Source of the DNA: Actinoplanes octamycinicus
GTDB taxonomy: Bacteria; Actinomycetota; Actinomycetes; Mycobacteriales; Micromonosporaceae
NCBI RefSeq assembly: GCF_014205225.1
Contig: NZ_JACHNB010000001.1
Span: 2,833,501 to 2,897,500 of the forward strand
Reading direction: 5' to 3'
Length of the DNA: 64,000 bases
Shown here piece by piece: positions 1-64,000 of the stretch. The stretch's first letter is position 1. Each line of letters opens with the position of its first letter. A program made the position numbers and the translations under genes. The notes beneath the pieces are model-generated. The model had not been told where the DNA came from. It saw nothing but the letters and a program-made list of their open reading frames with translations, and made no database searches.

Positions 1-147
1 GGCGCCGTCCGGCCGGTGCAGGCCGCCGGCCATCAGCTCCGGATCGGCGAAGGCGAACGACGAGGTCTGGTAGATCGGCACCGCGAGGGGCGTGCTGTGC
101 TCCGGGACCGGTGCGGTGACGTGGACCATGCGGGTGTCGGGATGCAT
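1..147 (-). CDS. Cys/Met metabolism PLP-dependent enzyme, N-terminal fragment
   Basis: Only the first 49 codons lie in the window; the gene runs off the left edge. The ATG is at 147 (a second possible ATG is at 129). The peptide reads MHPDTRMVHV, then STPLAVPIYQTSSFAFADPE, which is the N-terminal pattern of cystathionine gamma-synthase / methionine gamma-lyase / O-acetylhomoserine sulfhydrylase enzymes (PL-x-x-PIYQTS-x-F). These are cytoplasmic pyridoxal-phosphate enzymes of transsulfuration or methionine breakdown. The lysine that binds PLP is outside the window, so the exact reaction cannot be named. It diverges from a MocR-type regulator, which suggests that regulator may control it; that link is inferred from position only. 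Confidence 0.75.
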   Translation of the reverse strand, partial: MHPDTRMVHVTAPVPEHSTPLAVPIYQTSSFAFADPELMAGGLHRPDGA

Positions 148-195
148 ACCCCGATGTTGCGCACGGTCATCGGATCGGTACAGGGCCAATGCCGG

Positions 196-201
196 TATAT
201 T
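196..201 (+). promoter_or_regulatory. -10 element TATATT of a probably leaderless MocR transcript
   Basis: TATATT ends nine bases before the ATG at 211, so a transcript would start at or next to the start codon. No Shine-Dalgarno sequence is seen before the ATG, which agrees with a leaderless mRNA, common in actinobacteria. No good -35 hexamer is visible. The 63-bp divergent region (148-210) would have to hold the operators for both genes. Confidence 0.4.
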
Positions 202-210
202 GGTTCGCCG

Positions 211-1800
211 ATGAGTCCAATCTCGCCCGCCGACCTCGCCGCCCGGCTCGGCCGCTGGTCCGCCGGCCGCGGCCCGCTCTACCTGCTGCTGGCCGGCCGG
301 CTCCGGGCCCTGATCGACGACGGCGAGCTGCCGCCGGGCACCGGGCTGCCCACCGACCGGGCGCTGGCCGCCGGGCTCTCCGCCGGGCGGACCACCGTGG
401 TCGCCGCCTACGACCTGCTGCGCCAGGAGGGCCGGCTGGTCCGGCGGCAGGGGAGCGGCACCTGGGTGGCCGGGTCCGCGCCCGGCCCGCTGAACGCCAC
501 CGAGCCGACCGTCAACCCGGTCTTCCTGCACCTGCTCGACCCGCCCGACCACGTGGCGCAGTTCGCCTGCGCCGGGCCGACCGGGGCGCCGCCCGCGGTG
601 CCGGCCGCCTACCGGGCCGCGCTCGCCGGGCTGGGCGGGCCGGACCTCGGCTACCACCCGGCCGGGCATCCGCGGTTGCGGGCCGCGCTGGCCGAGCGCT
701 ACACGACCCGCGGGGTGCCGACCACGCCCGAGCAGATCCTGGTCACCACCGGCGGCCAGCAGGGGCTGGCGCTGCTGGCCCGGGCGCTGATCGCGCCCGG
801 CGCCGAGGTGGTGCTGCAGGCGCCGACCTATCCGGGCGCGCTGGAGATCTTCCGCGAGTCGGCGGCGGCATTGCTGCCGGTCACGACCGACGATTTCCGG
901 TACGCCGCCGCGCTGTCCCGGCGGCCGGCGATGGCGTACCTGATCGCCCGGTGTCACAACCCCTCCGGGCGCCACCTCCCGGCCGCCGACCGGGAGCGGA
1001 TCGTGGCGGCGGCGCTGGACACCGGGGTGCCGCTGGTGGTCGACGACGTGCTCGCCGAGCTGGCGTTCCCGCCGGGTCCCGGCCCCGCCTTCCCGGACGC
1101 GCCTCCACCCCGGAGCGCGTCCCTTCCTGCCACGCCCAGTTCTTCCGGCGCGCCCGCTGCCCGGGACGCGTCTCCGCTCCGAGGGGCGTCTCTTCCTGTC
1201 ACGCCCGCTGTCCAGGGCGCGTCTGCTCTCACCCCGCCGCTGGCGGCGCTCGCTCCGGACGCTGACCAGCTGATCACCGTGGGGTCGCTGAGCAAGCTGG
1301 TCTGGGGCGGCCTGCGGATCGGCTGGGTGCGGGCGCAGCCGGCGCTGATCGGCCGGCTCGCCCGGCTCAAGGCGGTGATCGACCTGGGCAGCGGAGTTCT
1401 CGACCAGCTCGCCGCGGTGGAGCTGATCGAAGGGCTGGACACGCTGGTCGCCGAGCGCTCCGAGCTGCTCCGGGCCCGGCACGACCACCTCTGCGCCGAG
1501 GTGCGGCGGCAGCTGCCGGAGTGGGAGTTCGAGCCGGCCGAGGGCGGGCAGACGCTGTGGGTGCGGTTGCCCGGCGCGGACGCGGCGTCCTACGCGCAGG
1601 CGGCGCTGCGGGAGGGGGTCGCGGTGCTGCCCGGCGGCTCACTCGACCCGTCCGGCGGCAGCCTGGACCGCCTGCGCATCCCGTTCGTGGCGGAACCGGC
1701 GGCGCTCAGCGCGGGCGTCCGGGCGATGGCCACGGCCTGGCGAGCGTTCGCCGGCCGGGCGGCGGCCACCCCGCCACCCCTGCCGGCGATCGCGGTCTGA
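211..1800 (+). CDS. MocR-family (GntR/aminotransferase) transcriptional regulator
   Basis: A 529-residue regulator with an N-terminal GntR winged helix (about residues 20-85: [18 protein letters not shown], then YDLLRQEGRL) fused to a fold-type I aminotransferase domain (about 120-510). The PLP-binding lysine is in GSLSKLVWGG (Lys362), and GGQQGLALLARAL and CHNPSG are typical of the family. MocR proteins bind PLP or amino-acid adducts and control vitamin B6 or amino-acid genes. The ATG at 211 is chosen because the GntR domain begins just after it; longer versions would run through the divergent promoter. Residues about 292-348 are an unusual Pro/Ser/Ala-rich insertion just before the lysine strand, with three imperfect copies of a (G/R)(A/S)SLP-x-TP-like unit. 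The divergent PLP-enzyme gene is its likely target. Confidence 0.85.
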   Translation: MSPISPADLAARLGRWSAGRGPLYLLLAGRLRALIDDGELPPGTGLPTDRALAAGLSAGRTTVVAAYDLLRQEGRLVRRQGSGTWVAGSAPGPLNATEPTVNPVFLHLLDPPDHVAQFACAGPTGAPPAVPAAYRAALAGLGGPDLGYHPAGHPRLRAALAERYTTRGVPTTPEQILVTTGGQQGLALLARALIAPGAEVVLQAPTYPGALEIFRESAAALLPVTTDDFRYAAALSRRPAMAYLIARCHNPSGRHLPAADRERIVAAALDTGVPLVVDDVLAELAFPPGPGPAFPDAPPPRSASLPATPSSSGAPAARDASPLRGASLPVTPAVQGASALTPPLAALAPDADQLITVGSLSKLVWGGLRIGWVRAQPALIGRLARLKAVIDLGSGVLDQLAAVELIEGLDTLVAERSELLRARHDHLCAEVRRQLPEWEFEPAEGGQTLWVRLPGADAASYAQAALREGVAVLPGGSLDPSGGSLDRLRIPFVAEPAALSAGVRAMATAWRAFAGRAAATPPPLPAIAV

Positions 1801-1801
1801 A

Positions 1802-3211
1802 CTAGCTCTCGGCGGCCGCGGCCGGGAGCTTGGCGACCTCGGGCTCCTCGGCGGGCGGGGTGACCAGTGCGGCCGCGGACAGCACCTCGGTCTCCTCGTC
1901 GTCCGCGGGCTTCCGCGCCTCTTCACCCGCGCCGTTCGGCTGGGCCGGGAGAACGGTCGTCTTGTCGCCGTCGGCCGGCGTCGCCTGCGCCGGGAGAGCC
2001 GTCGTCTTGTCGCCGTCGGCCGGCGTCACCTGCGCCGGGAGAGCCGTCGCCTTGTCGCCGTCGGCCGGGGCCGGCTCGGCCTTCGCCGTGGGCGGGGTCG
2101 CTGCCGCCTTCGCGGCGGCCGATGCCGGCTGAGTGGCTGCCGCTGCCGCCTTCGCGGCGGCCGGTGCGGGTCGCGCCGGGAGGGCGGTCGTCTTCTCCTC
2201 CTGCGCCGGGAGGGCGGTCGTCTTCTCCTCGTCCGCCGGCACCTGGGCTGAGGCCGCCGCGGCGGTCACCGGCGTGCTTGCCGGGGTGGGCTTCGCCGGG
2301 ACCGGTGCGGTTGCCGGGAGGACCATCGCGACGGTCTGGTCGCCGTCGGGCGGGGTGGTGGCGAGCGGCTGGGAGGCGGTTTTTCCGGTGCTCGGGGCAA
2401 TAGTTGAATTAGTGGTAATGCCGGAGTTATTAGAATTCGGGGCGGGATTGGCGACATTTGCTGCCACGGCGGGCCTTGCCGGGGTAGTGGCTGCTGCCGA
2501 CGGGATGGCCACCGTCGGGTCGGCTCCGACCGTACCGAAAATCTGGGTCTTGTCGTCCTGAGCCGCAACCGGCGCAGCGGTCTGAGCCGCGACCGGCGCA
2601 GCGGTCTGAGCGGCGAGCGGCGCAGCGGTCTGAGCGGCGAGCGGTGCGGGGCGCTGGGTCGGGATGGCGACCGTCGGGTCGGCCGGGCGACGGGACGGCA
2701 TCGGCTGCGCGGTGCGCAGGACCGTGGTCTCGGCCGCCGCGACGGTCTCGCCGGCCACCTTGGCGGAGCCGCGGAACCGGCCGATCTCACCGATGATCGG
2801 CAGCACCGGCGGCTCGTAGCGGGCCCAGCGGCGAGCGCTCAGCGCGGTGCACAGCAGTGGCACGGCGAGCAGCGCGGCCAGGCCGTAGCCCGGGCGGCTC
2901 AGGTCGAAGTCGGTTTTCACCACGTCCGGCGGCCAGACGCCGGCGTACGACTCCGGCGCGCTCCACGCCCAGTACGTCACCCCGAGGAACGTCGCGCCGG
3001 CGAGCGTCGGACCGGCCGGCGAGATCGGCGAGAACGCCATGATCGCGTAGAGGATCCCGGCGAAGATCAGCAGCAGCAGGCCGCTCACCGACTCGGCCGT
3101 GAACATGTCCCGACCGCGGCTGACCAGGTCGTGGGTGAAGCCGACGCCGGCCAGGACCCAGATGGCGGGGGCGAGCACGAGCGCGTACAGGATCGACCGG
3201 AGGTGACGCAT
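1802..3211 (-). CDS. Membrane protein with long repeat-rich acidic/Thr C-terminal tail
   Basis: A 469-residue protein with no family I recognise. The first ~155 residues hold about four hydrophobic segments (ILYALVLAPAIWVLAGV, GLLLLIFAGILYAIMAF, a segment around ATFLGVTYWAW, and AALLAVPLLCTALSA). The remaining ~310 residues are Ala/Pro/Thr-rich, probably disordered and cytoplasmic. The tail repeats an acidic-Thr-hydrophobic motif about ten times: DPTVAIP, DDKTQIF, GDQTVAM, DEEKTTAL, DGDKTTAL, DGDKTTVL, DDEETEVL and variants, separated by blocks such as TAAPVAAQ. The start at 3211 (MRHLRS) puts the first membrane segment at the N-terminus. Function is unknown; the Thr motifs resemble phosphothreonine sites read by FHA domains, which is a guess from motif shape. 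It is divergent from the thioesterase gene. Confidence 0.7.
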   Translation of the reverse strand: MRHLRSILYALVLAPAIWVLAGVGFTHDLVSRGRDMFTAESVSGLLLLIFAGILYAIMAFSPISPAGPTLAGATFLGVTYWAWSAPESYAGVWPPDVVKTDFDLSRPGYGLAALLAVPLLCTALSARRWARYEPPVLPIIGEIGRFRGSAKVAGETVAAAETTVLRTAQPMPSRRPADPTVAIPTQRPAPLAAQTAAPLAAQTAAPVAAQTAAPVAAQDDKTQIFGTVGADPTVAIPSAAATTPARPAVAANVANPAPNSNNSGITTNSTIAPSTGKTASQPLATTPPDGDQTVAMVLPATAPVPAKPTPASTPVTAAAASAQVPADEEKTTALPAQEEKTTALPARPAPAAAKAAAAATQPASAAAKAAATPPTAKAEPAPADGDKATALPAQVTPADGDKTTALPAQATPADGDKTTVLPAQPNGAGEEARKPADDEETEVLSAAALVTPPAEEPEVAKLPAAAAES

Positions 3212-3269
3212 GATCCGGCACGCTACCTCGGCTCGGCAACGACCGCTAAGTCCGCCGTATGGTGCCGGG

Positions 3270-3803
3270 ATGGACGAGCAACACCAAGGTCGACCGATCG
3301 CTGACAGCCGGGTCACCCTCAGTAAGATCATGACGGCGGTCGACGTCAATCTCTACGGCACCGTGCACGGCGGGGTGCTGATGAAGTTCGTCGACGACGT
3401 GGCCGGCGCGGCCGCCGCCCGGCACAGCGGGGGCACCGCGGTCACCGCCGCGATCGACGAGATCGTCTTCCTGGAGCCGGTCCGGGTGGGCGACCTGGTG
3501 CACGCGTACGCGCAGGTCAACTGGACCGGCAAGAGTTCGATGGAGGTCGGCGTCAAGCTGACCGGCGAGCGCTGGGACGAGGTCGGCGGCACCCCGGTCC
3601 CGGTGGCCACCGCCTACCTGGTCTTCGTGGCGGTCGATGTGGCCGGCAAGCCCCGCACGGTCCCGCCGGTGTTGCTCGCCGACCCGGACGACAAGCGCCG
3701 GTTCAAGGAAGCGCTGATCCGCCGTGACCATCGTCTCGCCCGCCGCCGGGCGATCCAGCGGGCCCGGGCCGAGCAGCAAGAGGGTCCGCAGCCGGGTTGG
3801 TGA
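3270..3803 (+). CDS. Acyl-CoA thioesterase, hotdog fold (YciA/BACH type)
   Basis: A 177-residue cytoplasmic thioesterase expected to hydrolyse acyl-CoA to free acid and CoA. The hotdog signature is clear: MTAVDVNLYGTVHGGVLMKF (N-x-x-G-x-x-HGG) followed by a helix and TAAIDEIVFLEPVRVGDLV, as in YciA and brain acyl-CoA hydrolase relatives. The C-terminal ~35 residues are Arg-rich and unusual only in charge. The start at 3270 (MDEQHQ) is chosen because the conserved domain begins shortly after it. The acetoacetyl-CoA synthetase gene starts 15 bp downstream on the same strand, so the two probably share a transcript and act on acyl-CoA pools. The physiological acyl chain is not known. Confidence 0.85.
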   Translation: MDEQHQGRPIADSRVTLSKIMTAVDVNLYGTVHGGVLMKFVDDVAGAAAARHSGGTAVTAAIDEIVFLEPVRVGDLVHAYAQVNWTGKSSMEVGVKLTGERWDEVGGTPVPVATAYLVFVAVDVAGKPRTVPPVLLADPDDKRRFKEALIRRDHRLARRRAIQRARAEQQEGPQPGW

Positions 3804-3818
3804 ACGTAGGGTGGGCGC

Positions 3819-5759
3819 ATGACGGTGACGATGGGCACAGTCCTCTGGGAGCCGCCGGCCGACGTCCGGCAGACCTCCCGGATCGGCGACTATCTGACCT
3901 GGCTGGAGCGGGAGCGCGGGCTGAGCTTCGCCGACTATCCGGCACTGTGGGAGTGGTCGGTCACCGACCTCGCCGGGTTCTGGAGCTCCATCTGGGACTA
4001 CTTCGCCGTGCTGGCCCACGATCCGCCGACCGCCGTCCTGGGCGACACCCTGATGCCGGGGGCCCGGTGGTTCCCCGGCGCCACGCTGAACTACGCGGAG
4101 AACGTGCTGCGGATGCCCGGCATCGGCGACGACGAGCCGGTCGTGCTGGCGTACTCGCACAGTCGCGAACCGCTCACCCTGACCGCGCGGCAGCTCCGTG
4201 AGCAGGTGCGGCGCGTGCGTGCCGGGCTGGCGGCCCGGGGGGTCGGCAAGGGCGACCGGGTCGCCGCCTACGCGCCGAACATCCCGGAGACCTACGTGCT
4301 GATGCTGGCCACCGCCAGCCTCGGGGCGATCTTCTCGTCCTGCGCGCCGGAGTTCGGGTCGCGCAGTGTGATCGACCGGTGGAGCCAGATCGCGCCGAAG
4401 GTGCTGGTGGCGGTCGACGGCTACAAATACGGCGACAAGTCGGTCGATCGTCGCGCTGAGGTCGAGGCGATTGTCGCGGCCTTGCCGTCGCTGGAGCACG
4501 TTGTCACGATCGGTTACCTGGGTACCTCAGGCGATTTCTCCGATCTGGACGGGCCGGACGAGCTGACCTTCGAGCCGGTCCCGTTCGACCACCCGCTCTA
4601 CGTGCTCTACAGCTCCGGCACCACCGGCCTGCCCAAGCCGATCGTGCACGGCCACGGCGGCATCCTGCTGGAGCACCTCAAGATCCTGGCCCTGCACCAC
4701 GACCTGGGCCCGTCCGACCGGTTCTTCTGGTTCACCACCACCGGCTGGATGATGTGGAACTACCTGGCCAGCGGCCCGGCCGTGGGCGCGGCGATCGTGC
4801 TGTTCGACGGCAACCCGGGCTGGCCGTCGCTGGACACCCTCTGGGATCTGATCGACACCGCCGGGATCACCTATTTCGGTACGTCGGCGCCGTTCCTGAT
4901 GGCGTGCCGCAAGGCCGGCCTCACTCCGCGGAAGAGGCTGAAGGGTCTCGGCTCGACCGGCGCGCCGCTGCCCGCCGAGGGCTTCGCCTGGGTCTATCAG
5001 GCGGTCGGCCGGGACCTGCAGCTGCTCTCGCTCTCCGGCGGCACCGACGTGTGCACCGGCTTCGTCGGCGGCGCGCCGCTGCTCCCGGTCCGCGCCGGGG
5101 TGATCTCCGGGCGGAGCCTGGGCGCCCGGGTGGAGGCCTACGACCCGAGCGGCGAACCGGTCGTCGGCGAGCTGGGCGAGCTGGTGATCAGCGCGCCGAT
5201 GCCGAGCATGCCGGTCGGTTTCTGGAACGACCCGGACGGCTCGCGCTACCGGGAGGCCTACTTCGACGTCTTCCCCGGCGTCTGGCGGCACGGCGACTGG
5301 ATCACCATCGGGGAGGACGGCAGCTGCGTGATCACCGGCCGGTCCGACGCCACCCTGAACCGGGGCGGGGTCCGGCTCGGCACGTCGGAGTTCTACTCGG
5401 TGGTGGAGAGCCTGCCGGAGATCGCCGACTCGCTGGTGGTGCACCTGGACGCGGCCGACGACCCGAACGGCGAGCTGCTGCTCTTCGTGGTGCCGGCCGA
5501 GGGCGTCGAGGTGGACGACGCGCTGCGCGCGAAGATCGCCCGGGAGCTGCGCGGGTCGCTGTCCCCGCGGCACATCCCGGACACCATCCACGCGGTACGC
5601 GCGGTGCCGCGCACCCTGTCCGCGAAGAAGCTGGAGGTGCCGGTGAAACGGATCCTCACCGGCACCCCGATCGAGTCGGCGGCGGCCAAGGGCGCCCTGG
5701 CCAACCCGGAGTCGCTGACCGCCTTCGCCGAGCTGGCCCGGGAGCGGTCCAGGCGCTAG
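3819..5759 (+). CDS. Acetoacetyl-CoA synthetase (acetoacetate-CoA ligase)
   Basis: A 646-residue member of the ANL adenylating superfamily. It activates acetoacetate with ATP to the acyl-AMP and then to acetoacetyl-CoA. The P-loop-like A3 motif is YSSGTTGLPKPIVHGHGG, followed by WFTTTGWMMWNY, the SGGTDVCTGF motif, the GDW motif, and the C-terminal lysine region PRTLSAKKLEVPVKR. Length and the N-terminal WEPP...YLTWLERERGLSFADY region match acetoacetate-CoA ligase better than acetyl-CoA synthetase. The ATG at 3819 lies just after the thioesterase stop; a second ATG at 3831 is also possible. Its stop abuts the stop of the convergent TIGR03089 gene. Likely role: ketone-body or polyhydroxybutyrate-linked carbon use. 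Confidence 0.88.
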   Translation: MTVTMGTVLWEPPADVRQTSRIGDYLTWLERERGLSFADYPALWEWSVTDLAGFWSSIWDYFAVLAHDPPTAVLGDTLMPGARWFPGATLNYAENVLRMPGIGDDEPVVLAYSHSREPLTLTARQLREQVRRVRAGLAARGVGKGDRVAAYAPNIPETYVLMLATASLGAIFSSCAPEFGSRSVIDRWSQIAPKVLVAVDGYKYGDKSVDRRAEVEAIVAALPSLEHVVTIGYLGTSGDFSDLDGPDELTFEPVPFDHPLYVLYSSGTTGLPKPIVHGHGGILLEHLKILALHHDLGPSDRFFWFTTTGWMMWNYLASGPAVGAAIVLFDGNPGWPSLDTLWDLIDTAGITYFGTSAPFLMACRKAGLTPRKRLKGLGSTGAPLPAEGFAWVYQAVGRDLQLLSLSGGTDVCTGFVGGAPLLPVRAGVISGRSLGARVEAYDPSGEPVVGELGELVISAPMPSMPVGFWNDPDGSRYREAYFDVFPGVWRHGDWITIGEDGSCVITGRSDATLNRGGVRLGTSEFYSVVESLPEIADSLVVHLDAADDPNGELLLFVVPAEGVEVDDALRAKIARELRGSLSPRHIPDTIHAVRAVPRTLSAKKLEVPVKRILTGTPIESAAAKGALANPESLTAFAELARERSRR

Positions 5760-6497
5760 CTAGGCGCTCAGCACCAGGCTGACCTTCTCCGCGGTGACCC
5801 GGGCGTCCAGCTTGGTCTCGTCCAGGTGGGCGCAGAGCACCGCGGACGCCCCGGCGACCAGCGGCGCCAGCAGCCAGTCGACCGGGTCCGGGTGGATCGT
5901 GACGTCGAACAGGACCCGGTCGCCGGCGCCGAAGCCGAGCTGGGCGGCCCGCTCGTGCGCCGCCTCCAGGACGTCCTGGTGGCTCAGCTCGATCGGCCCG
6001 GCGAAGGCCCGGTCGGCCGGACCGACCGGCTCGCCGCGGAAGTGGTCGCCGTGGTTGCGCACCTCGGTGACGAAGTCGGCGTACCCGGCGGGCACCTCGC
6101 GCAGCGGCATGGCGAGCGGGAGCAGGCCGGTCGCGTACCGGTCCAGGGTGGGCCAGGCGGCCGCCCGGTCCACCCGGTCCGGGGTGGTGAACAGCGCCTC
6201 CACCGGCTGCGGGTCGCCGCCCAGGTCGGCCAGGTCGGCGGCCAGCCCGGCGGCCGACACGCCGAGCAGCACGGCGGCGGTCTGCCAGTGCGGCGGCAGG
6301 AGCAGCGCGACGCTGTCGCCGTGCCCCAGGCCGATGCCGTCGACCAGCAGGTTCGCCGTCTTGGACACCCAGTTGTCGAGGGTCGCGCCGGACAGCTCGG
6401 CACGGTCGCCGGTGGCGTCGTCATACCAGGTGAGCAGCGGTGCGGCCGGGTCGTGCCGGACGGCTTCCGCGAGCGCCTGCGGGATCGTGGTCATCAT
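5760..6497 (-). CDS. TIGR03089 family protein (short AMP-binding-like)
   Basis: A 245-residue protein matching the actinobacterial TIGR03089 family: an N-terminal piece that looks like the start of an AMP-binding enzyme (PQALAEAVRHDPAAPLLTWYD, then DGIGLGHGDSVALLLPPHWQ) but without the ATP-binding SGTTG motif or the C-terminal lysine domain. It is therefore not expected to be an active ligase. The ATG at 6497 is preferred because AAGGTGAG lies five bases upstream; a GTG at 6503 and an ATG at 6494 are alternatives. In other actinobacteria this family sits next to glycosyltransferase and mannose-1-phosphate guanylyltransferase genes, as here. Function is not established. Confidence 0.8.
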   Translation of the reverse strand: MMTTIPQALAEAVRHDPAAPLLTWYDDATGDRAELSGATLDNWVSKTANLLVDGIGLGHGDSVALLLPPHWQTAAVLLGVSAAGLAADLADLGGDPQPVEALFTTPDRVDRAAAWPTLDRYATGLLPLAMPLREVPAGYADFVTEVRNHGDHFRGEPVGPADRAFAGPIELSHQDVLEAAHERAAQLGFGAGDRVLFDVTIHPDPVDWLLAPLVAGASAVLCAHLDETKLDARVTAEKVSLVLSA

Positions 6498-6701
6498 CGT
6501 CACTCACCTTAGGCTGATTACTCACAGTGATCGCGCCGGTGCGTCTTTCCGGCATCGATTACGGCAACGTACGGCAACCACCGGCGTCGCGGACACGTCC
6601 CGGAAGCCTTCCGGGCGTACGCTCGGAGTGGATGCCGGAGACCCGTGGCATCCGCGTTCCACCGCAGCATCGGTACGTCAGAGACGCCAAGGAGATGCCT
6701 C

Positions 6702-7847
6702 GTGACCCCCGGTCGCCCCCCGCGAGTGCTGGTCGACGCCACTAGTGTCCCCGCGGACAGAGGTGGTGTCGGCAGATATGTCGACGGATTGCTCGGCGCC
6801 CTCGGGCTGCTGGGCCCGGATCGTGTGGACCTGGCCGTTGTCGCCCAGCGTTCGGATGCGGAGCGTTACCGCCGGATGCTGCCGGATGCCGAGGTCATCC
6901 CCGGTCCGGCCGCCATCGTGCACCGCCCGGCCCGGCTCGCCTGGGAGCAGACCGGCCTGCCGCTGCTGGTCCAGCAGGTCGGCGCCGAGGTGCTGCACTC
7001 GCCGTTCTACACCTGCCCGCTCCGGTCCAGCGTGCCGGTCACGGTGACCGTGCACGACGCCACCTTCTTCACCGAGCCGGAGCACTACGACAACACCAAG
7101 CGGACCTTCTTCCGCAGCGCGATCAAGACGTCGCTGCGCCGGGCCGCCCGGGTGATCGTGCCCAGCAAGGCCACCCGGGACGAGCTGATCCGGCTGCTCG
7201 ACGCCGACCCCACCAAGATCGACGTGGCCTATCACGGCGTCGACCAGTCGGCGTTCCACCTGCCGACCGAGGAGGAGAAGGCCCGGGTGCGGGCCCGGCT
7301 CGGCCTCGGCGACGCCGGCTACATCGCGTTCGTCGGCGCCAAGGAGCCACGGAAGAACGTGCCGAACCTGATCCGTGGCTGGGCCCGCGCGGTGGCCGAC
7401 TGGCCGCACCCGCCGGCCCTGGTGATCGCCGGCGGCCAGGGGCACGACGACGACATCGACCGGGCGGTCGCCGAGGTGCCGTCGCACCTGCGGCTGCTGC
7501 GCCCGGGCTACCTGCGCTACACCGACCTGCCCGGCTTCCTGGGCGGCTCGCTGGTGGCCTGCTATCCGTCCTTCGGCGAGGGTTTCGGCCTGCCGATCCT
7601 GGAGGCGATGGCGTGCGGCACCCCGGTGCTCACCACGCCCCGGCTCTCGCTGCCCGAGGTGGGCGGTGACGCGGTGGCGTACACCACCGAGGCGCCGGAG
7701 CGGATCGCCGAGGACCTGGCCGATCTGCTGCACGACGAGCCACGCCGGCAGGCGCTCGCCAAGGCGGGCTTCGACCGGGCGAAGGAGTTCACCTGGGCGT
7801 CCAGCGCGGAGGTACACGTGGCCACGTGGAACCGGGTCGCGGCTTGA
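6702..7847 (+). CDS. Glycosyltransferase family 4 (GT-B fold)
   Basis: A 381-residue glycosyltransferase, probably using a nucleotide-sugar donor such as GDP-mannose at the inner face of the membrane. The C-terminal half carries the GT4 donor-binding pattern (FVGAKEPRKNVPNLIRGW, then PSFGEGFGLPILEAMACGTP, the E-x7-E motif). The N-terminal half starts with PRVLVDATSVPADRGGVGRYV, a typical glycine-rich acceptor-side loop. The GTG at 6702 is chosen over an upstream ATG because AAGGAG lies seven bases before it. The manC gene starts 22 bp downstream on the same strand, which supports a mannosyltransferase role in cell-envelope glycan synthesis. The acceptor is unknown. Confidence 0.87.
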   Translation: MTPGRPPRVLVDATSVPADRGGVGRYVDGLLGALGLLGPDRVDLAVVAQRSDAERYRRMLPDAEVIPGPAAIVHRPARLAWEQTGLPLLVQQVGAEVLHSPFYTCPLRSSVPVTVTVHDATFFTEPEHYDNTKRTFFRSAIKTSLRRAARVIVPSKATRDELIRLLDADPTKIDVAYHGVDQSAFHLPTEEEKARVRARLGLGDAGYIAFVGAKEPRKNVPNLIRGWARAVADWPHPPALVIAGGQGHDDDIDRAVAEVPSHLRLLRPGYLRYTDLPGFLGGSLVACYPSFGEGFGLPILEAMACGTPVLTTPRLSLPEVGGDAVAYTTEAPERIAEDLADLLHDEPRRQALAKAGFDRAKEFTWASSAEVHVATWNRVAA

Positions 7848-7869
7848 TCGTCAACTAAACTCGACGCGC

Positions 7870-8988
7870 ATGAGCGACGAACAGGATGTGCTGTACGGAG
7901 TGGTTCTGGCCGGCGGTACCGGAACCCGTCTGTGGCCACTGTCCCGCGCCGGTCATCCCAAGTTTCTGCACCCCCTGACCGGTACCGAGGCCTCCTTGTT
8001 GCAGGCCACCGTGGACCGGTTGGACACGCTGACCTCACCCGATCGGGTCTTTGTGGTGACCGGCGTGGCACACGCCGCGGCGGTCTCCCGGCAACTCACC
8101 GCGATGCCCGACGAGAACGTTCTGGTCGAGCCGTCGCCGCGTGACTCGTGCGCGGCGATCGCGCTGGCTGCCGCGGTGATCGCCCGCCGCGACCCGGAGG
8201 CGATCATGGGCTCGTTCGCCTCCGATCACCTGATCGCGGACAAGGACGAGTTCGCCGCGGTGATCCGCCGGGCCATGGCGGGCGCCAAGGAGGGTCTGCT
8301 GATGACCCTCGGCATCACCCCGACCCGCCCGGAGACCGGGTACGGCTACCTCCAGTGCGGCGGCACCGTCGGCGACGGCCCGGCGCTGCGGGTCGAGGAG
8401 TTCAAGGAGAAGCCGTCCTACGAGGTCGCCGAGGCCTACGTGAAATCCGGCAACTACCTGTGGAACGCCGGCATGTTCGTCTGGCGGGTCGACGCCTTCC
8501 TGGCCGAGCTGGCCCGGCAGCAGCCGCAGCTGGCCGCCGGGGTGCGCCGGATCGCCGCGGCCTGGGGCACCGCCGAGCAGGAGGAGGTGCTCGGCGAGGT
8601 CTGGCCGACCCTGCCGCGGATCTCGGTGGACTACGCGGTGATGGAGGGCGCGGCCGCGGTCGGCCGGGTCGGCACCGTCCCGGGCGACTTCGGCTGGAAC
8701 GACGTCGGCGACTTCCACACGCTCGGTGAGGTGCTCACCGCGGACCCGGCGGGCAACGTGGTGGTCGGCCACGACACCGGCGCCGAGCAGCCCACCGTGC
8801 TGCTGCGCGAGACGGAGAATCTGGTCGTGGTGCCCGGCTCGGGCCGCCTGGTGGCCGCGATGGGCGTCCGCGATCTGGTCATCGTGGACACCCCGGACGC
8901 CGTGCTGATCTGCCCGCGGGAGCGCGCGCAGGAGGTCAAGAGCCTGGTCGACCAGCTCAAGGAGCTCGGCCAGCACGGTTACATCTGA
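7870..8988 (+). CDS. manC: Mannose-1-phosphate guanylyltransferase
   Basis: A 372-residue nucleotidyltransferase making GDP-mannose from mannose-1-phosphate and GTP. The signature YGVVLAGGTGTRLWPLSR followed by PKFL is the pyrophosphorylase loop and catalytic lysine. Further family blocks are EPSPRDSCAAIALAA, FKEKPSYEVAEAYV, YLWNAGMFVW and GDFGWNDVGDF. The protein is the short, monofunctional form; there is no C-terminal isomerase domain, which fits the separate manA gene at 28.4 kb. The ATG at 7870 directly precedes the conserved domain. It follows the GT4 gene closely and is convergent with a lipoprotein gene. Together with ManB and ManA in this window it completes the route from fructose-6-phosphate to GDP-mannose. 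Confidence 0.93.
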   Translation: MSDEQDVLYGVVLAGGTGTRLWPLSRAGHPKFLHPLTGTEASLLQATVDRLDTLTSPDRVFVVTGVAHAAAVSRQLTAMPDENVLVEPSPRDSCAAIALAAAVIARRDPEAIMGSFASDHLIADKDEFAAVIRRAMAGAKEGLLMTLGITPTRPETGYGYLQCGGTVGDGPALRVEEFKEKPSYEVAEAYVKSGNYLWNAGMFVWRVDAFLAELARQQPQLAAGVRRIAAAWGTAEQEEVLGEVWPTLPRISVDYAVMEGAAAVGRVGTVPGDFGWNDVGDFHTLGEVLTADPAGNVVVGHDTGAEQPTVLLRETENLVVVPGSGRLVAAMGVRDLVIVDTPDAVLICPRERAQEVKSLVDQLKELGQHGYI

Positions 8989-9038
8989 TCCGCCGGCCAC
9001 CGGGGTGAGGGTGGCACGGCTGCCTGTGATCGGGCCGG

Positions 9039-9665
9039 CTACCAGGCCACCACGCCTTGGCGGCTGGGCTGCAGGGTGCCGATCCGCAGGGTCTTCCAGG
9101 CGATCCCGTTGCGCTCGGCGGCCGGGAACTCCTCCAGCTCGGCCACCGGGCCGTCGGTGGACGCCTCCAGGTTGTAGCGCAGCGTGTTGCCCACGCCGCA
9201 GGCGGCGTCGGCCTTGTCGCAGTTGACCCACCTGATCCCGGCGAACGCCGAGGTGCCCGGCGGGACGGTGAAGGTGCTGGCCGGGCCCGGCTGCTCCACC
9301 CGGGAGGTGGGCACGTCGACGACCTCGTCGGCGGCGTTCACCAGGGAGATCGCCACCCAGCCGTGCAGCGTGCAGGCGGCCTTGCCGGTGTTGGTGAGGG
9401 TGACCAGCGCGGTGTCGACCGCGTCCTTCTCGTCCGGCTGGGCGGTGACCGTGGTCTTCATGTCCGCGCTCGTGCAGGCCTTCGCCGTCGCCTTGGCCGT
9501 GGTCGCGGCCTTGGCCGTGGTCGCCGCCCTGGGCGTCGTCGTCGCGGGGGCGTCGGCCGGCGTCGCCGGGGCCGCCCCGGTGGCCGGCCCGGTGCTGGAG
9601 CAGCCAGCCAGGATCAGGGCCGGGACGGCGATCGCGAGGGCGCGGAAGCGGATGTCAGTTCTCAC
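9039..9665 (-). CDS. DUF4232 lipoprotein
   Basis: A 208-residue exported protein. The N-terminus has a charged start, a hydrophobic stretch and the lipobox LILAGCSS, so it should be a membrane-anchored lipoprotein. A low-complexity Ala/Thr linker (AATTAKAATTAKATAKA) leads to a DUF4232 domain of about 135 residues (TNTGKAACTLHGWVAISL; GIRWVNCDKADAACG), with four cysteines that could form two disulfides. GTG at 9665 is preferred because it gives a compact signal peptide; TTG at 9680 is possible. No function is established for the domain. The gene is convergent with manC and lies about 80 bp upstream of nothing but an intergenic gap before the NUDIX gene, which is transcribed towards it. Confidence 0.8.
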   Translation of the reverse strand: MRTDIRFRALAIAVPALILAGCSSTGPATGAAPATPADAPATTTPRAATTAKAATTAKATAKACTSADMKTTVTAQPDEKDAVDTALVTLTNTGKAACTLHGWVAISLVNAADEVVDVPTSRVEQPGPASTFTVPPGTSAFAGIRWVNCDKADAACGVGNTLRYNLEASTDGPVAELEEFPAAERNGIAWKTLRIGTLQPSRQGVVAW

Positions 9666-9746
9666 GAGACTGATGATCAACGGCGGGGTGGGCGGCGGCG
9701 TGGATCCCCGCCGCCCTTGGCACGAAGAGGGGAACTCGGCCCGGTC

Positions 9747-10301
9747 TCAGGCCAGCCGGGCCCGCGCCGGGCCGATCTGCTGGACCACACCGGCCGCCAG
9801 CGGGCTGGGCAGCTCGTCCGGCGCGAACCAGGCCAGGTCGGCCGACTCGTCGCTGATCCGCTCCACCGAGCCGGCCGGCGCGCGGAGCAGGAACCGCACG
9901 TCGTAGTGCACCGACGGCTCGGCCGGCGCCCCGTCGGCGGCGCCGCAGCGCACCTCGTGGATGTCGATGTCGATCGGCTCCGGGTCGAGGACCAGCCCGT
10001 CGATGCCGGACTCCTCGGTCGCCTCGCGCAGCGCCGCGGCCGCCAGCGTCGGGTCGCCCGCCTCGCAGTGCCCGCCGACCTGCATCCACAGCCCGAGCCG
10101 CCCGTGCAGGCAGAGCAGCACCCGGCCGGCGTCGTCGACGATCAGCGCGCTCGCCGTGACGTGCCCGGCCCGGTGCGCCCGGGTCATCGCCACCGGACCG
10201 TCGGCGAGCAGGCCGAGGGTGCGCTTGCGGTTCGCCTCGGCGGTGTCCGACGTGGCGGTCCAGCTGGTCAGGACCCGGACGGCGTCCTCGTACAGGCTCA
10301 T
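9747..10301 (-). CDS. NUDIX hydrolase
   Basis: A 184-residue pyrophosphohydrolase. The Nudix box reads GGHCEAGDPTLAAAALREAT-EESGIDG, which fits the G-x5-E-x7-RE-x2-EE-x-G-x pattern with all catalytic glutamates. The N-terminal ~45 residues (SLYEDAVRVLTSW) precede the domain and are helical. The ATG at 10301 overlaps the cofE stop codon as TGATG, so translation is probably coupled to F420 synthesis genes. The substrate is unknown; coupling hints at a role in cleaning up or recycling a nucleotide or phosphorylated F420 intermediate, but that is only inferred from position. Confidence 0.87.
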   Translation of the reverse strand: MSLYEDAVRVLTSWTATSDTAEANRKRTLGLLADGPVAMTRAHRAGHVTASALIVDDAGRVLLCLHGRLGLWMQVGGHCEAGDPTLAAAALREATEESGIDGLVLDPEPIDIDIHEVRCGAADGAPAEPSVHYDVRFLLRAPAGSVERISDESADLAWFAPDELPSPLAAGVVQQIGPARARLA

Positions 10302-11311
10302 CACGATGCTCCGAAGATCAGGGTCACGCCCGCGTCGTCGACGGCGGTGCTGCTGGTCACACCCTCGGCGGCGAGCGCCACCCGTACCCGATAGGCGTCC
10401 GCGCCCAGCCGCACCAGGTCGGCGGACCCGGACCCGGCCGGGGTGAGGCGCACCGCGCCGTCCTCCGCGACGATCCCCGTGCCGGGCGTGGCGAGCAGGG
10501 CGGCCAGGGCCGCGGCACGCCGGACCGCTTCCGGATCGGCGGGCGACGCGGCCTCCGGCAGGTGCGCGGCATCGAGCAGGCCTTGGGTACGCGCTTCCGC
10601 CGTCCCCAGGCTGAACATGTCGCTGGCGGTGTCCCGGACCAGCGCGGCCGCCCCGGCGTCGCCCTCGTCGGCGTGCCGCGGATAGCCACGGACCACCGCC
10701 ACCGGCACCCGGTCGCACTTGCCCTTGACCAACTCGGCCGCCGCGGACAGCTCGTCGACCACGGCCATCTGGGTGAGGCTCAGCTCGTTCCCGTACGGAT
10801 CGACCTCGCCCCGGTGGTCGCGCAGCGCCCCGATCCCGGCCGCGCCCAGCGCCACGTCGGTCAGCCCGTTCCGCCAGGCCCGGCCCATCGTGTCGGAGAC
10901 GATCACCGCGACGTCCAGCCCGCGCGCGGCGAAGTCGGCGCGCAGCGCCCGGGCCGACGCGTCCGGGTCGGCGGGCAGCAGCACCAGGTGGGTCTTGTCC
11001 ACGTTCGACGCGTCGATGCCGGCCGCGGCCATCACGAAACCGTGGTGGGTCTGCACGATCGTGGTCGGCCCGCGGCGGGCCACCACCCGGGCGGTCTCCG
11101 ACTCCAGCATCCGGCGGCGGGCGTCGTCCCGCTCCGGGCCGTCGGCCGGGACCTCGACCAGCCGGCCCTCCGCCTTCGACACGATCTTGCTGGTCACCAC
11201 CAGCACGTCGCCGTCGGTCAGCCAGGGCGCGGCCGACATGATCAGCGCGGCCAGGTCGTCGCCGGCGGTGATGTCGCCGATCCCCTCGACCGGCAGGATC
11301 TCCAGCCTCAT
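10301..11311 (-). CDS. cofE: Coenzyme F420:L-glutamate ligase (CofE domain, no nitroreductase domain)
   Basis: A 336-residue ligase that adds glutamate residues to F420-0 with GTP. The CofE domain covers about residues 1-245: LEILPVEGIGDITAGDDLA, VVTSKIVSKAEGRLV, THHGFVMAAAGID and VIVSDTMGRAWRNGLTDVALG. In mycobacterial FbiB a C-terminal FMN-binding nitroreductase-like domain follows and reduces dehydro-F420-0. Here only about 90 further residues follow, and they show no such domain (Ala-rich helix, then a short strand-rich end). The reductase must then be encoded elsewhere. The start overlaps the cofD stop as ATGA, so cofD, cofE and the NUDIX gene form one operon. Confidence 0.9.
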   Translation of the reverse strand: MRLEILPVEGIGDITAGDDLAALIMSAAPWLTDGDVLVVTSKIVSKAEGRLVEVPADGPERDDARRRMLESETARVVARRGPTTIVQTHHGFVMAAAGIDASNVDKTHLVLLPADPDASARALRADFAARGLDVAVIVSDTMGRAWRNGLTDVALGAAGIGALRDHRGEVDPYGNELSLTQMAVVDELSAAAELVKGKCDRVPVAVVRGYPRHADEGDAGAAALVRDTASDMFSLGTAEARTQGLLDAAHLPEAASPADPEAVRRAAALAALLATPGTGIVAEDGAVRLTPAGSGSADLVRLGADAYRVRVALAAEGVTSSTAVDDAGVTLIFGAS

Positions 11312-12258
11312 CGGGCCAGCTCCAGCGCGTCGGCGACCATCCGCGCGGTGAGCGTCTCGTCCTTCATCCACAGCGGCACCGCGCGGGTGCGCACCCCGGG
11401 CACCTCGGCGCCGGCGTCCGACGTGTCGACCAGCCAGCCGTCGAGCAGGCCGCCCTCGGCGCGCGGGCCGTACATCCGCCCGACCGCGCCGGCGCTGACC
11501 TCGACATCCAGCGTGGCCAGGCACTTGTCGGCCATTCCCCGGACGGGTGAACCGCCGATGATCGGCGAGACCCCGACGACCGGGGCCGGGCCGGTGGCCA
11601 CCGCGTCCCGGATCGCCGGCACGGCCAGGATCGGCGCGATGCTGACCACCGGGTTGCTCGGGGCGATCAGCACCACGTCGGCCGCGCCGATCGCGTCGAG
11701 CACCCCGGCGGCCGGTTTGGCGCTCTCCGCGCCGCGGAAGACGAACCGGTGCGTCGGCACCTGGCCGCGGTGGCGCACCCACCACTCCTGGAAGTGGATC
11801 GCCTTGCGCTCGCCGTCGACGTCGACGACCACGTGCGTCTCCAGCCGGTCGTCGGTGGCCGGCAGCAGGGTGATCCCGGGCTGCCAGCGCTCGCACAGCG
11901 CGGCGGTGACCTGGGAGAGCGGGAAACCGGCGGTGAGCATGGTGGTGCGCACCAGGTGGGTGGCGGTGTCCTTGTCGCCGAGCCCGAACCAGGACGGCTC
12001 GACGCCGTATCTCGCCAGCTCCTCCTTGACGACCCAGCTCTCCCCGACCCGGCCCCAGCCGCGCTCCGGGTCGGCCGCGCCGCCCAGCGTGTACATCACG
12101 CTGTCCAGATCCGGGCAGATCTGCAGCCCGTGCATCCGGACGTCGTCGCCGACATTGACCACCGCTGTGACCTCGGCGCCGATGGCACGGGCGTGCGCAC
12201 GCACGCCGACGAGGAACCGGGCGCCGCCGATACCCCCGGTGAGGACCACGATCCGCAT
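11308..12258 (-). CDS. cofD: 2-phospho-L-lactate (phosphoenolpyruvyl) transferase, F420 synthesis
   Basis: A 316-residue transferase (FbiA in mycobacteria) that joins the activated phospho-carboxylate moiety from the guanylylated donor to the deazaflavin Fo, giving (dehydro-)F420-0. Family blocks are visible in order: VVLTGGIGGARFLVGV at the N-terminus, VVNVGDDVRMHGLQICPDLDSVMYTL, WFGLGDKDTATHLVRT, FQEWWVRHRG and APSNPVVSIAPILAV. Length is usual. It is the first gene of the minus-strand F420 operon and is divergent from the plus-strand membrane-protein gene, across about 90 bp. The guanylyltransferase that makes the donor (CofC/FbiD) is not in this window. Confidence 0.93.
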   Translation of the reverse strand: MRIVVLTGGIGGARFLVGVRAHARAIGAEVTAVVNVGDDVRMHGLQICPDLDSVMYTLGGAADPERGWGRVGESWVVKEELARYGVEPSWFGLGDKDTATHLVRTTMLTAGFPLSQVTAALCERWQPGITLLPATDDRLETHVVVDVDGERKAIHFQEWWVRHRGQVPTHRFVFRGAESAKPAAGVLDAIGAADVVLIAPSNPVVSIAPILAVPAIRDAVATGPAPVVGVSPIIGGSPVRGMADKCLATLDVEVSAGAVGRMYGPRAEGGLLDGWLVDTSDAGAEVPGVRTRAVPLWMKDETLTARMVADALELAR

Positions 12259-12351
12259 CCGCCCATCCTCTCCCACCGGCGTGGCCGGGCCGGTTGCCGG
12301 GTCGAGGTTTACTCTGGGCGCACCTCGATCACCGTACGTCCGGGAGTAACC

Positions 12352-13278
12352 GTGACCACACCGCAGCCCACGCCGGCTGAGGGCAAGCCGATCGGCCAGT
12401 ACCTGACGCCGCTGCGCGACCTCGCCGCGTACGCCCTGGTCGGCGCGCCGGCCGTGTTCCTGTTCACGGCTGTGATCAGCCTCTTCAAGGACGGCGTCGT
12501 CGGCAGTTTCGGCGGTTTCGTCAATCTGGCGACGCTGTTCATGCCGCTGGCCGCCGTGCTGCTGGCGCACGCCCTGAAGCCGGTCCACCCGAAAGCCCGG
12601 CTGATCGCGCTGGCCGCCGTCATCGAGTACGCGGTGATGGGCTTCTTCGCCGTCGTCTTCGGCCTGCTGTTCGCCGTGATCAAGCAGGCCACCTACGACG
12701 CCGGCGGGGCCTTCCTGTCGCTGCTCGACCGGGTCGCCTGGCTGGCGCTCTACGGCCTGGTGGGGTACGCCATGTTCCAGATCTGGCGCGGCCTCTACAC
12801 GGCGCCGAAACCGGCCGCGGGGCCCGGCGTCTACGGGCGGCCGCAGTACGGGACGCCGTACGGGCAGCCCGCGGCGTACGGGGCGCCGCAGCCGCCGTTC
12901 CCGGCCCAGCCGGGTCCGCCGCCGGCCACCTACGGTCAGCCGGGCCCGCCGCCGGCGGCCACCTACGGCCAGCCCGGGGCAGCGCCCGCGCCGGTGTTCC
13001 CGCCCGGCACCTACGGTCAGCCGGCGCCGCCGCCGGCCTGGAACCAGCCGCCGGTCACCACGCCGCCGGTCTCGACGGTCCCGCCTGCCTCGGCTGCGCC
13101 GGCCTCCGCCCCGCCTGCCTCGGCTCCGCCGGCGTCGACCCCGCCGGCGTCGGCTCCGCCGGCCTCCGCGCCGCCTGCTCCCGCCCCGCCCGCGGCGGAC
13201 CCGGCGGACCGCACCACCAAGCTGCCGGACGACCGTCCGGGCTTCGGTCCGGCCGACGCCGACCCGCCCCGCCAGTGA
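12352..13278 (+). CDS. Membrane protein with Pro/Ala-rich C-terminal tail
   Basis: A 308-residue protein of unknown function. After a short polar start (TTPQPTPAEGKPIGQYLTPL), three or four membrane segments cover about residues 25-150 (AYALVGAPAVFLFTAVI; FVNLATLFMPLAAVLLAHAL; ALAAVIEYAVMGFFAVVFG; LALYGLVGYAMFQIW). The rest is a Gly/Tyr/Pro-rich tail with repeated YGQPGPPPA-type units followed by PPASAPPAS repeats. GTG at 12352 is chosen because GGGAG lies five bases upstream. This architecture is common in actinobacterial hypothetical proteins and gives no function. The neighbour downstream is fbiC, about 100 bp away on the same strand. Confidence 0.72.
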   Translation: MTTPQPTPAEGKPIGQYLTPLRDLAAYALVGAPAVFLFTAVISLFKDGVVGSFGGFVNLATLFMPLAAVLLAHALKPVHPKARLIALAAVIEYAVMGFFAVVFGLLFAVIKQATYDAGGAFLSLLDRVAWLALYGLVGYAMFQIWRGLYTAPKPAAGPGVYGRPQYGTPYGQPAAYGAPQPPFPAQPGPPPATYGQPGPPPAATYGQPGAAPAPVFPPGTYGQPAPPPAWNQPPVTTPPVSTVPPASAAPASAPPASAPPASTPPASAPPASAPPAPAPPAADPADRTTKLPDDRPGFGPADADPPRQ

Positions 13279-13377
13279 CCCTCGTCGTCCACAGGTTCGT
13301 GCCGCGTGTCACACGACACTCGACGGGCCTGTGGACGGCGGCGGCAACCGGCCGGAATCCGGCCTAGTCTGCTCTTC

Positions 13378-15879
13378 GTGGCAGAGGTCAACCAGATCCC
13401 GACCGAGGCGAGCATCCGACGCGCGTTGCGGCGCGCCGCCGACGGTAAAGCGATCGACGCAGACGAGGCGACCGCGCTGCTCGCGGCCACCGGTGACCAT
13501 TTCGACGAGTTGCTCGCCATCGCCGGCGGGATCCGGGACGCCGGCCTGCGCGAGGCCGGCCGGCCCGGCGTGGTGACGTATTCGCGGAAGGTCTTCATCC
13601 CGCTCACCCGGCTCTGCCGGGACCGGTGTCACTACTGCACCTTCGCCACCGTCCCGCACCGGCTGCCGGCCGCGTTCCTGGAGCGTGACGAGGTCCTGGA
13701 GATCGCCCGGCAGGGCGCCGCGCAGGGCTGCAAGGAGGCGCTCTTCACGCTCGGCGACCGGCCCGAGGAGCGCTGGCCGGCCGCCCGGCAGTGGCTCGAC
13801 GAGCGGGGCTACGACTCCACCCTGGATTACGTGCGGGCCTGCGCGATCGCGGTGCTGGAGGAGACCGGCCTGCTGCCGCACCTCAACCCGGGCGTGCTGA
13901 GCTGGGCCGAGTTGCAGCGGCTCAAGCCGGTCGCGCCGAGCATGGGGATGATGCTGGAGACCACCGCCACCCGGCTCTGGTTCGAGCCCGGCGGCCCGCA
14001 CTACGGCTCACCGGACAAGGAGCCCGCGGTCCGGCTCCGGGTGCTCGACGACGCCGGCCGGGTCGGTGTGCCGTTCACCACCGGCATCCTGATCGGCATC
14101 GGCGAGACCCCGGCCGAGCGGATCGACGCGCTGTTCGCGATGCGCCGCACCGCCCGCGAGTTCGGGCACGTGCAGGAGATCATCATTCAGAACTTCCGGG
14201 CCAAGCCGGACACGGCGATGCGCGGCATGCCCGACGCCGAGCTGCGCGAGTTGGCCGCCACGGTGGCCGTCGGCCGGATCATCATGGGCCCCCGGGCCCG
14301 GATCCAGGCCCCGCCCAACCTGATCGACGACGAGTTCCCGCTGCTGCTGCGGGCCGGCATCGACGACTGGGGCGGGGTGTCCCCGGTGACGCCCGACCAC
14401 GTCAACCCGGAGCGTCCGTGGCCGCAGATCGAGGAGCTGCGGGCGAGGTCGGCGGCGTCCGGCTTCGTCCTCCGCGAGCGCCTCACGATCTATCCGGAAT
14501 ATGTCCGGCGCGGCGGCGAGGGCTGGCTCGACCCGCGCCTCGCCGCGCACGTCGCCGCGCTCGCCGACCCGGAGGACGGCCTGGCCCTGGAGGACGTGCT
14601 GCCGGTCGGCCTGCCCTGGCAGGAGCCGGAGGAGGCGTTCGGCACCGGGCGCACCGACCTGCACGCGGCGATCGACACCGACGGGCGCACCGGCGACCGG
14701 CGGTCCGACTTTGACTTCGTCTACGGCGACTGGGACGAGGTGGCCGCGCACGTCAAGGCCGCGCCGCGGACCGTGCCGACCGACGTGCTGGCCGGGCTCA
14801 AGCTGGCCTCGACCGACCCGGCCGCGCTGCTGCTGCCGGAGCACGAGGACAAGGCGATGGCCCTGTTCACCGCGGACGGCAGCGCGCTCGACGAGCTCGC
14901 CCGGATCGCCGACGACCTGCGCCGCGAGGTCAACGGCGACGACATCACCTACGTGGTGAACCGGAACATCAACTTCTCCAACGTCTGCTACGTGGGCTGC
15001 CGGTTCTGCGCCTTCGCCCAGCGGGAGAAGGACGCCGACGCCTACCGGCTCTCCGTCGAGCAGGTCGCCGACCGGGCCGAGGAGGCGTGGCGGGACGGCG
15101 CCTCCGAGGTGTGCATGCAGGGCGGCATCGACCCGAAGATGCCGGTCACGGCGTACGCGGACCTGGTCCGTGCGGTCAAGCAGCGGGTGCCCGGCATGCA
15201 CGTGCACGCCTACTCGCCGATGGAGATCGTCACCGCCGCGTCGAAGGCCGGGGTGTCGATCCGGGAGTGGCTCACCGAGCTGCGCGAGGCCGGGCTGGGC
15301 ACCATCCCGGGCACCGCCGCCGAGATCCTCGACGACGACGTGCGCTGGGTGCTGACCAAGGGCAAGCTGCCCACCGCCACCTGGGTCGACGTGGTCACCA
15401 CCGCGCACCAGGTGGGCATCCGCTCCAGCTCGACGATGATGTACGGGCACGTCGACCATCCGCGCCAGTGGCTCGGCCACTTCCGGGTGCTGGCCGGCAT
15501 CCAGGACGTGACCGGCGGCTTCACCGAGTTCGTGGCGCTCCCGTTCATCCACACGAACGCGCCGATCTACCTGGCCGGCATCGCCCGCCCCGGCCCGACC
15601 TGGCGGGAGAACCGGGTCGTCCACGCGATGGCCCGGGTCCTGCTGCACGGCCGGATCGACAACATCCAGTGCTCCTGGGTCAAACTCGGCGACGAGGGCA
15701 CCCGGGTCATGCTCAACAGCGGGTGCAACGACCTCGGCGGCACCCTGATGGAGGAGACCATCTCCCGGATGGCCGGCTCGGAGCACGGTTCCGCCCGCAC
15801 CGTCGCCGAGCTGAAGGAGCTGGCCGCCGCCGCCGGCCGCCCCGCCGTCGAACGCACCACGGTCTACACCCGCCGCTGA
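13378..15879 (+). CDS. fbiC: 7,8-didemethyl-8-hydroxy-5-deazariboflavin (Fo) synthase, CofG-CofH fusion
   Basis: An 833-residue two-domain radical SAM enzyme making the F420 chromophore Fo from tyrosine and the flavin precursor. The N-terminal CofG half carries CRDRCHYC (Cys80, Cys84, Cys87) and the C-terminal CofH half carries CYVGCRFC (Cys537, Cys541, Cys544); both are CX3CX2C clusters for SAM-cleaving iron-sulfur centres. Other blocks include [12 protein letters not shown] and QNFRAKPDT in the first half and [18 protein letters not shown] and [15 protein letters not shown] in the second. GTG at 13378 is chosen because the conserved sequence starts within about 60 residues. Full length and all six cysteines suggest an active enzyme. 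A strong hairpin follows ten bases after the stop. Confidence 0.95.
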
Positions 15880-15888
15880 CCACCCGCC

Positions 15889-15919
15889 GGTCTGGCCCGC
15901 CCTTCCGGCGGGCCAGACC
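15889..15919 (+). terminator. Hairpin terminator after fbiC
   Basis: A perfect 13-bp stem, GGTCTGGCCCGCC at 15889-15901 and its complement at 15907-15919, closes a five-base loop, ten bases after the fbiC stop. No T-run follows, as is usual for actinobacterial terminators. Confidence 0.75.
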
Positions 15920-16190
15920 GACCCCGCGTTCCGACCGACCCCGCGTTCCGACCGACCCCGCGTTCCGAGCGGCCTCGCGTTCCGGGCGGTCACGCGTTCC
16001 GGGCGGTCACGCGTTCCGAGCGGTCACGCGTTCCGAGCGGCCATGCCTTCCGAGCCACCTGGCCTTCCGAGCCGCCTCGCTTTCCGAGCGGCCTCGCCTT
16101 GCACGCCGTCTCGCGTTCCACGCCGCCTCGCCTTCTGGGCGGTCACGCCATTTCGTGCCGCTGTGCCTTCCGCGCGGCCACCGCGCCTCG
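15916..16190. repeat. 18-bp minisatellite, about 15 imperfect copies
   Basis: Tandem units of about 18 bp built on CGCGTTCCGAGCGGTCAC run from just after the fbiC terminator. The first three to four units (with GACCGACC spacers) and the next four or five (with GGGCGGTCA or GAGCGGTCA) are the most regular; later units decay. The period is a multiple of three but no reading frame here looks like a gene. There are no unique spacers, so it is not a CRISPR array. Confidence 0.8.
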
Positions 16191-16708
16191 GCCTGCCGCG
16201 GGGTTAGTCGTCCGCGGCGGGTGGTCGAGCGCGGCGACCCGGTCGGTGGGGAACGACACGAAGGTGGCGAGTTTCGATGTGGGAAGAGTGGGGCATCTCG
16301 CGCCGCTAGCGGGGTTGGGTGTAGACCGTCCTAGCGGGCCGTCGGCTGTGGCGGGTGGGCCGGCGATGTCGCGGGTGGTGCCCGGGACCTCCGGTGCCGG
16401 GCTGCGGCGAGCGTGCGTCGGCATTGGCCGGTGTGGGCGTCGTGATTGGTGACCGATGGGCTTCGTGCCTGGTCAGGGGCGCGCCGGAGGTTCCGGCGGG
16501 ACGGAGCGAGGGCCGGCGCGGGGAGCGCCGGGAGGGAGGTGTGGCACGGTGGCGGGACCCCCCTTCACGGGAGGTAACAAATCGGGTTAAATTGGACGTC
16601 GAGGCCGGCCTTCGCGTTACCTTCCGGTGGCTCCGGGAGATAGGGCAGGAACGGGACTTCGGCGCGCCCTGGCGCCTCGGGGAAACGGGCCCATTTATCA
16701 GGTTCGGC
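16191..16708. other. Non-coding stretch upstream of whiB
   Basis: No protein family is recognisable in any frame and the codon pattern is not that of a gene. It holds GC-rich DNA, then a less GC-rich part (about 16550-16710) with GGAGGTAACAAATCGGGTTAA, which could be regulatory sequence for whiB. Nothing else is supported. Confidence 0.5.
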
Positions 16709-16738
16709 TTGACGACGCACGTCTTACACGCGTGTAAT
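16709..16738 (+). promoter_or_regulatory. Candidate whiB promoter with a 14-bp palindrome over the -10
   Basis: TTGACG (16709-16714) and TGTAAT (16733-16738) are separated by 18 bp, a fair sigma-70/HrdB-type promoter. The perfect palindrome TTACACGCGTGTAA (16724-16737) covers the end of the spacer and the -10, where a bound dimer would block RNA polymerase. It would give an mRNA leader of about 110 bases before the whiB ATG. Confidence 0.5.
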
Positions 16739-16854
16739 TTTGGTGGGGTTGTGGGGTCGATGTGCAACTTTTGCGGCGAACCCACAGAAACACGCCGCGT
16801 GCGTGGGGGGTCAGTGTCGGCATCGCTGCCGGCGCAGAATTTGGAGGCACGCCG

Positions 16855-17112
16855 ATGGAAGCGCAGGTTGAAGGGGTAGACCTGCTCGGGGACGCGCCCG
16901 AGTGGCAGGAGCGGGCGCTGTGTTCACAGACCGATCCGGAGGCCTTCTTCCCGGAGAAGGGCGGATCGACGCGCGAGGCGAAGCGCATCTGCGGGCGCTG
17001 CGAGGTCAAGGCCGAGTGTCTGGAGTATGCGCTCGGGCACGACGAGCGGTTCGGCATCTGGGGTGGACTGTCCGAACGTGAACGTCGCAAGCTGAAGCGC
17101 CGCGTGGCCTGA
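16855..17112 (+). CDS. whiB: WhiB-family iron-sulfur transcription factor (WhiB/WhmD type)
   Basis: An 85-residue regulator carrying a [4Fe-4S] cluster. The four cysteines are in RALCSQTDPEAFFPEKGGST (one), RICGRCEVKAECLEYAL (three), in the usual C-x29-C-x2-C-x5-C layout, followed by the turn GIWGGLSERERRKLKRR and basic C-terminal end. The sequence is closest to Streptomyces WhiB and mycobacterial WhiB2/WhmD, which control septation and sporulation with WhiA. GGAGG sits about eight bases before the ATG at 16855. It heads the conserved actinobacterial neighbourhood of zincin-like protein, DUF3499 and phosphomannomutase. Its promoter region has a palindrome, described separately. Confidence 0.94.
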   Translation: MEAQVEGVDLLGDAPEWQERALCSQTDPEAFFPEKGGSTREAKRICGRCEVKAECLEYALGHDERFGIWGGLSERERRKLKRRVA

Positions 17113-17357
17113 CGCCGGCGCCGAGCGGCAAGGCGGGGCAGCACAGGAGGAAGCACGTGCGGTGATCCGCACGAGGGGCACGGCGATCCGCGCGGGGGGC
17201 GTGGCCGAGCCGGGCAGCGTGCGAAGCGGGCCGGAGCCGGCCGAGGGACCGCAGGCCATCGGGGGAGTGGCGGGCGTCCCGGCCGGCAGGCCAGCCCGGC
17301 GTGCGGGAAACAGTCGAGGGACCGCGCCCGGCGCCGTGTCAGGCCGGGCGGTGGGTG

Positions 17358-17834
17358 TCAGGCCAGCTCGTCCGGGTCGACGCCGAGCAGGTTGGCCACC
17401 TGCTCGATGATGACGTCGTGGACCAGGTCGGCCAGGTCTTCCCGGTCCATCGCGCGGAACTCCAGCGGCCGCCGGTACAGCACGATCCGTGGTGGCAGCT
17501 CGTGCCGCCCCGGGCGCCCGGGCAGCAGCCGGGCCAGGGGGACCTCGCCGTCCTCCAGGACGTCGGAGTCGTAGACGTTCAGCTCCGGTGGCACGTCCTC
17601 GACGGCGAACTCGACGCCGGCGAGCTCTTTGGCATAGCGCCGCTCGAGGCTCTCGACGGTGTCCAGCACCAGGTCGTCGAAGATCTCCGCCTTGGTGCGG
17701 GCCAGCGGCACGGTCGCCGGCACCAACCGGCCGCGCAGGCCGCGGCCGTGCCGATCACGCCGCGCCGGATGCCCCGGGCCGGTGGTACGCGCCGCCTTCG
17801 GGTCGGTACGGCGGCGTTCAGGGCTGGTGGTCAC
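17358..17834 (-). CDS. Zincin-like metallopeptidase family protein, catalytic motif degenerate
   Basis: A 158-residue protein of the actinobacterial minimal-zincin family (PF06262 type) usually found next to DUF3499. The conserved core is EIFDDLVLDTVESLERRYAK, then FAVEDVPPEL, IVLYRRPLEFRA, and the final helix VHDVIIEQVANLLG. Active members carry HExxH in that helix; here the aligned stretch is HDVIIEQ, so the zinc-binding pair is lost and peptidase activity is doubtful. The first ~40 residues are basic and poorly conserved. GTG at 17834 is used; an ATG at 17864 is an alternative and no strong ribosome-binding site decides. Convergent with whiB across about 245 bp that hold no gene, and divergent from DUF3499. 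Confidence 0.75.
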   Translation of the reverse strand: MTTSPERRRTDPKAARTTGPGHPARRDRHGRGLRGRLVPATVPLARTKAEIFDDLVLDTVESLERRYAKELAGVEFAVEDVPPELNVYDSDVLEDGEVPLARLLPGRPGRHELPPRIVLYRRPLEFRAMDREDLADLVHDVIIEQVANLLGVDPDELA

Positions 17835-18021
17835 CTGCTGAGCGTATCCCCACCCGGGCGACATCCGTGGTCAGGCCGTTCCTCGTCGTGTGTCTCACCC
17901 GTTAATTCGTCCCATCGGGGCGGCGTGTCTGCCGACCATGGCCGAATCGTGATGCATCGCGATGCGGCGTGTCGCGGGGTATCGGTCCCCAGAACGCCCG
18001 GCGGGGCGATAGGTTGCCGCC

Positions 18022-18378
18022 GTGAGGTCACCACGGCGCTGCTCCCGGAACGGCTGTCCCCGACAGGCGGTCGCCACCCTGACCTACGTCTACAGCGATT
18101 CGACCGCTGTCGTCGGCCCGCTCGCGGCGTTCGCCGAACCCCACACGTACGACCTCTGCGAGCCGCACGCCCGCAGCCTCACCGCCCCCCGAGGCTGGGA
18201 CCTGGTCCGGCACGACGGCGATTTCGCGCCTCCGCCGCCCACCACCGACGATCTGGTCGCCCTGGCCGAGGCGGTCCGGGAGGCGGCCCGCCCGGCGCCC
18301 TCACGCCCGGACGAGTCCGACCACACCCCGCAGACCGGCCGCCGAGGCCACCTCCGTGTGATCCCGCCCCACCACTGA
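18022..18378 (+). CDS. DUF3499 family protein
   Basis: A 118-residue cytoplasmic protein matching DUF3499: PRRCSRNGCPRQAVATLTYV near the start, followed by DLCEPHARSLTAPRGWDLVR. The Cys-x4-Cys pair near the start and the C-x2-H pair could bind a metal. The C-terminal 45 residues are Pro/Arg-rich and variable. Function is unknown; the gene is kept beside whiB, the zincin-like gene and manB across actinobacteria. GTG at 18022 opens right before the conserved sequence. A 23-bp hairpin follows the stop. Confidence 0.88.
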   Translation: MRSPRRCSRNGCPRQAVATLTYVYSDSTAVVGPLAAFAEPHTYDLCEPHARSLTAPRGWDLVRHDGDFAPPPPTTDDLVALAEAVREAARPAPSRPDESDHTPQTGRRGHLRVIPPHH

Positions 18379-18400
18379 CCCCGAACCGCTCACGGTCCTC

Positions 18401-18453
18401 GGCTGGGTCTCAGGGGTGTCTCAGCCCTGTTGAGACACCCCTGAGACCCAGCC
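18401..18453. terminator. Long perfect inverted repeat after DUF3499
   Basis: Two perfectly complementary 23-base arms (18401-18423 and 18431-18453, starting GGCTGGGTCTCAGGGG) enclose the seven-base loop GCCCTGT, 22 bases after the DUF3499 stop. No T-run follows. The stem is far longer than a normal terminator stem but its position suits a terminator. Confidence 0.7.
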
Positions 18454-18660
18454 GGGCAGCGCGAGCCGCGGCCGCGACGGCGACCAACGTCGGGCCTCGC
18501 GGCTCACCTCCGAGCCGCGGGCGCGCTGGCGAGGCGCGGACACGCTGTGACCTTGGGCCGGGACACACCCGTGCGTCGCCGAGGCGGTCCTGAGCGGTCC
18601 CACCTCGCGGGTTGGCCACGGGACCCGGCTGGTGCGGTTGGGGCAGCGCGAGGCCGTACC

Positions 18661-18708
18661 GAAAAGAAAACGAGGCTTCCGGAAGCTTGGCGGCGACCGG
18701 AAGCCTCG
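18661..18708 (-). terminator. Rho-independent terminator of the polysaccharide deacetylase gene
   Basis: Read on the minus strand, the 12-bp stem CGAGGCTTCCGG/CCGGAAGCCTCG (18671-18682 with 18697-18708) is followed by TTTTCTTTTC. Stem plus T-run lies 14 bases after the deacetylase stop. Apart from this and the preceding hairpin, the 343 bp between 18379 and 18721 hold nothing I can support. Confidence 0.88.
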
Positions 18709-18721
18709 GCGAGCCCGAAGG

Positions 18722-19591
18722 TCAGGGCAGGGCGATCAGGTGGAAGCGCTTGCGCAGGTAGGGGATCAGCACCCGGTACGCCCGGATGGTGTCCGGCTGG
18801 GCGTAGTCGTGGGACAGGATGATCGCGCCCGGCCGGGTGTGCTTCTTCACCGAATTGATCACTCGGCTGGTGTGCGCGCCGTCGGACTCGGTCTTGCCGT
18901 GCTCCCAGTCGCGGGGGTCGACCTTCCAGTAGATCGACGACATCCCGAGCTCCTTGGCGATCTTCACGACCTGCGGGGTGAAGTTGCCGCCCGGCGACCG
19001 GAAGTAGCTGATCTTGGCGCCCGGGACCGCTTTCCGGATGGCGTCGTTGGTGCGCTTCATGTCGGCGCGGATCTGGGCGGCCTTCTTCTTGCCCAGCTTC
19101 AGGTCGTGGTTCCAGGTGTGGTTGCACAGGGCGTGCCCGCCGGCCGCGATCTTGCGGACCAGGTCGGGGTGCGCCTTCACGTTCTCGCCGACCAGGCAGA
19201 AGGTGGCCTTCACCTTCTCCTTGGCGAGGATCTTGAGCAGGGCCGGGGTGTTCGCCGGGTCCGGGCCGTCGTCGAAGGTGAGCGCGACGTCCTTGGTGCC
19301 GGTGGTGAGCCGGCTGCCGGCCGGGCCGGTGCGGGCTTTCGGCCGGTGCGGGATCGCGGTGCTCTCGGTGCGCGGCTTGGTCTTGACCGGGGCCGGCTTG
19401 GTGCTGGGTTTCGCGGCCGGGGTGCCGGCCGGTGCGGTGCTCGCCGGCGCGGAGGCGGCCGGCGTGGAGGTGACCGCGGGCGGGGCCGCCTCGGTGCGGG
19501 ACGACTCGGCGGCAGCCGCCTGGCCGAGAAGTCCCACCAGGATCAGCGACAGACTGATCAGGAGAGCCTTCCGGGTGTGGGACAGCCGCAT
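18722..19591 (-). CDS. Secreted polysaccharide deacetylase (NodB homology domain)
   Basis: A 289-residue exported hydrolase of carbohydrate esterase family 4, probably removing N-acetyl groups from peptidoglycan or chitin-like glycans. The signal peptide is KALLISLSLILVGLLGQAAAA. A Pro/Ala/Thr linker follows (to about residue 100), then the NodB domain: VALTFDDGPDPANTPALL (catalytic Asp and metal Asp), HALCNHTWNHDL (H-x3-H), YFRSPGGNFT, WKVDPRDWE and IILSHDY (catalytic His). All motif residues are present. The ATG at 19591 is chosen because GGGGAGG lies eight bases upstream; an ATG at 19612 is less likely. It sits alone between whiB-region genes and a divergent acetyltransferase. Confidence 0.9.
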   Translation of the reverse strand: MRLSHTRKALLISLSLILVGLLGQAAAAESSRTEAAPPAVTSTPAASAPASTAPAGTPAAKPSTKPAPVKTKPRTESTAIPHRPKARTGPAGSRLTTGTKDVALTFDDGPDPANTPALLKILAKEKVKATFCLVGENVKAHPDLVRKIAAGGHALCNHTWNHDLKLGKKKAAQIRADMKRTNDAIRKAVPGAKISYFRSPGGNFTPQVVKIAKELGMSSIYWKVDPRDWEHGKTESDGAHTSRVINSVKKHTRPGAIILSHDYAQPDTIRAYRVLIPYLRKRFHLIALP

Positions 19592-19801
19592 CGATTTACC
19601 TCCCCAGTTCATCGGCGGACTGACGAGGATGCCTCGTGACCCGACCGGTCGCCAAGTCCCGAAAGCATCTTTCGCACTGATTCGGGAACGGATTCGCGTT
19701 CGCTGTCGTATCCTTGCGCACCGCGTCCAGTCCCCATGCACGCCCGCAAATGGGCGGATTTGTCCCCTGAGCCAGGGCAGTCGATCGATCAGACTGTTCC
19801 T

Positions 19802-20365
19802 ATGAGTATCGATCCGGAAACGTCGCGTGACACCGCCGCTCACCCGTCCGGGGCACTGCGGCTACGCCCGGTCGGGGCGGACGACCTCGACCTGCTCCGC
19901 CGCCTGGCCACCGACCCGGTGCTGGTCGGCCTGGACTGGAACGGCTTCCGGGACGCCGGCGAGGTGACCCGCCGGTTCGAGCGGGACGGCTTCCTCTCCG
20001 ACGAGGTCAGCAACCTGATGGTCGACGTCGGCGGCAGCACGGTCGGCATGGTCCAGCACCGGCAGCAGACGTTCGCCGGGCGCGGGCCGTACCAGGAGAT
20101 CGGGATCGTGCTGCTGCCGGAGTTCCGCGGCCGCGGCTACGGCTGGCGGGCGCAGGCGCTGCTCTGCGACTACCTGTTCCAGCACTGGCCGATCCAGCGG
20201 GTCCAGGCGGGCACTCACCCGGAGAACCGGGCTGAGCAGAAGGCCCTGGTCAAGGCGGGATTCCAGCTGGAGGGAACGATCCGGGCGGCCGAGTTCCGGG
20301 CCGGTCAGTGGCGCGACGGGCTGCTCTTCAGCCGCCTGCGCGACGATCCCACCCCCAAGATCTAG
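19802..20365 (+). CDS. GNAT acetyltransferase (RimJ/RimL-like)
   Basis: A 187-residue acetyl-CoA-dependent N-acetyltransferase. The fold shows in LRLRPVGADDLDLLRRLATD at the start, EIGIVLLPEFRGRGYGWRAQ (acetyl-CoA pyrophosphate loop R-G-x-G-x-G/W-x-A) and VQAGTHPENRAEQKALVKAGFQLEGTIR, where the asparagine and the lysine/glycine pattern are those of RimJ/RimL-type enzymes. The substrate is unknown. The ATG at 19802 precedes a short non-conserved lead (DPETSRDTAAHPSG). It is divergent from the deacetylase and convergent with DUF779, with a strong hairpin between. Confidence 0.83.
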   Translation: MSIDPETSRDTAAHPSGALRLRPVGADDLDLLRRLATDPVLVGLDWNGFRDAGEVTRRFERDGFLSDEVSNLMVDVGGSTVGMVQHRQQTFAGRGPYQEIGIVLLPEFRGRGYGWRAQALLCDYLFQHWPIQRVQAGTHPENRAEQKALVKAGFQLEGTIRAAEFRAGQWRDGLLFSRLRDDPTPKI

Positions 20366-20385
20366 ACCCGATTCGGGTACGCACG

Positions 20386-20423
20386 GAGCGGTCCCGCCGC
20401 GGATGACCTCGGCGGGACCGCTC
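20386..20423. terminator. Bidirectional hairpin between convergent genes
   Basis: GAGCGGTCCCGCCG (20386-20399) pairs perfectly with 20410-20423, giving a 14-bp stem with a ten-base loop. It lies 20 bases after the acetyltransferase stop and 34 bases after the DUF779 stop, so it can serve both. Confidence 0.78.
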
Positions 20424-20457
20424 TCGTCGTACGCGAAATCTGGGTTTATCGGGTCAA

Positions 20458-20820
20458 TTACGCCAGCTCCTGCTCGGTCAGCAGGCGGGAGCGGATCAGG
20501 AAGCGAACGCCCTCGGGCGCCTCCAGCGAGAAGCCGGCGCCACGCCCGGGGACCACGTCCACCGTGAGATGCGTGTGTTTCCAGAGCTCGAACTGCGCGG
20601 CCGACATCCAGAACGTGATCGGCTCCGGCACCCCCTCGATCGCCAGAGACTCCAGGAGCACGTCCGAGCCGCCGGTGCGGAACTCGCCGTCCAGGTAACA
20701 CATCGGCGAGCTGCCGTCGCAGCAGCCACCGGACTGGTGGAACATCAGTGGGCCGTGCTGCTCCCGCAGCCGCCGCATCATCGCGGCGGCCGCGGGGGTC
20801 ACGTCTACTCGACTCGCCAT
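20458..20820 (-). CDS. DUF779 family protein
   Basis: A 120-residue protein with the DUF779 pattern: PLMFHQSGGCCDGSSPMCY near the start, EFRTGGSDVLLESL and a C-terminal FSLEAPEGVRFLIRSR. The CC and C residues in GGCCDGSSPMC are typical. The family is nearly always encoded directly downstream of an aldehyde dehydrogenase of the AldB/ExaC type, as here (14-bp gap), so a role in aldehyde oxidation or in maturation of the dehydrogenase is likely but undefined. ATG at 20820 follows closely on the dehydrogenase stop. Confidence 0.88.
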   Translation of the reverse strand: MASRVDVTPAAAAMMRRLREQHGPLMFHQSGGCCDGSSPMCYLDGEFRTGGSDVLLESLAIEGVPEPITFWMSAAQFELWKHTHLTVDVVPGRGAGFSLEAPEGVRFLIRSRLLTEQELA

Positions 20821-20834
20821 TCCCGGCTCCCGGC

Positions 20835-22358
<1,524 letters not shown>

Positions 22359-22390
22359 GGTCTCGCCTCCCTCATCGAGGCGGACGTTAG

Positions 22391-23641
22391 CTAGGCGTAC
22401 GTTGCAGGAACGTTGCACGCGTACTCGCGGGCCAGCTCGGCGACCCGGCGGCCGGCCACCGGGTCGTGCGGGGCGAGGGCGGCGTAGGCCTCCCAGAGTT
22501 CCAGGTCGTCGGCGCCGTGCGGGGTGGTCAGCCAGGTCTGCAGGATCCGGCGGTCGGCGCTGGTCAGGATCGCGGCGCGGAGCCGGTCGTCGAGCAGGCG
22601 GCGGAGGCGGACGATGCCGGGGGCGTCGGAGCCGGGCAGCAGCGGGCCGGGGTAGTGGGCGAGCGCCTCGTGGGTCCGGCCTTGATCAAGAAGATCCGAC
22701 ATGGTAGTTATGTCGGTTTTTATCGGCCTCTTGAGCCGGTAGGGCCGCGACTCCAGGAGTTCCGGGCCCAGGATGCGCCGGAGCCGGGACATCTCGGCGC
22801 GGACCGTCACCGGGTTGAGGTCGTCGCCGTAGAGGTCGAAGCCGAGCTGGTCGGCGGTGCGGCCCTCGGGGTGGGTGGTCAGCAGGATCAGGAGTTCGGA
22901 GTGCCGCCGGCCGAGGCGAGTCCGGATGTTTCCGGAGGTGACGAGTGCGTCGTCGCGGCCGAGCGCCGTCACCATCGGGCCCTCGGCCGCGCGGGGCGGC
23001 TCGCGCAGACATGCCTCGGCCGCCAGCGCGGTGGCCCGCACCAGCGCCAAGCTGTGCGGGTTCGCCAGGTGATCGCCGCCGGTCACGTCGATCGCGCCGA
23101 GCAGCCGCCCGGTGCCCGGGTCGTGGATCGGCGCCGCGGTGCAGGTCCACCGCTGCACCGGCCGGCTGAAGTGCTCGGTCGCGAAGATCTGCAGCGCGTG
23201 GTCGACGGCGAGCGCGGTGCCCGGCGCGTTGGTGCCGGCGTGCGCCTCGTCCCAGCGGGCGCCCGGTACGAAGTTCATCGAGGCGGCCCCGCGCAACGTC
23301 CCGGCGTTCCCCTCCACCCAGAGCAGCCGGCCGTGCGCGTCGCAGACCGCCAGGATGTGGTCGCCGTCCTCGGCCAGCCCGCCGAGCAGGTCCCGGAAGA
23401 GCGGCATCACCCGGGCCAGCGGGTGCGCCGCCCGGTAGGCCTCCAGCTCGTCGTCGCAGAGGTCGATCGGCGCGGTGCTGTCCGCCCCGATCCAGGCCGC
23501 CGACCGGGCCCACGACTCGGCCACCACGCTGCGCATCCGGTCGGCCGGGGCGCCGTTGATGAAGCGCTCATGGGCGCGACCCACCTGCCGGATCCGTTCG
23601 GCAGGGTCGTCGCCGGGGGTCAGGGCAAGCCAGGGATTCAC
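22391..23641 (-). CDS. GAF-domain transcriptional regulator of the aldehyde dehydrogenase operon
   Basis: A 416-residue regulator. Residues about 25-230 resemble the sensor part of AcoR-type activators ([57 protein letters not shown], then a GAF domain with [28 protein letters not shown]). There is no AAA+ sigma-54 module. Instead a winged-helix domain follows at about 255-325 ([38 protein letters not shown]). This replacement is usual in actinobacteria, which lack sigma-54. GTG at 23641 is chosen because GGAGG lies seven bases upstream. As first gene of the operon it probably senses an alcohol or aldehyde and activates its own transcript. Confidence 0.82.
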
Positions 23642-23790
23642 CGGCAGCACCTCCAGACCCACCCATCGTGACGCGCGTCACCAGAAGAGACAACACTGTG
23701 CTGACCGGCGTCCCCTCCGGCTCGCCGGGATCGCGCCCCTCGGAGCCGGTGGCGAGGCAGCGGGAGCGCTGGGGTCTCTATGCTGCGGCC

Positions 23791-24444
23791 GTGCAGGACT
23801 GGCCTCGTACCGAAGAAGAAGCTCTTGCCGTGCAGGACCTCCTGCGCGCCAAGGTCGTCGCCGAGCCGGGCCCGGCGTCGCCGGCGACGGTGGCCGGGCT
23901 GGACGTGGCCTACTCGGCGGACGACGACCGGCTGGCCGCGGCCGTGGTGGTGCTGGACGCGGCGGACCTCACGGTCCGCGACACCGCGGTGGTCCGGGGC
24001 AAGCCCGCTTTCCGGTACGTGCCGGGGCTGTTCGCCTTCCGCGAGGTGCCGGCCCTGCTGGACGCGCTGGACCGGCTCACCGTGCGGCCGGAGGTGCTGG
24101 TCTGCGACGGGCACGGGCTGGCCCACCCGCGGCGCTTCGGGCTGGCCGCGCACCTGGGCGTGCTCACCGACCTGCCGTCCTTCGGGGTCGGCAAGACCCG
24201 GCTGGTCGGCTCCTGGGACCCGGTCGGCGAGCCGCGGGGCAGCCGGTCGGCGCTGGTCGACGACGGCGAACCGGTCGGCGCGGTGCTGCGCACCCAGGAC
24301 CGGGTGAAACCGGTTTTCGTCTCGGTCGGGCACCGGATCGACCTGGACACCGCGTGCGCGCTGACGCTGCGGCTGAGCCCGCGGTACCGGCTGCCGGAGA
24401 CCACCCGTGCGGCGGACCGGGTTTGTCGCGATCTTCTCAGTTAA
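23791..24444 (+). CDS. nfi: Deoxyribonuclease V (endonuclease V)
   Basis: A 217-residue repair nuclease that nicks DNA (or RNA) near deoxyinosine. The family blocks are VAGLDVAYSADDDRLAAAVV (first metal-binding Asp), GLFAFREVPALLDAL with the catalytic Glu, VLVCDGHGLAHPRRFGLAAH (second Asp) and LPSFGVGKTRL. A conserved lysine and the C-terminal GHRIDLDTA are also present. GTG at 23791 is used; the ribosome-binding site is weak, and a GTG near 23749 cannot be excluded. It is divergent from the GAF regulator and precedes the mannose operon by about 90 bp. Confidence 0.88.
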   Translation: MQDWPRTEEEALAVQDLLRAKVVAEPGPASPATVAGLDVAYSADDDRLAAAVVVLDAADLTVRDTAVVRGKPAFRYVPGLFAFREVPALLDALDRLTVRPEVLVCDGHGLAHPRRFGLAAHLGVLTDLPSFGVGKTRLVGSWDPVGEPRGSRSALVDDGEPVGAVLRTQDRVKPVFVSVGHRIDLDTACALTLRLSPRYRLPETTRAADRVCRDLLS

Positions 24445-24531
24445 CGTCCTGGTTGCGCGGTTGCGACCTGAACGCGGCCGGTGCTCCGCTACCCTCGCCC
24501 CAAACAGGGCTTTTCGGTGAGGAGTCAGCGG

Positions 24532-25911
24532 GTGCTGGATCTGTCCCAGATCATCAAGGCGTACGACGTCCGGGGAATCGTCCCTGATCAGTTCAGCGAG
24601 CCGGTGGCGCGGGCGATCGGCACGGCGTTCGTCGAGATGCTGCGCGAGTCCGGCGACGAGCCCGACCAGATCGTGATCGCGCACGACATGCGCGAGTCCG
24701 GGCCGGGCCTGGCCGCCGCCTTCGCCCGGGGGGTCAACGCGGCCGGCGCCGGCGTGATCAACGTCGGGCTGGCCTCGACCGACCAGCTCTACTACGCCTC
24801 CGGGTCGCTGAACCTGCCGGGCGCGATGTTCACCGCCAGCCACAACCCGGCGCAGTACAACGGGATCAAGCTGTGCCGGGCCGGCGCCCGGCCGGTCGGT
24901 CAGGACAGCGGCCTGGTGGTGGTCCGGCAGCGGGCCCAGCAGCTGCTCAGCGACCTGAACGCGGAGGCCGACGGCCCGTCCCGGGTGGAGCAGCGGGACC
25001 TGCTCGGCGATTACGCCGCGCACCTGCGCTCGCTGGTCGACCTCAGCGGCATCCGCCCGCTCAAGGTGATCGTGGACGCCGGCAACGGGATGGGCGGTTA
25101 CACCGTCCCGGCCGTGCTCGGCGACCAGGTGCTGCCCGCGCTGCCGCTGACCATCGTGCCGCTCTTCTTCGAGCTGGACGGCTCGTTCCCGAACCACGAG
25201 GCCAACCCGCTGGACCCGAAGAACCTGGTGGACCTGCAGAACGCGGTGCGCGAGCAGGGCGCCGACATCGGGCTGGCGTTCGACGGCGACGCGGACCGCT
25301 GCTTCGTGGTGGACGAGAACGGCGACCCGGTCTCGCCCTCCGCGATCACCGCCCTGGTCGCCGCGCGCGAGCTGGCCAAGTTCCCGGGCAGCGTGATCAT
25401 CCACAACCTGATCACCTCGTCCGCGGTCCCGGAGATCATCCTGGAGAACGGCGGCAAGCCGATCCGCAGCCGGGTCGGCCACTCGTTCATCAAGGCCGAG
25501 ATGGCCGATTCGAACGCGGTCTTCGGCGGCGAGCACTCGGCGCACTACTACTTCCGGGACTTCTGGTTCGCCGACACCGGGATGCTCGCCGCGATGCACG
25601 TGCTGGCCGCGCTCGGCGGGCAGGACCTGCCGCTCTCCGAGTTCGCCGCGGAGTACGAGCGGTACACCGCGTCCGGTGAGATCAACTCCACGGTGGCCAA
25701 CGCCGCGGCCAAGAGTGCCGAGGTCCGGGCCGCCTTCCCGGACGCCCGGGTGGACGATCTGGACGGTCTGACCTTCTCGTTCGAGGACGGGTCGTGGTTC
25801 AACCTGCGGGCGTCCAACACGGAGCCGCTGCTGCGCCTGAACGTGGAGGCGGCCGACCCCGCCCGGATGGCGTCGCTCAGGGACCGGGTGCTCGCCATCG
25901 TTCGCGGTTAG
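24532..25911 (+). CDS. manB: Phosphomannomutase / phosphoglucomutase
   Basis: A 459-residue alpha-D-phosphohexomutase interconverting mannose-6-phosphate and mannose-1-phosphate. The phosphoserine loop is GAMFTASHNPAQYNGIK, the metal loop is LAFDGDADRCFVVD, the sugar-binding loop is VFGGEHSAHYYFRD and the phosphate-binding loop is FNLRASNTEPLLRLNVE. All are intact and length is usual. GTG at 24532 is chosen because GGAG lies about nine bases upstream. It is the first gene of a tight plus-strand run: manB, Trm112-like, SIS isomerase, cation transporter, then manA. Confidence 0.94.
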   Translation: MLDLSQIIKAYDVRGIVPDQFSEPVARAIGTAFVEMLRESGDEPDQIVIAHDMRESGPGLAAAFARGVNAAGAGVINVGLASTDQLYYASGSLNLPGAMFTASHNPAQYNGIKLCRAGARPVGQDSGLVVVRQRAQQLLSDLNAEADGPSRVEQRDLLGDYAAHLRSLVDLSGIRPLKVIVDAGNGMGGYTVPAVLGDQVLPALPLTIVPLFFELDGSFPNHEANPLDPKNLVDLQNAVREQGADIGLAFDGDADRCFVVDENGDPVSPSAITALVAARELAKFPGSVIIHNLITSSAVPEIILENGGKPIRSRVGHSFIKAEMADSNAVFGGEHSAHYYFRDFWFADTGMLAAMHVLAALGGQDLPLSEFAAEYERYTASGEINSTVANAAAKSAEVRAAFPDARVDDLDGLTFSFEDGSWFNLRASNTEPLLRLNVEAADPARMASLRDRVLAIVRG

Positions 25912-25952
25912 GATCGCGGGGACACGCTTCCCCCGTGAGAAGGAGTAGTTAG

Positions 25953-26225
25953 GTGGCGCTCGATCCGCAGTTGCTGGACATCCTGGCCTGCCCGGACACC
26001 CATCACGCGCCCCTCGACTACGACGCCGGCGGACAGACCCTGACCTGCACCGAGTGCGGCCGGATCTTCGAGGTCAAGGACGACATCCCGATCCTCCTCC
26101 TCGACGAGGCCCGCCTGGCGACCGACTCGTCGTCGTCGGCGGCTGGCTCGTCGTCCTCGGCGGCTGGCTCGTCGTCGCCGGCGGCCGGCTCGTCGTCGGC
26201 GGCGGGCTCGGAGGGGGACAACTGA
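25953..26225 (+). CDS. Trm112-like small zinc-ribbon protein with repeat tail
   Basis: A 90-residue protein. The first 55 residues are the Trm112 fold: LLDILACPDTHHAPLDYD, then LTCTECGRIFEVKDDIPILL, with Cys at positions 13, 32 and 35. Proteins of this family activate partner methyltransferases or stand beside sugar genes with unknown role. From about residue 58 the sequence becomes a Ser/Ala/Gly repeat (SSSSAAG-type units of seven residues, 21 bp), which looks like a recent expansion. GTG at 25953 has GGAG about ten bases upstream. Its stop overlaps the next start as TGATG. Confidence 0.83.
   Translation: MALDPQLLDILACPDTHHAPLDYDAGGQTLTCTECGRIFEVKDDIPILLLDEARLATDSSSSAAGSSSSAAGSSSPAAGSSSAAGSEGDN
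26119..26214 (+). repeat. 21-bp in-frame repeat in the Trm112-like tail
   Basis: About four copies of a 21-bp unit close to GGCTCGTCGTCCTCGGCGGC, each coding for a GSSSSAA-like heptapeptide, extend the Trm112-like protein past its conserved domain. Confidence 0.75.
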
Positions 26226-27448
26226 TGGTCAACCCACTGGAGGGCGCCTCCGGCGTGCACGGCCACCGGGTCGCCGACGAGTCGCTGCTGAACGACGAGA
26301 AGTCGATGCTGGCCAACGACCCGGGCGGCATGCTCCGGGCCACCGCCTCGGCCGGCGCCCAGGTCCGGGAGACCGCGGCGCTGGCCGCCGAGGTCGACCT
26401 GAGCATGCTCGCCGACGAGGGCCGGCCGCGCGCCGTGGTGGTGGCCGGCATCGGCACCGCCGGCCTCACCGGCAACATCCTGTCCACCGTCGCCGGCCCG
26501 CGCTGCCCGGTGCCGATCATCGGGCACCGCAGCGCCGGCATCCCCGGCTGGGTCGGCGCGGCCGACGTGGTGATCGCGGTGTCCGCGTCCGGCCGCAGCC
26601 CGGAGGCCCTGGCCGCCGCCGAGGCCGCGGCCCGTCGCGGCGCCCGGCTGGTCGCGATCGGCAACCCGGACTCCGAGCTGGAGGCGATGGCCGAGCGGGC
26701 CCGCGCCCCGTTCATCGGCGTGCCGCGCCGCGCCCCGGCCCGGGCCACCCTGTGGGGCCTGGCCATCCCGGTGCTGCTGGCCGGCCGCGCGCTGGGCCTG
26801 GTCAAGGTCACCGAGGCGGACATCGCGGAGACCGCGACCCGGTTGGACGCCGACGCCGAGCGTTGCCGCCCGGCCGCCGACTCGTTCGTCAACCCGGCCA
26901 AGGCGCTCGCCCTCGGCCTGGCCGGCTCGGTGCCGATCGTCTGGGGCTCCTCGCCGCTGGCCACCGTCGCGGCCCGGCGGTTCGCCGACACGCTCGCGGC
27001 GAACGCTCGCTACCCGGTGATGGCCGGCGCGCTCGGCGAGGCCGGCCGCGGCCGGGTGGGCCTGCTCGACGGCGTCTTCGGCGGTCTCGCCGAGGGGTCG
27101 CGGGACATCTTCGCCGACCCGGACGACGAGGACGAGGCGGTCACCCGGTTGCGCCTGGTGGTGCTCCGGGACGGCGGGCTGAACCCGGAGGACGACGCCG
27201 ACGAGCCGGTCGCCGTCGAGGAGCGCCGGGCGGACGCCATCCAGACACTCGCCGATCGACGTGGCGTACGCTGCGACGTGCTTACCGCCGAAGGCGGTTC
27301 GACGCTGGAGCGGCTCGCGTCTCTCGTGGCGGTGCCCGACTTCGCGTCGCTGTACCTGGCCCTGGCCCATGGCCTGGACCCGATGGCGGTCCCGGCGATC
27401 AGCGAGATGAAGGAGCTGTCCAACCTGATGCCCGAGGGACTGCAATGA
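26225..27448 (+). CDS. SIS-domain protein, phosphoglucose/phosphomannose isomerase type
   Basis: A 407-residue protein with two SIS (sugar isomerase) folds. The first contains VVVAGIGTAGLTGNILST, VVIAVSASGRSPEALAAAEA and GARLVAIGNPDSEL; the second contains VPIVWGSSPLATVAARRFADTL and the end ASLYLALAHGLDPMAVPAISEMKE, which matches the bifunctional phosphoglucose/phosphomannose isomerase C-terminal family (PF10432). It may interconvert fructose-6-phosphate with glucose- or mannose-6-phosphate. The catalytic residues cannot be confirmed by eye, and the protein may be regulatory. Start overlaps the Trm112-like stop and its own stop overlaps the next start, so translation is coupled. Confidence 0.8.
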   Translation: MVNPLEGASGVHGHRVADESLLNDEKSMLANDPGGMLRATASAGAQVRETAALAAEVDLSMLADEGRPRAVVVAGIGTAGLTGNILSTVAGPRCPVPIIGHRSAGIPGWVGAADVVIAVSASGRSPEALAAAEAAARRGARLVAIGNPDSELEAMAERARAPFIGVPRRAPARATLWGLAIPVLLAGRALGLVKVTEADIAETATRLDADAERCRPAADSFVNPAKALALGLAGSVPIVWGSSPLATVAARRFADTLAANARYPVMAGALGEAGRGRVGLLDGVFGGLAEGSRDIFADPDDEDEAVTRLRLVVLRDGGLNPEDDADEPVAVEERRADAIQTLADRRGVRCDVLTAEGGSTLERLASLVAVPDFASLYLALAHGLDPMAVPAISEMKELSNLMPEGLQ

Positions 27449-28407
27449 GCGCCGAAGGCGGCACCAAGGCGATCATCGCGGCGCTGAGCGCCAACCTGGG
27501 AATTGCGGCCACCAAGTTCGGCGCCTGGTTCCTGACCGGCTCGTCGTCCATGCTCGCCGAGGCGATCCACTCGGTGGCCGACTCCGGCAACCAGCTGTTG
27601 CTGCTGGTCGGCGGCAAACAGGCGAAGAAGAAGGCGACACCCGAACACCCCTTCGGGTACGGGCGGGAGCGCTACATCTACGCGTTCATCGTCTCCATCG
27701 TGCTGTTCAGCGTCGGTGGCCTGTTCGCGCTCTACGAGGCGTGGCACAAGATCCAGCACCCGGCGCCGATCACCGAGTGGAAGTGGGTGCCGGTCGCCGT
27801 CCTGGTCGTGGCGATCGCCCTGGAGTCGTACTCGTTCTACACCGCGATCACCGAGTCCAACCACACCCGCGGCAAGACCTCGTGGGTGGACTTCGTGCGC
27901 CGGGCCAAGGCGCCGGAGCTGCCGGTGGTCCTCCTGGAGGACGCCGGGGCGCTGGTCGGCCTGGTGCTCGCGCTCTTCGGCGTGGGGCTGACCCTGATCA
28001 CCGGTGACGGTGTCTGGGACGGCGTCGGTACGGCGGCGATCGGGATCCTGCTGGTGGCGATCGCGGCCATCCTCGCCGTGGAGACCAAGAGCCTGCTGAT
28101 CGGCGAGGGCGCCAACCCGGACGCGATCGCCAAGATCGAGAAGGCGGTGCTGTCCGGCGACGGCATCGAGCGGATCATCCACATGAAGACGCTGCACCTC
28201 GGCCCCGAGGAGCTGCTCGTCGCCATGAAGATCGCGGTGCCGCGGACCGAGCGGGCCGAGGAGGTGGCCCGGCACATCGACGAGACCGAGGTGCGGATCC
28301 GCGAGGCGGTCCCGATCGCCCGGGTGATCTACATCGAGCCGGACATCTACCGGGTCCGGGAGACCACCGACAGCGGGGTCACGTCGGCGCCACCCGCCAC
28401 CGCCTGA
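27445..28407 (+). CDS. Cation diffusion facilitator family transporter
   Basis: A 320-residue inner-membrane transporter, probably exporting Zn, Co, Fe or Mn in exchange for protons. The family's first helices show in TKFGAWFLTGSSSMLAEAIHSVADSGNQ, with the metal-site residues in H-x3-D. A cluster KKKATPEHPFGYGRERYIY follows, then further helices with LLEDAGALVGLVLALFGVG (second metal pair in E-D) and a cytoplasmic C-terminal domain (residues about 225-310). There are about six membrane segments. The ATG overlaps the SIS stop as ATGA, so it is made with the mannose-isomerase genes, which is an unusual partner; phosphomannose isomerase is itself zinc-dependent. Confidence 0.87.
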   Translation: MSAEGGTKAIIAALSANLGIAATKFGAWFLTGSSSMLAEAIHSVADSGNQLLLLVGGKQAKKKATPEHPFGYGRERYIYAFIVSIVLFSVGGLFALYEAWHKIQHPAPITEWKWVPVAVLVVAIALESYSFYTAITESNHTRGKTSWVDFVRRAKAPELPVVLLEDAGALVGLVLALFGVGLTLITGDGVWDGVGTAAIGILLVAIAAILAVETKSLLIGEGANPDAIAKIEKAVLSGDGIERIIHMKTLHLGPEELLVAMKIAVPRTERAEEVARHIDETEVRIREAVPIARVIYIEPDIYRVRETTDSGVTSAPPATA

Positions 28408-28427
28408 CAACTGCTAATTTGCCGGGT

Positions 28428-29612
28428 ATGACGGTTTACCCGCTGACCGGAGTGATCCGGCCGTATGCCTGGGGATCCCGGACCGCGATCGCCGAGCTGC
28501 AGGGCCGCCCGACCCCCACCGAGGGGCCGGAGGCGGAACTGTGGCTCGGCGCGCACCCGGGCGACCCGTCCACCGTGCCCGGCCCGGACGGGCCGGTCAC
28601 CCTTCTCCACCTGATCGACGGCGATCCAGCCGGGCAGCTCGGGGCGCACGTCGCGGAACGGTTCGGGGCGCGGTTGCCGTACCTGATGAAGGTGCTGGCG
28701 GCCGGCGCCCCGTTGTCGTTGCAGGCACACCCGGACCTGAAGTACGCCGCCGAGGCGTTCGCCCGGCAGCAGGCCGACCCGGCGCTGCCGCGGAACTACA
28801 CGGACGCCAACCACAAGCCGGAGATGCTGGTCGCGCTGACCCCGTTCGACGCGCTCTGCGGGTTCCGGCCGGCCGCGGTCTCCGCCCAGGTGCTCGCCGA
28901 GCTGGGGATCGCCCGCCTGGAGCCGGTGGTGGCGGCGCTGCACACCGGCGACCTGTCCGAGGCGGTCCGGCTGCTGCTCAGCTGGCCGGCCGAGGACCGC
29001 CCGGCACTGATCGACGAGGTGGTCGCGGCAGCGACCGGGGCGGCCCCCGGGCATCCGCACGAGGAGTCGTTCCGGCTGGCCGCCGACCTGGCCGGGCACT
29101 ACCCGGGCGACCCCGGGGTGCTGGTCGCGCTGCTGCTCAACCTGGTGCACCTGGCCCCCGGCGAGGCGATCTGGATGCCCGCCGGGAACCTGCACGCCTA
29201 CCTGCACGGCCTGGGTGTCGAACTGATGGCGGCCAGCGACAACGTGCTCCGCGGCGGTCTGACCCCGAAACGGGTGGACGTGGCGGAACTGCTCAAGGTG
29301 CTCCGCTTCGAGACCCTGGACGACCCGCTGCTGCACGGCGCCGAGGTGGCGCCCGGGGTGACGTCGTGGCGGGTGCCGGTCCGCGACTTCGAGATGTACC
29401 GGATCGACCTGACCGCCAACCGCCCACCGGCGAAACTGCCCGGCCGCGGCCCGCGGATCATCCTCGGAGTGGCCGGGGACGTGCATGTGGGGGAGGAGCA
29501 CGGCGTTCCGGTGACGTTGCGGGCGGGGGCGGCGGCCTACGCCCCGGACGCGGCGGGTCCGCTGACGGCTGCGGGCCTGGGCACGCTATTCGTGGCCGCG
29601 GTCCCGGACTGA
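28428..29612 (+). CDS. manA: Mannose-6-phosphate isomerase, class I
   Basis: A 394-residue zinc-dependent cupin enzyme interconverting fructose-6-phosphate and mannose-6-phosphate. The metal and active-site blocks are APLSLQAHPDLKYAAEAF (Gln and His ligands), NHKPEMLVALTPFDALCGFRP (Glu), and LVHLAPGEAIWMPAGNLHAYLHG (His), followed by NVLRGGLTPKRVD. All are intact. ATG at 28428 starts just before the VYPLTGVIRPYAWGSR opening typical of the family. It ends the plus-strand mannose run. A 10-bp stem hairpin begins 21 bases after the stop. Confidence 0.93.
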   Translation: MTVYPLTGVIRPYAWGSRTAIAELQGRPTPTEGPEAELWLGAHPGDPSTVPGPDGPVTLLHLIDGDPAGQLGAHVAERFGARLPYLMKVLAAGAPLSLQAHPDLKYAAEAFARQQADPALPRNYTDANHKPEMLVALTPFDALCGFRPAAVSAQVLAELGIARLEPVVAALHTGDLSEAVRLLLSWPAEDRPALIDEVVAAATGAAPGHPHEESFRLAADLAGHYPGDPGVLVALLLNLVHLAPGEAIWMPAGNLHAYLHGLGVELMAASDNVLRGGLTPKRVDVAELLKVLRFETLDDPLLHGAEVAPGVTSWRVPVRDFEMYRIDLTANRPPAKLPGRGPRIILGVAGDVHVGEEHGVPVTLRAGAAAYAPDAAGPLTAAGLGTLFVAAVPD

Positions 29613-29633
29613 GGCCGTTCCTGCTCCTGTCCG

Positions 29634-29669
29634 CGAGGCGCGGCGTCTGTGCGCGGACTCCGCGCCTCG
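29634..29669 (+). terminator. Hairpin after manA
   Basis: CGAGGCGCGG (29634-29643) pairs perfectly with CCGCGCCTCG (29660-29669) across a 16-base loop. It is the first structure after the manA stop and probably ends the mannose operon transcript. Confidence 0.55.
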
Positions 29670-29749
29670 GCTGGTTTCGCTCCTGGGGGCGGCTGTCTGG
29701 GCTGCGTCCGTGCGCTGTGGCTGCGTTCTTGCTCGGGTGCACGCCTCTT

Positions 29750-29880
29750 GCCGGGTTCGTCTCTTGCTCGGGTGCCCGTCTCTTGCTGGGTTCGTCCCCC
29801 GCTGGGTTCGTCTCTTGCTGGGTTCGTCCCCCGGCGGGTTCGTCCCTTGCCGAGTTGGTCCCTCGCCAGGTCCCGCCCTC
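29750..29880. repeat. 16-bp minisatellite
   Basis: About eight tandem 16-bp units near GCTGGGTTCGTCTCTT, alternating with the CCCCC-ending form GCTGGGTTCGTCCCCC. The period is not a multiple of three, so this cannot be a repeat peptide, and no gene is visible across it. Confidence 0.75.
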
Positions 29881-30051
29881 CCTGGGGGAAGCCCCCGCAA
29901 GACAGTGTGCTGGAGAGGGCCGGCGCCCTCTGGCGGGCTGTGGACGGGCCGCTGGTGTGGAAAACCGGCGGCAGTAGCGCCCGGTCGTGTAACGGAGGCG
30001 AACGCGTGCGGCGAGACCGGGCGCGGCGCGCCCGAAATTTCGGCAAATAAC

Positions 30052-30190
30052 TTGACATGGCATGTGCGGAGTGTGAATCTATAAACACGCAGCGTCATTG
30101 GTGATCGGGGGGTCCCACGGACGCGCGCGGTACCAAACCGGGGGGATGAACGGGGCGGCGGGTTTCGACTCGTCGCCCCGTTCGCTATCT
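30052..30190 (+). ncRNA. Candidate small RNA or leader with promoter and strong terminal hairpin
   Basis: TTGACA at 30052-30057 is a consensus -35. GAATCT follows after 17 bp, with TATAAA just beyond it, so a start near 30080-30095 is likely. About 60 bases later a 16-bp stem (left arm starting GAACGGGGCG near 30147, right arm ending CGCCCCGTTC near 30182) closes on a TTCG loop. Two of its pairs are G-U when read on the plus strand; on the minus strand they would be mismatches, so the plus strand is favoured. Two runs of six G lie before the hairpin. No gene starts at a fitting distance downstream. The function and the family are unknown. Confidence 0.4.
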
Positions 30191-31345
30191 CGTCCAGGTT
30201 CGCCGTCGGGTCCGGATCTGGGCCGGCCGCCGCGGATTCGCTGCGTTCTTCCTGCGTGCCCTGTCCACGGAAGTCGGATAGCTGACGCTTCGCGCCCGAT
30301 GTTCGTTGTCACCGGCTGCGCTCATGCGGGTGATGCCGACTTCTGCGCCGGTTTCGGATGGGCGGTGAGCCGGGCGCGCCGGTGTGGTCCCGATGTCGTG
30401 ACCGGAGTCGCCGGGGCGGTGGCGTCCGGAGGCGGCAAGAAGGCGTGCAGGGGCGGCAAGAAGGCGGTGGGCCGAGATTCCCAAGGACTGCACGAGCCTC
30501 CTGGCCGTCGTTTCCGAGTCGCGGCAAGGGCGCTTGGATTGTGCTTCGAGGGCGGCGGGAGGGATGCCCTGACGGTGGTTCCCCGGACCGGCGAGGGTGG
30601 CCGGTGTTTCGGGGTGGCGGCATCGGTGCGCGAGCAGTGGTTTCAGGCGATGGCGAGGCGCTGGACGGCGGCTTTTTGCGCGGCGGCGGAGGTGCGCGGA
30701 AGGCGGTTCCGGGATGGGCCGGAGACGCGGGAACGGCGGTTCCGGGATGGGCCGGAGACGCGGGAACGGCCGTTCCCGGGTGGAGGCGGAGACGTGGGGA
30801 CGGCCGTTCCCGGGTGGGGGCGGAGACGTGGGGACGGGCCGTTCCGTGGGTGGTGCCGGGAGCGGGTGGAATGGGTGCTGGGCGGGCGCTTGCCGGGTGG
30901 GCGGAATGCGGCATCCGACGGTGCGCCGGGGAGCGCGCTAATCGGCGTACGAAAAGCGCCTGATGTCTTTGCCGGGGAGCGCGGGCGGTGAGCCGCCGGG
31001 CGGCGCGATCGGGCCGCGGCCCCGCGTGGGATCGCCGCAAGCCGGGACAATCCCCGAAAAGCCGCCCCGGGGCCGTGGCCGAAACGCCCGACCCCGTGGT
31101 TCACCTGTACGGATGACTAGTCGTGCCGGTGATCGATGGGCCGGCTGCCCGGAATCACACCGGTGGAATTCGGTCAGGAACGCCGCTCGCGGTCACCTGA
31201 CAAGCCCGCTACCAGCGCATCGTTTGCAGAAAGGTGACTGTGGTCACCGCGGAACGACGGCCGTCATCGTCGCGGAAAGTCGCTGTGGAACGGAAGAGCC
31301 CGAACGGACAAGTCGCGCGGTTTCCTTACCGATCGGCCATGCAAC
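30191..31345. other. Stretch of about 1.15 kb without a supported gene
   Basis: Several long open frames exist on both strands, as expected at this GC content, but none shows a recognisable family, a ribosome-binding site or a codon pattern unlike chance. The middle holds a 33-bp repeat (listed separately). The last 150 bases are less GC-rich and lead into the promoter of the XRE regulator. Confidence 0.5.
30696..30850. repeat. 33-bp minisatellite
   Basis: About four and a half units of 33 bp. Two neighbouring units are almost identical (GGAACGGCGGTTCCGGGATG, then GGCCGGAGACGCG); the next two carry GGGTGG and GACGTG variants. The later units contain the 14-bp palindrome GGAACGGCCGTTCC or a close form. 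Although the period is divisible by three, no gene is supported here. Confidence 0.75.
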
Positions 31346-31376
31346 TTGCAATCTGCCATTGATGCGCCGATATGGT
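31346..31376 (+). promoter_or_regulatory. Promoter of the XRE regulator, leaderless transcript likely
   Basis: TTGCAA (31346-31351) with GATATG 17 bp later (31369-31374), or TATGGT (31371-31376) with a longer spacer. Either -10 ends within about eight bases of the GTG at 31383, and no Shine-Dalgarno sequence is present, so the mRNA probably starts at or next to the start codon. Confidence 0.5.
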
Positions 31377-31382
31377 GACTCC

Positions 31383-32234
31383 GTGGCCAGGCCGACATCG
31401 ACAGCGCGCCGGGAACTCGGCGGTGAATTGCGCCGGCTCCGTGGCGAGCGCCGGGCGGTGGACGTGGCGACCGCGCTGGGCTGGTCGGAGTCGAAGCTGA
31501 GCCGGATCGAGACGGCGCACACCGGCATCACCGAGTCGGACCTGGACCGCCTGCTCACCCTCTACGGCGTCCGGGTGGAGGAGCGCGGCCGGCTGCGTGA
31601 CCTGGCCCGGCGCGGCCGGGTCCGGGCCTGGTGGACGCCCTACCGCTCGTCGGTGCCGGACCCCTACGACGAGTACCTGGCGCTGGAGGCGGACGCCACG
31701 CTGATCTCCGAGTGGGAGGCCCAGGTGATGCCGGGCCTGCTGCAGACCGATGAGTACGCGCGGGCGGTGATCGAGACCGGCGCCGACGTGGACGACGTGG
31801 ACGTCATCCAGCGCCGGCTCGACGTGCGGATGGGTCGCGCCGAGCGGTTCTTCCGCAAGGATCCGGAGCCGCGCCTGGACGTGGTCCTCGACCAGGGCGT
31901 CCTGCTCCGCGAGGTGGGCGGCCGGCAGGTGCTGGTCCGGCAGCTGGAGCGGCTGCTGGAGGCCACCGAGCAGCCCGGCGTCGCGGTGCAGATCCTGCCG
32001 TTCGAGGCCGGCGCGCACGCCGGGCTGACCGAGTCGTTCCTGGTGCTGGAGTTCGGCGAGGGTACCCGTAACCCGGTGGTGCACTCCGAAGGGCTGACCG
32101 GCGGTCACTTCCGGGTGAAGCCCGAGGAGATCGACGTGTACCAGGAAGCCTTTGATGACCTGCGCGAACGCGCTTTGTCGAAAGAAGAGAGCCGAACGGT
32201 CATCGCTGAGTCGAGGGATCGTTTGGCTCGCTGA
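31383..32234 (+). CDS. XRE-family regulator with DUF5753 domain
   Basis: A 283-residue cytoplasmic regulator. The N-terminal helix-turn-helix spans about residues 8-65 (ARRELGGELRRLRGERRAVD, then LGWSESKLSRIETAHTG). The rest is a DUF5753-type domain: ALEADATLISEWEAQVMPGL, LQTDEYARAVIE, VLDQGVLLREVGG and VQILPFEAGAHAGLTESFLV. Such proteins are abundant in Streptomyces and relatives and pair with small DUF397 proteins in development and antibiotic control. GTG at 31383 is supported by the promoter only a few bases upstream; an ATG at 31362 would lie inside that promoter. The DUF397 gene follows 50 bp later. Confidence 0.88.
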   Translation: MARPTSTARRELGGELRRLRGERRAVDVATALGWSESKLSRIETAHTGITESDLDRLLTLYGVRVEERGRLRDLARRGRVRAWWTPYRSSVPDPYDEYLALEADATLISEWEAQVMPGLLQTDEYARAVIETGADVDDVDVIQRRLDVRMGRAERFFRKDPEPRLDVVLDQGVLLREVGGRQVLVRQLERLLEATEQPGVAVQILPFEAGAHAGLTESFLVLEFGEGTRNPVVHSEGLTGGHFRVKPEEIDVYQEAFDDLRERALSKEESRTVIAESRDRLAR

Positions 32235-32284
32235 GCGCCTGCGGTGGGTTCCAATGGAGAGGCATTTCCAGGGAAGGAGAAACC

Positions 32285-32488
32285 ATGCAGGACGCCACGA
32301 TCACTTGGCGTAAGAGCAGCCGGAGTGGCGCTGCTGGGCATTGTGTCGAGGTCGCCAACACGCCGGTATCGGTTCTGGTGCGCGACTCCAAGGACGCCAC
32401 CGGACCGGTGCTCAGCTTCGACACCCGGGACTGGACCGGTTTCCTCGCCGGAGTCCGAGCGGGAGAGTTCGACCGGCCCGGCGCGTAA
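32285..32488 (+). CDS. DUF397 family small protein
   Basis: A 67-residue protein with the DUF397 layout: ITWRKSSRSGAAGHCVEVAN, then VLVRDSKDATGPVLSFDTRD and WTGFLAGVRAGEFD. It is the usual partner of DUF5753-type XRE regulators and may act as antitoxin-like or modulating partner, which is known only for a few pairs. AAGGAG lies about six bases upstream of the ATG at 32285. A terminator follows 25 bases after the stop, so the pair is a closed unit. Confidence 0.9.
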   Translation: MQDATITWRKSSRSGAAGHCVEVANTPVSVLVRDSKDATGPVLSFDTRDWTGFLAGVRAGEFDRPGA

Positions 32489-32513
32489 CCTCCGGTTCGA
32501 CGAATGGCGCGCC

Positions 32514-32546
32514 ACGGGCGGTCCCGGACCGGGACCGCCCGTTTTC
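32514..32546 (+). terminator. Rho-independent terminator after DUF397
   Basis: ACGGGCGGTCCC (32514-32525) pairs with 32531-32542 across a five-base loop, followed by TTTC. It separates the XRE/DUF397 pair from mtrA. Confidence 0.85.
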
Positions 32547-32672
32547 ATGTCCTCACTCAGGGTTTCCGCGCCCTTACGGCCTTCTGGGAGAGGTGCCTTT
32601 TCGCGTAGGCTCCCGGGCAAGATCGCCCCCAGGTAGCGCGGGGGACGGGAGGACAGTGCAATATTGGACCGC

Positions 32673-33362
32673 ATGAGAGCCCGGGTACTGGTCGTCGACG
32701 ACGATCCCGCGTTGGCCGAGATGCTCGGCATCGTCCTGCGCAGTGAGGGATTCCTGCCCTCGTTCGTGGCGGACGGCGAACGCGCGCTCGCCGCTTTCCG
32801 GGAGAACCGCCCGGACATCGTTCTGCTGGACCTGATGCTTCCCGGGATGAGCGGCATCGACGTCGCGCGTGCCATTCGCGCCGAGTCGGGCATTCCGATC
32901 GTCATGCTCACCGCGAAGAGCGACACCGTGGACGTGGTGCTCGGCCTGGAGTCCGGCGCCGACGACTACGTGGTGAAGCCGTTCAAGCCCAAGGAGCTGG
33001 TCGCCCGGATGCGGGCCCGGCTGCGCCGGGGCGAGGACGCCGCGCCGGAGATGCTGACCATCGGGCCGCCCGGCAACCAGATCAACATCGACGTGCCGGC
33101 GCACACCGTGTCCCGGGACGGCGAAGAGGTCAAGCTCACGCCGCTGGAGTTCGACCTGCTGGTGGCCCTGGCCCGCAAGCCGCGCCAGGTGTTCACCCGC
33201 GAGGTGCTGCTGGAGCAGGTCTGGGGTTACCGGCACGCGGCGGACACCCGCCTGGTCAACGTGCACGTGCAGCGGCTGCGCGCCAAGATCGAGCCGGATC
33301 CGGAACGACCGGAGATCATCCTGACGGTTCGTGGTGTCGGCTACAAGGCGGGCACCGGCTAG
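32673..33362 (+). CDS. mtrA: Response regulator MtrA
   Basis: A 229-residue OmpR-type response regulator. The receiver domain has the acidic pair DDD at the start (VLVVDDDPALAEML), the phosphorylated aspartate in IVLLDLMLPGMSG (Asp53), the Thr in VMLTAKSD and the Lys in YVVKPFKPKEL. The winged-helix domain contains VKLTPLEFDLLVALARKPRQ, then VLLEQVWGYRHAADTRLVNV and IILTVRGVGYKAG. In actinobacteria MtrA controls cell-wall hydrolases, replication initiation and development. ATG at 32673 is used; a TTG three codons earlier is possible. The order mtrA-mtrB-lpqB is the conserved one. Confidence 0.95.
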   Translation: MRARVLVVDDDPALAEMLGIVLRSEGFLPSFVADGERALAAFRENRPDIVLLDLMLPGMSGIDVARAIRAESGIPIVMLTAKSDTVDVVLGLESGADDYVVKPFKPKELVARMRARLRRGEDAAPEMLTIGPPGNQINIDVPAHTVSRDGEEVKLTPLEFDLLVALARKPRQVFTREVLLEQVWGYRHAADTRLVNVHVQRLRAKIEPDPERPEIILTVRGVGYKAGTG

Positions 33363-33392
33363 GCCGATCCGGGGGCTAACCTTGCCCGCGAG

Positions 33393-35042
33393 ATGCGTGC
33401 TCCGGCCTGGCTACCCCAACCCGTGCGCCGCCCCCTGCGAGTGGTGCGGCGCTACTGGCGTGTGATCTCTCTCCGCCTGGAGAGGTACACCGCTCCGTTG
33501 CGCCGCGCCTGGCGGCGCTCGCTGCAGGTCCGCGTGGTGACCCTGACCCTGGTGGCGTCCAGCCTGCTGGTCGGCACCTTCGGCTGGTTCATCGCGGACC
33601 GCAGCGCCGACATCCTGCTGAACCGCGCGCAGGACGAGGTCGCCACCTCGCTGGAGCGCAAGGTGAAATGGGCGGCCGAGCAGCTCAGCGTGCACCCGCA
33701 GGCGTATGACGCGGGCCTGCCCGCCACGATCATCGACACCGCCAACACGCTCTACGACGGTGAGCAGGCCGGCGAGACCGGCACCCTGGTGTCGCTGCGC
33801 GCCGAGCACTTCCGGGACCTGCGCCCGCAGACCGTGCCGTCCTCGGTCGACACCAGCCGGTTGATCTCCCCGGAGCTGACCCACGCGGTCGCCGACGAGG
33901 TGCGGGTCGCCTGGCAGATCCGGACCGCCGAAGTGAACGGCCACCTGACGAAATACCTGGTCATCGGCTCCCCGGTGCCGGCCCAGTTCGGGCACCTCGA
34001 GCTCTACTACATGGTCCCGCTGACCACCGAGAACGCCGCGGCCAACCAGATCCGGACGATGGTCCTGGTCACCGGCCTGGCCCTGGTGATCCTGCTGGGC
34101 CTGGTGGCCGGCCTGGTCACCCGGCTGGTGGTGACCCCGGTCCGGGTGGCCGCGCGCACCGCGCAGCGGCTCTCGGCCGGCCTGCTCGACCAGCGGATGA
34201 AGGTGGACGGCGAGGACGACCTGGCCATGCTCGCCGCCGCGTTCAACCAGATGGCGGCGAACCTGCAGCGGCAGATCGTCCGGCTCGAGGAGATGTCCCG
34301 GCTGCAGCGGCGGTTCACCTCGGACGTGTCGCACGAGCTGCGCACCCCGCTCACCACGGTGCGGATGGCCGCCGACCTGATCTTCTCGGAGCGGGAGGAC
34401 TTCGACCCGGCCGTGGCGCGCAGCGCCGAGCTGCTGCAGGCCGAGCTGGACCGGTTCGAGGGCCTGCTCACCGACCTGCTGGAGATCAGCCGGTTCGACG
34501 CCGGGTTCGCCGCGCTGGACGCCGAGCACACCGACCTGGTGCCGATCGTGGAGCGGGTGGCCGAGCGGCTCACCGGGCTGGCCGAGCGGGTCGGCGTCGA
34601 GCTGGAGCTGCGCCTGCCGGACACCCCGGTGATCGCCGAGGTGGATCCGCGCCGGGTCGAGCGGGTGCTGCGCAACCTGGTGGGCAACGCGGTCGAGCAC
34701 GGCGAGGCACGACCGGTGCAGATCACCATGGCCACCGACGACGCCGCGGTGGCGATCACCGTGCGCGACCACGGCATCGGTCTCAAACCGGGCGAGGAGC
34801 GCCTGGTCTTCAACCGGTTCTGGCGGGCCGACCCGTCCCGGGCCCGGCAGACCGGCGGCACCGGCCTCGGCCTGTCGATCAGCGCGGAGGACGCCCGGCT
34901 GCACGGCGGCTGGCTGGAGGCCTGGGGGGCACCCGGCGAGGGCGCCCAGTTCCGGCTGACCCTGCCGGTCCGGGCCGGCGACCGGCTGGTCGCCGCCCCG
35001 CTCCCGCTGATCCCCCGGGACCGGACAGCGGAGGTGAGCTGA
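33393..35042 (+). CDS. mtrB: Sensor histidine kinase MtrB
   Basis: A 549-residue membrane kinase that phosphorylates MtrA. The first membrane helix is VVTLTLVASSLLVGTFGWFI (about 48-67), followed by an extracytoplasmic domain of about 150 residues, a second helix MVLVTGLALVILLGLVAGLV and a HAMP domain. The dimerisation helix has the phosphorylated His314 in SDVSHELRTPLTTVRMA. The ATPase domain shows the N box (RVLRNLVGNAVEHG), the G1 box (VRDHGIGL), the F box (FNRFWRADP) and the G2 box (TGGTGLGLSIS). All catalytic motifs are present. It ends one base before lpqB. Confidence 0.95.
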   Translation: MRAPAWLPQPVRRPLRVVRRYWRVISLRLERYTAPLRRAWRRSLQVRVVTLTLVASSLLVGTFGWFIADRSADILLNRAQDEVATSLERKVKWAAEQLSVHPQAYDAGLPATIIDTANTLYDGEQAGETGTLVSLRAEHFRDLRPQTVPSSVDTSRLISPELTHAVADEVRVAWQIRTAEVNGHLTKYLVIGSPVPAQFGHLELYYMVPLTTENAAANQIRTMVLVTGLALVILLGLVAGLVTRLVVTPVRVAARTAQRLSAGLLDQRMKVDGEDDLAMLAAAFNQMAANLQRQIVRLEEMSRLQRRFTSDVSHELRTPLTTVRMAADLIFSEREDFDPAVARSAELLQAELDRFEGLLTDLLEISRFDAGFAALDAEHTDLVPIVERVAERLTGLAERVGVELELRLPDTPVIAEVDPRRVERVLRNLVGNAVEHGEARPVQITMATDDAAVAITVRDHGIGLKPGEERLVFNRFWRADPSRARQTGGTGLGLSISAEDARLHGGWLEAWGAPGEGAQFRLTLPVRAGDRLVAAPLPLIPRDRTAEVS

Positions 35043-35043
35043 C

Positions 35044-36885
35044 ATGGACGCCAGGCACCGCGGCGCGATCGCCCTGCCGGTCGTGGTGGCGCTGGTCGCG
35101 CTGCTGACCGGCGGGTGCGGCATCCCGGACGACAGCGGGGTGAAGGACGTCGGCCCCGGCCCGTCGAACAACATCAGTTCGCCCGGCGACGTCGACGCCG
35201 GCCAGGTCTCCCGGCAGGACGCCGGCGAGGCGCGCCAGTTCGCGGCGAACTATCTGCGGGCGGCAGCCGGTGACATGGCCACCGCCACCGACCGGCTGAA
35301 GAGCTTCATGACCCCGGCGGCCGCCGGGCGGTTCAAGCCCACCGGCAGCGGTCTGCAGGTGGTCCGGCTGATCGGCGACCCGCTGCTCACCCCGGGCGAC
35401 AACGTGGTCTACGTGACCTACGAGCCGGTCGGCACGCTGGACGAGTTCGGCCGGCTGGAGCCGGCCCGGGAGACCCGCCGGGACACCTTCCAGATCAAGG
35501 TGGGGCAGCTCACCGACCAGAGCGGGCTGTTCGTCACCGACGCGCCGCCGGTCCTGCCGCTCGACGTCAAGGCGCTGCAGAGCTCGTACGTGCAGCACGC
35601 CCTCTACTACTGGAACACCGAGTACACCGGCCTGGTGCCGGACGTCCGCTACCTGCCCAAGGCGCTGCCCGTCGAGCAGCGCCCGACCACCGTGCTGACC
35701 TGGCTGTTCAACGGCCCGTCCAGCTGGCTGTCGGTGGCCAACCTGGCCAAGGGCACCGCGCTCAAGGGCAACGTCCCGATCAGCGACAACAAGCTGCAGA
35801 TCGCGCTGAGCACCCAGGCGGTCACCGCCGACAACGCGGAGCAGGCGGTGGATCGGCTGCGCCGGCAGCTGCAGTGGACGCTGCGGCCGCTGCTGCCGAC
35901 CGGCACCGAGCTGGACCTGAAGATCGAGCACCAGGACGTCCGGGCGTTCACCGGCGACGACTACCTGACCAGCAACCCGGCCGCCCAGCTGGGCGACGAC
36001 CCGGAGCGCTTCGTGGTGTACGGCGGCAAGATCCGCCGGGTCTCCGGGCAGCAGTGGTCGGTCAACCCGGTGCCGGTGCTCAAGCCGGAGGAGAACAAGG
36101 ACATCCGGGCCGCCGCGATCAGCACCGTGGCGAGACGCTCGTTCGCCGCGGTGGTGGTCAAGGACGGCAAGGGCGAGGGGTTGCGGGTGGCCACCGCCGG
36201 GCCCGGCGACCAGGCCGCGCTGCAGCCGATCAGCGGGCTGTCCGGCACGCTCCGCGAGCCGGTCTGGGCGGCCACCGCGGACGGGTCGCCGGACGGCGCG
36301 ATCGGTCTGATCATCGCGAACGACAAGCTGTACGCGTTCCCGGCTGGCAAGGGCGCCGCCCGGCAGATCCCGTGGACCGGCCCGGGCAGCCGGATCACCT
36401 CGGTCGCGGTGGCCCCGGACGGTCACCGGCTGGCCGTGGTGGTGGACGGCAAGCTGTTCCGGGTGTCGCTCAGCCCCGGCGGGGACGCCCCGTCGCTGGG
36501 CACGCCCCAGCAGCTCCGGCCGGCCTCGCTGGCGACGGTGAGCGCGGTCGACGTGGCCAGCGAGGGCTGGCTGACCGTGGCCGGCGTGCGGGACAACCAG
36601 CGGGTCACCATCGAGGACGTGTCGATGGACGGCGCGCTGGAGGGCGCCCGGCTGCCCGACCTGGGCAGCAAGCCGGTCGACTCGCTGAGCGTCTACCCGG
36701 CCGGGCCGCTGGACTCGGACCTGTTCTCCGGCCGGGCCATCGCCCGGTCGGTCTCCTACACCTCGGACAACAAGGCGTGGGAGGCGCTCTCCCAGCCGGA
36801 GCAGATCAAGGCCGACAAGGTGGCTGGGCCGCCGGCGAACCAGCCGCCCGGGACCGTCCCGCTGGCCCCGTTCTACCTGGAATGA
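35044..36885 (+). CDS. lpqB: Lipoprotein LpqB, modulator of MtrAB
   Basis: A 613-residue exported lipoprotein. The signal peptide ends in LLTGGCG, with the lipidated Cys near residue 26. The LpqB N-terminal domain and GerMN-like domains follow (about 55-330: QFAANYLRAAAGDMATATDR, LTWLFNGPSSWL), and the C-terminal third forms a beta-propeller-like region with repeated VAVAPDGHRLAVVVDGKLF-type segments. In mycobacteria and Streptomyces LpqB interacts with the MtrB sensor domain. One base separates it from mtrB, and its stop overlaps the comF start as ATGA. Confidence 0.93.
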   Translation: MDARHRGAIALPVVVALVALLTGGCGIPDDSGVKDVGPGPSNNISSPGDVDAGQVSRQDAGEARQFAANYLRAAAGDMATATDRLKSFMTPAAAGRFKPTGSGLQVVRLIGDPLLTPGDNVVYVTYEPVGTLDEFGRLEPARETRRDTFQIKVGQLTDQSGLFVTDAPPVLPLDVKALQSSYVQHALYYWNTEYTGLVPDVRYLPKALPVEQRPTTVLTWLFNGPSSWLSVANLAKGTALKGNVPISDNKLQIALSTQAVTADNAEQAVDRLRRQLQWTLRPLLPTGTELDLKIEHQDVRAFTGDDYLTSNPAAQLGDDPERFVVYGGKIRRVSGQQWSVNPVPVLKPEENKDIRAAAISTVARRSFAAVVVKDGKGEGLRVATAGPGDQAALQPISGLSGTLREPVWAATADGSPDGAIGLIIANDKLYAFPAGKGAARQIPWTGPGSRITSVAVAPDGHRLAVVVDGKLFRVSLSPGGDAPSLGTPQQLRPASLATVSAVDVASEGWLTVAGVRDNQRVTIEDVSMDGALEGARLPDLGSKPVDSLSVYPAGPLDSDLFSGRAIARSVSYTSDNKAWEALSQPEQIKADKVAGPPANQPPGTVPLAPFYLE

Positions 36886-37601
36886 TCGGGCTGCTCGGCG
36901 AGCTGGCCGACCTGGTCCTGCCGGGGGCCTGCGCGGGCTGCGGCGCGGAGCGGGTGCGGCTGCGGCACGGCGCCTGCCCGGCCTGCGTGGCCGAGCTGGA
37001 GGCGCTGCGGCCGTTCTGGTCGGCGCCCCGGCCCCGGCCGGCCGGGTTCCCGCCCTGCGCGGCGGTGGGGCCGTATTCCGGGGCGTTGCGCGGGGCGCTG
37101 CTGGCGTACAAGGAACGGGGCCGGCACCGGCTCGCCGGGCCGCTCGGCGCGCTGCTGGCCGGCGCCGTCGCGGCCGTCGCGCCGCGCGACCGCCCGGTTC
37201 TGATCGTCCCGGTCCCGTCCACCCGGGCGGCCCGCCGGGAGCGGTACGGCGACCACATGGCCCGGCTCACGACGCACGCCGTCCGGCGGCTGCGGGCGGC
37301 CGGCTGGGCGGCCCGGACCGGTCAGCCGCTGCGTGCCCTGCCCAAGCCTGACTCCACGTCACTGGACGCTGCCGGGCGGTCCATCCAGGCTGTCAATTCG
37401 CTGCGAATCATTCCCGCCCGAATCGGCGTTCTGCGGCGCGGCGACGCGATGCGAGGCACGCTGGTGGTAGCCGACGACATCGTCACCACTGGGGCCACGC
37501 TGGCCGCCGCGGTACGTCGTCTAGAGGAGGCGGACATGCAGGTCACCGGCGCCGCAGTACTGGCAGCGACACAACTCCGCCGAAGCTGTCCGGGAATTTG
37601 A
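36882..37601 (+). CDS. ComF family phosphoribosyltransferase-like protein
   Basis: A 239-residue protein. A zinc-ribbon-like N-terminus (LPGACAGCGAERVR, then HGACPACVAEL) is followed by a type I phosphoribosyltransferase fold with LIVPVPSTRAARRERYGDHM and the PRPP loop GTLVVADDIVTTGATLAAAV. ComF/GntX proteins work in DNA uptake or purine salvage, or have no defined role in actinobacteria; the gene's fixed place after lpqB is the stronger identifier. Start overlaps the lpqB stop, so translation is coupled. Confidence 0.9.
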   Translation: MIGLLGELADLVLPGACAGCGAERVRLRHGACPACVAELEALRPFWSAPRPRPAGFPPCAAVGPYSGALRGALLAYKERGRHRLAGPLGALLAGAVAAVAPRDRPVLIVPVPSTRAARRERYGDHMARLTTHAVRRLRAAGWAARTGQPLRALPKPDSTSLDAAGRSIQAVNSLRIIPARIGVLRRGDAMRGTLVVADDIVTTGATLAAAVRRLEEADMQVTGAAVLAATQLRRSCPGI

Positions 37602-37881
37602 CTGCTGTCACGCTTTCGGCTGCCGATAGAGGCGAATGTCAGCCGTTGGTTATCCCAAACGAGGGGTGACGAGCGAGGATCGGCAGGTTAGCGTCTAGGT
37701 GACGAGGGTAGGGCACATCAACTTACCCGCCACCGGGAGCGTTCTTTCTCGCACCGGAAAGGAGTCGTCTCACTCACGTCTGCCGTGTCGCCTCTTCTTC
37801 CAGGCGAGCGGCGCCCTTCTCAAGCACCACGATGCGCCGGCTGCCGGCGCCCCATGCAGAACACGTTGGGGGAGGTCACGA

Positions 37882-38499
37882 GTGGACATTGTCGTCAAGG
37901 GCCGCAACGTAGAGGTTCCCGACCACTATCGAGAGCATGTAGCGGACAAGCTGAGCAAGGTCGAGCGTTACGACCAGAAGCTGATGCGGGTCGACGTGGA
38001 GCTGTTCCACGAACGCAACCCGCGCCAGTCCGACACCTGCCAGCGGGTCGAGATCACCGTCCTGACCAAGGGACCGGTGGTTCGCGCCGAAGCTCAGGCA
38101 CAGGATTTCTACGCAGCTCTGGACTGCGCCATCAACAAACTGGACGCCCGGTTGCGTCGTTCCGCCGACCGGCGCCGCGTCCACCGCGGACGGCACGCAC
38201 CGGTTTCGGTCGCCGCCGCCACCGCGAACCTTCCCACCGACCTGACCAGGGGTGGCGCCGCTACGCTGACCGCCGAGCCAGAGGTCGAGGAGCTGGCCGA
38301 GCACGACGAGAGCCAGCCGTGGCGGATCGTTCGCGAGAAAGAGCACTCCGGCGAGCCGATGACCGTCGATGACGCGCTCTTCCAGATGGAACTCGTCGGG
38401 CACGACTTCTATCTGTTCCAGGACAAGGAGAGCGGCCGGCCCAGCGTCGTGTACCGCCGTCGAGGCTACGACTACGGGATCCTCAGCCTGGCTGTGTGA
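37882..38499 (+). CDS. hpf: Long-form ribosome hibernation promoting factor
   Basis: A 205-residue ribosome-binding protein. The N-terminal HPF/RaiA domain covers about residues 1-100 (VDIVVKGRNVEVPDHYREHV; VDVELFHERNPRQSD; AQDFYAALDCAINKLDARLRR) and the C-terminal dimerisation domain about 145-203 (IVREKEHSGEPMTVDDALFQ; GHDFYLFQDKESGRPSVVYRR), so it is the long form that joins 70S ribosomes into 100S dimers. GTG at 37882 is chosen because GGAGG lies six bases upstream. The 280-bp leader between comF and this gene holds no gene and probably the stationary-phase promoter. The last 17 bases overlap the convergent acetyltransferase gene. Confidence 0.93.
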   Translation: MDIVVKGRNVEVPDHYREHVADKLSKVERYDQKLMRVDVELFHERNPRQSDTCQRVEITVLTKGPVVRAEAQAQDFYAALDCAINKLDARLRRSADRRRVHRGRHAPVSVAAATANLPTDLTRGGAATLTAEPEVEELAEHDESQPWRIVREKEHSGEPMTVDDALFQMELVGHDFYLFQDKESGRPSVVYRRRGYDYGILSLAV

Positions 38500-39574
38500 G
38501 TTCCCCGCCGGAGACCTGCCGCAGCAGGTCTTCGGCGAACAGCACGAACTGGACGTCGTCGTGACGGGTGCCGGCCATACCGGGCAGCCGGGAGCGCAGG
38601 TACGCCTCCCGCCGGAACCCGGCTTTCTCCAGCACCCGTTGCGAACCCACGTTGTCCGGCAGCGTGCCCGCGATCAGCCGGGCGATCCCGGTCTCCGCGA
38701 ACGCCCACAGCGCCACCAGCTTGGCTGCCCGGGTCACCAGTCCGCGCCCGCGGAACTCGGGCAGCATGCTGTAGCCGATCATCGCCTGCGCGGTGCGCGG
38801 CTCCTGGTAGTACAACGAGATCTGGCCGGCCGCGGCGCCGCTCGCGGCGTCCACCACGACCAGGTCGGCCCGGTGGCCGGCCAGCCAGTGCGAGGCCGCC
38901 CAGAAACACCGCCGATGCACCTCCGCCGGGTCCGGCGGCACCGGCGGCACGCTGGTCGCCACCACGTCCGGCTCGCTGTGCAGGGTGGCGTAGAAGCCCA
39001 CGTCGCCCTCGCCGAGCGGGCGCAGCGTCACCACGCCGTCGGACAGCTCGCCGCCGGGCAGGTCGGGCAGCAGCCGCTCGACCGGCTCGCCGGAGTCGCC
39101 GGCCAGCCGGGAGTAGACCAGCACGTCGTCGTGCCCGCCGGCCGGGTTCGGCCACGCGCCGCGCCGCTCGCCCTCGCGCACGTAACCGGCGGCCAGCGCG
39201 ACCCGCTGGGCCACCGGGTTGTCCTGGTGGATCAGCAGCTCCAGCCGGTGCAGCCGGGGGATCCCGGGCGCGCCGGCGAAGATCTCCTCGCTCAGCGCCC
39301 GCAGCGCGGCGGTCGCGATGCCCCGCCGCCGGGCCTGCGGCCCCACCCAGAACCGGACCTGCCCCGAGCCGAGATCGGGTTGCAGGTGGTCCAGCTCCAC
39401 GGCGCCGACCGGGCCGCCTCCGCCTCCGGCGATTATCGCGTACGAATAAGCGCTGCTCGCGGTCGTGCCGGAGGGCAGGAACCGGCGCCCGAGCTGATCG
39501 TCGCGCGCCGCGGCGAGGGCTGCCTCGTCGGACGTGCCGGCGGCCCGCAGCCGTACCCCGTTGTCCTGATCCAC
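38483..39574 (-). CDS. Double-domain GNAT acetyltransferase
   Basis: A 363-residue protein with two tandem GNAT domains. The first (about 1-165) has VRFWVGPQARRRGIATAALR and LIHQDNPVAQRVALAAGYVREG; the second (about 180-350) has MIGYSMLPEFRGRGLVTRAA and GTLPDNVGSQRVLEKAGFRRE. Both have the R/Q-x-x-G-x-G/A acetyl-CoA loop and the Asn of RimJ/RimL-type enzymes, so both may bind acetyl-CoA. Substrates are unknown. GTG at 39574 is used; a GTG at 39613 would add 13 basic residues. Its end overlaps hpf by 17 bp on the opposite strand. Confidence 0.85.
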   Translation of the reverse strand: MDQDNGVRLRAAGTSDEAALAAARDDQLGRRFLPSGTTASSAYSYAIIAGGGGGPVGAVELDHLQPDLGSGQVRFWVGPQARRRGIATAALRALSEEIFAGAPGIPRLHRLELLIHQDNPVAQRVALAAGYVREGERRGAWPNPAGGHDDVLVYSRLAGDSGEPVERLLPDLPGGELSDGVVTLRPLGEGDVGFYATLHSEPDVVATSVPPVPPDPAEVHRRCFWAASHWLAGHRADLVVVDAASGAAAGQISLYYQEPRTAQAMIGYSMLPEFRGRGLVTRAAKLVALWAFAETGIARLIAGTLPDNVGSQRVLEKAGFRREAYLRSRLPGMAGTRHDDVQFVLFAEDLLRQVSGGELTQPG

Positions 39575-39758
39575 CGGACCATCTTTCCGCAGACGCGCCC
39601 GGGCGCGAAACACGTTTCAACGCTTCGGCGACTGCGCTGTCAGCGAACTTCCTGCCCCGTTCAGTCCCTTTTGTGAGTTTGGCGGGAGGCTCGGGTCACA
39701 GCCTTCGGGAGAAGGTGCCTACGATGGTTCGGCAGACTGTCTAGGGGAGCGTTGACCC

Positions 39759-42672
<2,914 letters not shown>

Positions 42673-42674
<2 letters not shown>

Positions 42675-42838
42675 CAGAGATGATGTTGGTGAGCACCTCC
42701 CGCCGGGGTCTGACCCTCCGCCTGACTGACTTCGGGTCCTTAACGGGATTTGTCGACCCTGGCCGGGAGGTGCTCATGCACTCATCAGGCGTGGCGTTGT
42801 GACTTCATAGGAGCCTGGCTAGAGGCCCCATCTCTGTC
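42673..42838 (+). ncRNA. Structured non-coding end of the IS110 element, bridge-RNA candidate
   Basis: Two nested perfect inverted repeats lie between secA and the transposase. The outer pair is GACAGAGATG (42673-42682) with CATCTCTGTC (42829-42838); the inner pair is TGAGCACCTCCCG (42690-42702) with 42764-42776. The 61-base inner loop contains a small GGGT/ACCC hairpin. The enclosed length, about 166 bases, and the place just upstream of the transposase fit the bridge RNA of IS110-type elements, which guides target and donor choice. A copy of CATAGGAGC inside it (42806-42814) matches the sequence right after the transposase gene. The assignment as bridge RNA is an inference. Confidence 0.5.
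42806..42814 (+). repeat. Direct repeat CATAGGAGC, left copy
   Basis: Identical to 43976-43984, which begins four bases after the transposase stop. The flanks are also alike (GACTT before this copy, GACATC before the other). Confidence 0.7.
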
Positions 42839-42900
42839 TTGTCCGCGTTGCCCGGCTGGTGCGTGCCGCCCTGCACCCAGTCACGAACGACAGGACGACG

Positions 42901-43971
42901 ATGCCTTCCATTACACCTGATGACACTGTGATCGAGGTCTTCGGTGGCGTCGACACTCACCAGGACACCCACACCGCCGCCGTGATCGACCAGGTCGGCC
43001 GGGTTCTCGGCACGCATGAGTTCCCCGCCACCGCGGCCGGCTACGCCGATCTGCTGGCCTGGATACGCGGGCACGGCCGGCTCAGCCGGGTCGGGGTCGA
43101 GGGCACCGGCGCCTACGGCGCGGGCCTGGCTCGCCTGCTCCGCGACGAGCACGCCGACGTGATCGAGGTCGACCGGCCAGACCGTAAGACCCGCCGCTTC
43201 CAGGGAAAATCCGACCCGATCGACGCGATCCAAGCCGCCCGGGCCGCGCTGGCTGGTGAACGCACCGGCACCCCCAAACAGCGCGACGGGCGCGTCGAAG
43301 CGTTACGTAACCTGCGCGTGGCCCGGCGCAGCGCGGTCGAACAGCGCGCCGACACCCAGCGCCAGATGAAGACCCTGATCGTCACCGCTCCCGACGAGCT
43401 GCGTGCCCGGCTACGCGGCCTGAGCGTCAAACAGCTGGTCGTCACCTGCGCGAACCTGCGCCCCGAGCGGGCTGACGCCGCGACCCCGCTCACCGCCGTC
43501 AAGCTCGCCCTGCGCAGTCTGGCCCGCCGCCATCAGCAGCTGTCCGCCGAGATCACCGACCTCGACGAGCTGCTCGAGCCGGTCGTCGCCGCGATCAACC
43601 CCGGCCTGCTGGCCGCCAACGGTGTCGGCGCCGAGATCGCCGGGCAGTTGCTGGTCAGTGCCGGGGAGAACCACGACCGGCTCGCCTCCGAGGCGGCGTT
43701 CGCCATGCTCTGCGGCGTTGCACCGATCCCGGCCTCGTCCGGCAAGACGACCCGGCACCGGCTCAACCGTGGCGGCGACCGACAGGCCAACGCCGCCCTC
43801 TACCGCGTCGTGCTCTGCCGCCTGCGCTGGGATCCCCGCACCCGCGACTACATGCAACGACGCACCAAGGAAGGCATGTCGAAGAAAGAAATCATTCGAT
43901 GCCTTAAGCGATATGTCGCCCGCGAGCTCTACCAACTCATCAGAATGAACGATCTTGAACTCGCCGCTTGA
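42901..43971 (+). CDS. IS110-family transposase (DEDD recombinase)
   Basis: A 356-residue site-specific recombinase. The N-terminal RuvC-like domain starts with GGVDTHQDTHTAAVID (first Asp, residue 18), then VGVEGTGAYGAGLARLL and KSDPIDAIQAARAAL (later acidic residues). The C-terminal Transposase_20 domain has LLAANGVGAEIAGQLLVSAG, FAMLCGVAPIPASSGKTTRH, with the likely catalytic serine, and NRGGDRQANAALYRVVLCRL. No stop or frameshift interrupts it, so it is probably active. ATG at 42901 is used. The 62 bases before it follow the structured RNA candidate. Confidence 0.93.
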   Translation: MPSITPDDTVIEVFGGVDTHQDTHTAAVIDQVGRVLGTHEFPATAAGYADLLAWIRGHGRLSRVGVEGTGAYGAGLARLLRDEHADVIEVDRPDRKTRRFQGKSDPIDAIQAARAALAGERTGTPKQRDGRVEALRNLRVARRSAVEQRADTQRQMKTLIVTAPDELRARLRGLSVKQLVVTCANLRPERADAATPLTAVKLALRSLARRHQQLSAEITDLDELLEPVVAAINPGLLAANGVGAEIAGQLLVSAGENHDRLASEAAFAMLCGVAPIPASSGKTTRHRLNRGGDRQANAALYRVVLCRLRWDPRTRDYMQRRTKEGMSKKEIIRCLKRYVARELYQLIRMNDLELAA

Positions 43972-43975
43972 CATC

Positions 43976-43984
43976 CATAGGAGC
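43976..43984 (+). repeat. Direct repeat CATAGGAGC, right copy
   Basis: Starts four bases after the transposase stop; pairs with the copy at 42806-42814. It probably marks the right end of the element. Confidence 0.7.
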
Positions 43985-44002
43985 ATCCACCCGCACCATC
44001 CC

Positions 44003-44172
44003 GACGCCGCCCGGCCCGGACCACCTCGGTCCGCGCCGGGCGGCGCTCGTTTCCACCCCGGGCGAGGCCCGTTTCCGCCCCGCGCGGGGCTCGTTTCCCC
44101 CGGGCGCGAACCAAATCGACGTCGCCCGGCCCGGACCACCTCGGTGCACGCCGGGCCGCGCTTGTTTCCGCC
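44003..44172. repeat. Imperfect 52-bp direct repeat, two copies
   Basis: Copies at about 44003-44054 and 44118-44172 share GCCCGGCCCGGACCACCTCG and the following bases, ending in CTTGTTTCC or CTCGTTTCC. CCCGGACCACCT also occurs in the 33-bp repeat inside the next gene. The 524 bp between the IS and that gene hold this repeat and the next one and no supported gene. Confidence 0.65.
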
Positions 44173-44344
44173 CAGGGAGCGCGCCAACTCGCCCCGCTCT
44201 GCCGTCGCCGCGTCGGGCCTGACCGCGCCGGGCCTGACCGGGCCGCGCCGCGAACCGGTCGTGGCGTCGGCGCGTGGTGGAACCCAGGACGGCCACCGCC
44301 TCCACTGCTCAGTGGACGCCCCGGGGTATGCCCTGCTGCCCTTC

Positions 44345-44489
44345 TCCGTGCCGCGCGGCGTGGACGAGCCGTGCGGCGTGGCACGGATGAGTGGCGCCGC
44401 GTGGCGTGATGAGTGGTGCCGCGTGGCGTGATGAGCCGTGCCGCGCGGCCTGGATGAGCCGTGCCGCGCGGCGTGGATGAGTCGCGCGG
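44345..44489. repeat. About 22-bp tandem repeat next to the Rv3235-like stop
   Basis: Six or seven imperfect copies of GATGAGCCGTGCCGCGCGGC followed by GTG, with unit length near 20-22 bp, ending at the stop of the minus-strand gene. No gene is seen across it. Confidence 0.65.
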
Positions 44490-44495
44490 CGGGGC

Positions 44496-45407
44496 TCAGA
44501 TGAGACGGAGGGTGGTGGCGCACCACTCGTCGTCGTGCAGCTCCAAGCGGAGCGCCATGGCCCAGGTCCGCTCCCCGGTGACCAGGGCGACCGCGGCCTC
44601 GACCGCCCCGCGCCGCGGCTCGCAGAGGTTGACCCGGAGCACCCCGACCGGGGACGGCCGCTGGGCTCGCCGGTCACCGGGCCGCCGGGCCCGCCGCAAC
44701 TGGGCGACCCGCCGGGCGCCGGCCAGACCCTGCGCCACCACCCCGGCCGCCTCGGCCGGCAACGACAGCCCGCGCAGGTGGGTCGCCGGCCGGTAGCCGT
44801 TCAGCACCTCGACACAGAGGTGCACGAACCGCTTCACCGCCAGCTTCGCGTCCCCGGAAGGCCCGGCCACCACCGGCGCCGCCGCACCCCGGACCGCTGG
44901 ACCGATCGATACCTCCGCACCCCCGGCCACCTGGCCGTTCGGCGTCGCGCCGGCCCGGACCACCTGACCGCTCGGCGTCGCGCCGACCCGGACCGCCTGA
45001 CCGCTCGGCGTCGCGCCGACCCGGACCGCCTGACCGCTCGGCGCCGCGCCAGGCCGGACCACCTGACCGTTCGGCGCCGCGCCCGCTCGGACCGCTGGAT
45101 CGCTCGGCGCCGCGTCGGCCCGGACCGCGGGAGCGCCCGGAACCGCCGCGGTCGGGACCACCTGACCGCTCGGTGCCGCGTCGGCCGGGGCCGACGGATC
45201 GGCTGGTGGGAACGCTGGGCTGGGCGGTGGGCCGGAAGGGGCCCGCTGGATCGGGCGCGGCCACTCCAGGGCCGGCTGCCGCGCGGACGACCACGCCGGC
45301 GACGTCATCTCGTCGTCGAACGGAGGGTCGTACCGAAGCACCGGGCGCAGGCGAACCGCCGGCCGCGACCCGGCGGACGCAACCTGGACCACCGATCGCA
45401 TCTCCAC
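44496..45407 (-). CDS. Rv3235 family protein with 11-residue repeats
   Basis: A 303-residue protein. The C-terminal ~115 residues match the actinobacterial Rv3235 family: KLAVKRFVHLCVEVLNGYRP, then HLRGLSLPAEAAGV and GAVEAAVALVTGERTWAMAL, ending DDEWCATTLRLI. Function is unknown, but the gene stays near secA across the phylum. The middle of the protein is a run of 11-residue repeats (GATPSGQAVRV-type), encoded by 33-bp units, and the N-terminal part is Pro-rich. GTG at 45407 is chosen because AAGGA lies six bases upstream; the ATG two codons later has its purine-rich sequence too close. Confidence 0.8.
   Translation of the reverse strand: MEMRSVVQVASAGSRPAVRLRPVLRYDPPFDDEMTSPAWSSARQPALEWPRPIQRAPSGPPPSPAFPPADPSAPADAAPSGQVVPTAAVPGAPAVRADAAPSDPAVRAGAAPNGQVVRPGAAPSGQAVRVGATPSGQAVRVGATPSGQVVRAGATPNGQVAGGAEVSIGPAVRGAAAPVVAGPSGDAKLAVKRFVHLCVEVLNGYRPATHLRGLSLPAEAAGVVAQGLAGARRVAQLRRARRPGDRRAQRPSPVGVLRVNLCEPRRGAVEAAVALVTGERTWAMALRLELHDDEWCATTLRLI
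44895..45170 (-). repeat. 33-bp in-frame repeat in the Rv3235-like gene
   Basis: Seven or eight units; the most regular two, near 44958-45023, are nearly identical. Each unit encodes 11 residues with an APSGQ or ATPSGQ core and a VR pair. The unit begins CGGACC on the plus strand and shares CCCGGACCACCT with intergenic DNA at 44.0-44.2 kb. Confidence 0.8.
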
Positions 45408-45524
45408 CGCCAATCCTTGCGTTTGGCTTCGTTTGCTTTCGACTGCCTCAGTCTTCTCCCGGCCGCGACGGTGGGTCAACATGGCGGAGGGCATCCGGAA
45501 AAACCCGCAAAAGGCGCGATCCAC

Positions 45525-45752
45525 TCACTCCGGCTCGCGCTCGGTGAGCGGGTTCTCCCGCACCCAGGCGGCCGTCTCCGCGTACTTGCCCTGGATGTAT
45601 TCCTCCAGCTTGACGCGCTCGACCCGCCACTGGCCGCGGCCGCCCACCTTGATCGCCGGCAGCTCGCCGCTGCGCACCATGTGATAGACCTGCGAGTCGG
45701 TGACGTTCAGCTCGGCCGCGACGTCGGACAGCAACAGGAACCGGCCCTCCAC
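45525..45752 (-). CDS. Small helix-turn-helix DNA-binding protein (BldC/excisionase type)
   Basis: A 75-residue protein with a MerR-like winged helix: [20 protein letters not shown], then [20 protein letters not shown] and [16 protein letters not shown]. It resembles BldC and Xis-type proteins that bind DNA cooperatively. Its gene is kept near secA and the Rv3235 gene in many actinobacteria. GTG at 45752 is preferred because GGGAGG lies four bases upstream; longer versions lack a ribosome-binding site. It lies upstream of the Rv3235-like gene on the same strand. Confidence 0.85.
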
Positions 45753-45921
45753 ATGGCCTCCCAGCCTCGTTCGTTTCGTCAGCCTGAGTTTGCCACCGTT
45801 TGCCACCGAACGGCTGTCCTGGGCTCCCGGCTGTCCCCGATCCGGAGACGCCTGGTGGAATGAGCCTCGCCCGGACCGCGGCGGCGGTGTACTGACCGGG
45901 ATGGCGAAGCAGGAGGAAGAC

Positions 45922-46431
45922 GTGCCGATCACCGAGCTGGTCCGGGTCTACGTGCCGGCCACCCTGCCGTTGCTGGCGTTCCTGCGGACGGAGGGCCGGC
46001 TCGGCAACGGGGCGATCGAGGCGCACGCCGTGACGCCCGCGCTGCGCGAGTGGTACGCCGAGGGCGACGAGGAGGAGCTGGAGTACGTCGCCTTCACCCG
46101 CGCCGCGCAGGGCGCCCTGCAGTTGCTGCGGTACGACGTCGCCGCGCCCCGCCGCCGGGTGGTGGTCTCCGCCGACGTGCCGGCGGCCACCCTGGTCCGG
46201 GAGGACGTCGAGCTCGGGTCGAGCACCGTGCGGCTGCCCGAGCCGGTGCTGATGTCCCAGGTGGCGAGCATCCACGTGGACGGCGCCGAGGCGATGGAGG
46301 CGGTCGCGGCGGCCGCCGAGGTGGTCGAGGAGGCGCTGGCCGGCGACCCGGACGCGCAGTTCACCGTCGACGGCGCCGAGGACCACGAGCTGGAGTGGTA
46401 CGCGGTCTCCGAGCTGGACGAGCTGATCTAG
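45922..46431 (+). CDS. DUF6912 family protein
   Basis: A 169-residue protein with the opening [20 protein letters not shown], then [20 protein letters not shown] and [16 protein letters not shown], and the end [22 protein letters not shown]. This matches a conserved actinobacterial family (DUF6912) of unknown function. GTG at 45922 is chosen because GGAGG lies six bases upstream; an ATG at 45901 lacks one. It is divergent from the BldC-like gene and its stop overlaps the stop of the convergent membrane-protein gene. Confidence 0.8.
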
Positions 46432-47372
46432 GAGGTGACCGGGAGGTCCTCGTCCTCGTCCTCGTCGGGGGCCGGGGAGAGGGTCCGCCCGACCGCCACC
46501 ATCGCGGTGAACGCGCCGAGGAAGAGCACGATCAGCGCGCTGTTGAGCCGGTTGGTGCTGAGGATCTGCTGCACCGACCGCTCCAGCTCGCTGACCTTGC
46601 CGGCCAGGGTGACCACCTGGGCCCCGGCGGTCCGGGTGAGCACCTCGGCGATGACCGAGAGCAGGCCGGCTCCGGCGCCGGCGATCAGGTAGAACGGCCA
46701 GCGCAGGTCGGCGCCGGCCCGGCGGCGGGCGCGGCGCAGGACGGCGAACGCGATCAGGCCGGCGGCCACGCCGCTCAGCGCGGACTGCCCGTACGAAAAG
46801 TATTGATTGGCATGTGCCGCGGCCTCGGTCGAATCGTTCCCGAGGAGGTCGAGCAGCGGGTCCTGGATCTGCTTGGTGTTGAGCAGCGAGCCGATCAGGA
46901 AGACGCCGAGCGTCGCCCAGCCGGCGGCCGCGATCACCGGGGGGATCCGGAAGGCGGCGAGCGCGCCGCCGATGGTGGCGGCCGCGGCCAGCGTCCCGCC
47001 GACCGCCGCGTAGATCGTGCCCTCCGTGTTGATCGTGAAGATCGGCAGCGCGCAGAGCACGCCGGTGAGCAGGCCGCTGCCGGTGCCGACGGCGAACCGG
47101 GCGGTGGCGCCGAGAGTGCGCCGGCCGTTGACCAGGGTGAGCACCAGCAGGGCGACGGCGGCGCCGGCCACGATTGCCGCCGAGACGGTGCCGGGCAGCG
47201 CGTACGCCGTCGAGGTGACCTCCATCTCGGCGTCTGCCCACCCGGTGATCTTGATGCGGGCGGAGAGCAGCATGCCGGCCGTCCAGACGAGCGCGGCAGC
47301 CGCCAGCAGGATCGCGGTGAGCCGCGGGACCTCGCGGGTCTCCGGTGCGGACGGGTGCTCGGGCTCGGTCAT
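46428..47372 (-). CDS. Multi-pass membrane protein of unknown function
   Basis: A 314-residue protein with about eight hydrophobic segments (for example [66 protein letters not shown] and [16 protein letters not shown]). The N-terminus is short and polar and the C-terminus is strongly acidic ([15 protein letters not shown]). No family is recognised. The ATG at 47372 precedes [16 protein letters not shown]. It is divergent from the PadR gene across about 350 bp. Confidence 0.72.
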
Positions 47373-47722
47373 GGGGGTCAGGGTAACCGGCGAAGCTGCG
47401 GGGACCGGACCGCCGCCTGGCCGTTGTGCGCAGGGACCGGGACCGTCGCGGCTCCCGTAGCGTGGGAGTACCCCCACATGAGCCGATTGTCCGAATGTGC
47501 GTGGCGACTCGCGCAGATATGGGCGTTTCCTGCCTCGACCTGCCTGTCTGACCGAATAGCTGCTCCATTTTAGCTGGTCAAGTGGCTAGCGGCGCGCGAA
47601 ACGCCCGGTCTGCGCGCTCGTTGTCGGACTGTCTGTGCGGGACAGTCGTTTGTGGAGGCGCAAACTGGACGGATCGTGCGAAATCCTGGACGTGGCTGCG
47701 ACAAAGTGGCAGCTTAGAAGGC
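47373..47722. other. Divergent intergenic region with an inverted repeat
   Basis: No gene is supported in these 350 bp. The inverted repeat GACTGTC-N7-GACAGTC (47627-47647), about 75 bp before the PadR start, could be an operator for PadR or another dimeric regulator. Confidence 0.4.
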
Positions 47723-48238
47723 ATGCCCGACTTCCAGATCAATCCCACGGCTGCCGCCTTGCTCGGCCTGCTTCACGAGGGGCCGATGACCGGCGGACAG
47801 CTCATGGCGGCTGCCGAACGCCGCCTCGGGCCCTACTGGTCGATGACGCGGAGCCAGGTCTACCGCGAATTGCCCGTACTGGCCGAAATGGGGTATGTAC
47901 GCCTCGGCAAGCCGGGCCCTCGTTCCAGTCAGCCCTACGCGATCACCGCCTCCGGGAAGCGCGCCTTCAGCCGCTGGCTCACCGAGACCCCCGGCCGTGA
48001 CGCGCTGCGCAACCCGGTCGCGCTGCGGGTCGCCTTCGGCCAGCAGCACAGTGAGGACCAGCTGAAGACGCTCTACACCAACGCCAACCAGTACCACGCG
48101 GAGGCGCTGGCGATGGCGAAGGACCAGGCCAAGGAAGTGAAGAAGAACGGTGATCCGTACGGCGCGGCCGCCCTGGAGTTCGCCGTCGCCTACCACAAGG
48201 CGGCGCTGAGCTGGCTGAAGACCGTTCCGTCCGAATGA
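47723..48238 (+). CDS. PadR-family transcriptional regulator
   Basis: A 171-residue regulator. The winged helix is at about residues 8-85: [48 protein letters not shown] and [17 protein letters not shown]. The helical C-terminal dimerisation part ([20 protein letters not shown]) follows. The tryptophan-tyrosine pair before the recognition helix is typical of PadR proteins that respond to small aromatic compounds. ATG at 47723 is used; longer versions carry an unrelated lead. The target is unknown. prfB starts about 50 bp downstream. Confidence 0.87.
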
Positions 48239-48290
48239 GTTGCCGACGCCCCGGCCAGTGAGCTGGCCGGGAAGCGTATTCTTGAGTGTC

Positions 48291-49403
48291 GTGACCGCTG
48301 CCGACTTCCCTGAGCAACTCAAAGCGCTCGACGCCACCCTCCGCAACATCGAGAACGTCTTGGACGTCGACAAGCTGCGGCGCGACAAGACGGAGCTCGA
48401 GGAGCAGGCCTCCGCCCCGGACCTGTGGGACGACCAGGCCTACGCGCAGGAGGTCAACAGCCGTCTGTCGTACGTCGCGGGGGAGATCTCCAAGCTGGAG
48501 CGGCTGCGCTCCCGGCTCGACGACGCCGGCCTGCTGCTGGAGATGGCCGAGGCGGAGGGTGACACCGCCTCGGTCGCCGAGGTGGGCGACGAGATCGCCA
48601 CGCTGACCAAGGCGATCGAGGAGATGGAGGTCCGCACCCTCCTCTCCGGGGAGTACGACTCCCGCGAGGCCCTGGTCGCGATCCGGGCCGGCGCCGGCGG
48701 GGTCGACGCCGCCGACTTCGCCGAGATGCTGATGCGGATGTACCTGCGCTGGGCCGAGCGGCACGGTTACCCGACCGAGGTCTACGACACGTCGTACGCG
48801 GAGGAGGCCGGCCTCAAGTCGGCCACCTTCACGGTCAAGGTCCCGTATGCGTACGGGACGCTGAGCGTCGAGTCGGGCACCCACCGGCTGGTCCGGATCA
48901 GCCCGTTCGACAACCAGGGCCGCCGGCAGACCAGCTTCGCCGGGGTCGAGGTGATGCCGGTGGTGGAGCAGACCGACCACATCGACATCCCGGAGAACGA
49001 GATCCGCGTCGACGTGTACCGGTCGTCCGGCCCCGGTGGGCAGAGCGTCAACACCACCGACTCGGCGGTCCGGCTGACCCACATCCCGACCGGCATCGTG
49101 GCGTCCTGTCAGAACGAGAAGTCGCAGCTGCAGAACAAAGCGGCCGCCATGCGGGTCCTCCAGGCCCGCCTCCTGGAGCGCAAGCGCCAGGAGGAGCAGG
49201 CGAAGATGGCCGATCTGAAGCAGGACACCACCGGATCGTGGGGCGACCAGATGCGTTCGTACGTCCTGCACCCGTACCAAATGGTGAAGGATTTGCGCAC
49301 TGAGTACGAAGTCGGCAACCCCTCGTCGGTCTTCGACGGCGATGTGGACGGCTTCATCGAGGCGGGCATCCGTTGGCGCAAGCAGAATCAGGTTGCCAGC
49401 TAG
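48291..49403 (+). CDS. prfB: Peptide chain release factor 2
   Basis: A 370-residue release factor that reads UGA and UAA stop codons. The codon-recognition tripeptide is SPF in [16 protein letters not shown] and the peptidyl-transferase motif is GGQ in [20 protein letters not shown]. The coding frame is continuous from GTG at 48291; the in-frame UGA and +1 frameshift site that control RF2 in many bacteria are absent. It begins the conserved run prfB-ftsE-ftsX-hydrolase-smpB-tmRNA. Confidence 0.95.
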
Positions 49404-49425
49404 CGAGATCCATCACGGTGAGCGA

Positions 49426-49453
49426 CCCCACCTGAGCGCTCGGTCAGGTGGGG
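49426..49453 (+). terminator. Hairpin terminator after prfB
   Basis: CCCCACCTGA (49426-49435) pairs perfectly with 49444-49453 across an eight-base loop, 22 bases after the prfB stop; a GGTTTTG stretch follows about ten bases later. It suggests that ftsE has its own promoter. Confidence 0.75.
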
Positions 49454-49543
49454 GCCGTTCGGTTTTGCTGTTGCCGCAGGTGGCGAAGATTCCCGACCCC
49501 AGCGGACTTGGCGATTTCGTTACACCGCGTAGACTCCAGTCCC

Positions 49544-50224
49544 GTGATTCAGCTCGAGAACGTGACGAAGACGTATCCGAAGGCGTCTCGGCCGTCGTTG
49601 GACAATGTCAGCGTCGGGATCGAGAAGGGTGAGTTCGTCTTCTTCATCGGCCCCTCCGGTTCTGGCAAGTCCACGATCATCAAGCTGCTGCTGAAGGAGG
49701 TCCAGGCGACCCGCGGCAAGGTGGTGGTGAACGCCAAGGACGTCACTACGCTGCGCTCCTGGAAGATCCCGCAGTTCCGCCGCTCGATCGGCTGTGTGTT
49801 CCAGGACTTCCGGCTGCTCCCCAACCGCACCGCGTACGAAAATGTCGCGTTTGCCCTTGAGGTCATCGGCAAGACCAAGGCCGTCGCCCGGCGCGTCGTC
49901 CCCGAGGTGCTCGAGCTGGTCGGCCTGGGCGGCAAGGAGCACCGCTACCCGCACGAGCTCTCCGGTGGTGAGCAGCAGCGTGTCGCGGTGGCCCGGGCCT
50001 TCGTGAACCGCCCGTTGATCCTCCTGGCCGACGAGCCCACCGGTAACCTCGACCCGGACACCTCGATCGAGATCATGCGGTTGCTGGACCGGATCAACCG
50101 GACCGGCACGACCGTCGTGATGGTCACGCACGACTCCAACATCGTCAACCAGATGCGCCGCCGGGTCATCGAGATCGAGAGCGGGCGGATCGTCCGTGAC
50201 CAGGCACGCGGTGTTTACGGCTGA
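49544..50224 (+). CDS. ftsE: Cell division ATP-binding protein FtsE
   Basis: A 226-residue ABC ATPase. The Walker A motif is [17 protein letters not shown], the signature is [16 protein letters not shown] and the Walker B is [14 protein letters not shown], followed by the switch His in [11 protein letters not shown]. With FtsX it forms a complex at the septum that transmits ATP hydrolysis across the membrane to a cell-wall hydrolase. GTG at 49544 starts at the conserved [11 protein letters not shown]. ftsX follows after 66 bp. Confidence 0.95.
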
Positions 50225-50290
50225 GACCGGCTCCGCCCTATCTATCAACGCTGAACCAGTGACACGCGGAGTCCCGGAAGGATCCCCCCG

Positions 50291-51166
50291 ATGCGCGTGA
50301 AGTATGTCCTCAACGAGGTCCTGGTGGGCCTGTGGCGAAACGTCACCATGTCGGTCGCCATGATCATCACCATGTCGGTCTCGCTGACCATGCTGGGCGC
50401 CAGCGTGCTGATGTACCTGCAGGTCGACCGCATGAAGGACTTCTACTACGGCGAGATCGAGGTCTCGATCTTCCTGGTCGACAACGTGACCGACGGTCAG
50501 CGGCAGGCGATCAAGCAGAAGATCGACGAGAACCCGCTGGTCAAGGAGAGCTCCTACGAGACCAAGGAGCAGGCGCTCGAGCGCTTCAAGGTGCTCTACG
50601 CCGACTCGCCCGACTTCGTGGCCGCGGTCAACGTCAACAGCCTGCCCGAGTCGTACCGGGTGAAGCTGAAGAACCCCGAGGCCTACGACCAGTTCGCCAA
50701 GACCCTGGAGGGCGAGCCGGGCATCCAGCGGATCATCGACCAGCGCGAGCTGTTGCAGAAGGTGTTCAACATCTTCAACTCGGTTCAGCTGATGTCACTC
50801 GTGGTCGCCGCGGTGATGGCGTTCGCCGCCCTGTTGCTGGTCGGTAACACCATCCAGGTGGCCGCCTACAGCAAGCGCCGCGAGGTCGCGGTGATGAAGC
50901 TGGTCGGCGCGTCGAACTGGTTCATCCAGGCCCCGTTCGTCCTGGAGGCGGTGGTCGCCGGCCTGATCGGCGCGATCCTCGGGTTCGTCGCCCTGTTCAT
51001 CGGCAAGATCGTGCTGTTGGACAACAAGCTCCAGGCCCTGACCGCGATCCTGACACCCGTGCCGAGCGGGAACGTCTGGCTGATGCTGCCCCTGCTGGCC
51101 GGCGTCGGAGCGCTGGTCAGCGCGGTGACCGCGTGGGTCACGCTGCGCTTCTACCTCAAGGTCTGA
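50291..51166 (+). CDS. ftsX: Cell division membrane protein FtsX
   Basis: A 291-residue permease-like protein. The N-terminal segment VTMSVAMIITMSVSLTMLGASVLMY is the first helix; an extracytoplasmic domain of about 100 residues follows (YGEIEVSIFLVDNVTDGQRQ to LLQKVFNIFNSV), then three helices at the C-terminal end (MSLVVAAVMAFAALLLVG; LEAVVAGLIGAILGFVAL; LMLPLLAGVGALVSAVTAWV). GGAAGGA precedes the ATG at 50291. It partners FtsE, and the M23 hydrolase gene just downstream is the likely target of the complex. Confidence 0.95.
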   Translation: MRVKYVLNEVLVGLWRNVTMSVAMIITMSVSLTMLGASVLMYLQVDRMKDFYYGEIEVSIFLVDNVTDGQRQAIKQKIDENPLVKESSYETKEQALERFKVLYADSPDFVAAVNVNSLPESYRVKLKNPEAYDQFAKTLEGEPGIQRIIDQRELLQKVFNIFNSVQLMSLVVAAVMAFAALLLVGNTIQVAAYSKRREVAVMKLVGASNWFIQAPFVLEAVVAGLIGAILGFVALFIGKIVLLDNKLQALTAILTPVPSGNVWLMLPLLAGVGALVSAVTAWVTLRFYLKV

Positions 51167-51183
51167 CCACCGAGTTTTCGGTA

Positions 51184-51217
51184 CGAAAGCCGCGCTCCCG
51201 CCCGGGCGCGGCTTTCG
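51184..51217 (+). terminator. Rho-independent-like terminator after ftsX
   Basis: CGAAAGCCGCGC (51184-51195) pairs perfectly with 51206-51217 across a ten-base loop, and GGCTTTTG follows. It lies 17 bases after the ftsX stop. Confidence 0.82.
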
Positions 51218-51265
51218 TGGCTTTTGCGGCCTAGCGGGCGTTTGGTCAGAGTACGGTGACTTTTC

Positions 51266-52513
51266 GTGAGGTATCGTCGCCTGAAGTCCCTGCTGGCCGC
51301 CGTCCTCTGCCTGCTCACCGTCGTCGGCCTGGGGCCCGCCCCGGCCGTGGCGGCCGCCCGGACCGACCGGGACGACGCCGCCCGGGCCGCCGAGGCGGTC
51401 CGCCGGGCCGAGGCGCTGCTGGAGAACGCCGGCGCCACCGCCCGGGCCGCCGCCCGCCGTCTCGCCCTCGCCTCGTCCGCGCTGCCGGGCGCCCAGCACC
51501 GGGTGGCCGTCGCCCGCGGCGTGGTGATCGCCACCCGGGTGGAGGCGGACACCGCGCGGGACCGGGCCGCCGCCGCCCGGCAGAGCTACCAGCGGATCGC
51601 CGCGGACTGGGCGGCCGCCCAGGACCGGGTGGCCGCGGCCCGCGAGCGGGTCGCCGGGATCGCCCGGTCCAGCTACATGGGCGGCTCGGTCAGCCGGCTC
51701 AACCTGCTGGTCTCGGCCACCGCCCCGGTCGACCTGATGGACCGGATGACCCTGGTCGACCAGCTGGTCCACCAGGAGAACGCGGACATGCGGCAGCTGA
51801 TCGGGGCCCGCCGCGCGGCCCGCGCCGCCCAGGACCGGGCCGGCGCGGCGAAACGGCAGGCCGAGGCGGCCGAGTCGGAGGCCGCCGCCAAGCTGCGCGC
51901 CGCGCAGAGCGCCCAGGTGGACGCGGTCCGCGCCCGGCGCGACGTCTACCAGCTGGTGCTGTCCCGCCGGGCGGCGCTCAGCGCGGCCAACGCGCAGCGG
52001 GCCGGCGTGCTGGCCCAGTACCGGGCCGCGCTCGCCGCCGAGCGCAGGGTGCGCTCCAGCATGCGCGGCTGGGAGCACCGGTCCGGCTACACCGGGCGCT
52101 ACCACGGGCGGCTGCTGATGCCGGTGCACGGCTGGAAGAGCAGTGACTACGGCAACCGCTACGACCCGTACTACCGGGTCTGGCAGCTACACGCCGGGAC
52201 CGACTTCGCCGCCGGGTCGGGCACCCCGATCCGGGCCGCCGCGGCCGGCCGGGTGATCCAGGCCGGGTGGAACGGCGGATACGGCAACTACACCTGCATC
52301 AGCCACGGCCGGGTGATGGGTACCGGCTTCTCCACCTGTTACGGCCACCAGTCCCGGATCTACGTGCACGTCGGCCAGTACGTCCGGCAGGGCGAGGTGA
52401 TCGGGAAGGTCGGCTCGACCGGCGCCTCCACCGGCGCGCACCTGCACTTCGAGACCCGGTTCGGCGGAGCGCCGCGGAATCCGCTGAACTATCTGCCGTC
52501 CTGCCTTTGTTAG
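51266..52513 (+). CDS. Secreted M23 peptidoglycan endopeptidase with coiled coil
   Basis: A 415-residue exported hydrolase. The signal peptide is [23 protein letters not shown]. Residues about 35-270 are Ala/Arg-rich helices, predicted coiled coil by eye ([20 protein letters not shown] onward), as in EnvC. The M23 domain at about 285-405 has the zinc ligands [13 protein letters not shown] (H and D) and the final AHLHFETRF (H-x-H), all present. This domain order equals the EnvC class activated by FtsEX. Position directly after ftsX supports that. GTG at 51266 follows a weak ribosome-binding site. It probably cleaves peptide cross-links during septum splitting. Confidence 0.9.
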
Positions 52514-52547
52514 ACTTCCTGGTCGATCGATCGGGGGGACTGCTGGT

Positions 52548-53024
52548 ATGCCACGGGAACAGGGGCGCAAGCTCGTCGCCTCCAACCGCAAGGCGTACCA
52601 CGACTACGCCATCCTCGACACCTACGAGGCCGGCATGGTGCTGACCGGCACCGAGGTGAAATCGCTGCGCGCCGGGCGCTCCTCGCTGGTCGACGCGTTC
52701 GGCCACGAGAACCACGGCGAGATCTTCCTGCACGGCATGCACATCCCGGAGTACACGCAGGGCACCTGGACCAACCACGAGCCCCGCCGGGTGCGCAAGC
52801 TGCTGCTCAAGCGCGACGAGATCCACAAGATCATGGGCAAGCTGCGGGACGACGGCGTCACCCTGGTCCCGCTCTCGGTCTACTTCCAGAACGGGTACGC
52901 GAAGGTCGAGCTCGGCGTCGCCAAGGGCAAGAAGAGCTACGACAAGCGCCAGGACATGGCCGAGCGGGACGCGAAACGCGAGATCAACCGGGCCATGGGC
53001 CGCCGTGCCAAAGGCATGGGCTGA
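52548..53024 (+). CDS. smpB: tmRNA-binding protein SmpB
   Basis: A 158-residue protein with [20 protein letters not shown], then [20 protein letters not shown] and [20 protein letters not shown], the conserved beta-barrel of SmpB, and the basic C-terminal tail [18 protein letters not shown]. It binds tmRNA and fits the empty A site of stalled ribosomes. ATG at 52548 has a ribosome-binding site in the GGGGGACTGCT region. The tmRNA gene is about 770 bp downstream on the same strand, with one gene between. Confidence 0.96.
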
Positions 53025-53101
53025 GGGGTATCCTGCCCCGCCAGGCTTGTTGATCACTTCGCGCTCGCCCGAGCTCGACTCGTCTGCGGGGAGACCTGCC
53101 G

Positions 53102-53770
53102 TTGTCCAAGCACAGAGACCGCCAGTTCTTCATCGCCCGCTCGGTGCTCGGCCTGGCCGCCGCCGTCCTGGTCGGCCTGGTGGGGTTCATCGCGGTGCGG
53201 GCCGGCGGCCCGGCCGAGGCCGATGACACCCCGGTGATCGTGCAGCCCTCGGCCAACCTGCGAGCCGCCGAGTCGACCACCGCTCCGCGGCTCTCCGGGT
53301 CGCCGGTGGCCACCGCCACGCCGTCGCGCCCCGTGTCGCCGTCCGCCTCGGCGTCCTCGTCGGCCTCGCCCTCGAAGAGCTCCGCGTCGCCGGCCCCGTC
53401 GAAGACCAGCAAGAGCCCGAAGCCGTCGCCGAGCCGGACCACCGTGCCGCCGCCCGCCCCGCAGGACCTGAGCGTGACCTACTCCACGGTCAGCTCCTGG
53501 GACCGTGCCTTCGTCGCCTCGCTGCAGATCACCAACAAGGGCACCCAGGCGCACGAGGCGACGATCACCCTGACCTACCCGTCCCCGGTCAGCATCGGCG
53601 GCACCTGGAACGCCCGGGGCACCAGCAGCGGAAACACGATCACGCTCAGCGGCATCCAGGTCGGTCCCGGCCGCTCGATCACGGTCGGCTTCCAGAGCGG
53701 CAAGGGCACCGCCGACCGGATCAAGCCGACCGGGTGCACGGTTGTCGGCGGCAGCTGTTCGGTGAGCTAA
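53102..53770 (+). CDS. Membrane-anchored protein with Ser/Pro linker and CBM2-like domain
   Basis: A 222-residue protein. One membrane segment near the N-terminus (VLGLAAAVLVGLVGFIAVRA) is followed by a Ser/Pro/Lys-rich linker (about 60-120) and a C-terminal domain of about 100 residues resembling a family 2 carbohydrate-binding module (VTYSTVSSWDRAFVASLQIT, then SPVSIGGTWNARG and IQVGPGRSITVGFQ), ending with a Cys pair that may form a disulfide. It may bind wall or external glycans. TTG at 53102 is supported by GGGGAG eight bases upstream. Its link to ribosome rescue genes on both sides is probably only positional. Confidence 0.72.
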   Translation: MSKHRDRQFFIARSVLGLAAAVLVGLVGFIAVRAGGPAEADDTPVIVQPSANLRAAESTTAPRLSGSPVATATPSRPVSPSASASSSASPSKSSASPAPSKTSKSPKPSPSRTTVPPPAPQDLSVTYSTVSSWDRAFVASLQITNKGTQAHEATITLTYPSPVSIGGTWNARGTSSGNTITLSGIQVGPGRSITVGFQSGKGTADRIKPTGCTVVGGSCSVS

Positions 53771-53796
53771 GATTGTCGAGCTGTGGCACTGATCCA

Positions 53797-54175
53797 GGGG
53801 GTGACTGGTTTCGACTTCGTACGTGGAGACAGGGGAAGCGAGCCGAGGAAGCCGACGTCGTCTCGAGAATCGGTCGTCGGAAACTTATAAGCGCCAACGA
53901 AAAGTTTGACGCTGACCAGTACGCTCTCGCCGCCTGAGGCAAGTAGCGTGGTCTGTCGGTCTGGGAGCGCCTCCGTCCCAGCTGCCGGCATCAGCTAGGA
54001 GGCTGGCCAATCGGTCCCGGTCGCGGGGACCGTGCGGCGAGATCAATCAGCGACTGGGCCCGTCGTCCGAACTTGCTCACGTGAGTCGGAGGGCCGAGTA
54101 GGGACATAGTGAGCTGCGCTCGGAGAAGCCCTGACAAAACAACGAAGGACCCGGGTTCGATTCCCGGCACCTCCA
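53797..54175 (+). ncRNA. ssrA: Transfer-messenger RNA (tmRNA)
   Basis: The 5' end GGGGGTGACTGGTTTCGAC pairs with the 3' acceptor strand CACCTCC (54168-54174), leaving A at 54175 as discriminator. The T-arm CCGGGTTCGATTCCCGG is perfect. The tag frame starts with GCC at 53893 and reads ANEKFDADQYALAA, with TGA at 53935-53937; the LAA end marks tagged proteins for proteolysis. CCA is not encoded (ACGG follows) and must be added after transcription. With SmpB it rescues stalled ribosomes. Length is 379 bases, usual for actinobacteria. Confidence 0.96.
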
Positions 54176-54183
54176 CGGCATTG

Positions 54184-54223
54184 CGGCCCCCTGCTCGCGG
54201 ACAGCGCGAGCCGGGGGCCGTTT
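54184..54223 (+). terminator. Terminator of tmRNA
   Basis: CGGCCCCC (54184-54191) pairs with GGGGGCCG, and CTCGCG pairs with CGCGAG inside it, with one 2-by-2 mismatch between; TTT follows. It begins nine bases after the tmRNA 3' end. Confidence 0.82.
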
Positions 54224-54370
54224 CGGTTTGTCTGCTCCGGGGGCCGAGCCCCCGGAAACCCCGCGTTACGGGGTTGGGATGGCGGCGCTTGCTTGCGGTT
54301 CGCTGTGGGCCGCATGAGCGCTGCGCGCGCTCGTCAAGAGCGAACCGGGCTTTCCCGGACCTGATGGATC

Positions 54371-54422
54371 CACGCGGGCGGGATGTGGATGTCGTATTTC
54401 GGCAGCCCGGCGTCGCGAGCCC
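54371..54422 (-). pseudogene. Remnant of a VapC-type gene 3' end
   Basis: On the minus strand this 52-bp stretch reads ARDAGLPKYDIHIPPAW, matching the end of the intact VapC at 55.1 kb (TRDAEIPKYDIDVLPA). About 40 of 52 bases agree by eye, and similarity continues for about 70 bp downstream of the lost gene (54303-54370 against 55012-55081). The rest of the gene is gone, so this is a degraded duplicate. The remaining DNA between tmRNA and HicA (54176-54489) holds only this and the tmRNA terminator. Confidence 0.6.
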
Positions 54423-54489
54423 TGCCTGAGCCGGAGGCCGGGATCGACTTATGTGTGGGCACCTGCAATGGACCAGGCATTTGAGGGCT

Positions 54490-54678
54490 TCACCGTAGGA
54501 GCTTGAGGAATTCGGCTGTGGTCAGGCCGGCCTGGCGGAGGATCGAGGCGAGGGTTCCGCGTTTGACCGTAGGGTGCTGGGGAACCACCGCGACCCGGCC
54601 GTTCGGATGTTGGTAGACGGCGTGGCTGCCTTTGGTGCGAACGTGGACGAAACCCGCCCTGTTAAGGGCGTCCACCAC
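54490..54678 (-). CDS. hicA: HicA-type toxin
   Basis: A 62-residue mRNA interferase of a type II toxin-antitoxin system. The double-stranded-RNA-binding-like fold is seen in VVDALNRAGFVHVRTKGSHA (the last residues include the catalytic GSH), then YQHPNGRVAVVPQHPTVKRG and TLASILRQAGLTTAEFLKLL. GTG at 54678 is the first start in frame after a stop codon seven codons upstream. HicB is encoded 30 bp upstream on the same strand; antitoxin first, toxin second, the less usual order for hicAB. Confidence 0.93.
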   Translation of the reverse strand: MVDALNRAGFVHVRTKGSHAVYQHPNGRVAVVPQHPTVKRGTLASILRQAGLTTAEFLKLLR

Positions 54679-54708
54679 TTCGGAGAGGGAGATCGGCTAG
54701 AGCTGGAC

Positions 54709-54921
54709 TCATGCGGCCGAGGCGATCTGGAATGCGGTCACGAACGGCGTCGCCTCGATCTGAGGCTGAGAGACCTGCTCCAGGTACAACTCCACCGCTT
54801 CGCGAAGATTCGCCAGAGCCTCGTCCAGGGTCTCGCCTTGGCTAGCCACGTCGAGTTCCAGGCAGCGGGCGACGAACCAGTCGTCTTCCTGGTGAACTGC
54901 GGCGGTCAGCGTTCGGGTCAT
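54709..54921 (-). CDS. hicB: HicB-type antitoxin
   Basis: A 70-residue protein of the HicB fold: LTAAVHQEDDWFVARCLELD, then VASQGETLDEALANLREAVE and LYLEQVSQPQ. It should neutralise HicA. It lacks a separate DNA-binding C-terminal helix-turn-helix or ribbon-helix-helix domain, so autoregulation would need another protein. GGGAG lies about eight bases before the ATG at 54921. It is translated ahead of HicA. Confidence 0.9.
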   Translation of the reverse strand: MTRTLTAAVHQEDDWFVARCLELDVASQGETLDEALANLREAVELYLEQVSQPQIEATPFVTAFQIASAA

Positions 54922-55082
54922 GGGTGTCTCCCGCAGGGTGCGCTCAGGGTCCTCATTCTAGGCGGCCGCCGACGATGTCCGGTTGCCCGAGCGTGTCTCT
55001 GCGTTCCTGGTTCGGTGTGGGCTTCGTCGGGCGCTGCGAGCGCTCGCCAGGAGCGGACCGGCCATGCTGTGCTCCGGTGGTC

Positions 55083-55457
55083 CTACGCGGGCAGGACGTC
55101 GATGTCGTATTTTGGTATCTCGGCGTCGCGGGTCACCAGCGTCATGCGTTCGACCTGGGCCTGGGCGATGAGCATGCGGTCGAACGGGTCTCGGTGAATG
55201 AGCGGGAGGCGTCCTGCGGCGATGGCGTGTTCGGCGGAGACGTCCAGATGCCGGAAGCCGCTGTCGCGGATGCGCTCGGGGAGGTCGGCCGGCTTCTCCA
55301 GCTTGCCGATCGACTGCTTGATGGCTACCTCCCAGATTGTTGCTGGGCTGATGTAGACGTCCGGCTCGTGGTCGAGTCGTTCCTTGATCTCGGCGGCGAG
55401 CGTCGGGTCGTCGGTGAGCCACCAGAGCACGATGTGGGTGTCCAGCAGCAGGCTCAT
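55083..55457 (-). CDS. vapC: VapC-type PIN-domain toxin
   Basis: A 124-residue PIN-domain ribonuclease. The acidic residues of the active site appear in LLLDTHIVLWWL (first Asp), SPATIWEVAIK (Glu), HRDPFDRMLIAQA (Asp pair) and VTRDAEIPKYDIDVLP (last Asp). All four are present. Its ATG overlaps the vapB stop by four bases, so translation is coupled. It belongs to the group of VapC proteins with a Phd/YefM-type partner. A remnant of a second copy lies at 54.4 kb. Confidence 0.93.
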   Translation of the reverse strand: MSLLLDTHIVLWWLTDDPTLAAEIKERLDHEPDVYISPATIWEVAIKQSIGKLEKPADLPERIRDSGFRHLDVSAEHAIAAGRLPLIHRDPFDRMLIAQAQVERMTLVTRDAEIPKYDIDVLPA

Positions 55458-55705
55458 GCGAGACCGAAATCCCGGGCGATGGATTCGTTCGTCGCGGGGG
55501 AGTCCCAGTCGTCGGCCATGACGAGCTGGCCGGCAAGAGAGCCTCGGCCGGACCTGTCGACCCGGCGGTTGAGCGGGATCACCTTGGCGACGGGCGTGCC
55601 GGCCCGGCTGATGATGATCTCTTCGCCGTGCTCGACGCGGTCGATGATCCGCGAAAGGTTCGTCTTCGCGTCGTGGATGTTGAACTGCGCGGCTGCTTCC
55701 GGCAT
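55454..55705 (-). CDS. vapB: VapB antitoxin, Phd/YefM family
   Basis: An 83-residue antitoxin: QFNIHDAKTNLSRIIDRVEH, then GEEIIISRAGTPVAKVIPLN is the Phd/YefM DNA-binding and dimerisation domain, and the C-terminal 30 residues (MADDWDSPATNESIARDF) form the toxin-binding arm. Such proteins repress their own operon. ATG at 55705 follows GGAGG at a good distance. First gene of the vapBC pair. Confidence 0.92.
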   Translation of the reverse strand: MPEAAAQFNIHDAKTNLSRIIDRVEHGEEIIISRAGTPVAKVIPLNRRVDRSGRGSLAGQLVMADDWDSPATNESIARDFGLA

Positions 55706-55944
55706 CGGCGGCCTCCTTAGCTAAGAGGTTAGCCCGGCGGCCGAGCGCTGCGCGAGATACGGACGCTGAGCGGCGCGAACCTCCTTGGCCGGGCAGGGAG
55801 ACTTCTTCAAGCTAGCTCTTTTGGGTACGAAGTCCGCCTTTCGGGACTCCGATGGCAGCTTTTTTGGGGGTTCTTGTCCGGATCGGGTGGGGGTGGGGAT
55901 CTGGAGTGGGTGGAACTGATCTCGGAACCCGGGAGGGCCGGACG

Positions 55945-57624
55945 ATGAAGACCGAGGATCCGCCGCGATCTGGTGTGGCGGGGCGGCCCGCCGCTTCCGG
56001 TGAGCCTGCCGTTTCCGCTGGGCAATCCGTGTCCGGTGGGGCGCCGCGTTCGGATGGGCAGGCCGTGTCCGGTGGGGCGCCGCTTTCGGCGGGGCCCGCG
56101 GGGCCCGCCGTGTCGGCTGGGCGGCAGCGGCTGATTGTGGTGGCGGTGTGCCTTGGCATGGCTATGAGCTTTGTCGAGGTTACGGCGGCTATCGCTACGC
56201 TGCAGCCGATCCAGCGGGAGTATGCGGTGGCGCCCGGGGACCTGAGCTGGGTGTCGAGTCTGTACGCGCTGGTGGTGGCGGCGCTCGTGCTGTCCGGTGG
56301 GGCGCTGGGCGACCGGCTGGGGCGGCGGGCCGTCTTTCTCGCCGGGGTCGGCGCGATGGTGGCCGGCGACCTGGTGGTGGCTACCGCCGGCGGGTTCGGG
56401 CAGGTGCTGGTGGGGCGGGCGATCAGTGGGCTCGGCGGGGCGCTGATCCTGCCCACGTCGCTGGCGATCCTGGTGGTGACCTTCGCGAACCCGGCGGTCC
56501 GGGCCCGGATGATCGCCGTCTGGGTGTCCGCCTCCGGGCTGGGGCTGGCGCTGGGGCCGCTGCTCGGCGCGCTGGTGGTGCGCGGGGCCGGCTGGCACGC
56601 CGCGTACCTGATCAACCTGCCGGTGGCGGTGGCGACCGTCGCGGTCACCTGGTTCGCCGTGACCGAGTCGCGGATGCCCGGGCGGCGGCTGGACGTACCG
56701 GGACAGCTTCTTGCGGTTGCCGGGCTGGGCTCGCTGGTCTACGGGATCGCGGTCGGTGGGCGGGAGAGCTACACCGAGCCGATGGTGGCCGGGGCGCTGC
56801 TGCTGGCGGTGCTCTGCCTGGCCGGCTTCGTGCTGGTGGAGCGCCGGCGCGCGGCGCCGATGTTCGACCTGGCGCTGCTGCGGGAGGCCCGGCCCGCGGT
56901 CGCGCTGCTGGTCGCCGGGATCGGCCTGTTCGGTTTCGTCGGGGTCAGCTACCTGCAGATCCTCTACCTGCAGCGAGTCGACGGGTTCGACCCGCTGGGC
57001 GCCGCCGTGCGCCTGCTGGCGCTGACCTTGTCGTTCCTGGTCGCGACGGTGGCGGTCGGCGCGCTCGCCGGACGGATCCCGGCCGCCCGGCTGCTGCTGA
57101 CCGGGCTGCTGGCGGCCGGCGCCGGCGCGCTCGCGCTGCTGGCCGAGGACCCGGGCTCGCCCTACTGGCGGGCGGCGCTGGCGCTCGGGCTGACCGGGCT
57201 GGGCTGCGGTCTCGTGGTGGCGCCCTCGACGGCGGCCGCGCTGGCCGTGGTGCCGCCGCCCCGGGCGCCGGGCGCGTCCGCGGCGGTCACCGTGTTCCGC
57301 CAGCTGGGTTCGGTGTTCGGTACCGCGGTGCTCGGCGCGGTGCTGGCCCGCCGGTTCGCCGGGGAGCTGCCGGACGCGCTGCGGGACGCCGGGGTGCCCG
57401 CCCCGGCCGCGGATGCGGTCACCTCGGCGGTGGCGTCCGGGCGTACCGGGTCGAGCGGCAACGCCGCGATCGGCGACGCCATCGACGCCGCCTTCACCAG
57501 CGGGGTGCACACCGCGCTCGCCGTCGCGGCCGGCACCTTCCTGCTCGGCGCGGCGCTGGTGGCGGCGGTACTGCTGCGCCCGGCGCGCCCGGCGCAGTCA
57601 CCGGCGCCGCCGATTTCCCGTTAG
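55945..57624 (+). CDS. MFS transporter, DHA2 (14-helix) drug exporter type
   Basis: A 559-residue membrane exporter using the proton gradient. The family blocks include TAAIATLQPIQREYAVAPGD, LSWVSSLYALVVAALVLSGG, then ALGDRLGRRAVFLAGVG (motif A, G-D-x-x-G-R-R) and LVLGRAISGLGG-like AISGLGGALILPTSLAI (motif C region), and a long C-terminal half with further helices. The N-terminal ~55 residues before the first helix are a polar low-complexity stretch with repeated SGGAP-type units. ATG at 55945 has GGAGG eight bases upstream. Substrate unknown; it may export a product of a local pathway or act in drug resistance. Confidence 0.87.
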   Translation: MKTEDPPRSGVAGRPAASGEPAVSAGQSVSGGAPRSDGQAVSGGAPLSAGPAGPAVSAGRQRLIVVAVCLGMAMSFVEVTAAIATLQPIQREYAVAPGDLSWVSSLYALVVAALVLSGGALGDRLGRRAVFLAGVGAMVAGDLVVATAGGFGQVLVGRAISGLGGALILPTSLAILVVTFANPAVRARMIAVWVSASGLGLALGPLLGALVVRGAGWHAAYLINLPVAVATVAVTWFAVTESRMPGRRLDVPGQLLAVAGLGSLVYGIAVGGRESYTEPMVAGALLLAVLCLAGFVLVERRRAAPMFDLALLREARPAVALLVAGIGLFGFVGVSYLQILYLQRVDGFDPLGAAVRLLALTLSFLVATVAVGALAGRIPAARLLLTGLLAAGAGALALLAEDPGSPYWRAALALGLTGLGCGLVVAPSTAAALAVVPPPRAPGASAAVTVFRQLGSVFGTAVLGAVLARRFAGELPDALRDAGVPAPAADAVTSAVASGRTGSSGNAAIGDAIDAAFTSGVHTALAVAAGTFLLGAALVAAVLLRPARPAQSPAPPISR

Positions 57625-57714
57625 GGTTCTGGATCATAGGTGGGCGTCGCTGGACCAGGCGGCGCCCCGGTCCGCGTATGTGTTCCGGCCTGAAGAAAGG
57701 CAACCAGGAGAGAC

Positions 57715-58131
57715 ATGAGCGACCCGTACCTGAGCGATGCCAGTCGAATCATCGCCGGAGTTGTCCTGCTGACCATCGTCACCATTGAGATCGGTGGTTG
57801 GTTCATGACCAAGATCGCGCGCGGCGCGGTGGAGATGACGCCATTTCAGAAATCGTTCGCCCGAGCCGGTCACGGGCACGCCGGGGTGCTGGTCATTCTG
57901 AGCCTGATCACTCTGGTCCTGGCCGATCTGGGCGGCCTGGACGGGGCCGCCGGATGGGTCGCCCGGATCTGTGTCCCAGCGGCCGCGGCGGTGATGTCCG
58001 GTGGTTTCTTCGCCGCCTCGGCCGGGCGTGACAGGACCGAGCCGAACGGCGCGATCGCCATGGTCTACCTGGGTGCGCTGCTGCTCGCGGTGGGGGTGGC
58101 CACGCTCGGGATCGGTCTGCTGACCGCCTGA
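57715..58131 (+). CDS. Small four-helix membrane protein
   Basis: A 138-residue inner-membrane protein with about four hydrophobic segments: RIIAGVVLLTIVTIEIGGWF, AGVLVILSLITLVLADLGGL, WVARICVPAAAAVMSGGFFA and AIAMVYLGALLLAVGVATLG. The loop FQKSFARAGHGHAGVLV holds two His that could bind a metal or haem. I do not recognise a named family with confidence. AGGAGAG precedes the ATG at 57715. A strong terminator follows, so it is a one-gene unit or the end of the MFS transcript. Confidence 0.75.
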   Translation: MSDPYLSDASRIIAGVVLLTIVTIEIGGWFMTKIARGAVEMTPFQKSFARAGHGHAGVLVILSLITLVLADLGGLDGAAGWVARICVPAAAAVMSGGFFAASAGRDRTEPNGAIAMVYLGALLLAVGVATLGIGLLTA

Positions 58132-58143
58132 CCGACAGCACCG

Positions 58144-58180
58144 GCGCCGGCCTCCCCGTACGGGGAGGCCGGCGCTTTTT
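58144..58180 (+). terminator. Rho-independent terminator
   Basis: A 14-bp perfect stem (GCGCCGGCCTCCCC, 58144-58157, with 58162-58175) and a four-base loop, followed by TTTTT. It ends the unit before the lipid cluster. Confidence 0.93.
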
Positions 58181-58240
58181 CGTCGGCGTCCCCGCCGTGT
58201 CCTAAAGCGGCAATGCCGCCAGCGGACACCCGCAATCCAT

Positions 58241-58260
58241 TGCCCGGCGCTCGCCGGGCA
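58241..58260. other. Short hairpin in the leader of the flavoprotein gene
   Basis: TGCCCGGCG (58241-58249) pairs with 58252-58260, leaving a tight loop, and ATTT follows. It may be a second terminator or a leader structure. The rest of 58182-58393 presumably holds the cluster promoter, which I cannot place. Confidence 0.35.
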
Positions 58261-58393
58261 TTTACGTTTCTCTTCAGAACCGTACGGCGCAGGTTGCCGC
58301 CGGCGAGGTTCCCCGCATTGAGAGGTATCAGCCCTCTGTCCCGTCATTCACGCGTTTTCCGCAGGATCCACAAGACCGTGACAGGGGACTGTA

Positions 58394-59698
58394 ATGAGCA
58401 CTTCGGTTGCCGTGGTCGGCGCGGGTGTCGCCGGTCTTTCAACCGCCTATCACCTGCCCGAGGACATCGACGTCACCGTCTACGAGAAGAACGATTACGC
58501 CGGTGGTCACGCGAACACGATCGAGGTCGACGAGAACGGGAAGCGTCTGGGCATCGACACGGCCTTCGTCGTGTTCAACGCACGCACCTATCCGCAGCTG
58601 AGCCAGTTCTTCGCGGACCTCGGCGTGGCCACGCTCGACCACCAGGGCGGCTTCAACTTCTTCGACGTGGACAGCGGCCTGAACTACGGCACCGGCGAGC
58701 TGGCGCTGGACGAGGACGTGGTCCGGGCGAAGTACCCGCAGGCGTTCCAGACCATCTGGCGCGAGGCGAAGCGGTTCCACACCGAGGCGCCGCGCGACTT
58801 CCTGCGCGGGCGCTCGAACGTGCCGCTCGGCGAGTACCTGGACCGCAACGGCTACAGCGACGAGTTCAAGTACAGCTACGTGGTGCTGCTGGCCACCGCG
58901 GTCTGGTCGGTGCCGGCCGAGCTGATCTGGGAGATGCCGGCCACCACGGTGATCGCCTTCTACATGTCGCACGACGAGGGCGGCCTCGGCGGGAAGTCGG
59001 TGAACTGGAAGACCGTCGACGGCGGCAGCATCAACTACGTCCGGCGCATCGTCGAGTCGATCCGCGGCCGGGTCCGGCTCTCCGAACCGGTGATCGGCAT
59101 CCGCGACGACGGCGACCGGGTGGTGGTCACCAGCACCGGCGGCGCCCGTGAGTACGACTACGTGGTCCTGGCCACCCACGCCGACGAGGCCCTCAAACTG
59201 CTCGAGCGCCCGACCGGCGAGCAGCAGCGAGTGCTGGAGACGGTCCGGTACAGCGCCACCAAGGCGGTCCTGCACACCGACCCGGCGGTGCTGCCGGCCG
59301 ACCGCAGCCGGTGGCAGAGCTGGAACTACGGCAAGAAGACGGTGGACGACCGGGTCCGCACCTGGGTCGCCTACTACATGAACCCGCTGCAGGACCTGGA
59401 CGCCGAGCGGGACTACTTCGTCACGCTGGACTGCCCGGTGCAGCCGCGCGACGAGACCGTGCTCAAGGAGATCGACTACACCCACCCGGTGATCGACCTC
59501 GGCGTGCGGGCGATGCAGAAGACCATCTACGACGTGAACCGGACCGGCCGGATCAAGCTGGCCGGTTCCTACTTCCACTCCCCGAAGATCGGCCCCGACC
59601 TGGTCGGTTCGCACGAGGCCGCGTTCGTCTCCGGGCTGCACGCGGCGCGCCGCGTCGAGGTGGCCCGCCAGCAGGACACCACCGGCGACGCCCGGTGA
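58394..59698 (+). CDS. FAD-dependent amine-oxidase-like flavoprotein (COG2907 type)
   Basis: A 434-residue flavoprotein. The FAD-binding Rossmann motif is SVAVVGAGVAGLSTAYHL with the acidic end YEKNDYAGGHANTIEV; the family continues with GIDTAFVVFNARTYPQLSQF, LLATAVWSVPAELIWEMPAT, YDYVVLATHADEAL and SYFHSPKIGPDLVGSHEAAF. Such COG2907 proteins are thought to oxidise or desaturate lipids and often stand beside fatty-acid-modifying genes. Here it is the first gene of a block with a carrier protein, thioesterase and PfaA-like synthase, so a role in modifying the acyl product is plausible. ATG at 58394 with GGGGAC upstream. Confidence 0.85.
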   Translation: MSTSVAVVGAGVAGLSTAYHLPEDIDVTVYEKNDYAGGHANTIEVDENGKRLGIDTAFVVFNARTYPQLSQFFADLGVATLDHQGGFNFFDVDSGLNYGTGELALDEDVVRAKYPQAFQTIWREAKRFHTEAPRDFLRGRSNVPLGEYLDRNGYSDEFKYSYVVLLATAVWSVPAELIWEMPATTVIAFYMSHDEGGLGGKSVNWKTVDGGSINYVRRIVESIRGRVRLSEPVIGIRDDGDRVVVTSTGGAREYDYVVLATHADEALKLLERPTGEQQRVLETVRYSATKAVLHTDPAVLPADRSRWQSWNYGKKTVDDRVRTWVAYYMNPLQDLDAERDYFVTLDCPVQPRDETVLKEIDYTHPVIDLGVRAMQKTIYDVNRTGRIKLAGSYFHSPKIGPDLVGSHEAAFVSGLHAARRVEVARQQDTTGDAR

Positions 59699-59745
59699 CC
59701 GGCACCGAAACCGTCGCAGAAGCAGAAGCAGAAGGAGGAGTTCCG

Positions 59746-60021
59746 ATGTCCCAGAGCACCGTGCTCACCGCCGGCCAGATCCAGCAGTGGCTGGTCGAGA
59801 AGCTGGCGGTCCGCCTGAACGTCGCGGCCGACAGCATCGACGTCAACCAGTACTTCGACGAGTTCGACCTGGACTCCACCGAGGCGCTGATCCTGGCCGG
59901 CGAGCTGGAGAGCTGGCTCGGCTTCGAGATGGAGGCCACCGCGCTCTGGTACCACCCGACGATCGCGGCCCTCGCCGAGCACATCGCCGAGGAGCACGCC
60001 CGCCATGTCGCCGGTGCCTGA
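59746..60021 (+). CDS. Free-standing acyl carrier protein
   Basis: A 91-residue carrier protein. The phosphopantetheine-bearing serine is in FDEFDLDSTEALILAGELES (the D-S motif). The helices around it (QIQQWLVEKLAVRLN; PTIAALAEHIAEEH) are those of type II carrier proteins. GGAGG lies six to seven bases before the ATG at 59746. It overlaps the thioesterase gene by 17 bp, so the two are co-translated. It probably carries a substrate or product of the PfaA-like synthase. Confidence 0.9.
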   Translation: MSQSTVLTAGQIQQWLVEKLAVRLNVAADSIDVNQYFDEFDLDSTEALILAGELESWLGFEMEATALWYHPTIAALAEHIAEEHARHVAGA

Positions 60022-60934
60022 CCGGCCGCCGCGCCGGCCGGCCCCGGCGCTGGTCACCACCCTGGCCGACGGTGGCCCGGCGCCCCGGTTGCAGGTGCAC
60101 GCGGTGCATCCGGGGGCGATGCCGGTCACCGGATGGCACGGGCTGGCCGCGGAATTGCCCGGCGACGTCGCGCTGGACGTCGCCGTCCTGGACGCGATCC
60201 CCGAATACCTGCACGCCGCCGACCCGGCCGGTCGAGTCGACCTCGACCTGCCGGGCCTGGCGGCGCGGGTGGCCGCCGCCCTGCCGGACCGGCCCGGTGT
60301 GCCGACCGTGCTGGCCGGCTGGTCGTTCGGCGGGGTGCTCGCCTACCAGCTGGCGGTCACCGCCGAGCGGCGGCGGGCGGCGCTGGTGCTGCTGGACAGC
60401 ATCGCGCCGGTGCCCCGGTTCGGCGACGCGGAACGCGACCTGGTCGACGGGGACATGCTGATCCGCTGGTTCGGCATGTACCTGTGCGCCAAGCGGGACG
60501 CCGTCCTGCCGGCCGGCGTGGACCTGCGCGCCGGCTCCGAACCGGAACGGCTCCGGCGGCTGCTGCGGTGGTGTGTCGGGGCCGGCGTGCTGGCCCCGGA
60601 GACGCCCGAGGCCGGTCTGCTCAAGCTTTACCGCACGTTCCTCGGCGGGCTGTCCCGCAACAACCGGATCGTGGCCGGATACCGGCCGCCGCCGGCCGAA
60701 CTGCCGGTCACGCTGCTCAAACCGGCCGGCTCCCTGCTGCCCGACCACGACGCCCTGGGCTGGCCGGACCTGGCCGGCGGCCGGTTCGCGATGCACGGCT
60801 GTACCGGAGATCACTACACGATGCTGCGTGAACCGTCCGTCTGGCGGTCGGTCGCGGATCTGGTTATGCAACACCACTTCTCCCGCAGCGAGGGCACCCC
60901 ACTGCGCCGGCAGGCTCCGGCACCGACCTCCTGA
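60005..60934 (+). CDS. Thioesterase domain protein (alpha/beta hydrolase)
   Basis: A 309-residue thioesterase. The nucleophile elbow is AGWSFGGVLAYQLAVTAE, the catalytic acid region is LLKPAGSLLPDHDALGW and the catalytic His is in GCTGDHYTMLREP. This is the layout of TE domains releasing products from PKS or NRPS enzymes, here as a separate protein. The N-terminal ~45 residues are basic and variable. ATG at 60005 overlaps the carrier-protein end. It probably frees the acyl chain from the carrier or megasynthase. Confidence 0.87.
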   Translation: MSPVPDRPPRRPAPALVTTLADGGPAPRLQVHAVHPGAMPVTGWHGLAAELPGDVALDVAVLDAIPEYLHAADPAGRVDLDLPGLAARVAAALPDRPGVPTVLAGWSFGGVLAYQLAVTAERRRAALVLLDSIAPVPRFGDAERDLVDGDMLIRWFGMYLCAKRDAVLPAGVDLRAGSEPERLRRLLRWCVGAGVLAPETPEAGLLKLYRTFLGGLSRNNRIVAGYRPPPAELPVTLLKPAGSLLPDHDALGWPDLAGGRFAMHGCTGDHYTMLREPSVWRSVADLVMQHHFSRSEGTPLRRQAPAPTS

Positions 60935-60964
60935 CCGTTGAAAGTTTCACGAAGCGAGGTACTC

Positions 60965-63900
60965 GTGAGTGACGCTGCCGAGCGCGAGATGCTTCGCCGT
61001 CTGGCGGACACCCCTGTGGCCGTCGTCGGCCTCAGCGCGCTTTACCCGAAATCCCGCAACCTCCGTGAGTTCTGGAACAACGTGGTCGAGGCCGCGGACT
61101 GCATCGAGGACGTACCGGAAACGCACTGGAAGATCGACGACCACTACGACCCGGACCCGGCGGCCGAGGACCGGACCTACTGCCGCCGCGGTGGCTTCCT
61201 CCCGGCGGTGCCGTTCCACCCGATGGAGTTCGGCATCCCGCCGAAGACCCTCGAGGTCACCGACGTGCTCCAGCTGCTCAGCCTGGTGGTCACCCGGGAT
61301 CTGCTGCGCGACGCCGGCGCCGAGGGCTCGGACTGGTACGACGCCGCCCGCACCGGCGTGGTGCTCGGGGTCACCGGCGCGAACTCGCTGACCCAGCCGC
61401 TCTCCGCCCGCCTGCAGAGCCCGGTGCTGCGCGCCGCGGCCCGCAGCATGGGCATGTCCGAGCAGGACACCGACGAGATCGTCGAGCGGTTCAAGGCCGC
61501 CTTCGTCCCATGGGAGGAGAATTCCTTCCCCGGCATGCTCGGCAACGTGGTGGCCGGCCGGATCGCCAACCGGTTCAACCTCGGCGCGATGAACTGCACG
61601 GTCGACGCCGCCTGTGCCAGCTCGCTGAGCGCGGTCAAGGTGGCGATCAGCGAGCTCCTGGAGGGCCGCGCCGACCTGATGATCACCGGCGGGTGCGACG
61701 CCGAGAACACCATCCTGATGTACCTCTGCTTCTCCAAGACCCCGGCGTTCTCCGGGTCCGGGCAGATCCGGCCGTTCGACGAGCAGGCCGACGGCACGCT
61801 GATCGGCGAGGGCATGGGCATGGTCGCGCTGAAGCGGCTGGCCGACGCGGAGCGCGACGGCGACCGCATCTACTCGGTGATCCGCGGCATCGGCTCGTCC
61901 AGCGACGGCCGGTTCAAGAGCATCTACGCCCCGCGCAAGGAGGGGCAGATGGTCGCGCTGCGCCGGGCGTACGCCGACGCCGGCGTCTCCCCGGAGTCGA
62001 TCGAGCTGTTCGAGGCGCACGGCACCGGCACCGCGGTCGGTGACCACACCGAGCTGTCCGCGCTCACCGAGGTGCTCGGCGCGGCCAGCGACGAGCGGCA
62101 GTTCGCCGCGGTCGGCAGCGTGAAGAGCCAGATCGGGCACACCAAGGCCGCGGCCGGCGCCGCCGGTCTGATCAAGCTGTCGCTGGCGCTGCACCAGAAG
62201 GTGCTCCCGCCGACCATCAACGTGCAGCGGCCCAACCCGGCCGCCAAGTTCGACGAGACCGGCCTCTACGTCAACAGCCGGACCCGGCCGTGGATCCGTC
62301 ACCCGCGCCGCCCGGCCCGCCGCGCCGCGGTCTCGTCGTTCGGGTTCGGCGGCACCAACTTCCACGTGGTGCTGGAGGAGTACCACGGCGCGGAGCGCCC
62401 GGTGGTGCTCGGCCCGACCGCCCGGGTGGCGTTCTGGCACGCCGCCGACCGGGACGCGCTGGCCGCCGCGGTGGCCGGGACCGACGCCGGGCAGCCGGGT
62501 GGCGACGTGCCGGCCGGTGACGCCCGGATCGGTTTCGTCTACCGCACCGCCGACGAGTACGCGCAGTTGCGCGACCTGGCCGGCGCCCAGCTCCGGTCCC
62601 GGACCGAGGACGCCTGGTCGCACCCGCGCGGCGTGGTCTACCGCCGGGCCGCGCTGCCGGCCGGTGCCAAGGTCGGCGCGCTCTTCGCCGGCCAGGGCAG
62701 CCAGTACGTCGAGATGGGCGCCGCCGCGGCGCTCGCCGTGCCGCCGGTGCGGGCCGCCTTCGACCAGGCCAACGCGCACTTCGCCGACCAGGACGAGGTG
62801 CTCTCCCGGGTGGTGTTCCCGCCGCCGGTCTTCGGCGACGACGCCCGGGCCGGGCAGGAGAGCGCGCTGCGGCGTACCGAATACGCGCAGCCCGCGATCG
62901 GCGCGCTCGCGGCCGGCCAGTACCGCTGGCTGACCGAGCTGGGCCTGCGTCCGGACGCGGTGGCCGGGCACAGCTTCGGCGAGCTGACCGCGCTGTGGGC
63001 GGCCGGAGCGCTCGACGACGACGCGTTCTTCACGCTGGCCCGGGCACGTGGCCGGGCGATGGCCGCGCCGGCCGGGGGTGACGCCGGCGCGATGGCCGCG
63101 CTGACCGCTCCGGAGGCGACCGTGCGCAGCCTGCTCGCCGACCATCCCGGCGTCAGCGTGTGCAACCTGAACGCTCCCGACCAGATCGTCGTGGGTGGCG
63201 CCACCGACCAGGTGGACCGGCTCGTCGCCGACGCCGGGACGCGGGGCATCCGGGCCGCCCGGCTGCCGGTCGCGGCCGCCTTCCACACCAGCTTCGTCGG
63301 GCACGCGGTGGACGCCTTCCGGTCCGCGGTGCAGTCGGTCGAGATGTCCGCGCCGCGGCTTCCGGTCGAGGCCAACACACCCGGATTCGCGTACGGGGCG
63401 GACGTCGCGGCCAACCGCCAGATCCTGGTCGAGCAGCTGCGCCAGCCGGTCGCCTTCGCGGCGGCGGTGGAGCGGATGTACGCGGCCGGCGTCCGGGTGT
63501 TCTGCGAGTTCGGGCCGAAGTCGGTGCTCACCGGCCTGGTCCGCCGGATCCTCGGCGACCGTGACGCGGTGTGCGTGGCGACCGACGCCGGGCCCGGCAA
63601 GGACAGCGAGGTCGCGCTCAAGCGGGCGGCGCTGGAACTGGCCGTGCTCGGCCTGCCGATCAGCGGGATCGACCGGTACGACGCGCCGGCCTGGGTGGAG
63701 CCGGCCGGCAAGGGGATGGCGATCCCGCTGACCGGGATCAACTTCGTCTCGCCGGAGCGGCGGGCGGCGTACCGGGAACTGCTGGCCACACCCTACGAGC
63801 TGACCGGAACCGTTCCGGCGGCCCCGGCCGAGCCGGTGGTCGCGGCGGACCCGATCGTCGCGGCGGACCCGATCGTGGCGGCGGACCCGATCGTCGCCGC

Positions 63901-64000
63901 GGACCCGGTGGTCGCGGTGCAGCCGGTGGTCGCGGACCTCTCGGTGGCCGCGGTGGTCACGGCGCCGGACGCCGGTGCGGACCTTGAGGCGTACGCCGAG
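60965..64000 (+). CDS. PfaA-like type I polyketide / PUFA synthase, KS-AT part, 3' end outside the window
   Basis: 1012 residues are visible and the frame is still open at the window end. The ketosynthase (about 15-460) has YCRRGGFLPAVPFHPMEFG near the start, Cys217 in TVDAACASSLSAV, the first His in FEAHGTGTAVGDHTE and the second in VKSQIGHTKAAAG. The PMEFG-IPPKTLEVTD pattern is that of PfaA and related lipid synthases, not of modular PKSs. An acyltransferase follows (about 560-880) with GALFAGQGSQYVEMG and Ser670 in VAGHSFGELTALW. A linker with VAADPIVAADPIVAADPI repeats comes next, where PfaA proteins carry tandem carrier domains. GTG at 60965 has GAGG just upstream, 30 bp after the thioesterase. 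Confidence 0.9.
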   Translation, partial: MSDAAEREMLRRLADTPVAVVGLSALYPKSRNLREFWNNVVEAADCIEDVPETHWKIDDHYDPDPAAEDRTYCRRGGFLPAVPFHPMEFGIPPKTLEVTDVLQLLSLVVTRDLLRDAGAEGSDWYDAARTGVVLGVTGANSLTQPLSARLQSPVLRAAARSMGMSEQDTDEIVERFKAAFVPWEENSFPGMLGNVVAGRIANRFNLGAMNCTVDAACASSLSAVKVAISELLEGRADLMITGGCDAENTILMYLCFSKTPAFSGSGQIRPFDEQADGTLIGEGMGMVALKRLADAERDGDRIYSVIRGIGSSSDGRFKSIYAPRKEGQMVALRRAYADAGVSPESIELFEAHGTGTAVGDHTELSALTEVLGAASDERQFAAVGSVKSQIGHTKAAAGAAGLIKLSLALHQKVLPPTINVQRPNPAAKFDETGLYVNSRTRPWIRHPRRPARRAAVSSFGFGGTNFHVVLEEYHGAERPVVLGPTARVAFWHAADRDALAAAVAGTDAGQPGGDVPAGDARIGFVYRTADEYAQLRDLAGAQLRSRTEDAWSHPRGVVYRRAALPAGAKVGALFAGQGSQYVEMGAAAALAVPPVRAAFDQANAHFADQDEVLSRVVFPPPVFGDDARAGQESALRRTEYAQPAIGALAAGQYRWLTELGLRPDAVAGHSFGELTALWAAGALDDDAFFTLARARGRAMAAPAGGDAGAMAALTAPEATVRSLLADHPGVSVCNLNAPDQIVVGGATDQVDRLVADAGTRGIRAARLPVAAAFHTSFVGHAVDAFRSAVQSVEMSAPRLPVEANTPGFAYGADVAANRQILVEQLRQPVAFAAAVERMYAAGVRVFCEFGPKSVLTGLVRRILGDRDAVCVATDAGPGKDSEVALKRAALELAVLGLPISGIDRYDAPAWVEPAGKGMAIPLTGINFVSPERRAAYRELLATPYELTGTVPAAPAEPVVAADPIVAADPIVAADPIVAADPVVAVQPVVADLSVAAVVTAPDAGADLEAYAE

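Follow-up and report, generated by a model that had tools for sequence, protein, structure and literature searches.

An IS110-group element behind secA, its very probable bridge RNA, and target guides that often end in a stop codon

The window, by which we mean the whole stretch of 64,000 nucleotides that was analyzed, carries an intact IS110-group element directly behind the stop codon of secA, which raises the question of how the element came to lie at this exact spot and whether an RNA of its own led it there. The initial annotation had proposed a guide (bridge) RNA in the non-coding end beside the transposase, pointing to two nested perfect inverted repeats and a nine-base copy, all of which we recovered at exactly the coordinates given. 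The outer repeat spans 10 bp (GACAGAGATG, 42673 to 42682, and CATCTCTGTC, 42829 to 42838), the inner one 13 bp (TGAGCACCTCCCG, 42690 to 42702, and CGGGAGGTGCTCA, 42764 to 42776), and the 9-mer CATAGGAGC is present at 42806 to 42814 and again at 43976 to 43984, 3' of the transposase stop codon (43969 to 43971). Because copies and flanks match the guides and the stems covary, we conclude that positions 42690 to 42845 of the forward strand almost certainly encode the bridge RNA of this element; the ends are approximate, the start being derived from a predicted -10 box and the 3' end placed only roughly.

The neighboring protein is the intact DEDD transposase that had been annotated. It comprises 356 amino acids (42901 to 43971, forward strand; 42901 was chosen as the start, and an upstream GTG at 42859 is possible) and matches both Pfam domains (PF01548, E 3.3e-25; PF02371, E 4.9e-15), with the C-terminal Transposase_20 domain present. 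Its best sequence match in the PDB is the IS621 transposase, in an alignment that spans the acidic motifs, which we take to be the catalytic residues. With the start at 42901, the non-coding flanks inside the element measure 225 bases before the transposase and 16 after it. The accessible text of Durrant et al. (2024, PMC11208160) describes IS110-group bridge RNAs as lying in the left end, with the same guide order, and predicts them in 85.7% of IS110s. As IS621 is described there, the window element resembles it in having, at its left end, an RNA that precedes a DEDD transposase and places the target loop before the donor loop, and in left guides that equal the top strand, right guides that complement it and covariation of guide and target; the two transposases are, moreover, related by sequence.

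Where the element begins and ends was established from three copies in its own genome, from congeners, and from empty sites in Phytohabitans flavus. Three full copies are present in this genome (10.28 Mb; placed by its congeners in the genus group Actinoplanes/Paractinoplanes), the two besides that of the window being practically identical to it (1314 and 1317 of 1336 bases at 100%). All three stand behind GCCGCCTGA and share their letters from 42675 onward, so that the left end is at 42675 and not downstream of 42806, where the initial annotation had said that it would tell against the RNA being part of the element. At the right end the copies agree through GGAGCAT-C and then part, with one exception in a congener (L009, GGAGGAT-C). 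In P. flavus, all five listed copies of that species have their target in a repeat (AGGGTGAGGCCGCGGGAGC...) for which the genome gives 462 pattern matches. None of the first 30 repeats examined is occupied; 28 continue without an insert as ...C-(A/G)(T/C)CGCGG(T/C)AG, and the other two diverge. At occupied sites the left junction is GGA-C-AGAGATG, and the right junction is CATAGGAGCAT-C-ATCGCGG in four of the five (L082 has one more ATC). Comparison of occupied with unoccupied sites thus indicates that the element ends in CATAGGAGCAT, that the C is shared, and that no target-site duplication is made, which for the window itself we infer from its right flank and from the secA loci. Our first placement of the right end, directly after CATAGGAGC, was abandoned when the empty sites moved it to CATAGGAGCAT with the core C; a candidate target built on that misplaced end, CGCCTGACATC, was discarded with it, and its two own-genome matches at gene-like stops were not counted.

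By these boundaries the element occupies 42676 to 43987 on the forward strand, about 1312 bp counting one core base. The core C stands at 42675 on the left and at 43987 on the right, and the target resumes at 43988. It is the sole base that the target and both junctions share, and no other base recurs at every junction; the second position is A on the left and varies on the right. The secA reading frame (39759 to 42674) is left intact, its TGA (42672 to 42674) forming the last bases of the left target. Two relatives (L088 and L103) have T in place of C both in the guide and as the left core base (GTGA-T), which suggests, from sequence, that guide and core base can change in concert; a third (L091) has T in the guide and C in the flank. 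Directly 3' of the element, GC-rich imperfect direct repeats and hairpins occur in 43992 to 44500.

Relatives of the element are numerous in Actinomycetota: a scan of reference genomes returned 121, of which 80 were kept. Four copies (L040 near 2019, oriented; L014; L053; L054) are truncated or internally deleted, keeping the left end and lacking most or all of the transposase, and are either remnants or passengers moved in trans. In two others (L081, 511 to 680; L090, near 960 to 1130) a gap of about 1.8 and 1.4 kb, respectively, containing other open frames, separates the bridge RNA from the matched transposase downstream of it, through a nested insertion or as part of a longer element.

The covariance folding that had been proposed for the left part of the element bears out an RNA. 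Positions 42675 to 42843, a stretch that takes in the outer repeat, fold with z = -4.6, and none of 200 shuffles does as well. In an alignment of 38 sequences, including that of the window, the consensus structure retains 96.2% of its pair cells, compared with 36.5 to 45.7% when partners are slid by one to three columns, a comparison that favors the consensus, which was drawn from the same alignment. Double-sided changes occur in 21 of the 42 pairs (mean of shuffles 13.2; 0/500 reach this number), and 15 of these 21 pairs sit in the 16-pair stem (helix 3) that holds the inner repeat. We therefore read the 13-bp repeat, whose 5' arm (42690 to 42702) pairs with its 3' arm (42764 to 42776), as a covarying RNA stem, as the alignment attests; it encloses the target loop, and the donor loop follows. 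At gathering scores Rfam has no match at the bridge-RNA region. Its sole gathering match in the window is a tmRNA gene (RF00023) at 53797 to 54178.

What ties this RNA to the place of insertion is a target guide that the initial annotation omitted: CCGCCTGAC, at 42718 to 42726, matches the secA stop region, being identical to the left flank plus the core base. To see whether this agreement is general, we set the left flank against the ten letters that TGACYC and TGAC enclose in the target loop. From 72 elements parsed among reference-genome relatives and congeners, 63 were kept; six were dropped since the left end was not located (L020, L021, L118, L122, L123, and L125) and three as contig duplicates (L056, L059, and L066). 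Eight further elements have the donor-guide anchor and an unreadable target guide, and loci without that anchor (e.g., the Arthrobacter-type L106, L108 to L110, and L131) were left out of the counts. Across nine positions (eight plus the core), guide and left flank agree fully at 39 of the 63 sites, in eight positions at 21, and in seven at 3, a comparison that is independent of the likeness by which ends were located. For 32 of the 33 distinct left guides (the flank of one representative is cut), 270 positions match the guide's own flank, whereas permutation gives a mean of 168 and a maximum of 200 (0/20,000). Without their last four letters the guides still match at 144 positions (permutation mean, 70.8; maximum, 94). 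Guides ending in CCACCAC, GGCGGAC, CTTAAC, GAATGAC, or CTGGC each find that ending in their own flank.

The right target guide (approximately 42742 to 42747, forward strand) complements the core C and the bases of the right target that follow. The first base behind the core matches in 19 of 20 distinct guides and at 42 of 50 sites, the second in 17 of 20 and at 36 of 50; summed over six positions there are 66 matches against 36.5 expected by permutation (0/20,000). Later bases match in some elements only, up to the six behind the core in L011, and the window's own copies have just one or two. The AT before the core is fixed in RNA and element alike and so provides no evidence for guide pairing. 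The comparison of loops with junctions and empty target sites that had been suggested thus came out in favor of guides that match both ends and flanks. It appears, from these sequences, that the target guide has changed many times among relatives and that insertion sites have changed along with it.

Many of these addresses include a stop codon. A stop codon plus the core base closes 23 of the 33 distinct guides, while the five preceding bases vary; these 23 are related by descent and do not represent 23 independent events. At 77 sites, a set enlarged for this count only by fourteen partial copies read by hand, TGA or TAA stands directly before the core in 52, several of them copies from single genomes or with guides related by descent, and 25 have no stop there. 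We applied a strict gene-end test that relies on frame and composition, not annotation (at least 60 open codons; third-position GC at least 0.85 and the highest of the three frames), and 28 of the 52 sites pass; 24 fail, one of them (L008) for lack of flank. When both flanks are considered, 50 insertion sites comprise 20 gene ends, 2 that look interior, and 28 that are neither, with 13 more not assessable. Upstream frames were also compared with Pfam, for 20 of the 34 listed, chosen by hand with long ones first: 18 have a match, 17 of them above the cut-off and six reaching within 12 residues of the stop, and the matches include ClpP, a DNA polymerase A domain, a histidine kinase, and an AMP-binding C domain ending close to the stop.

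How this pattern arose is evenly poised. One explanation, which could prove right or wrong with equal ease, is that an IS110 lineage across Actinomycetota addresses translation stops by way of its bridge RNA, the drifting bases before the stop fitting common last codons, so that landing is harmless and the address is under selection. The other, to which we grant a little less than an even chance, accepts the bridge RNA and attributes the stops to survivorship: the element would enter at any guide-like site, and copies within genes would be lost. Selection against gene disruption could indeed enrich stops with the guide playing no role, and the own copies, all three at stops, are too few to separate guide from selection. 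Survivorship would also accord with the strict test on a 400-kb sample of the own genome, in which just 85 of 918 CTGAC sites pass, as opposed to 28 of the 52 occupied stop-trinucleotide sites; longer portions of the address pass at 7 of 20 (CGCCTGAC) and 3 of 8 (CCGCCTGAC) sites. However, the guide itself already leads to stops. Sixteen of the first 30 listed of the 196 CCGCCTGACC sites in the own genome are gene-like stops (8 are interior and 6 neither), from which we estimate that in this genome the guide alone leads to gene ends about half the time. The recurrence of stop plus core base in most distinct guides, despite the varied bases before it, likewise speaks for an address in the RNA, tempered by shared descent.

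The donor loop contains the counterpart of this arrangement for the element's own ends. The left donor guide CATAGGAGC (42806 to 42814, forward strand) is a copy of the right end, where the left donor sequence, CATAGGAGC plus AT, forms the terminus (43976 to 43986). The right donor guide CATCTCTG (42829 to 42836) is the complement of the left end, where the right donor sequence CAGAGATG (42675 to 42682) pairs with it. Of the two readings offered earlier for the nine-base copy, that of a guide holds, as it is the left donor guide and lies inside the RNA in relatives too; that of an element boundary falls, since the junction is fixed elsewhere. Each end was found by its resemblance to a donor guide, the left end to the right guide and the right end to the left guide, so comparisons of donor guides with ends placed in this way lean towards agreement. 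The 9-mer at the right end, located in this manner in 51 of the 63 kept elements (in 12 it was not located), equals that of the RNA in 34 and differs by at most one mismatch in 49. When its position is instead fixed relative to the preceding TTGAC, 33 of 48 elements have a 9-mer identical to the RNA copy, and 44 have one with no more than one mismatch. The right donor guide changes with the left end: in the alignment of 38 sequences, columns 4 and 188 pair as UA in 25 and as AU in 13.

The outer repeat, offered initially as the companion of the inner one, mainly represents the right donor guide set against the left end, that is, a pairing with DNA, as far as the letters tell; its GA (42673 and 42674) belongs to the TGA of secA, and only the inner repeat stands as an RNA stem. 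The RNA probably begins near 42690, 3' of the outer repeat's left arm, and the complementarity is best read as guide against DNA because that arm would fall outside such a molecule. Were the outer repeat instead a real stem closing the RNA and not a donor guide, which we regard as improbable, its pairing in single-strand folding and its complementarity in nearly all 38 aligned sequences (helices 1 and 2) would be accounted for, but it coincides with the element's left end, the other donor guide likewise copies the other end, and a predicted -10 box inside the repeat would have RNA from a circle promoter begin behind it. That the repeats are nothing but an ordinary secA terminator or a regulatory leader of the transposase, unconnected to target choice, can be dismissed as very improbable: a GC-rich hairpin between secA and the next gene does look like a terminator, but the repeats travel with the element, are absent from 29 of 29 other congeneric secA loci, and have loop letters that follow the flanks, and these last two facts rule out a terminator as the sole explanation.

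Those loci were obtained by searching 60 genomes, which yielded thirty congeneric secA loci, one of them the window itself; bases behind the stop could be read in 14 of the other 29. The initial annotation had said that inverted repeats after secA in strains lacking the element would count against its reading; none of the 29 carries the element's left end or the inner repeat. Near congeners (92% identity) have GCCGCC-TGA-CC (L190), an intact empty target, and GCCGCC-TGA-TC (L191).

A second, antisense IS110-type element interrupts the bridge RNA within its left donor guide in 4 of the 80 relatives (breaks at L064 near 2410, L067 2410, L112 1107, and L096 2360). The intruder in L096 has in its own RNA region an exact nine-base copy of its flank and, by eye, a seven-base complement of the other side, and to judge by these letters its guide seems aimed at the donor loop in the bridge RNA of the first element. 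In L067 there is only a seven-base flank copy, and L064 and L112 have no exact copy of six or more bases. A relative of the intruder occurs at another site in one of the 394 genomes searched (L248).

Taken as a mechanism, the bridge RNA would be made once the ends of the element have met. Joining of the ends in a circle would set a predicted -35 box, TTGACA (43968 to 43973, forward strand, overlapping the transposase stop), 17 nucleotides from a predicted -10 box, GATGAT (42679 to 42684, forward strand, left end), switching on a promoter whose transcript would begin near 42690, where the 13-bp stem has its foot. Of 51 elements, 45 have an exact TTGACA, and in 46 the spacing across the joined ends is 17 nt, a count that accepted GATGAT or one of four look-alikes. 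The RNA would be bound by the DEDD transposase; its donor loop would pair with the joined ends, CATAGGAGC-AT-C-AGAGATG, and its target loop with CCGCCTGA-C-CC. The recombinase would then swap strands at the shared C, and the circle would enter without target duplication, the junction being observed and the chemistry presumed. As CCGCCTGAC is a common gene end in the own genome (…GCC-TGA), the element would tend to insert immediately after a stop and spare the gene.

The address differs from those that we assume for two other elements: we take the target of IS621 to be REP, and the target motif of IS900 presumably lies at the ribosome-binding-site/start region, a gene front, whereas the window element stands at a gene end. 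IS900 of Mycobacterium avium subsp. paratuberculosis is otherwise similar, as an IS110-family element of an actinomycete with a defined motif (CATGNNNNNNTCTCCTT) and no duplication (available text of PMC8141618). IS110-type elements in REP repeats have been reported (PMC1525189), and the Phytohabitans relatives are likewise found in a repeat; the window copies are not in that repeat. The IS621 core is a dinucleotide found in all four pairings (PMC11208160, accessible text), unlike the single C shared by the junctions here, and while the target in the window element's subfamily is often a gene end, the words "stop codon" are absent from that text. The seekRNAs of ISEc21 and IS1111-type elements show natural reprogramming without target duplication (Siddiquee et al. 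2024, PMC11187229, accessible text), and the present system shares with them an RNA from the non-coding region that gives the target and the lack of duplication; a joined-end promoter, described for them, is predicted here. The site of ISEc21, in contrast, lies in IS3-type transposase genes, and the same portion of that article mentions no stop-codon target, "termination codon" occurring once, for the transposase gene. In the IS1111 group there are subterminal inverted repeats of 7 to 17 bp and the RNA is downstream of the transposase; here the RNA is upstream, and by eye CAGAGATG at the left end is not an inverted copy of GGAGCATC at the right end.

A literature search, with most subscription journals outside its reach, did not find a stop-codon target for IS110 elements, nor was one seen in the accessible text of three actinobacterial papers (PMC2516522, PMC12500396, and PMC11946415), in the last of which one IS110 element is inserted into the pyrE promoter region. 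The guide-RNA type itself is already known; what seems new, as far as that search reached, is the stop-codon address as target choice. The 33 distinct left target guides within one subfamily constitute a natural reprogramming series in which insertion sites are matched almost letter for letter, and they provide ready-made high-GC guide/target pairs with which to probe the rules that bridge recombinases obey, for instance how far a one-base core is tolerated. If the stop-codon address is a selected trait, this would be an RNA-guided element that chooses a safe harbor at gene ends, by way of which it would spread at little cost to its host.
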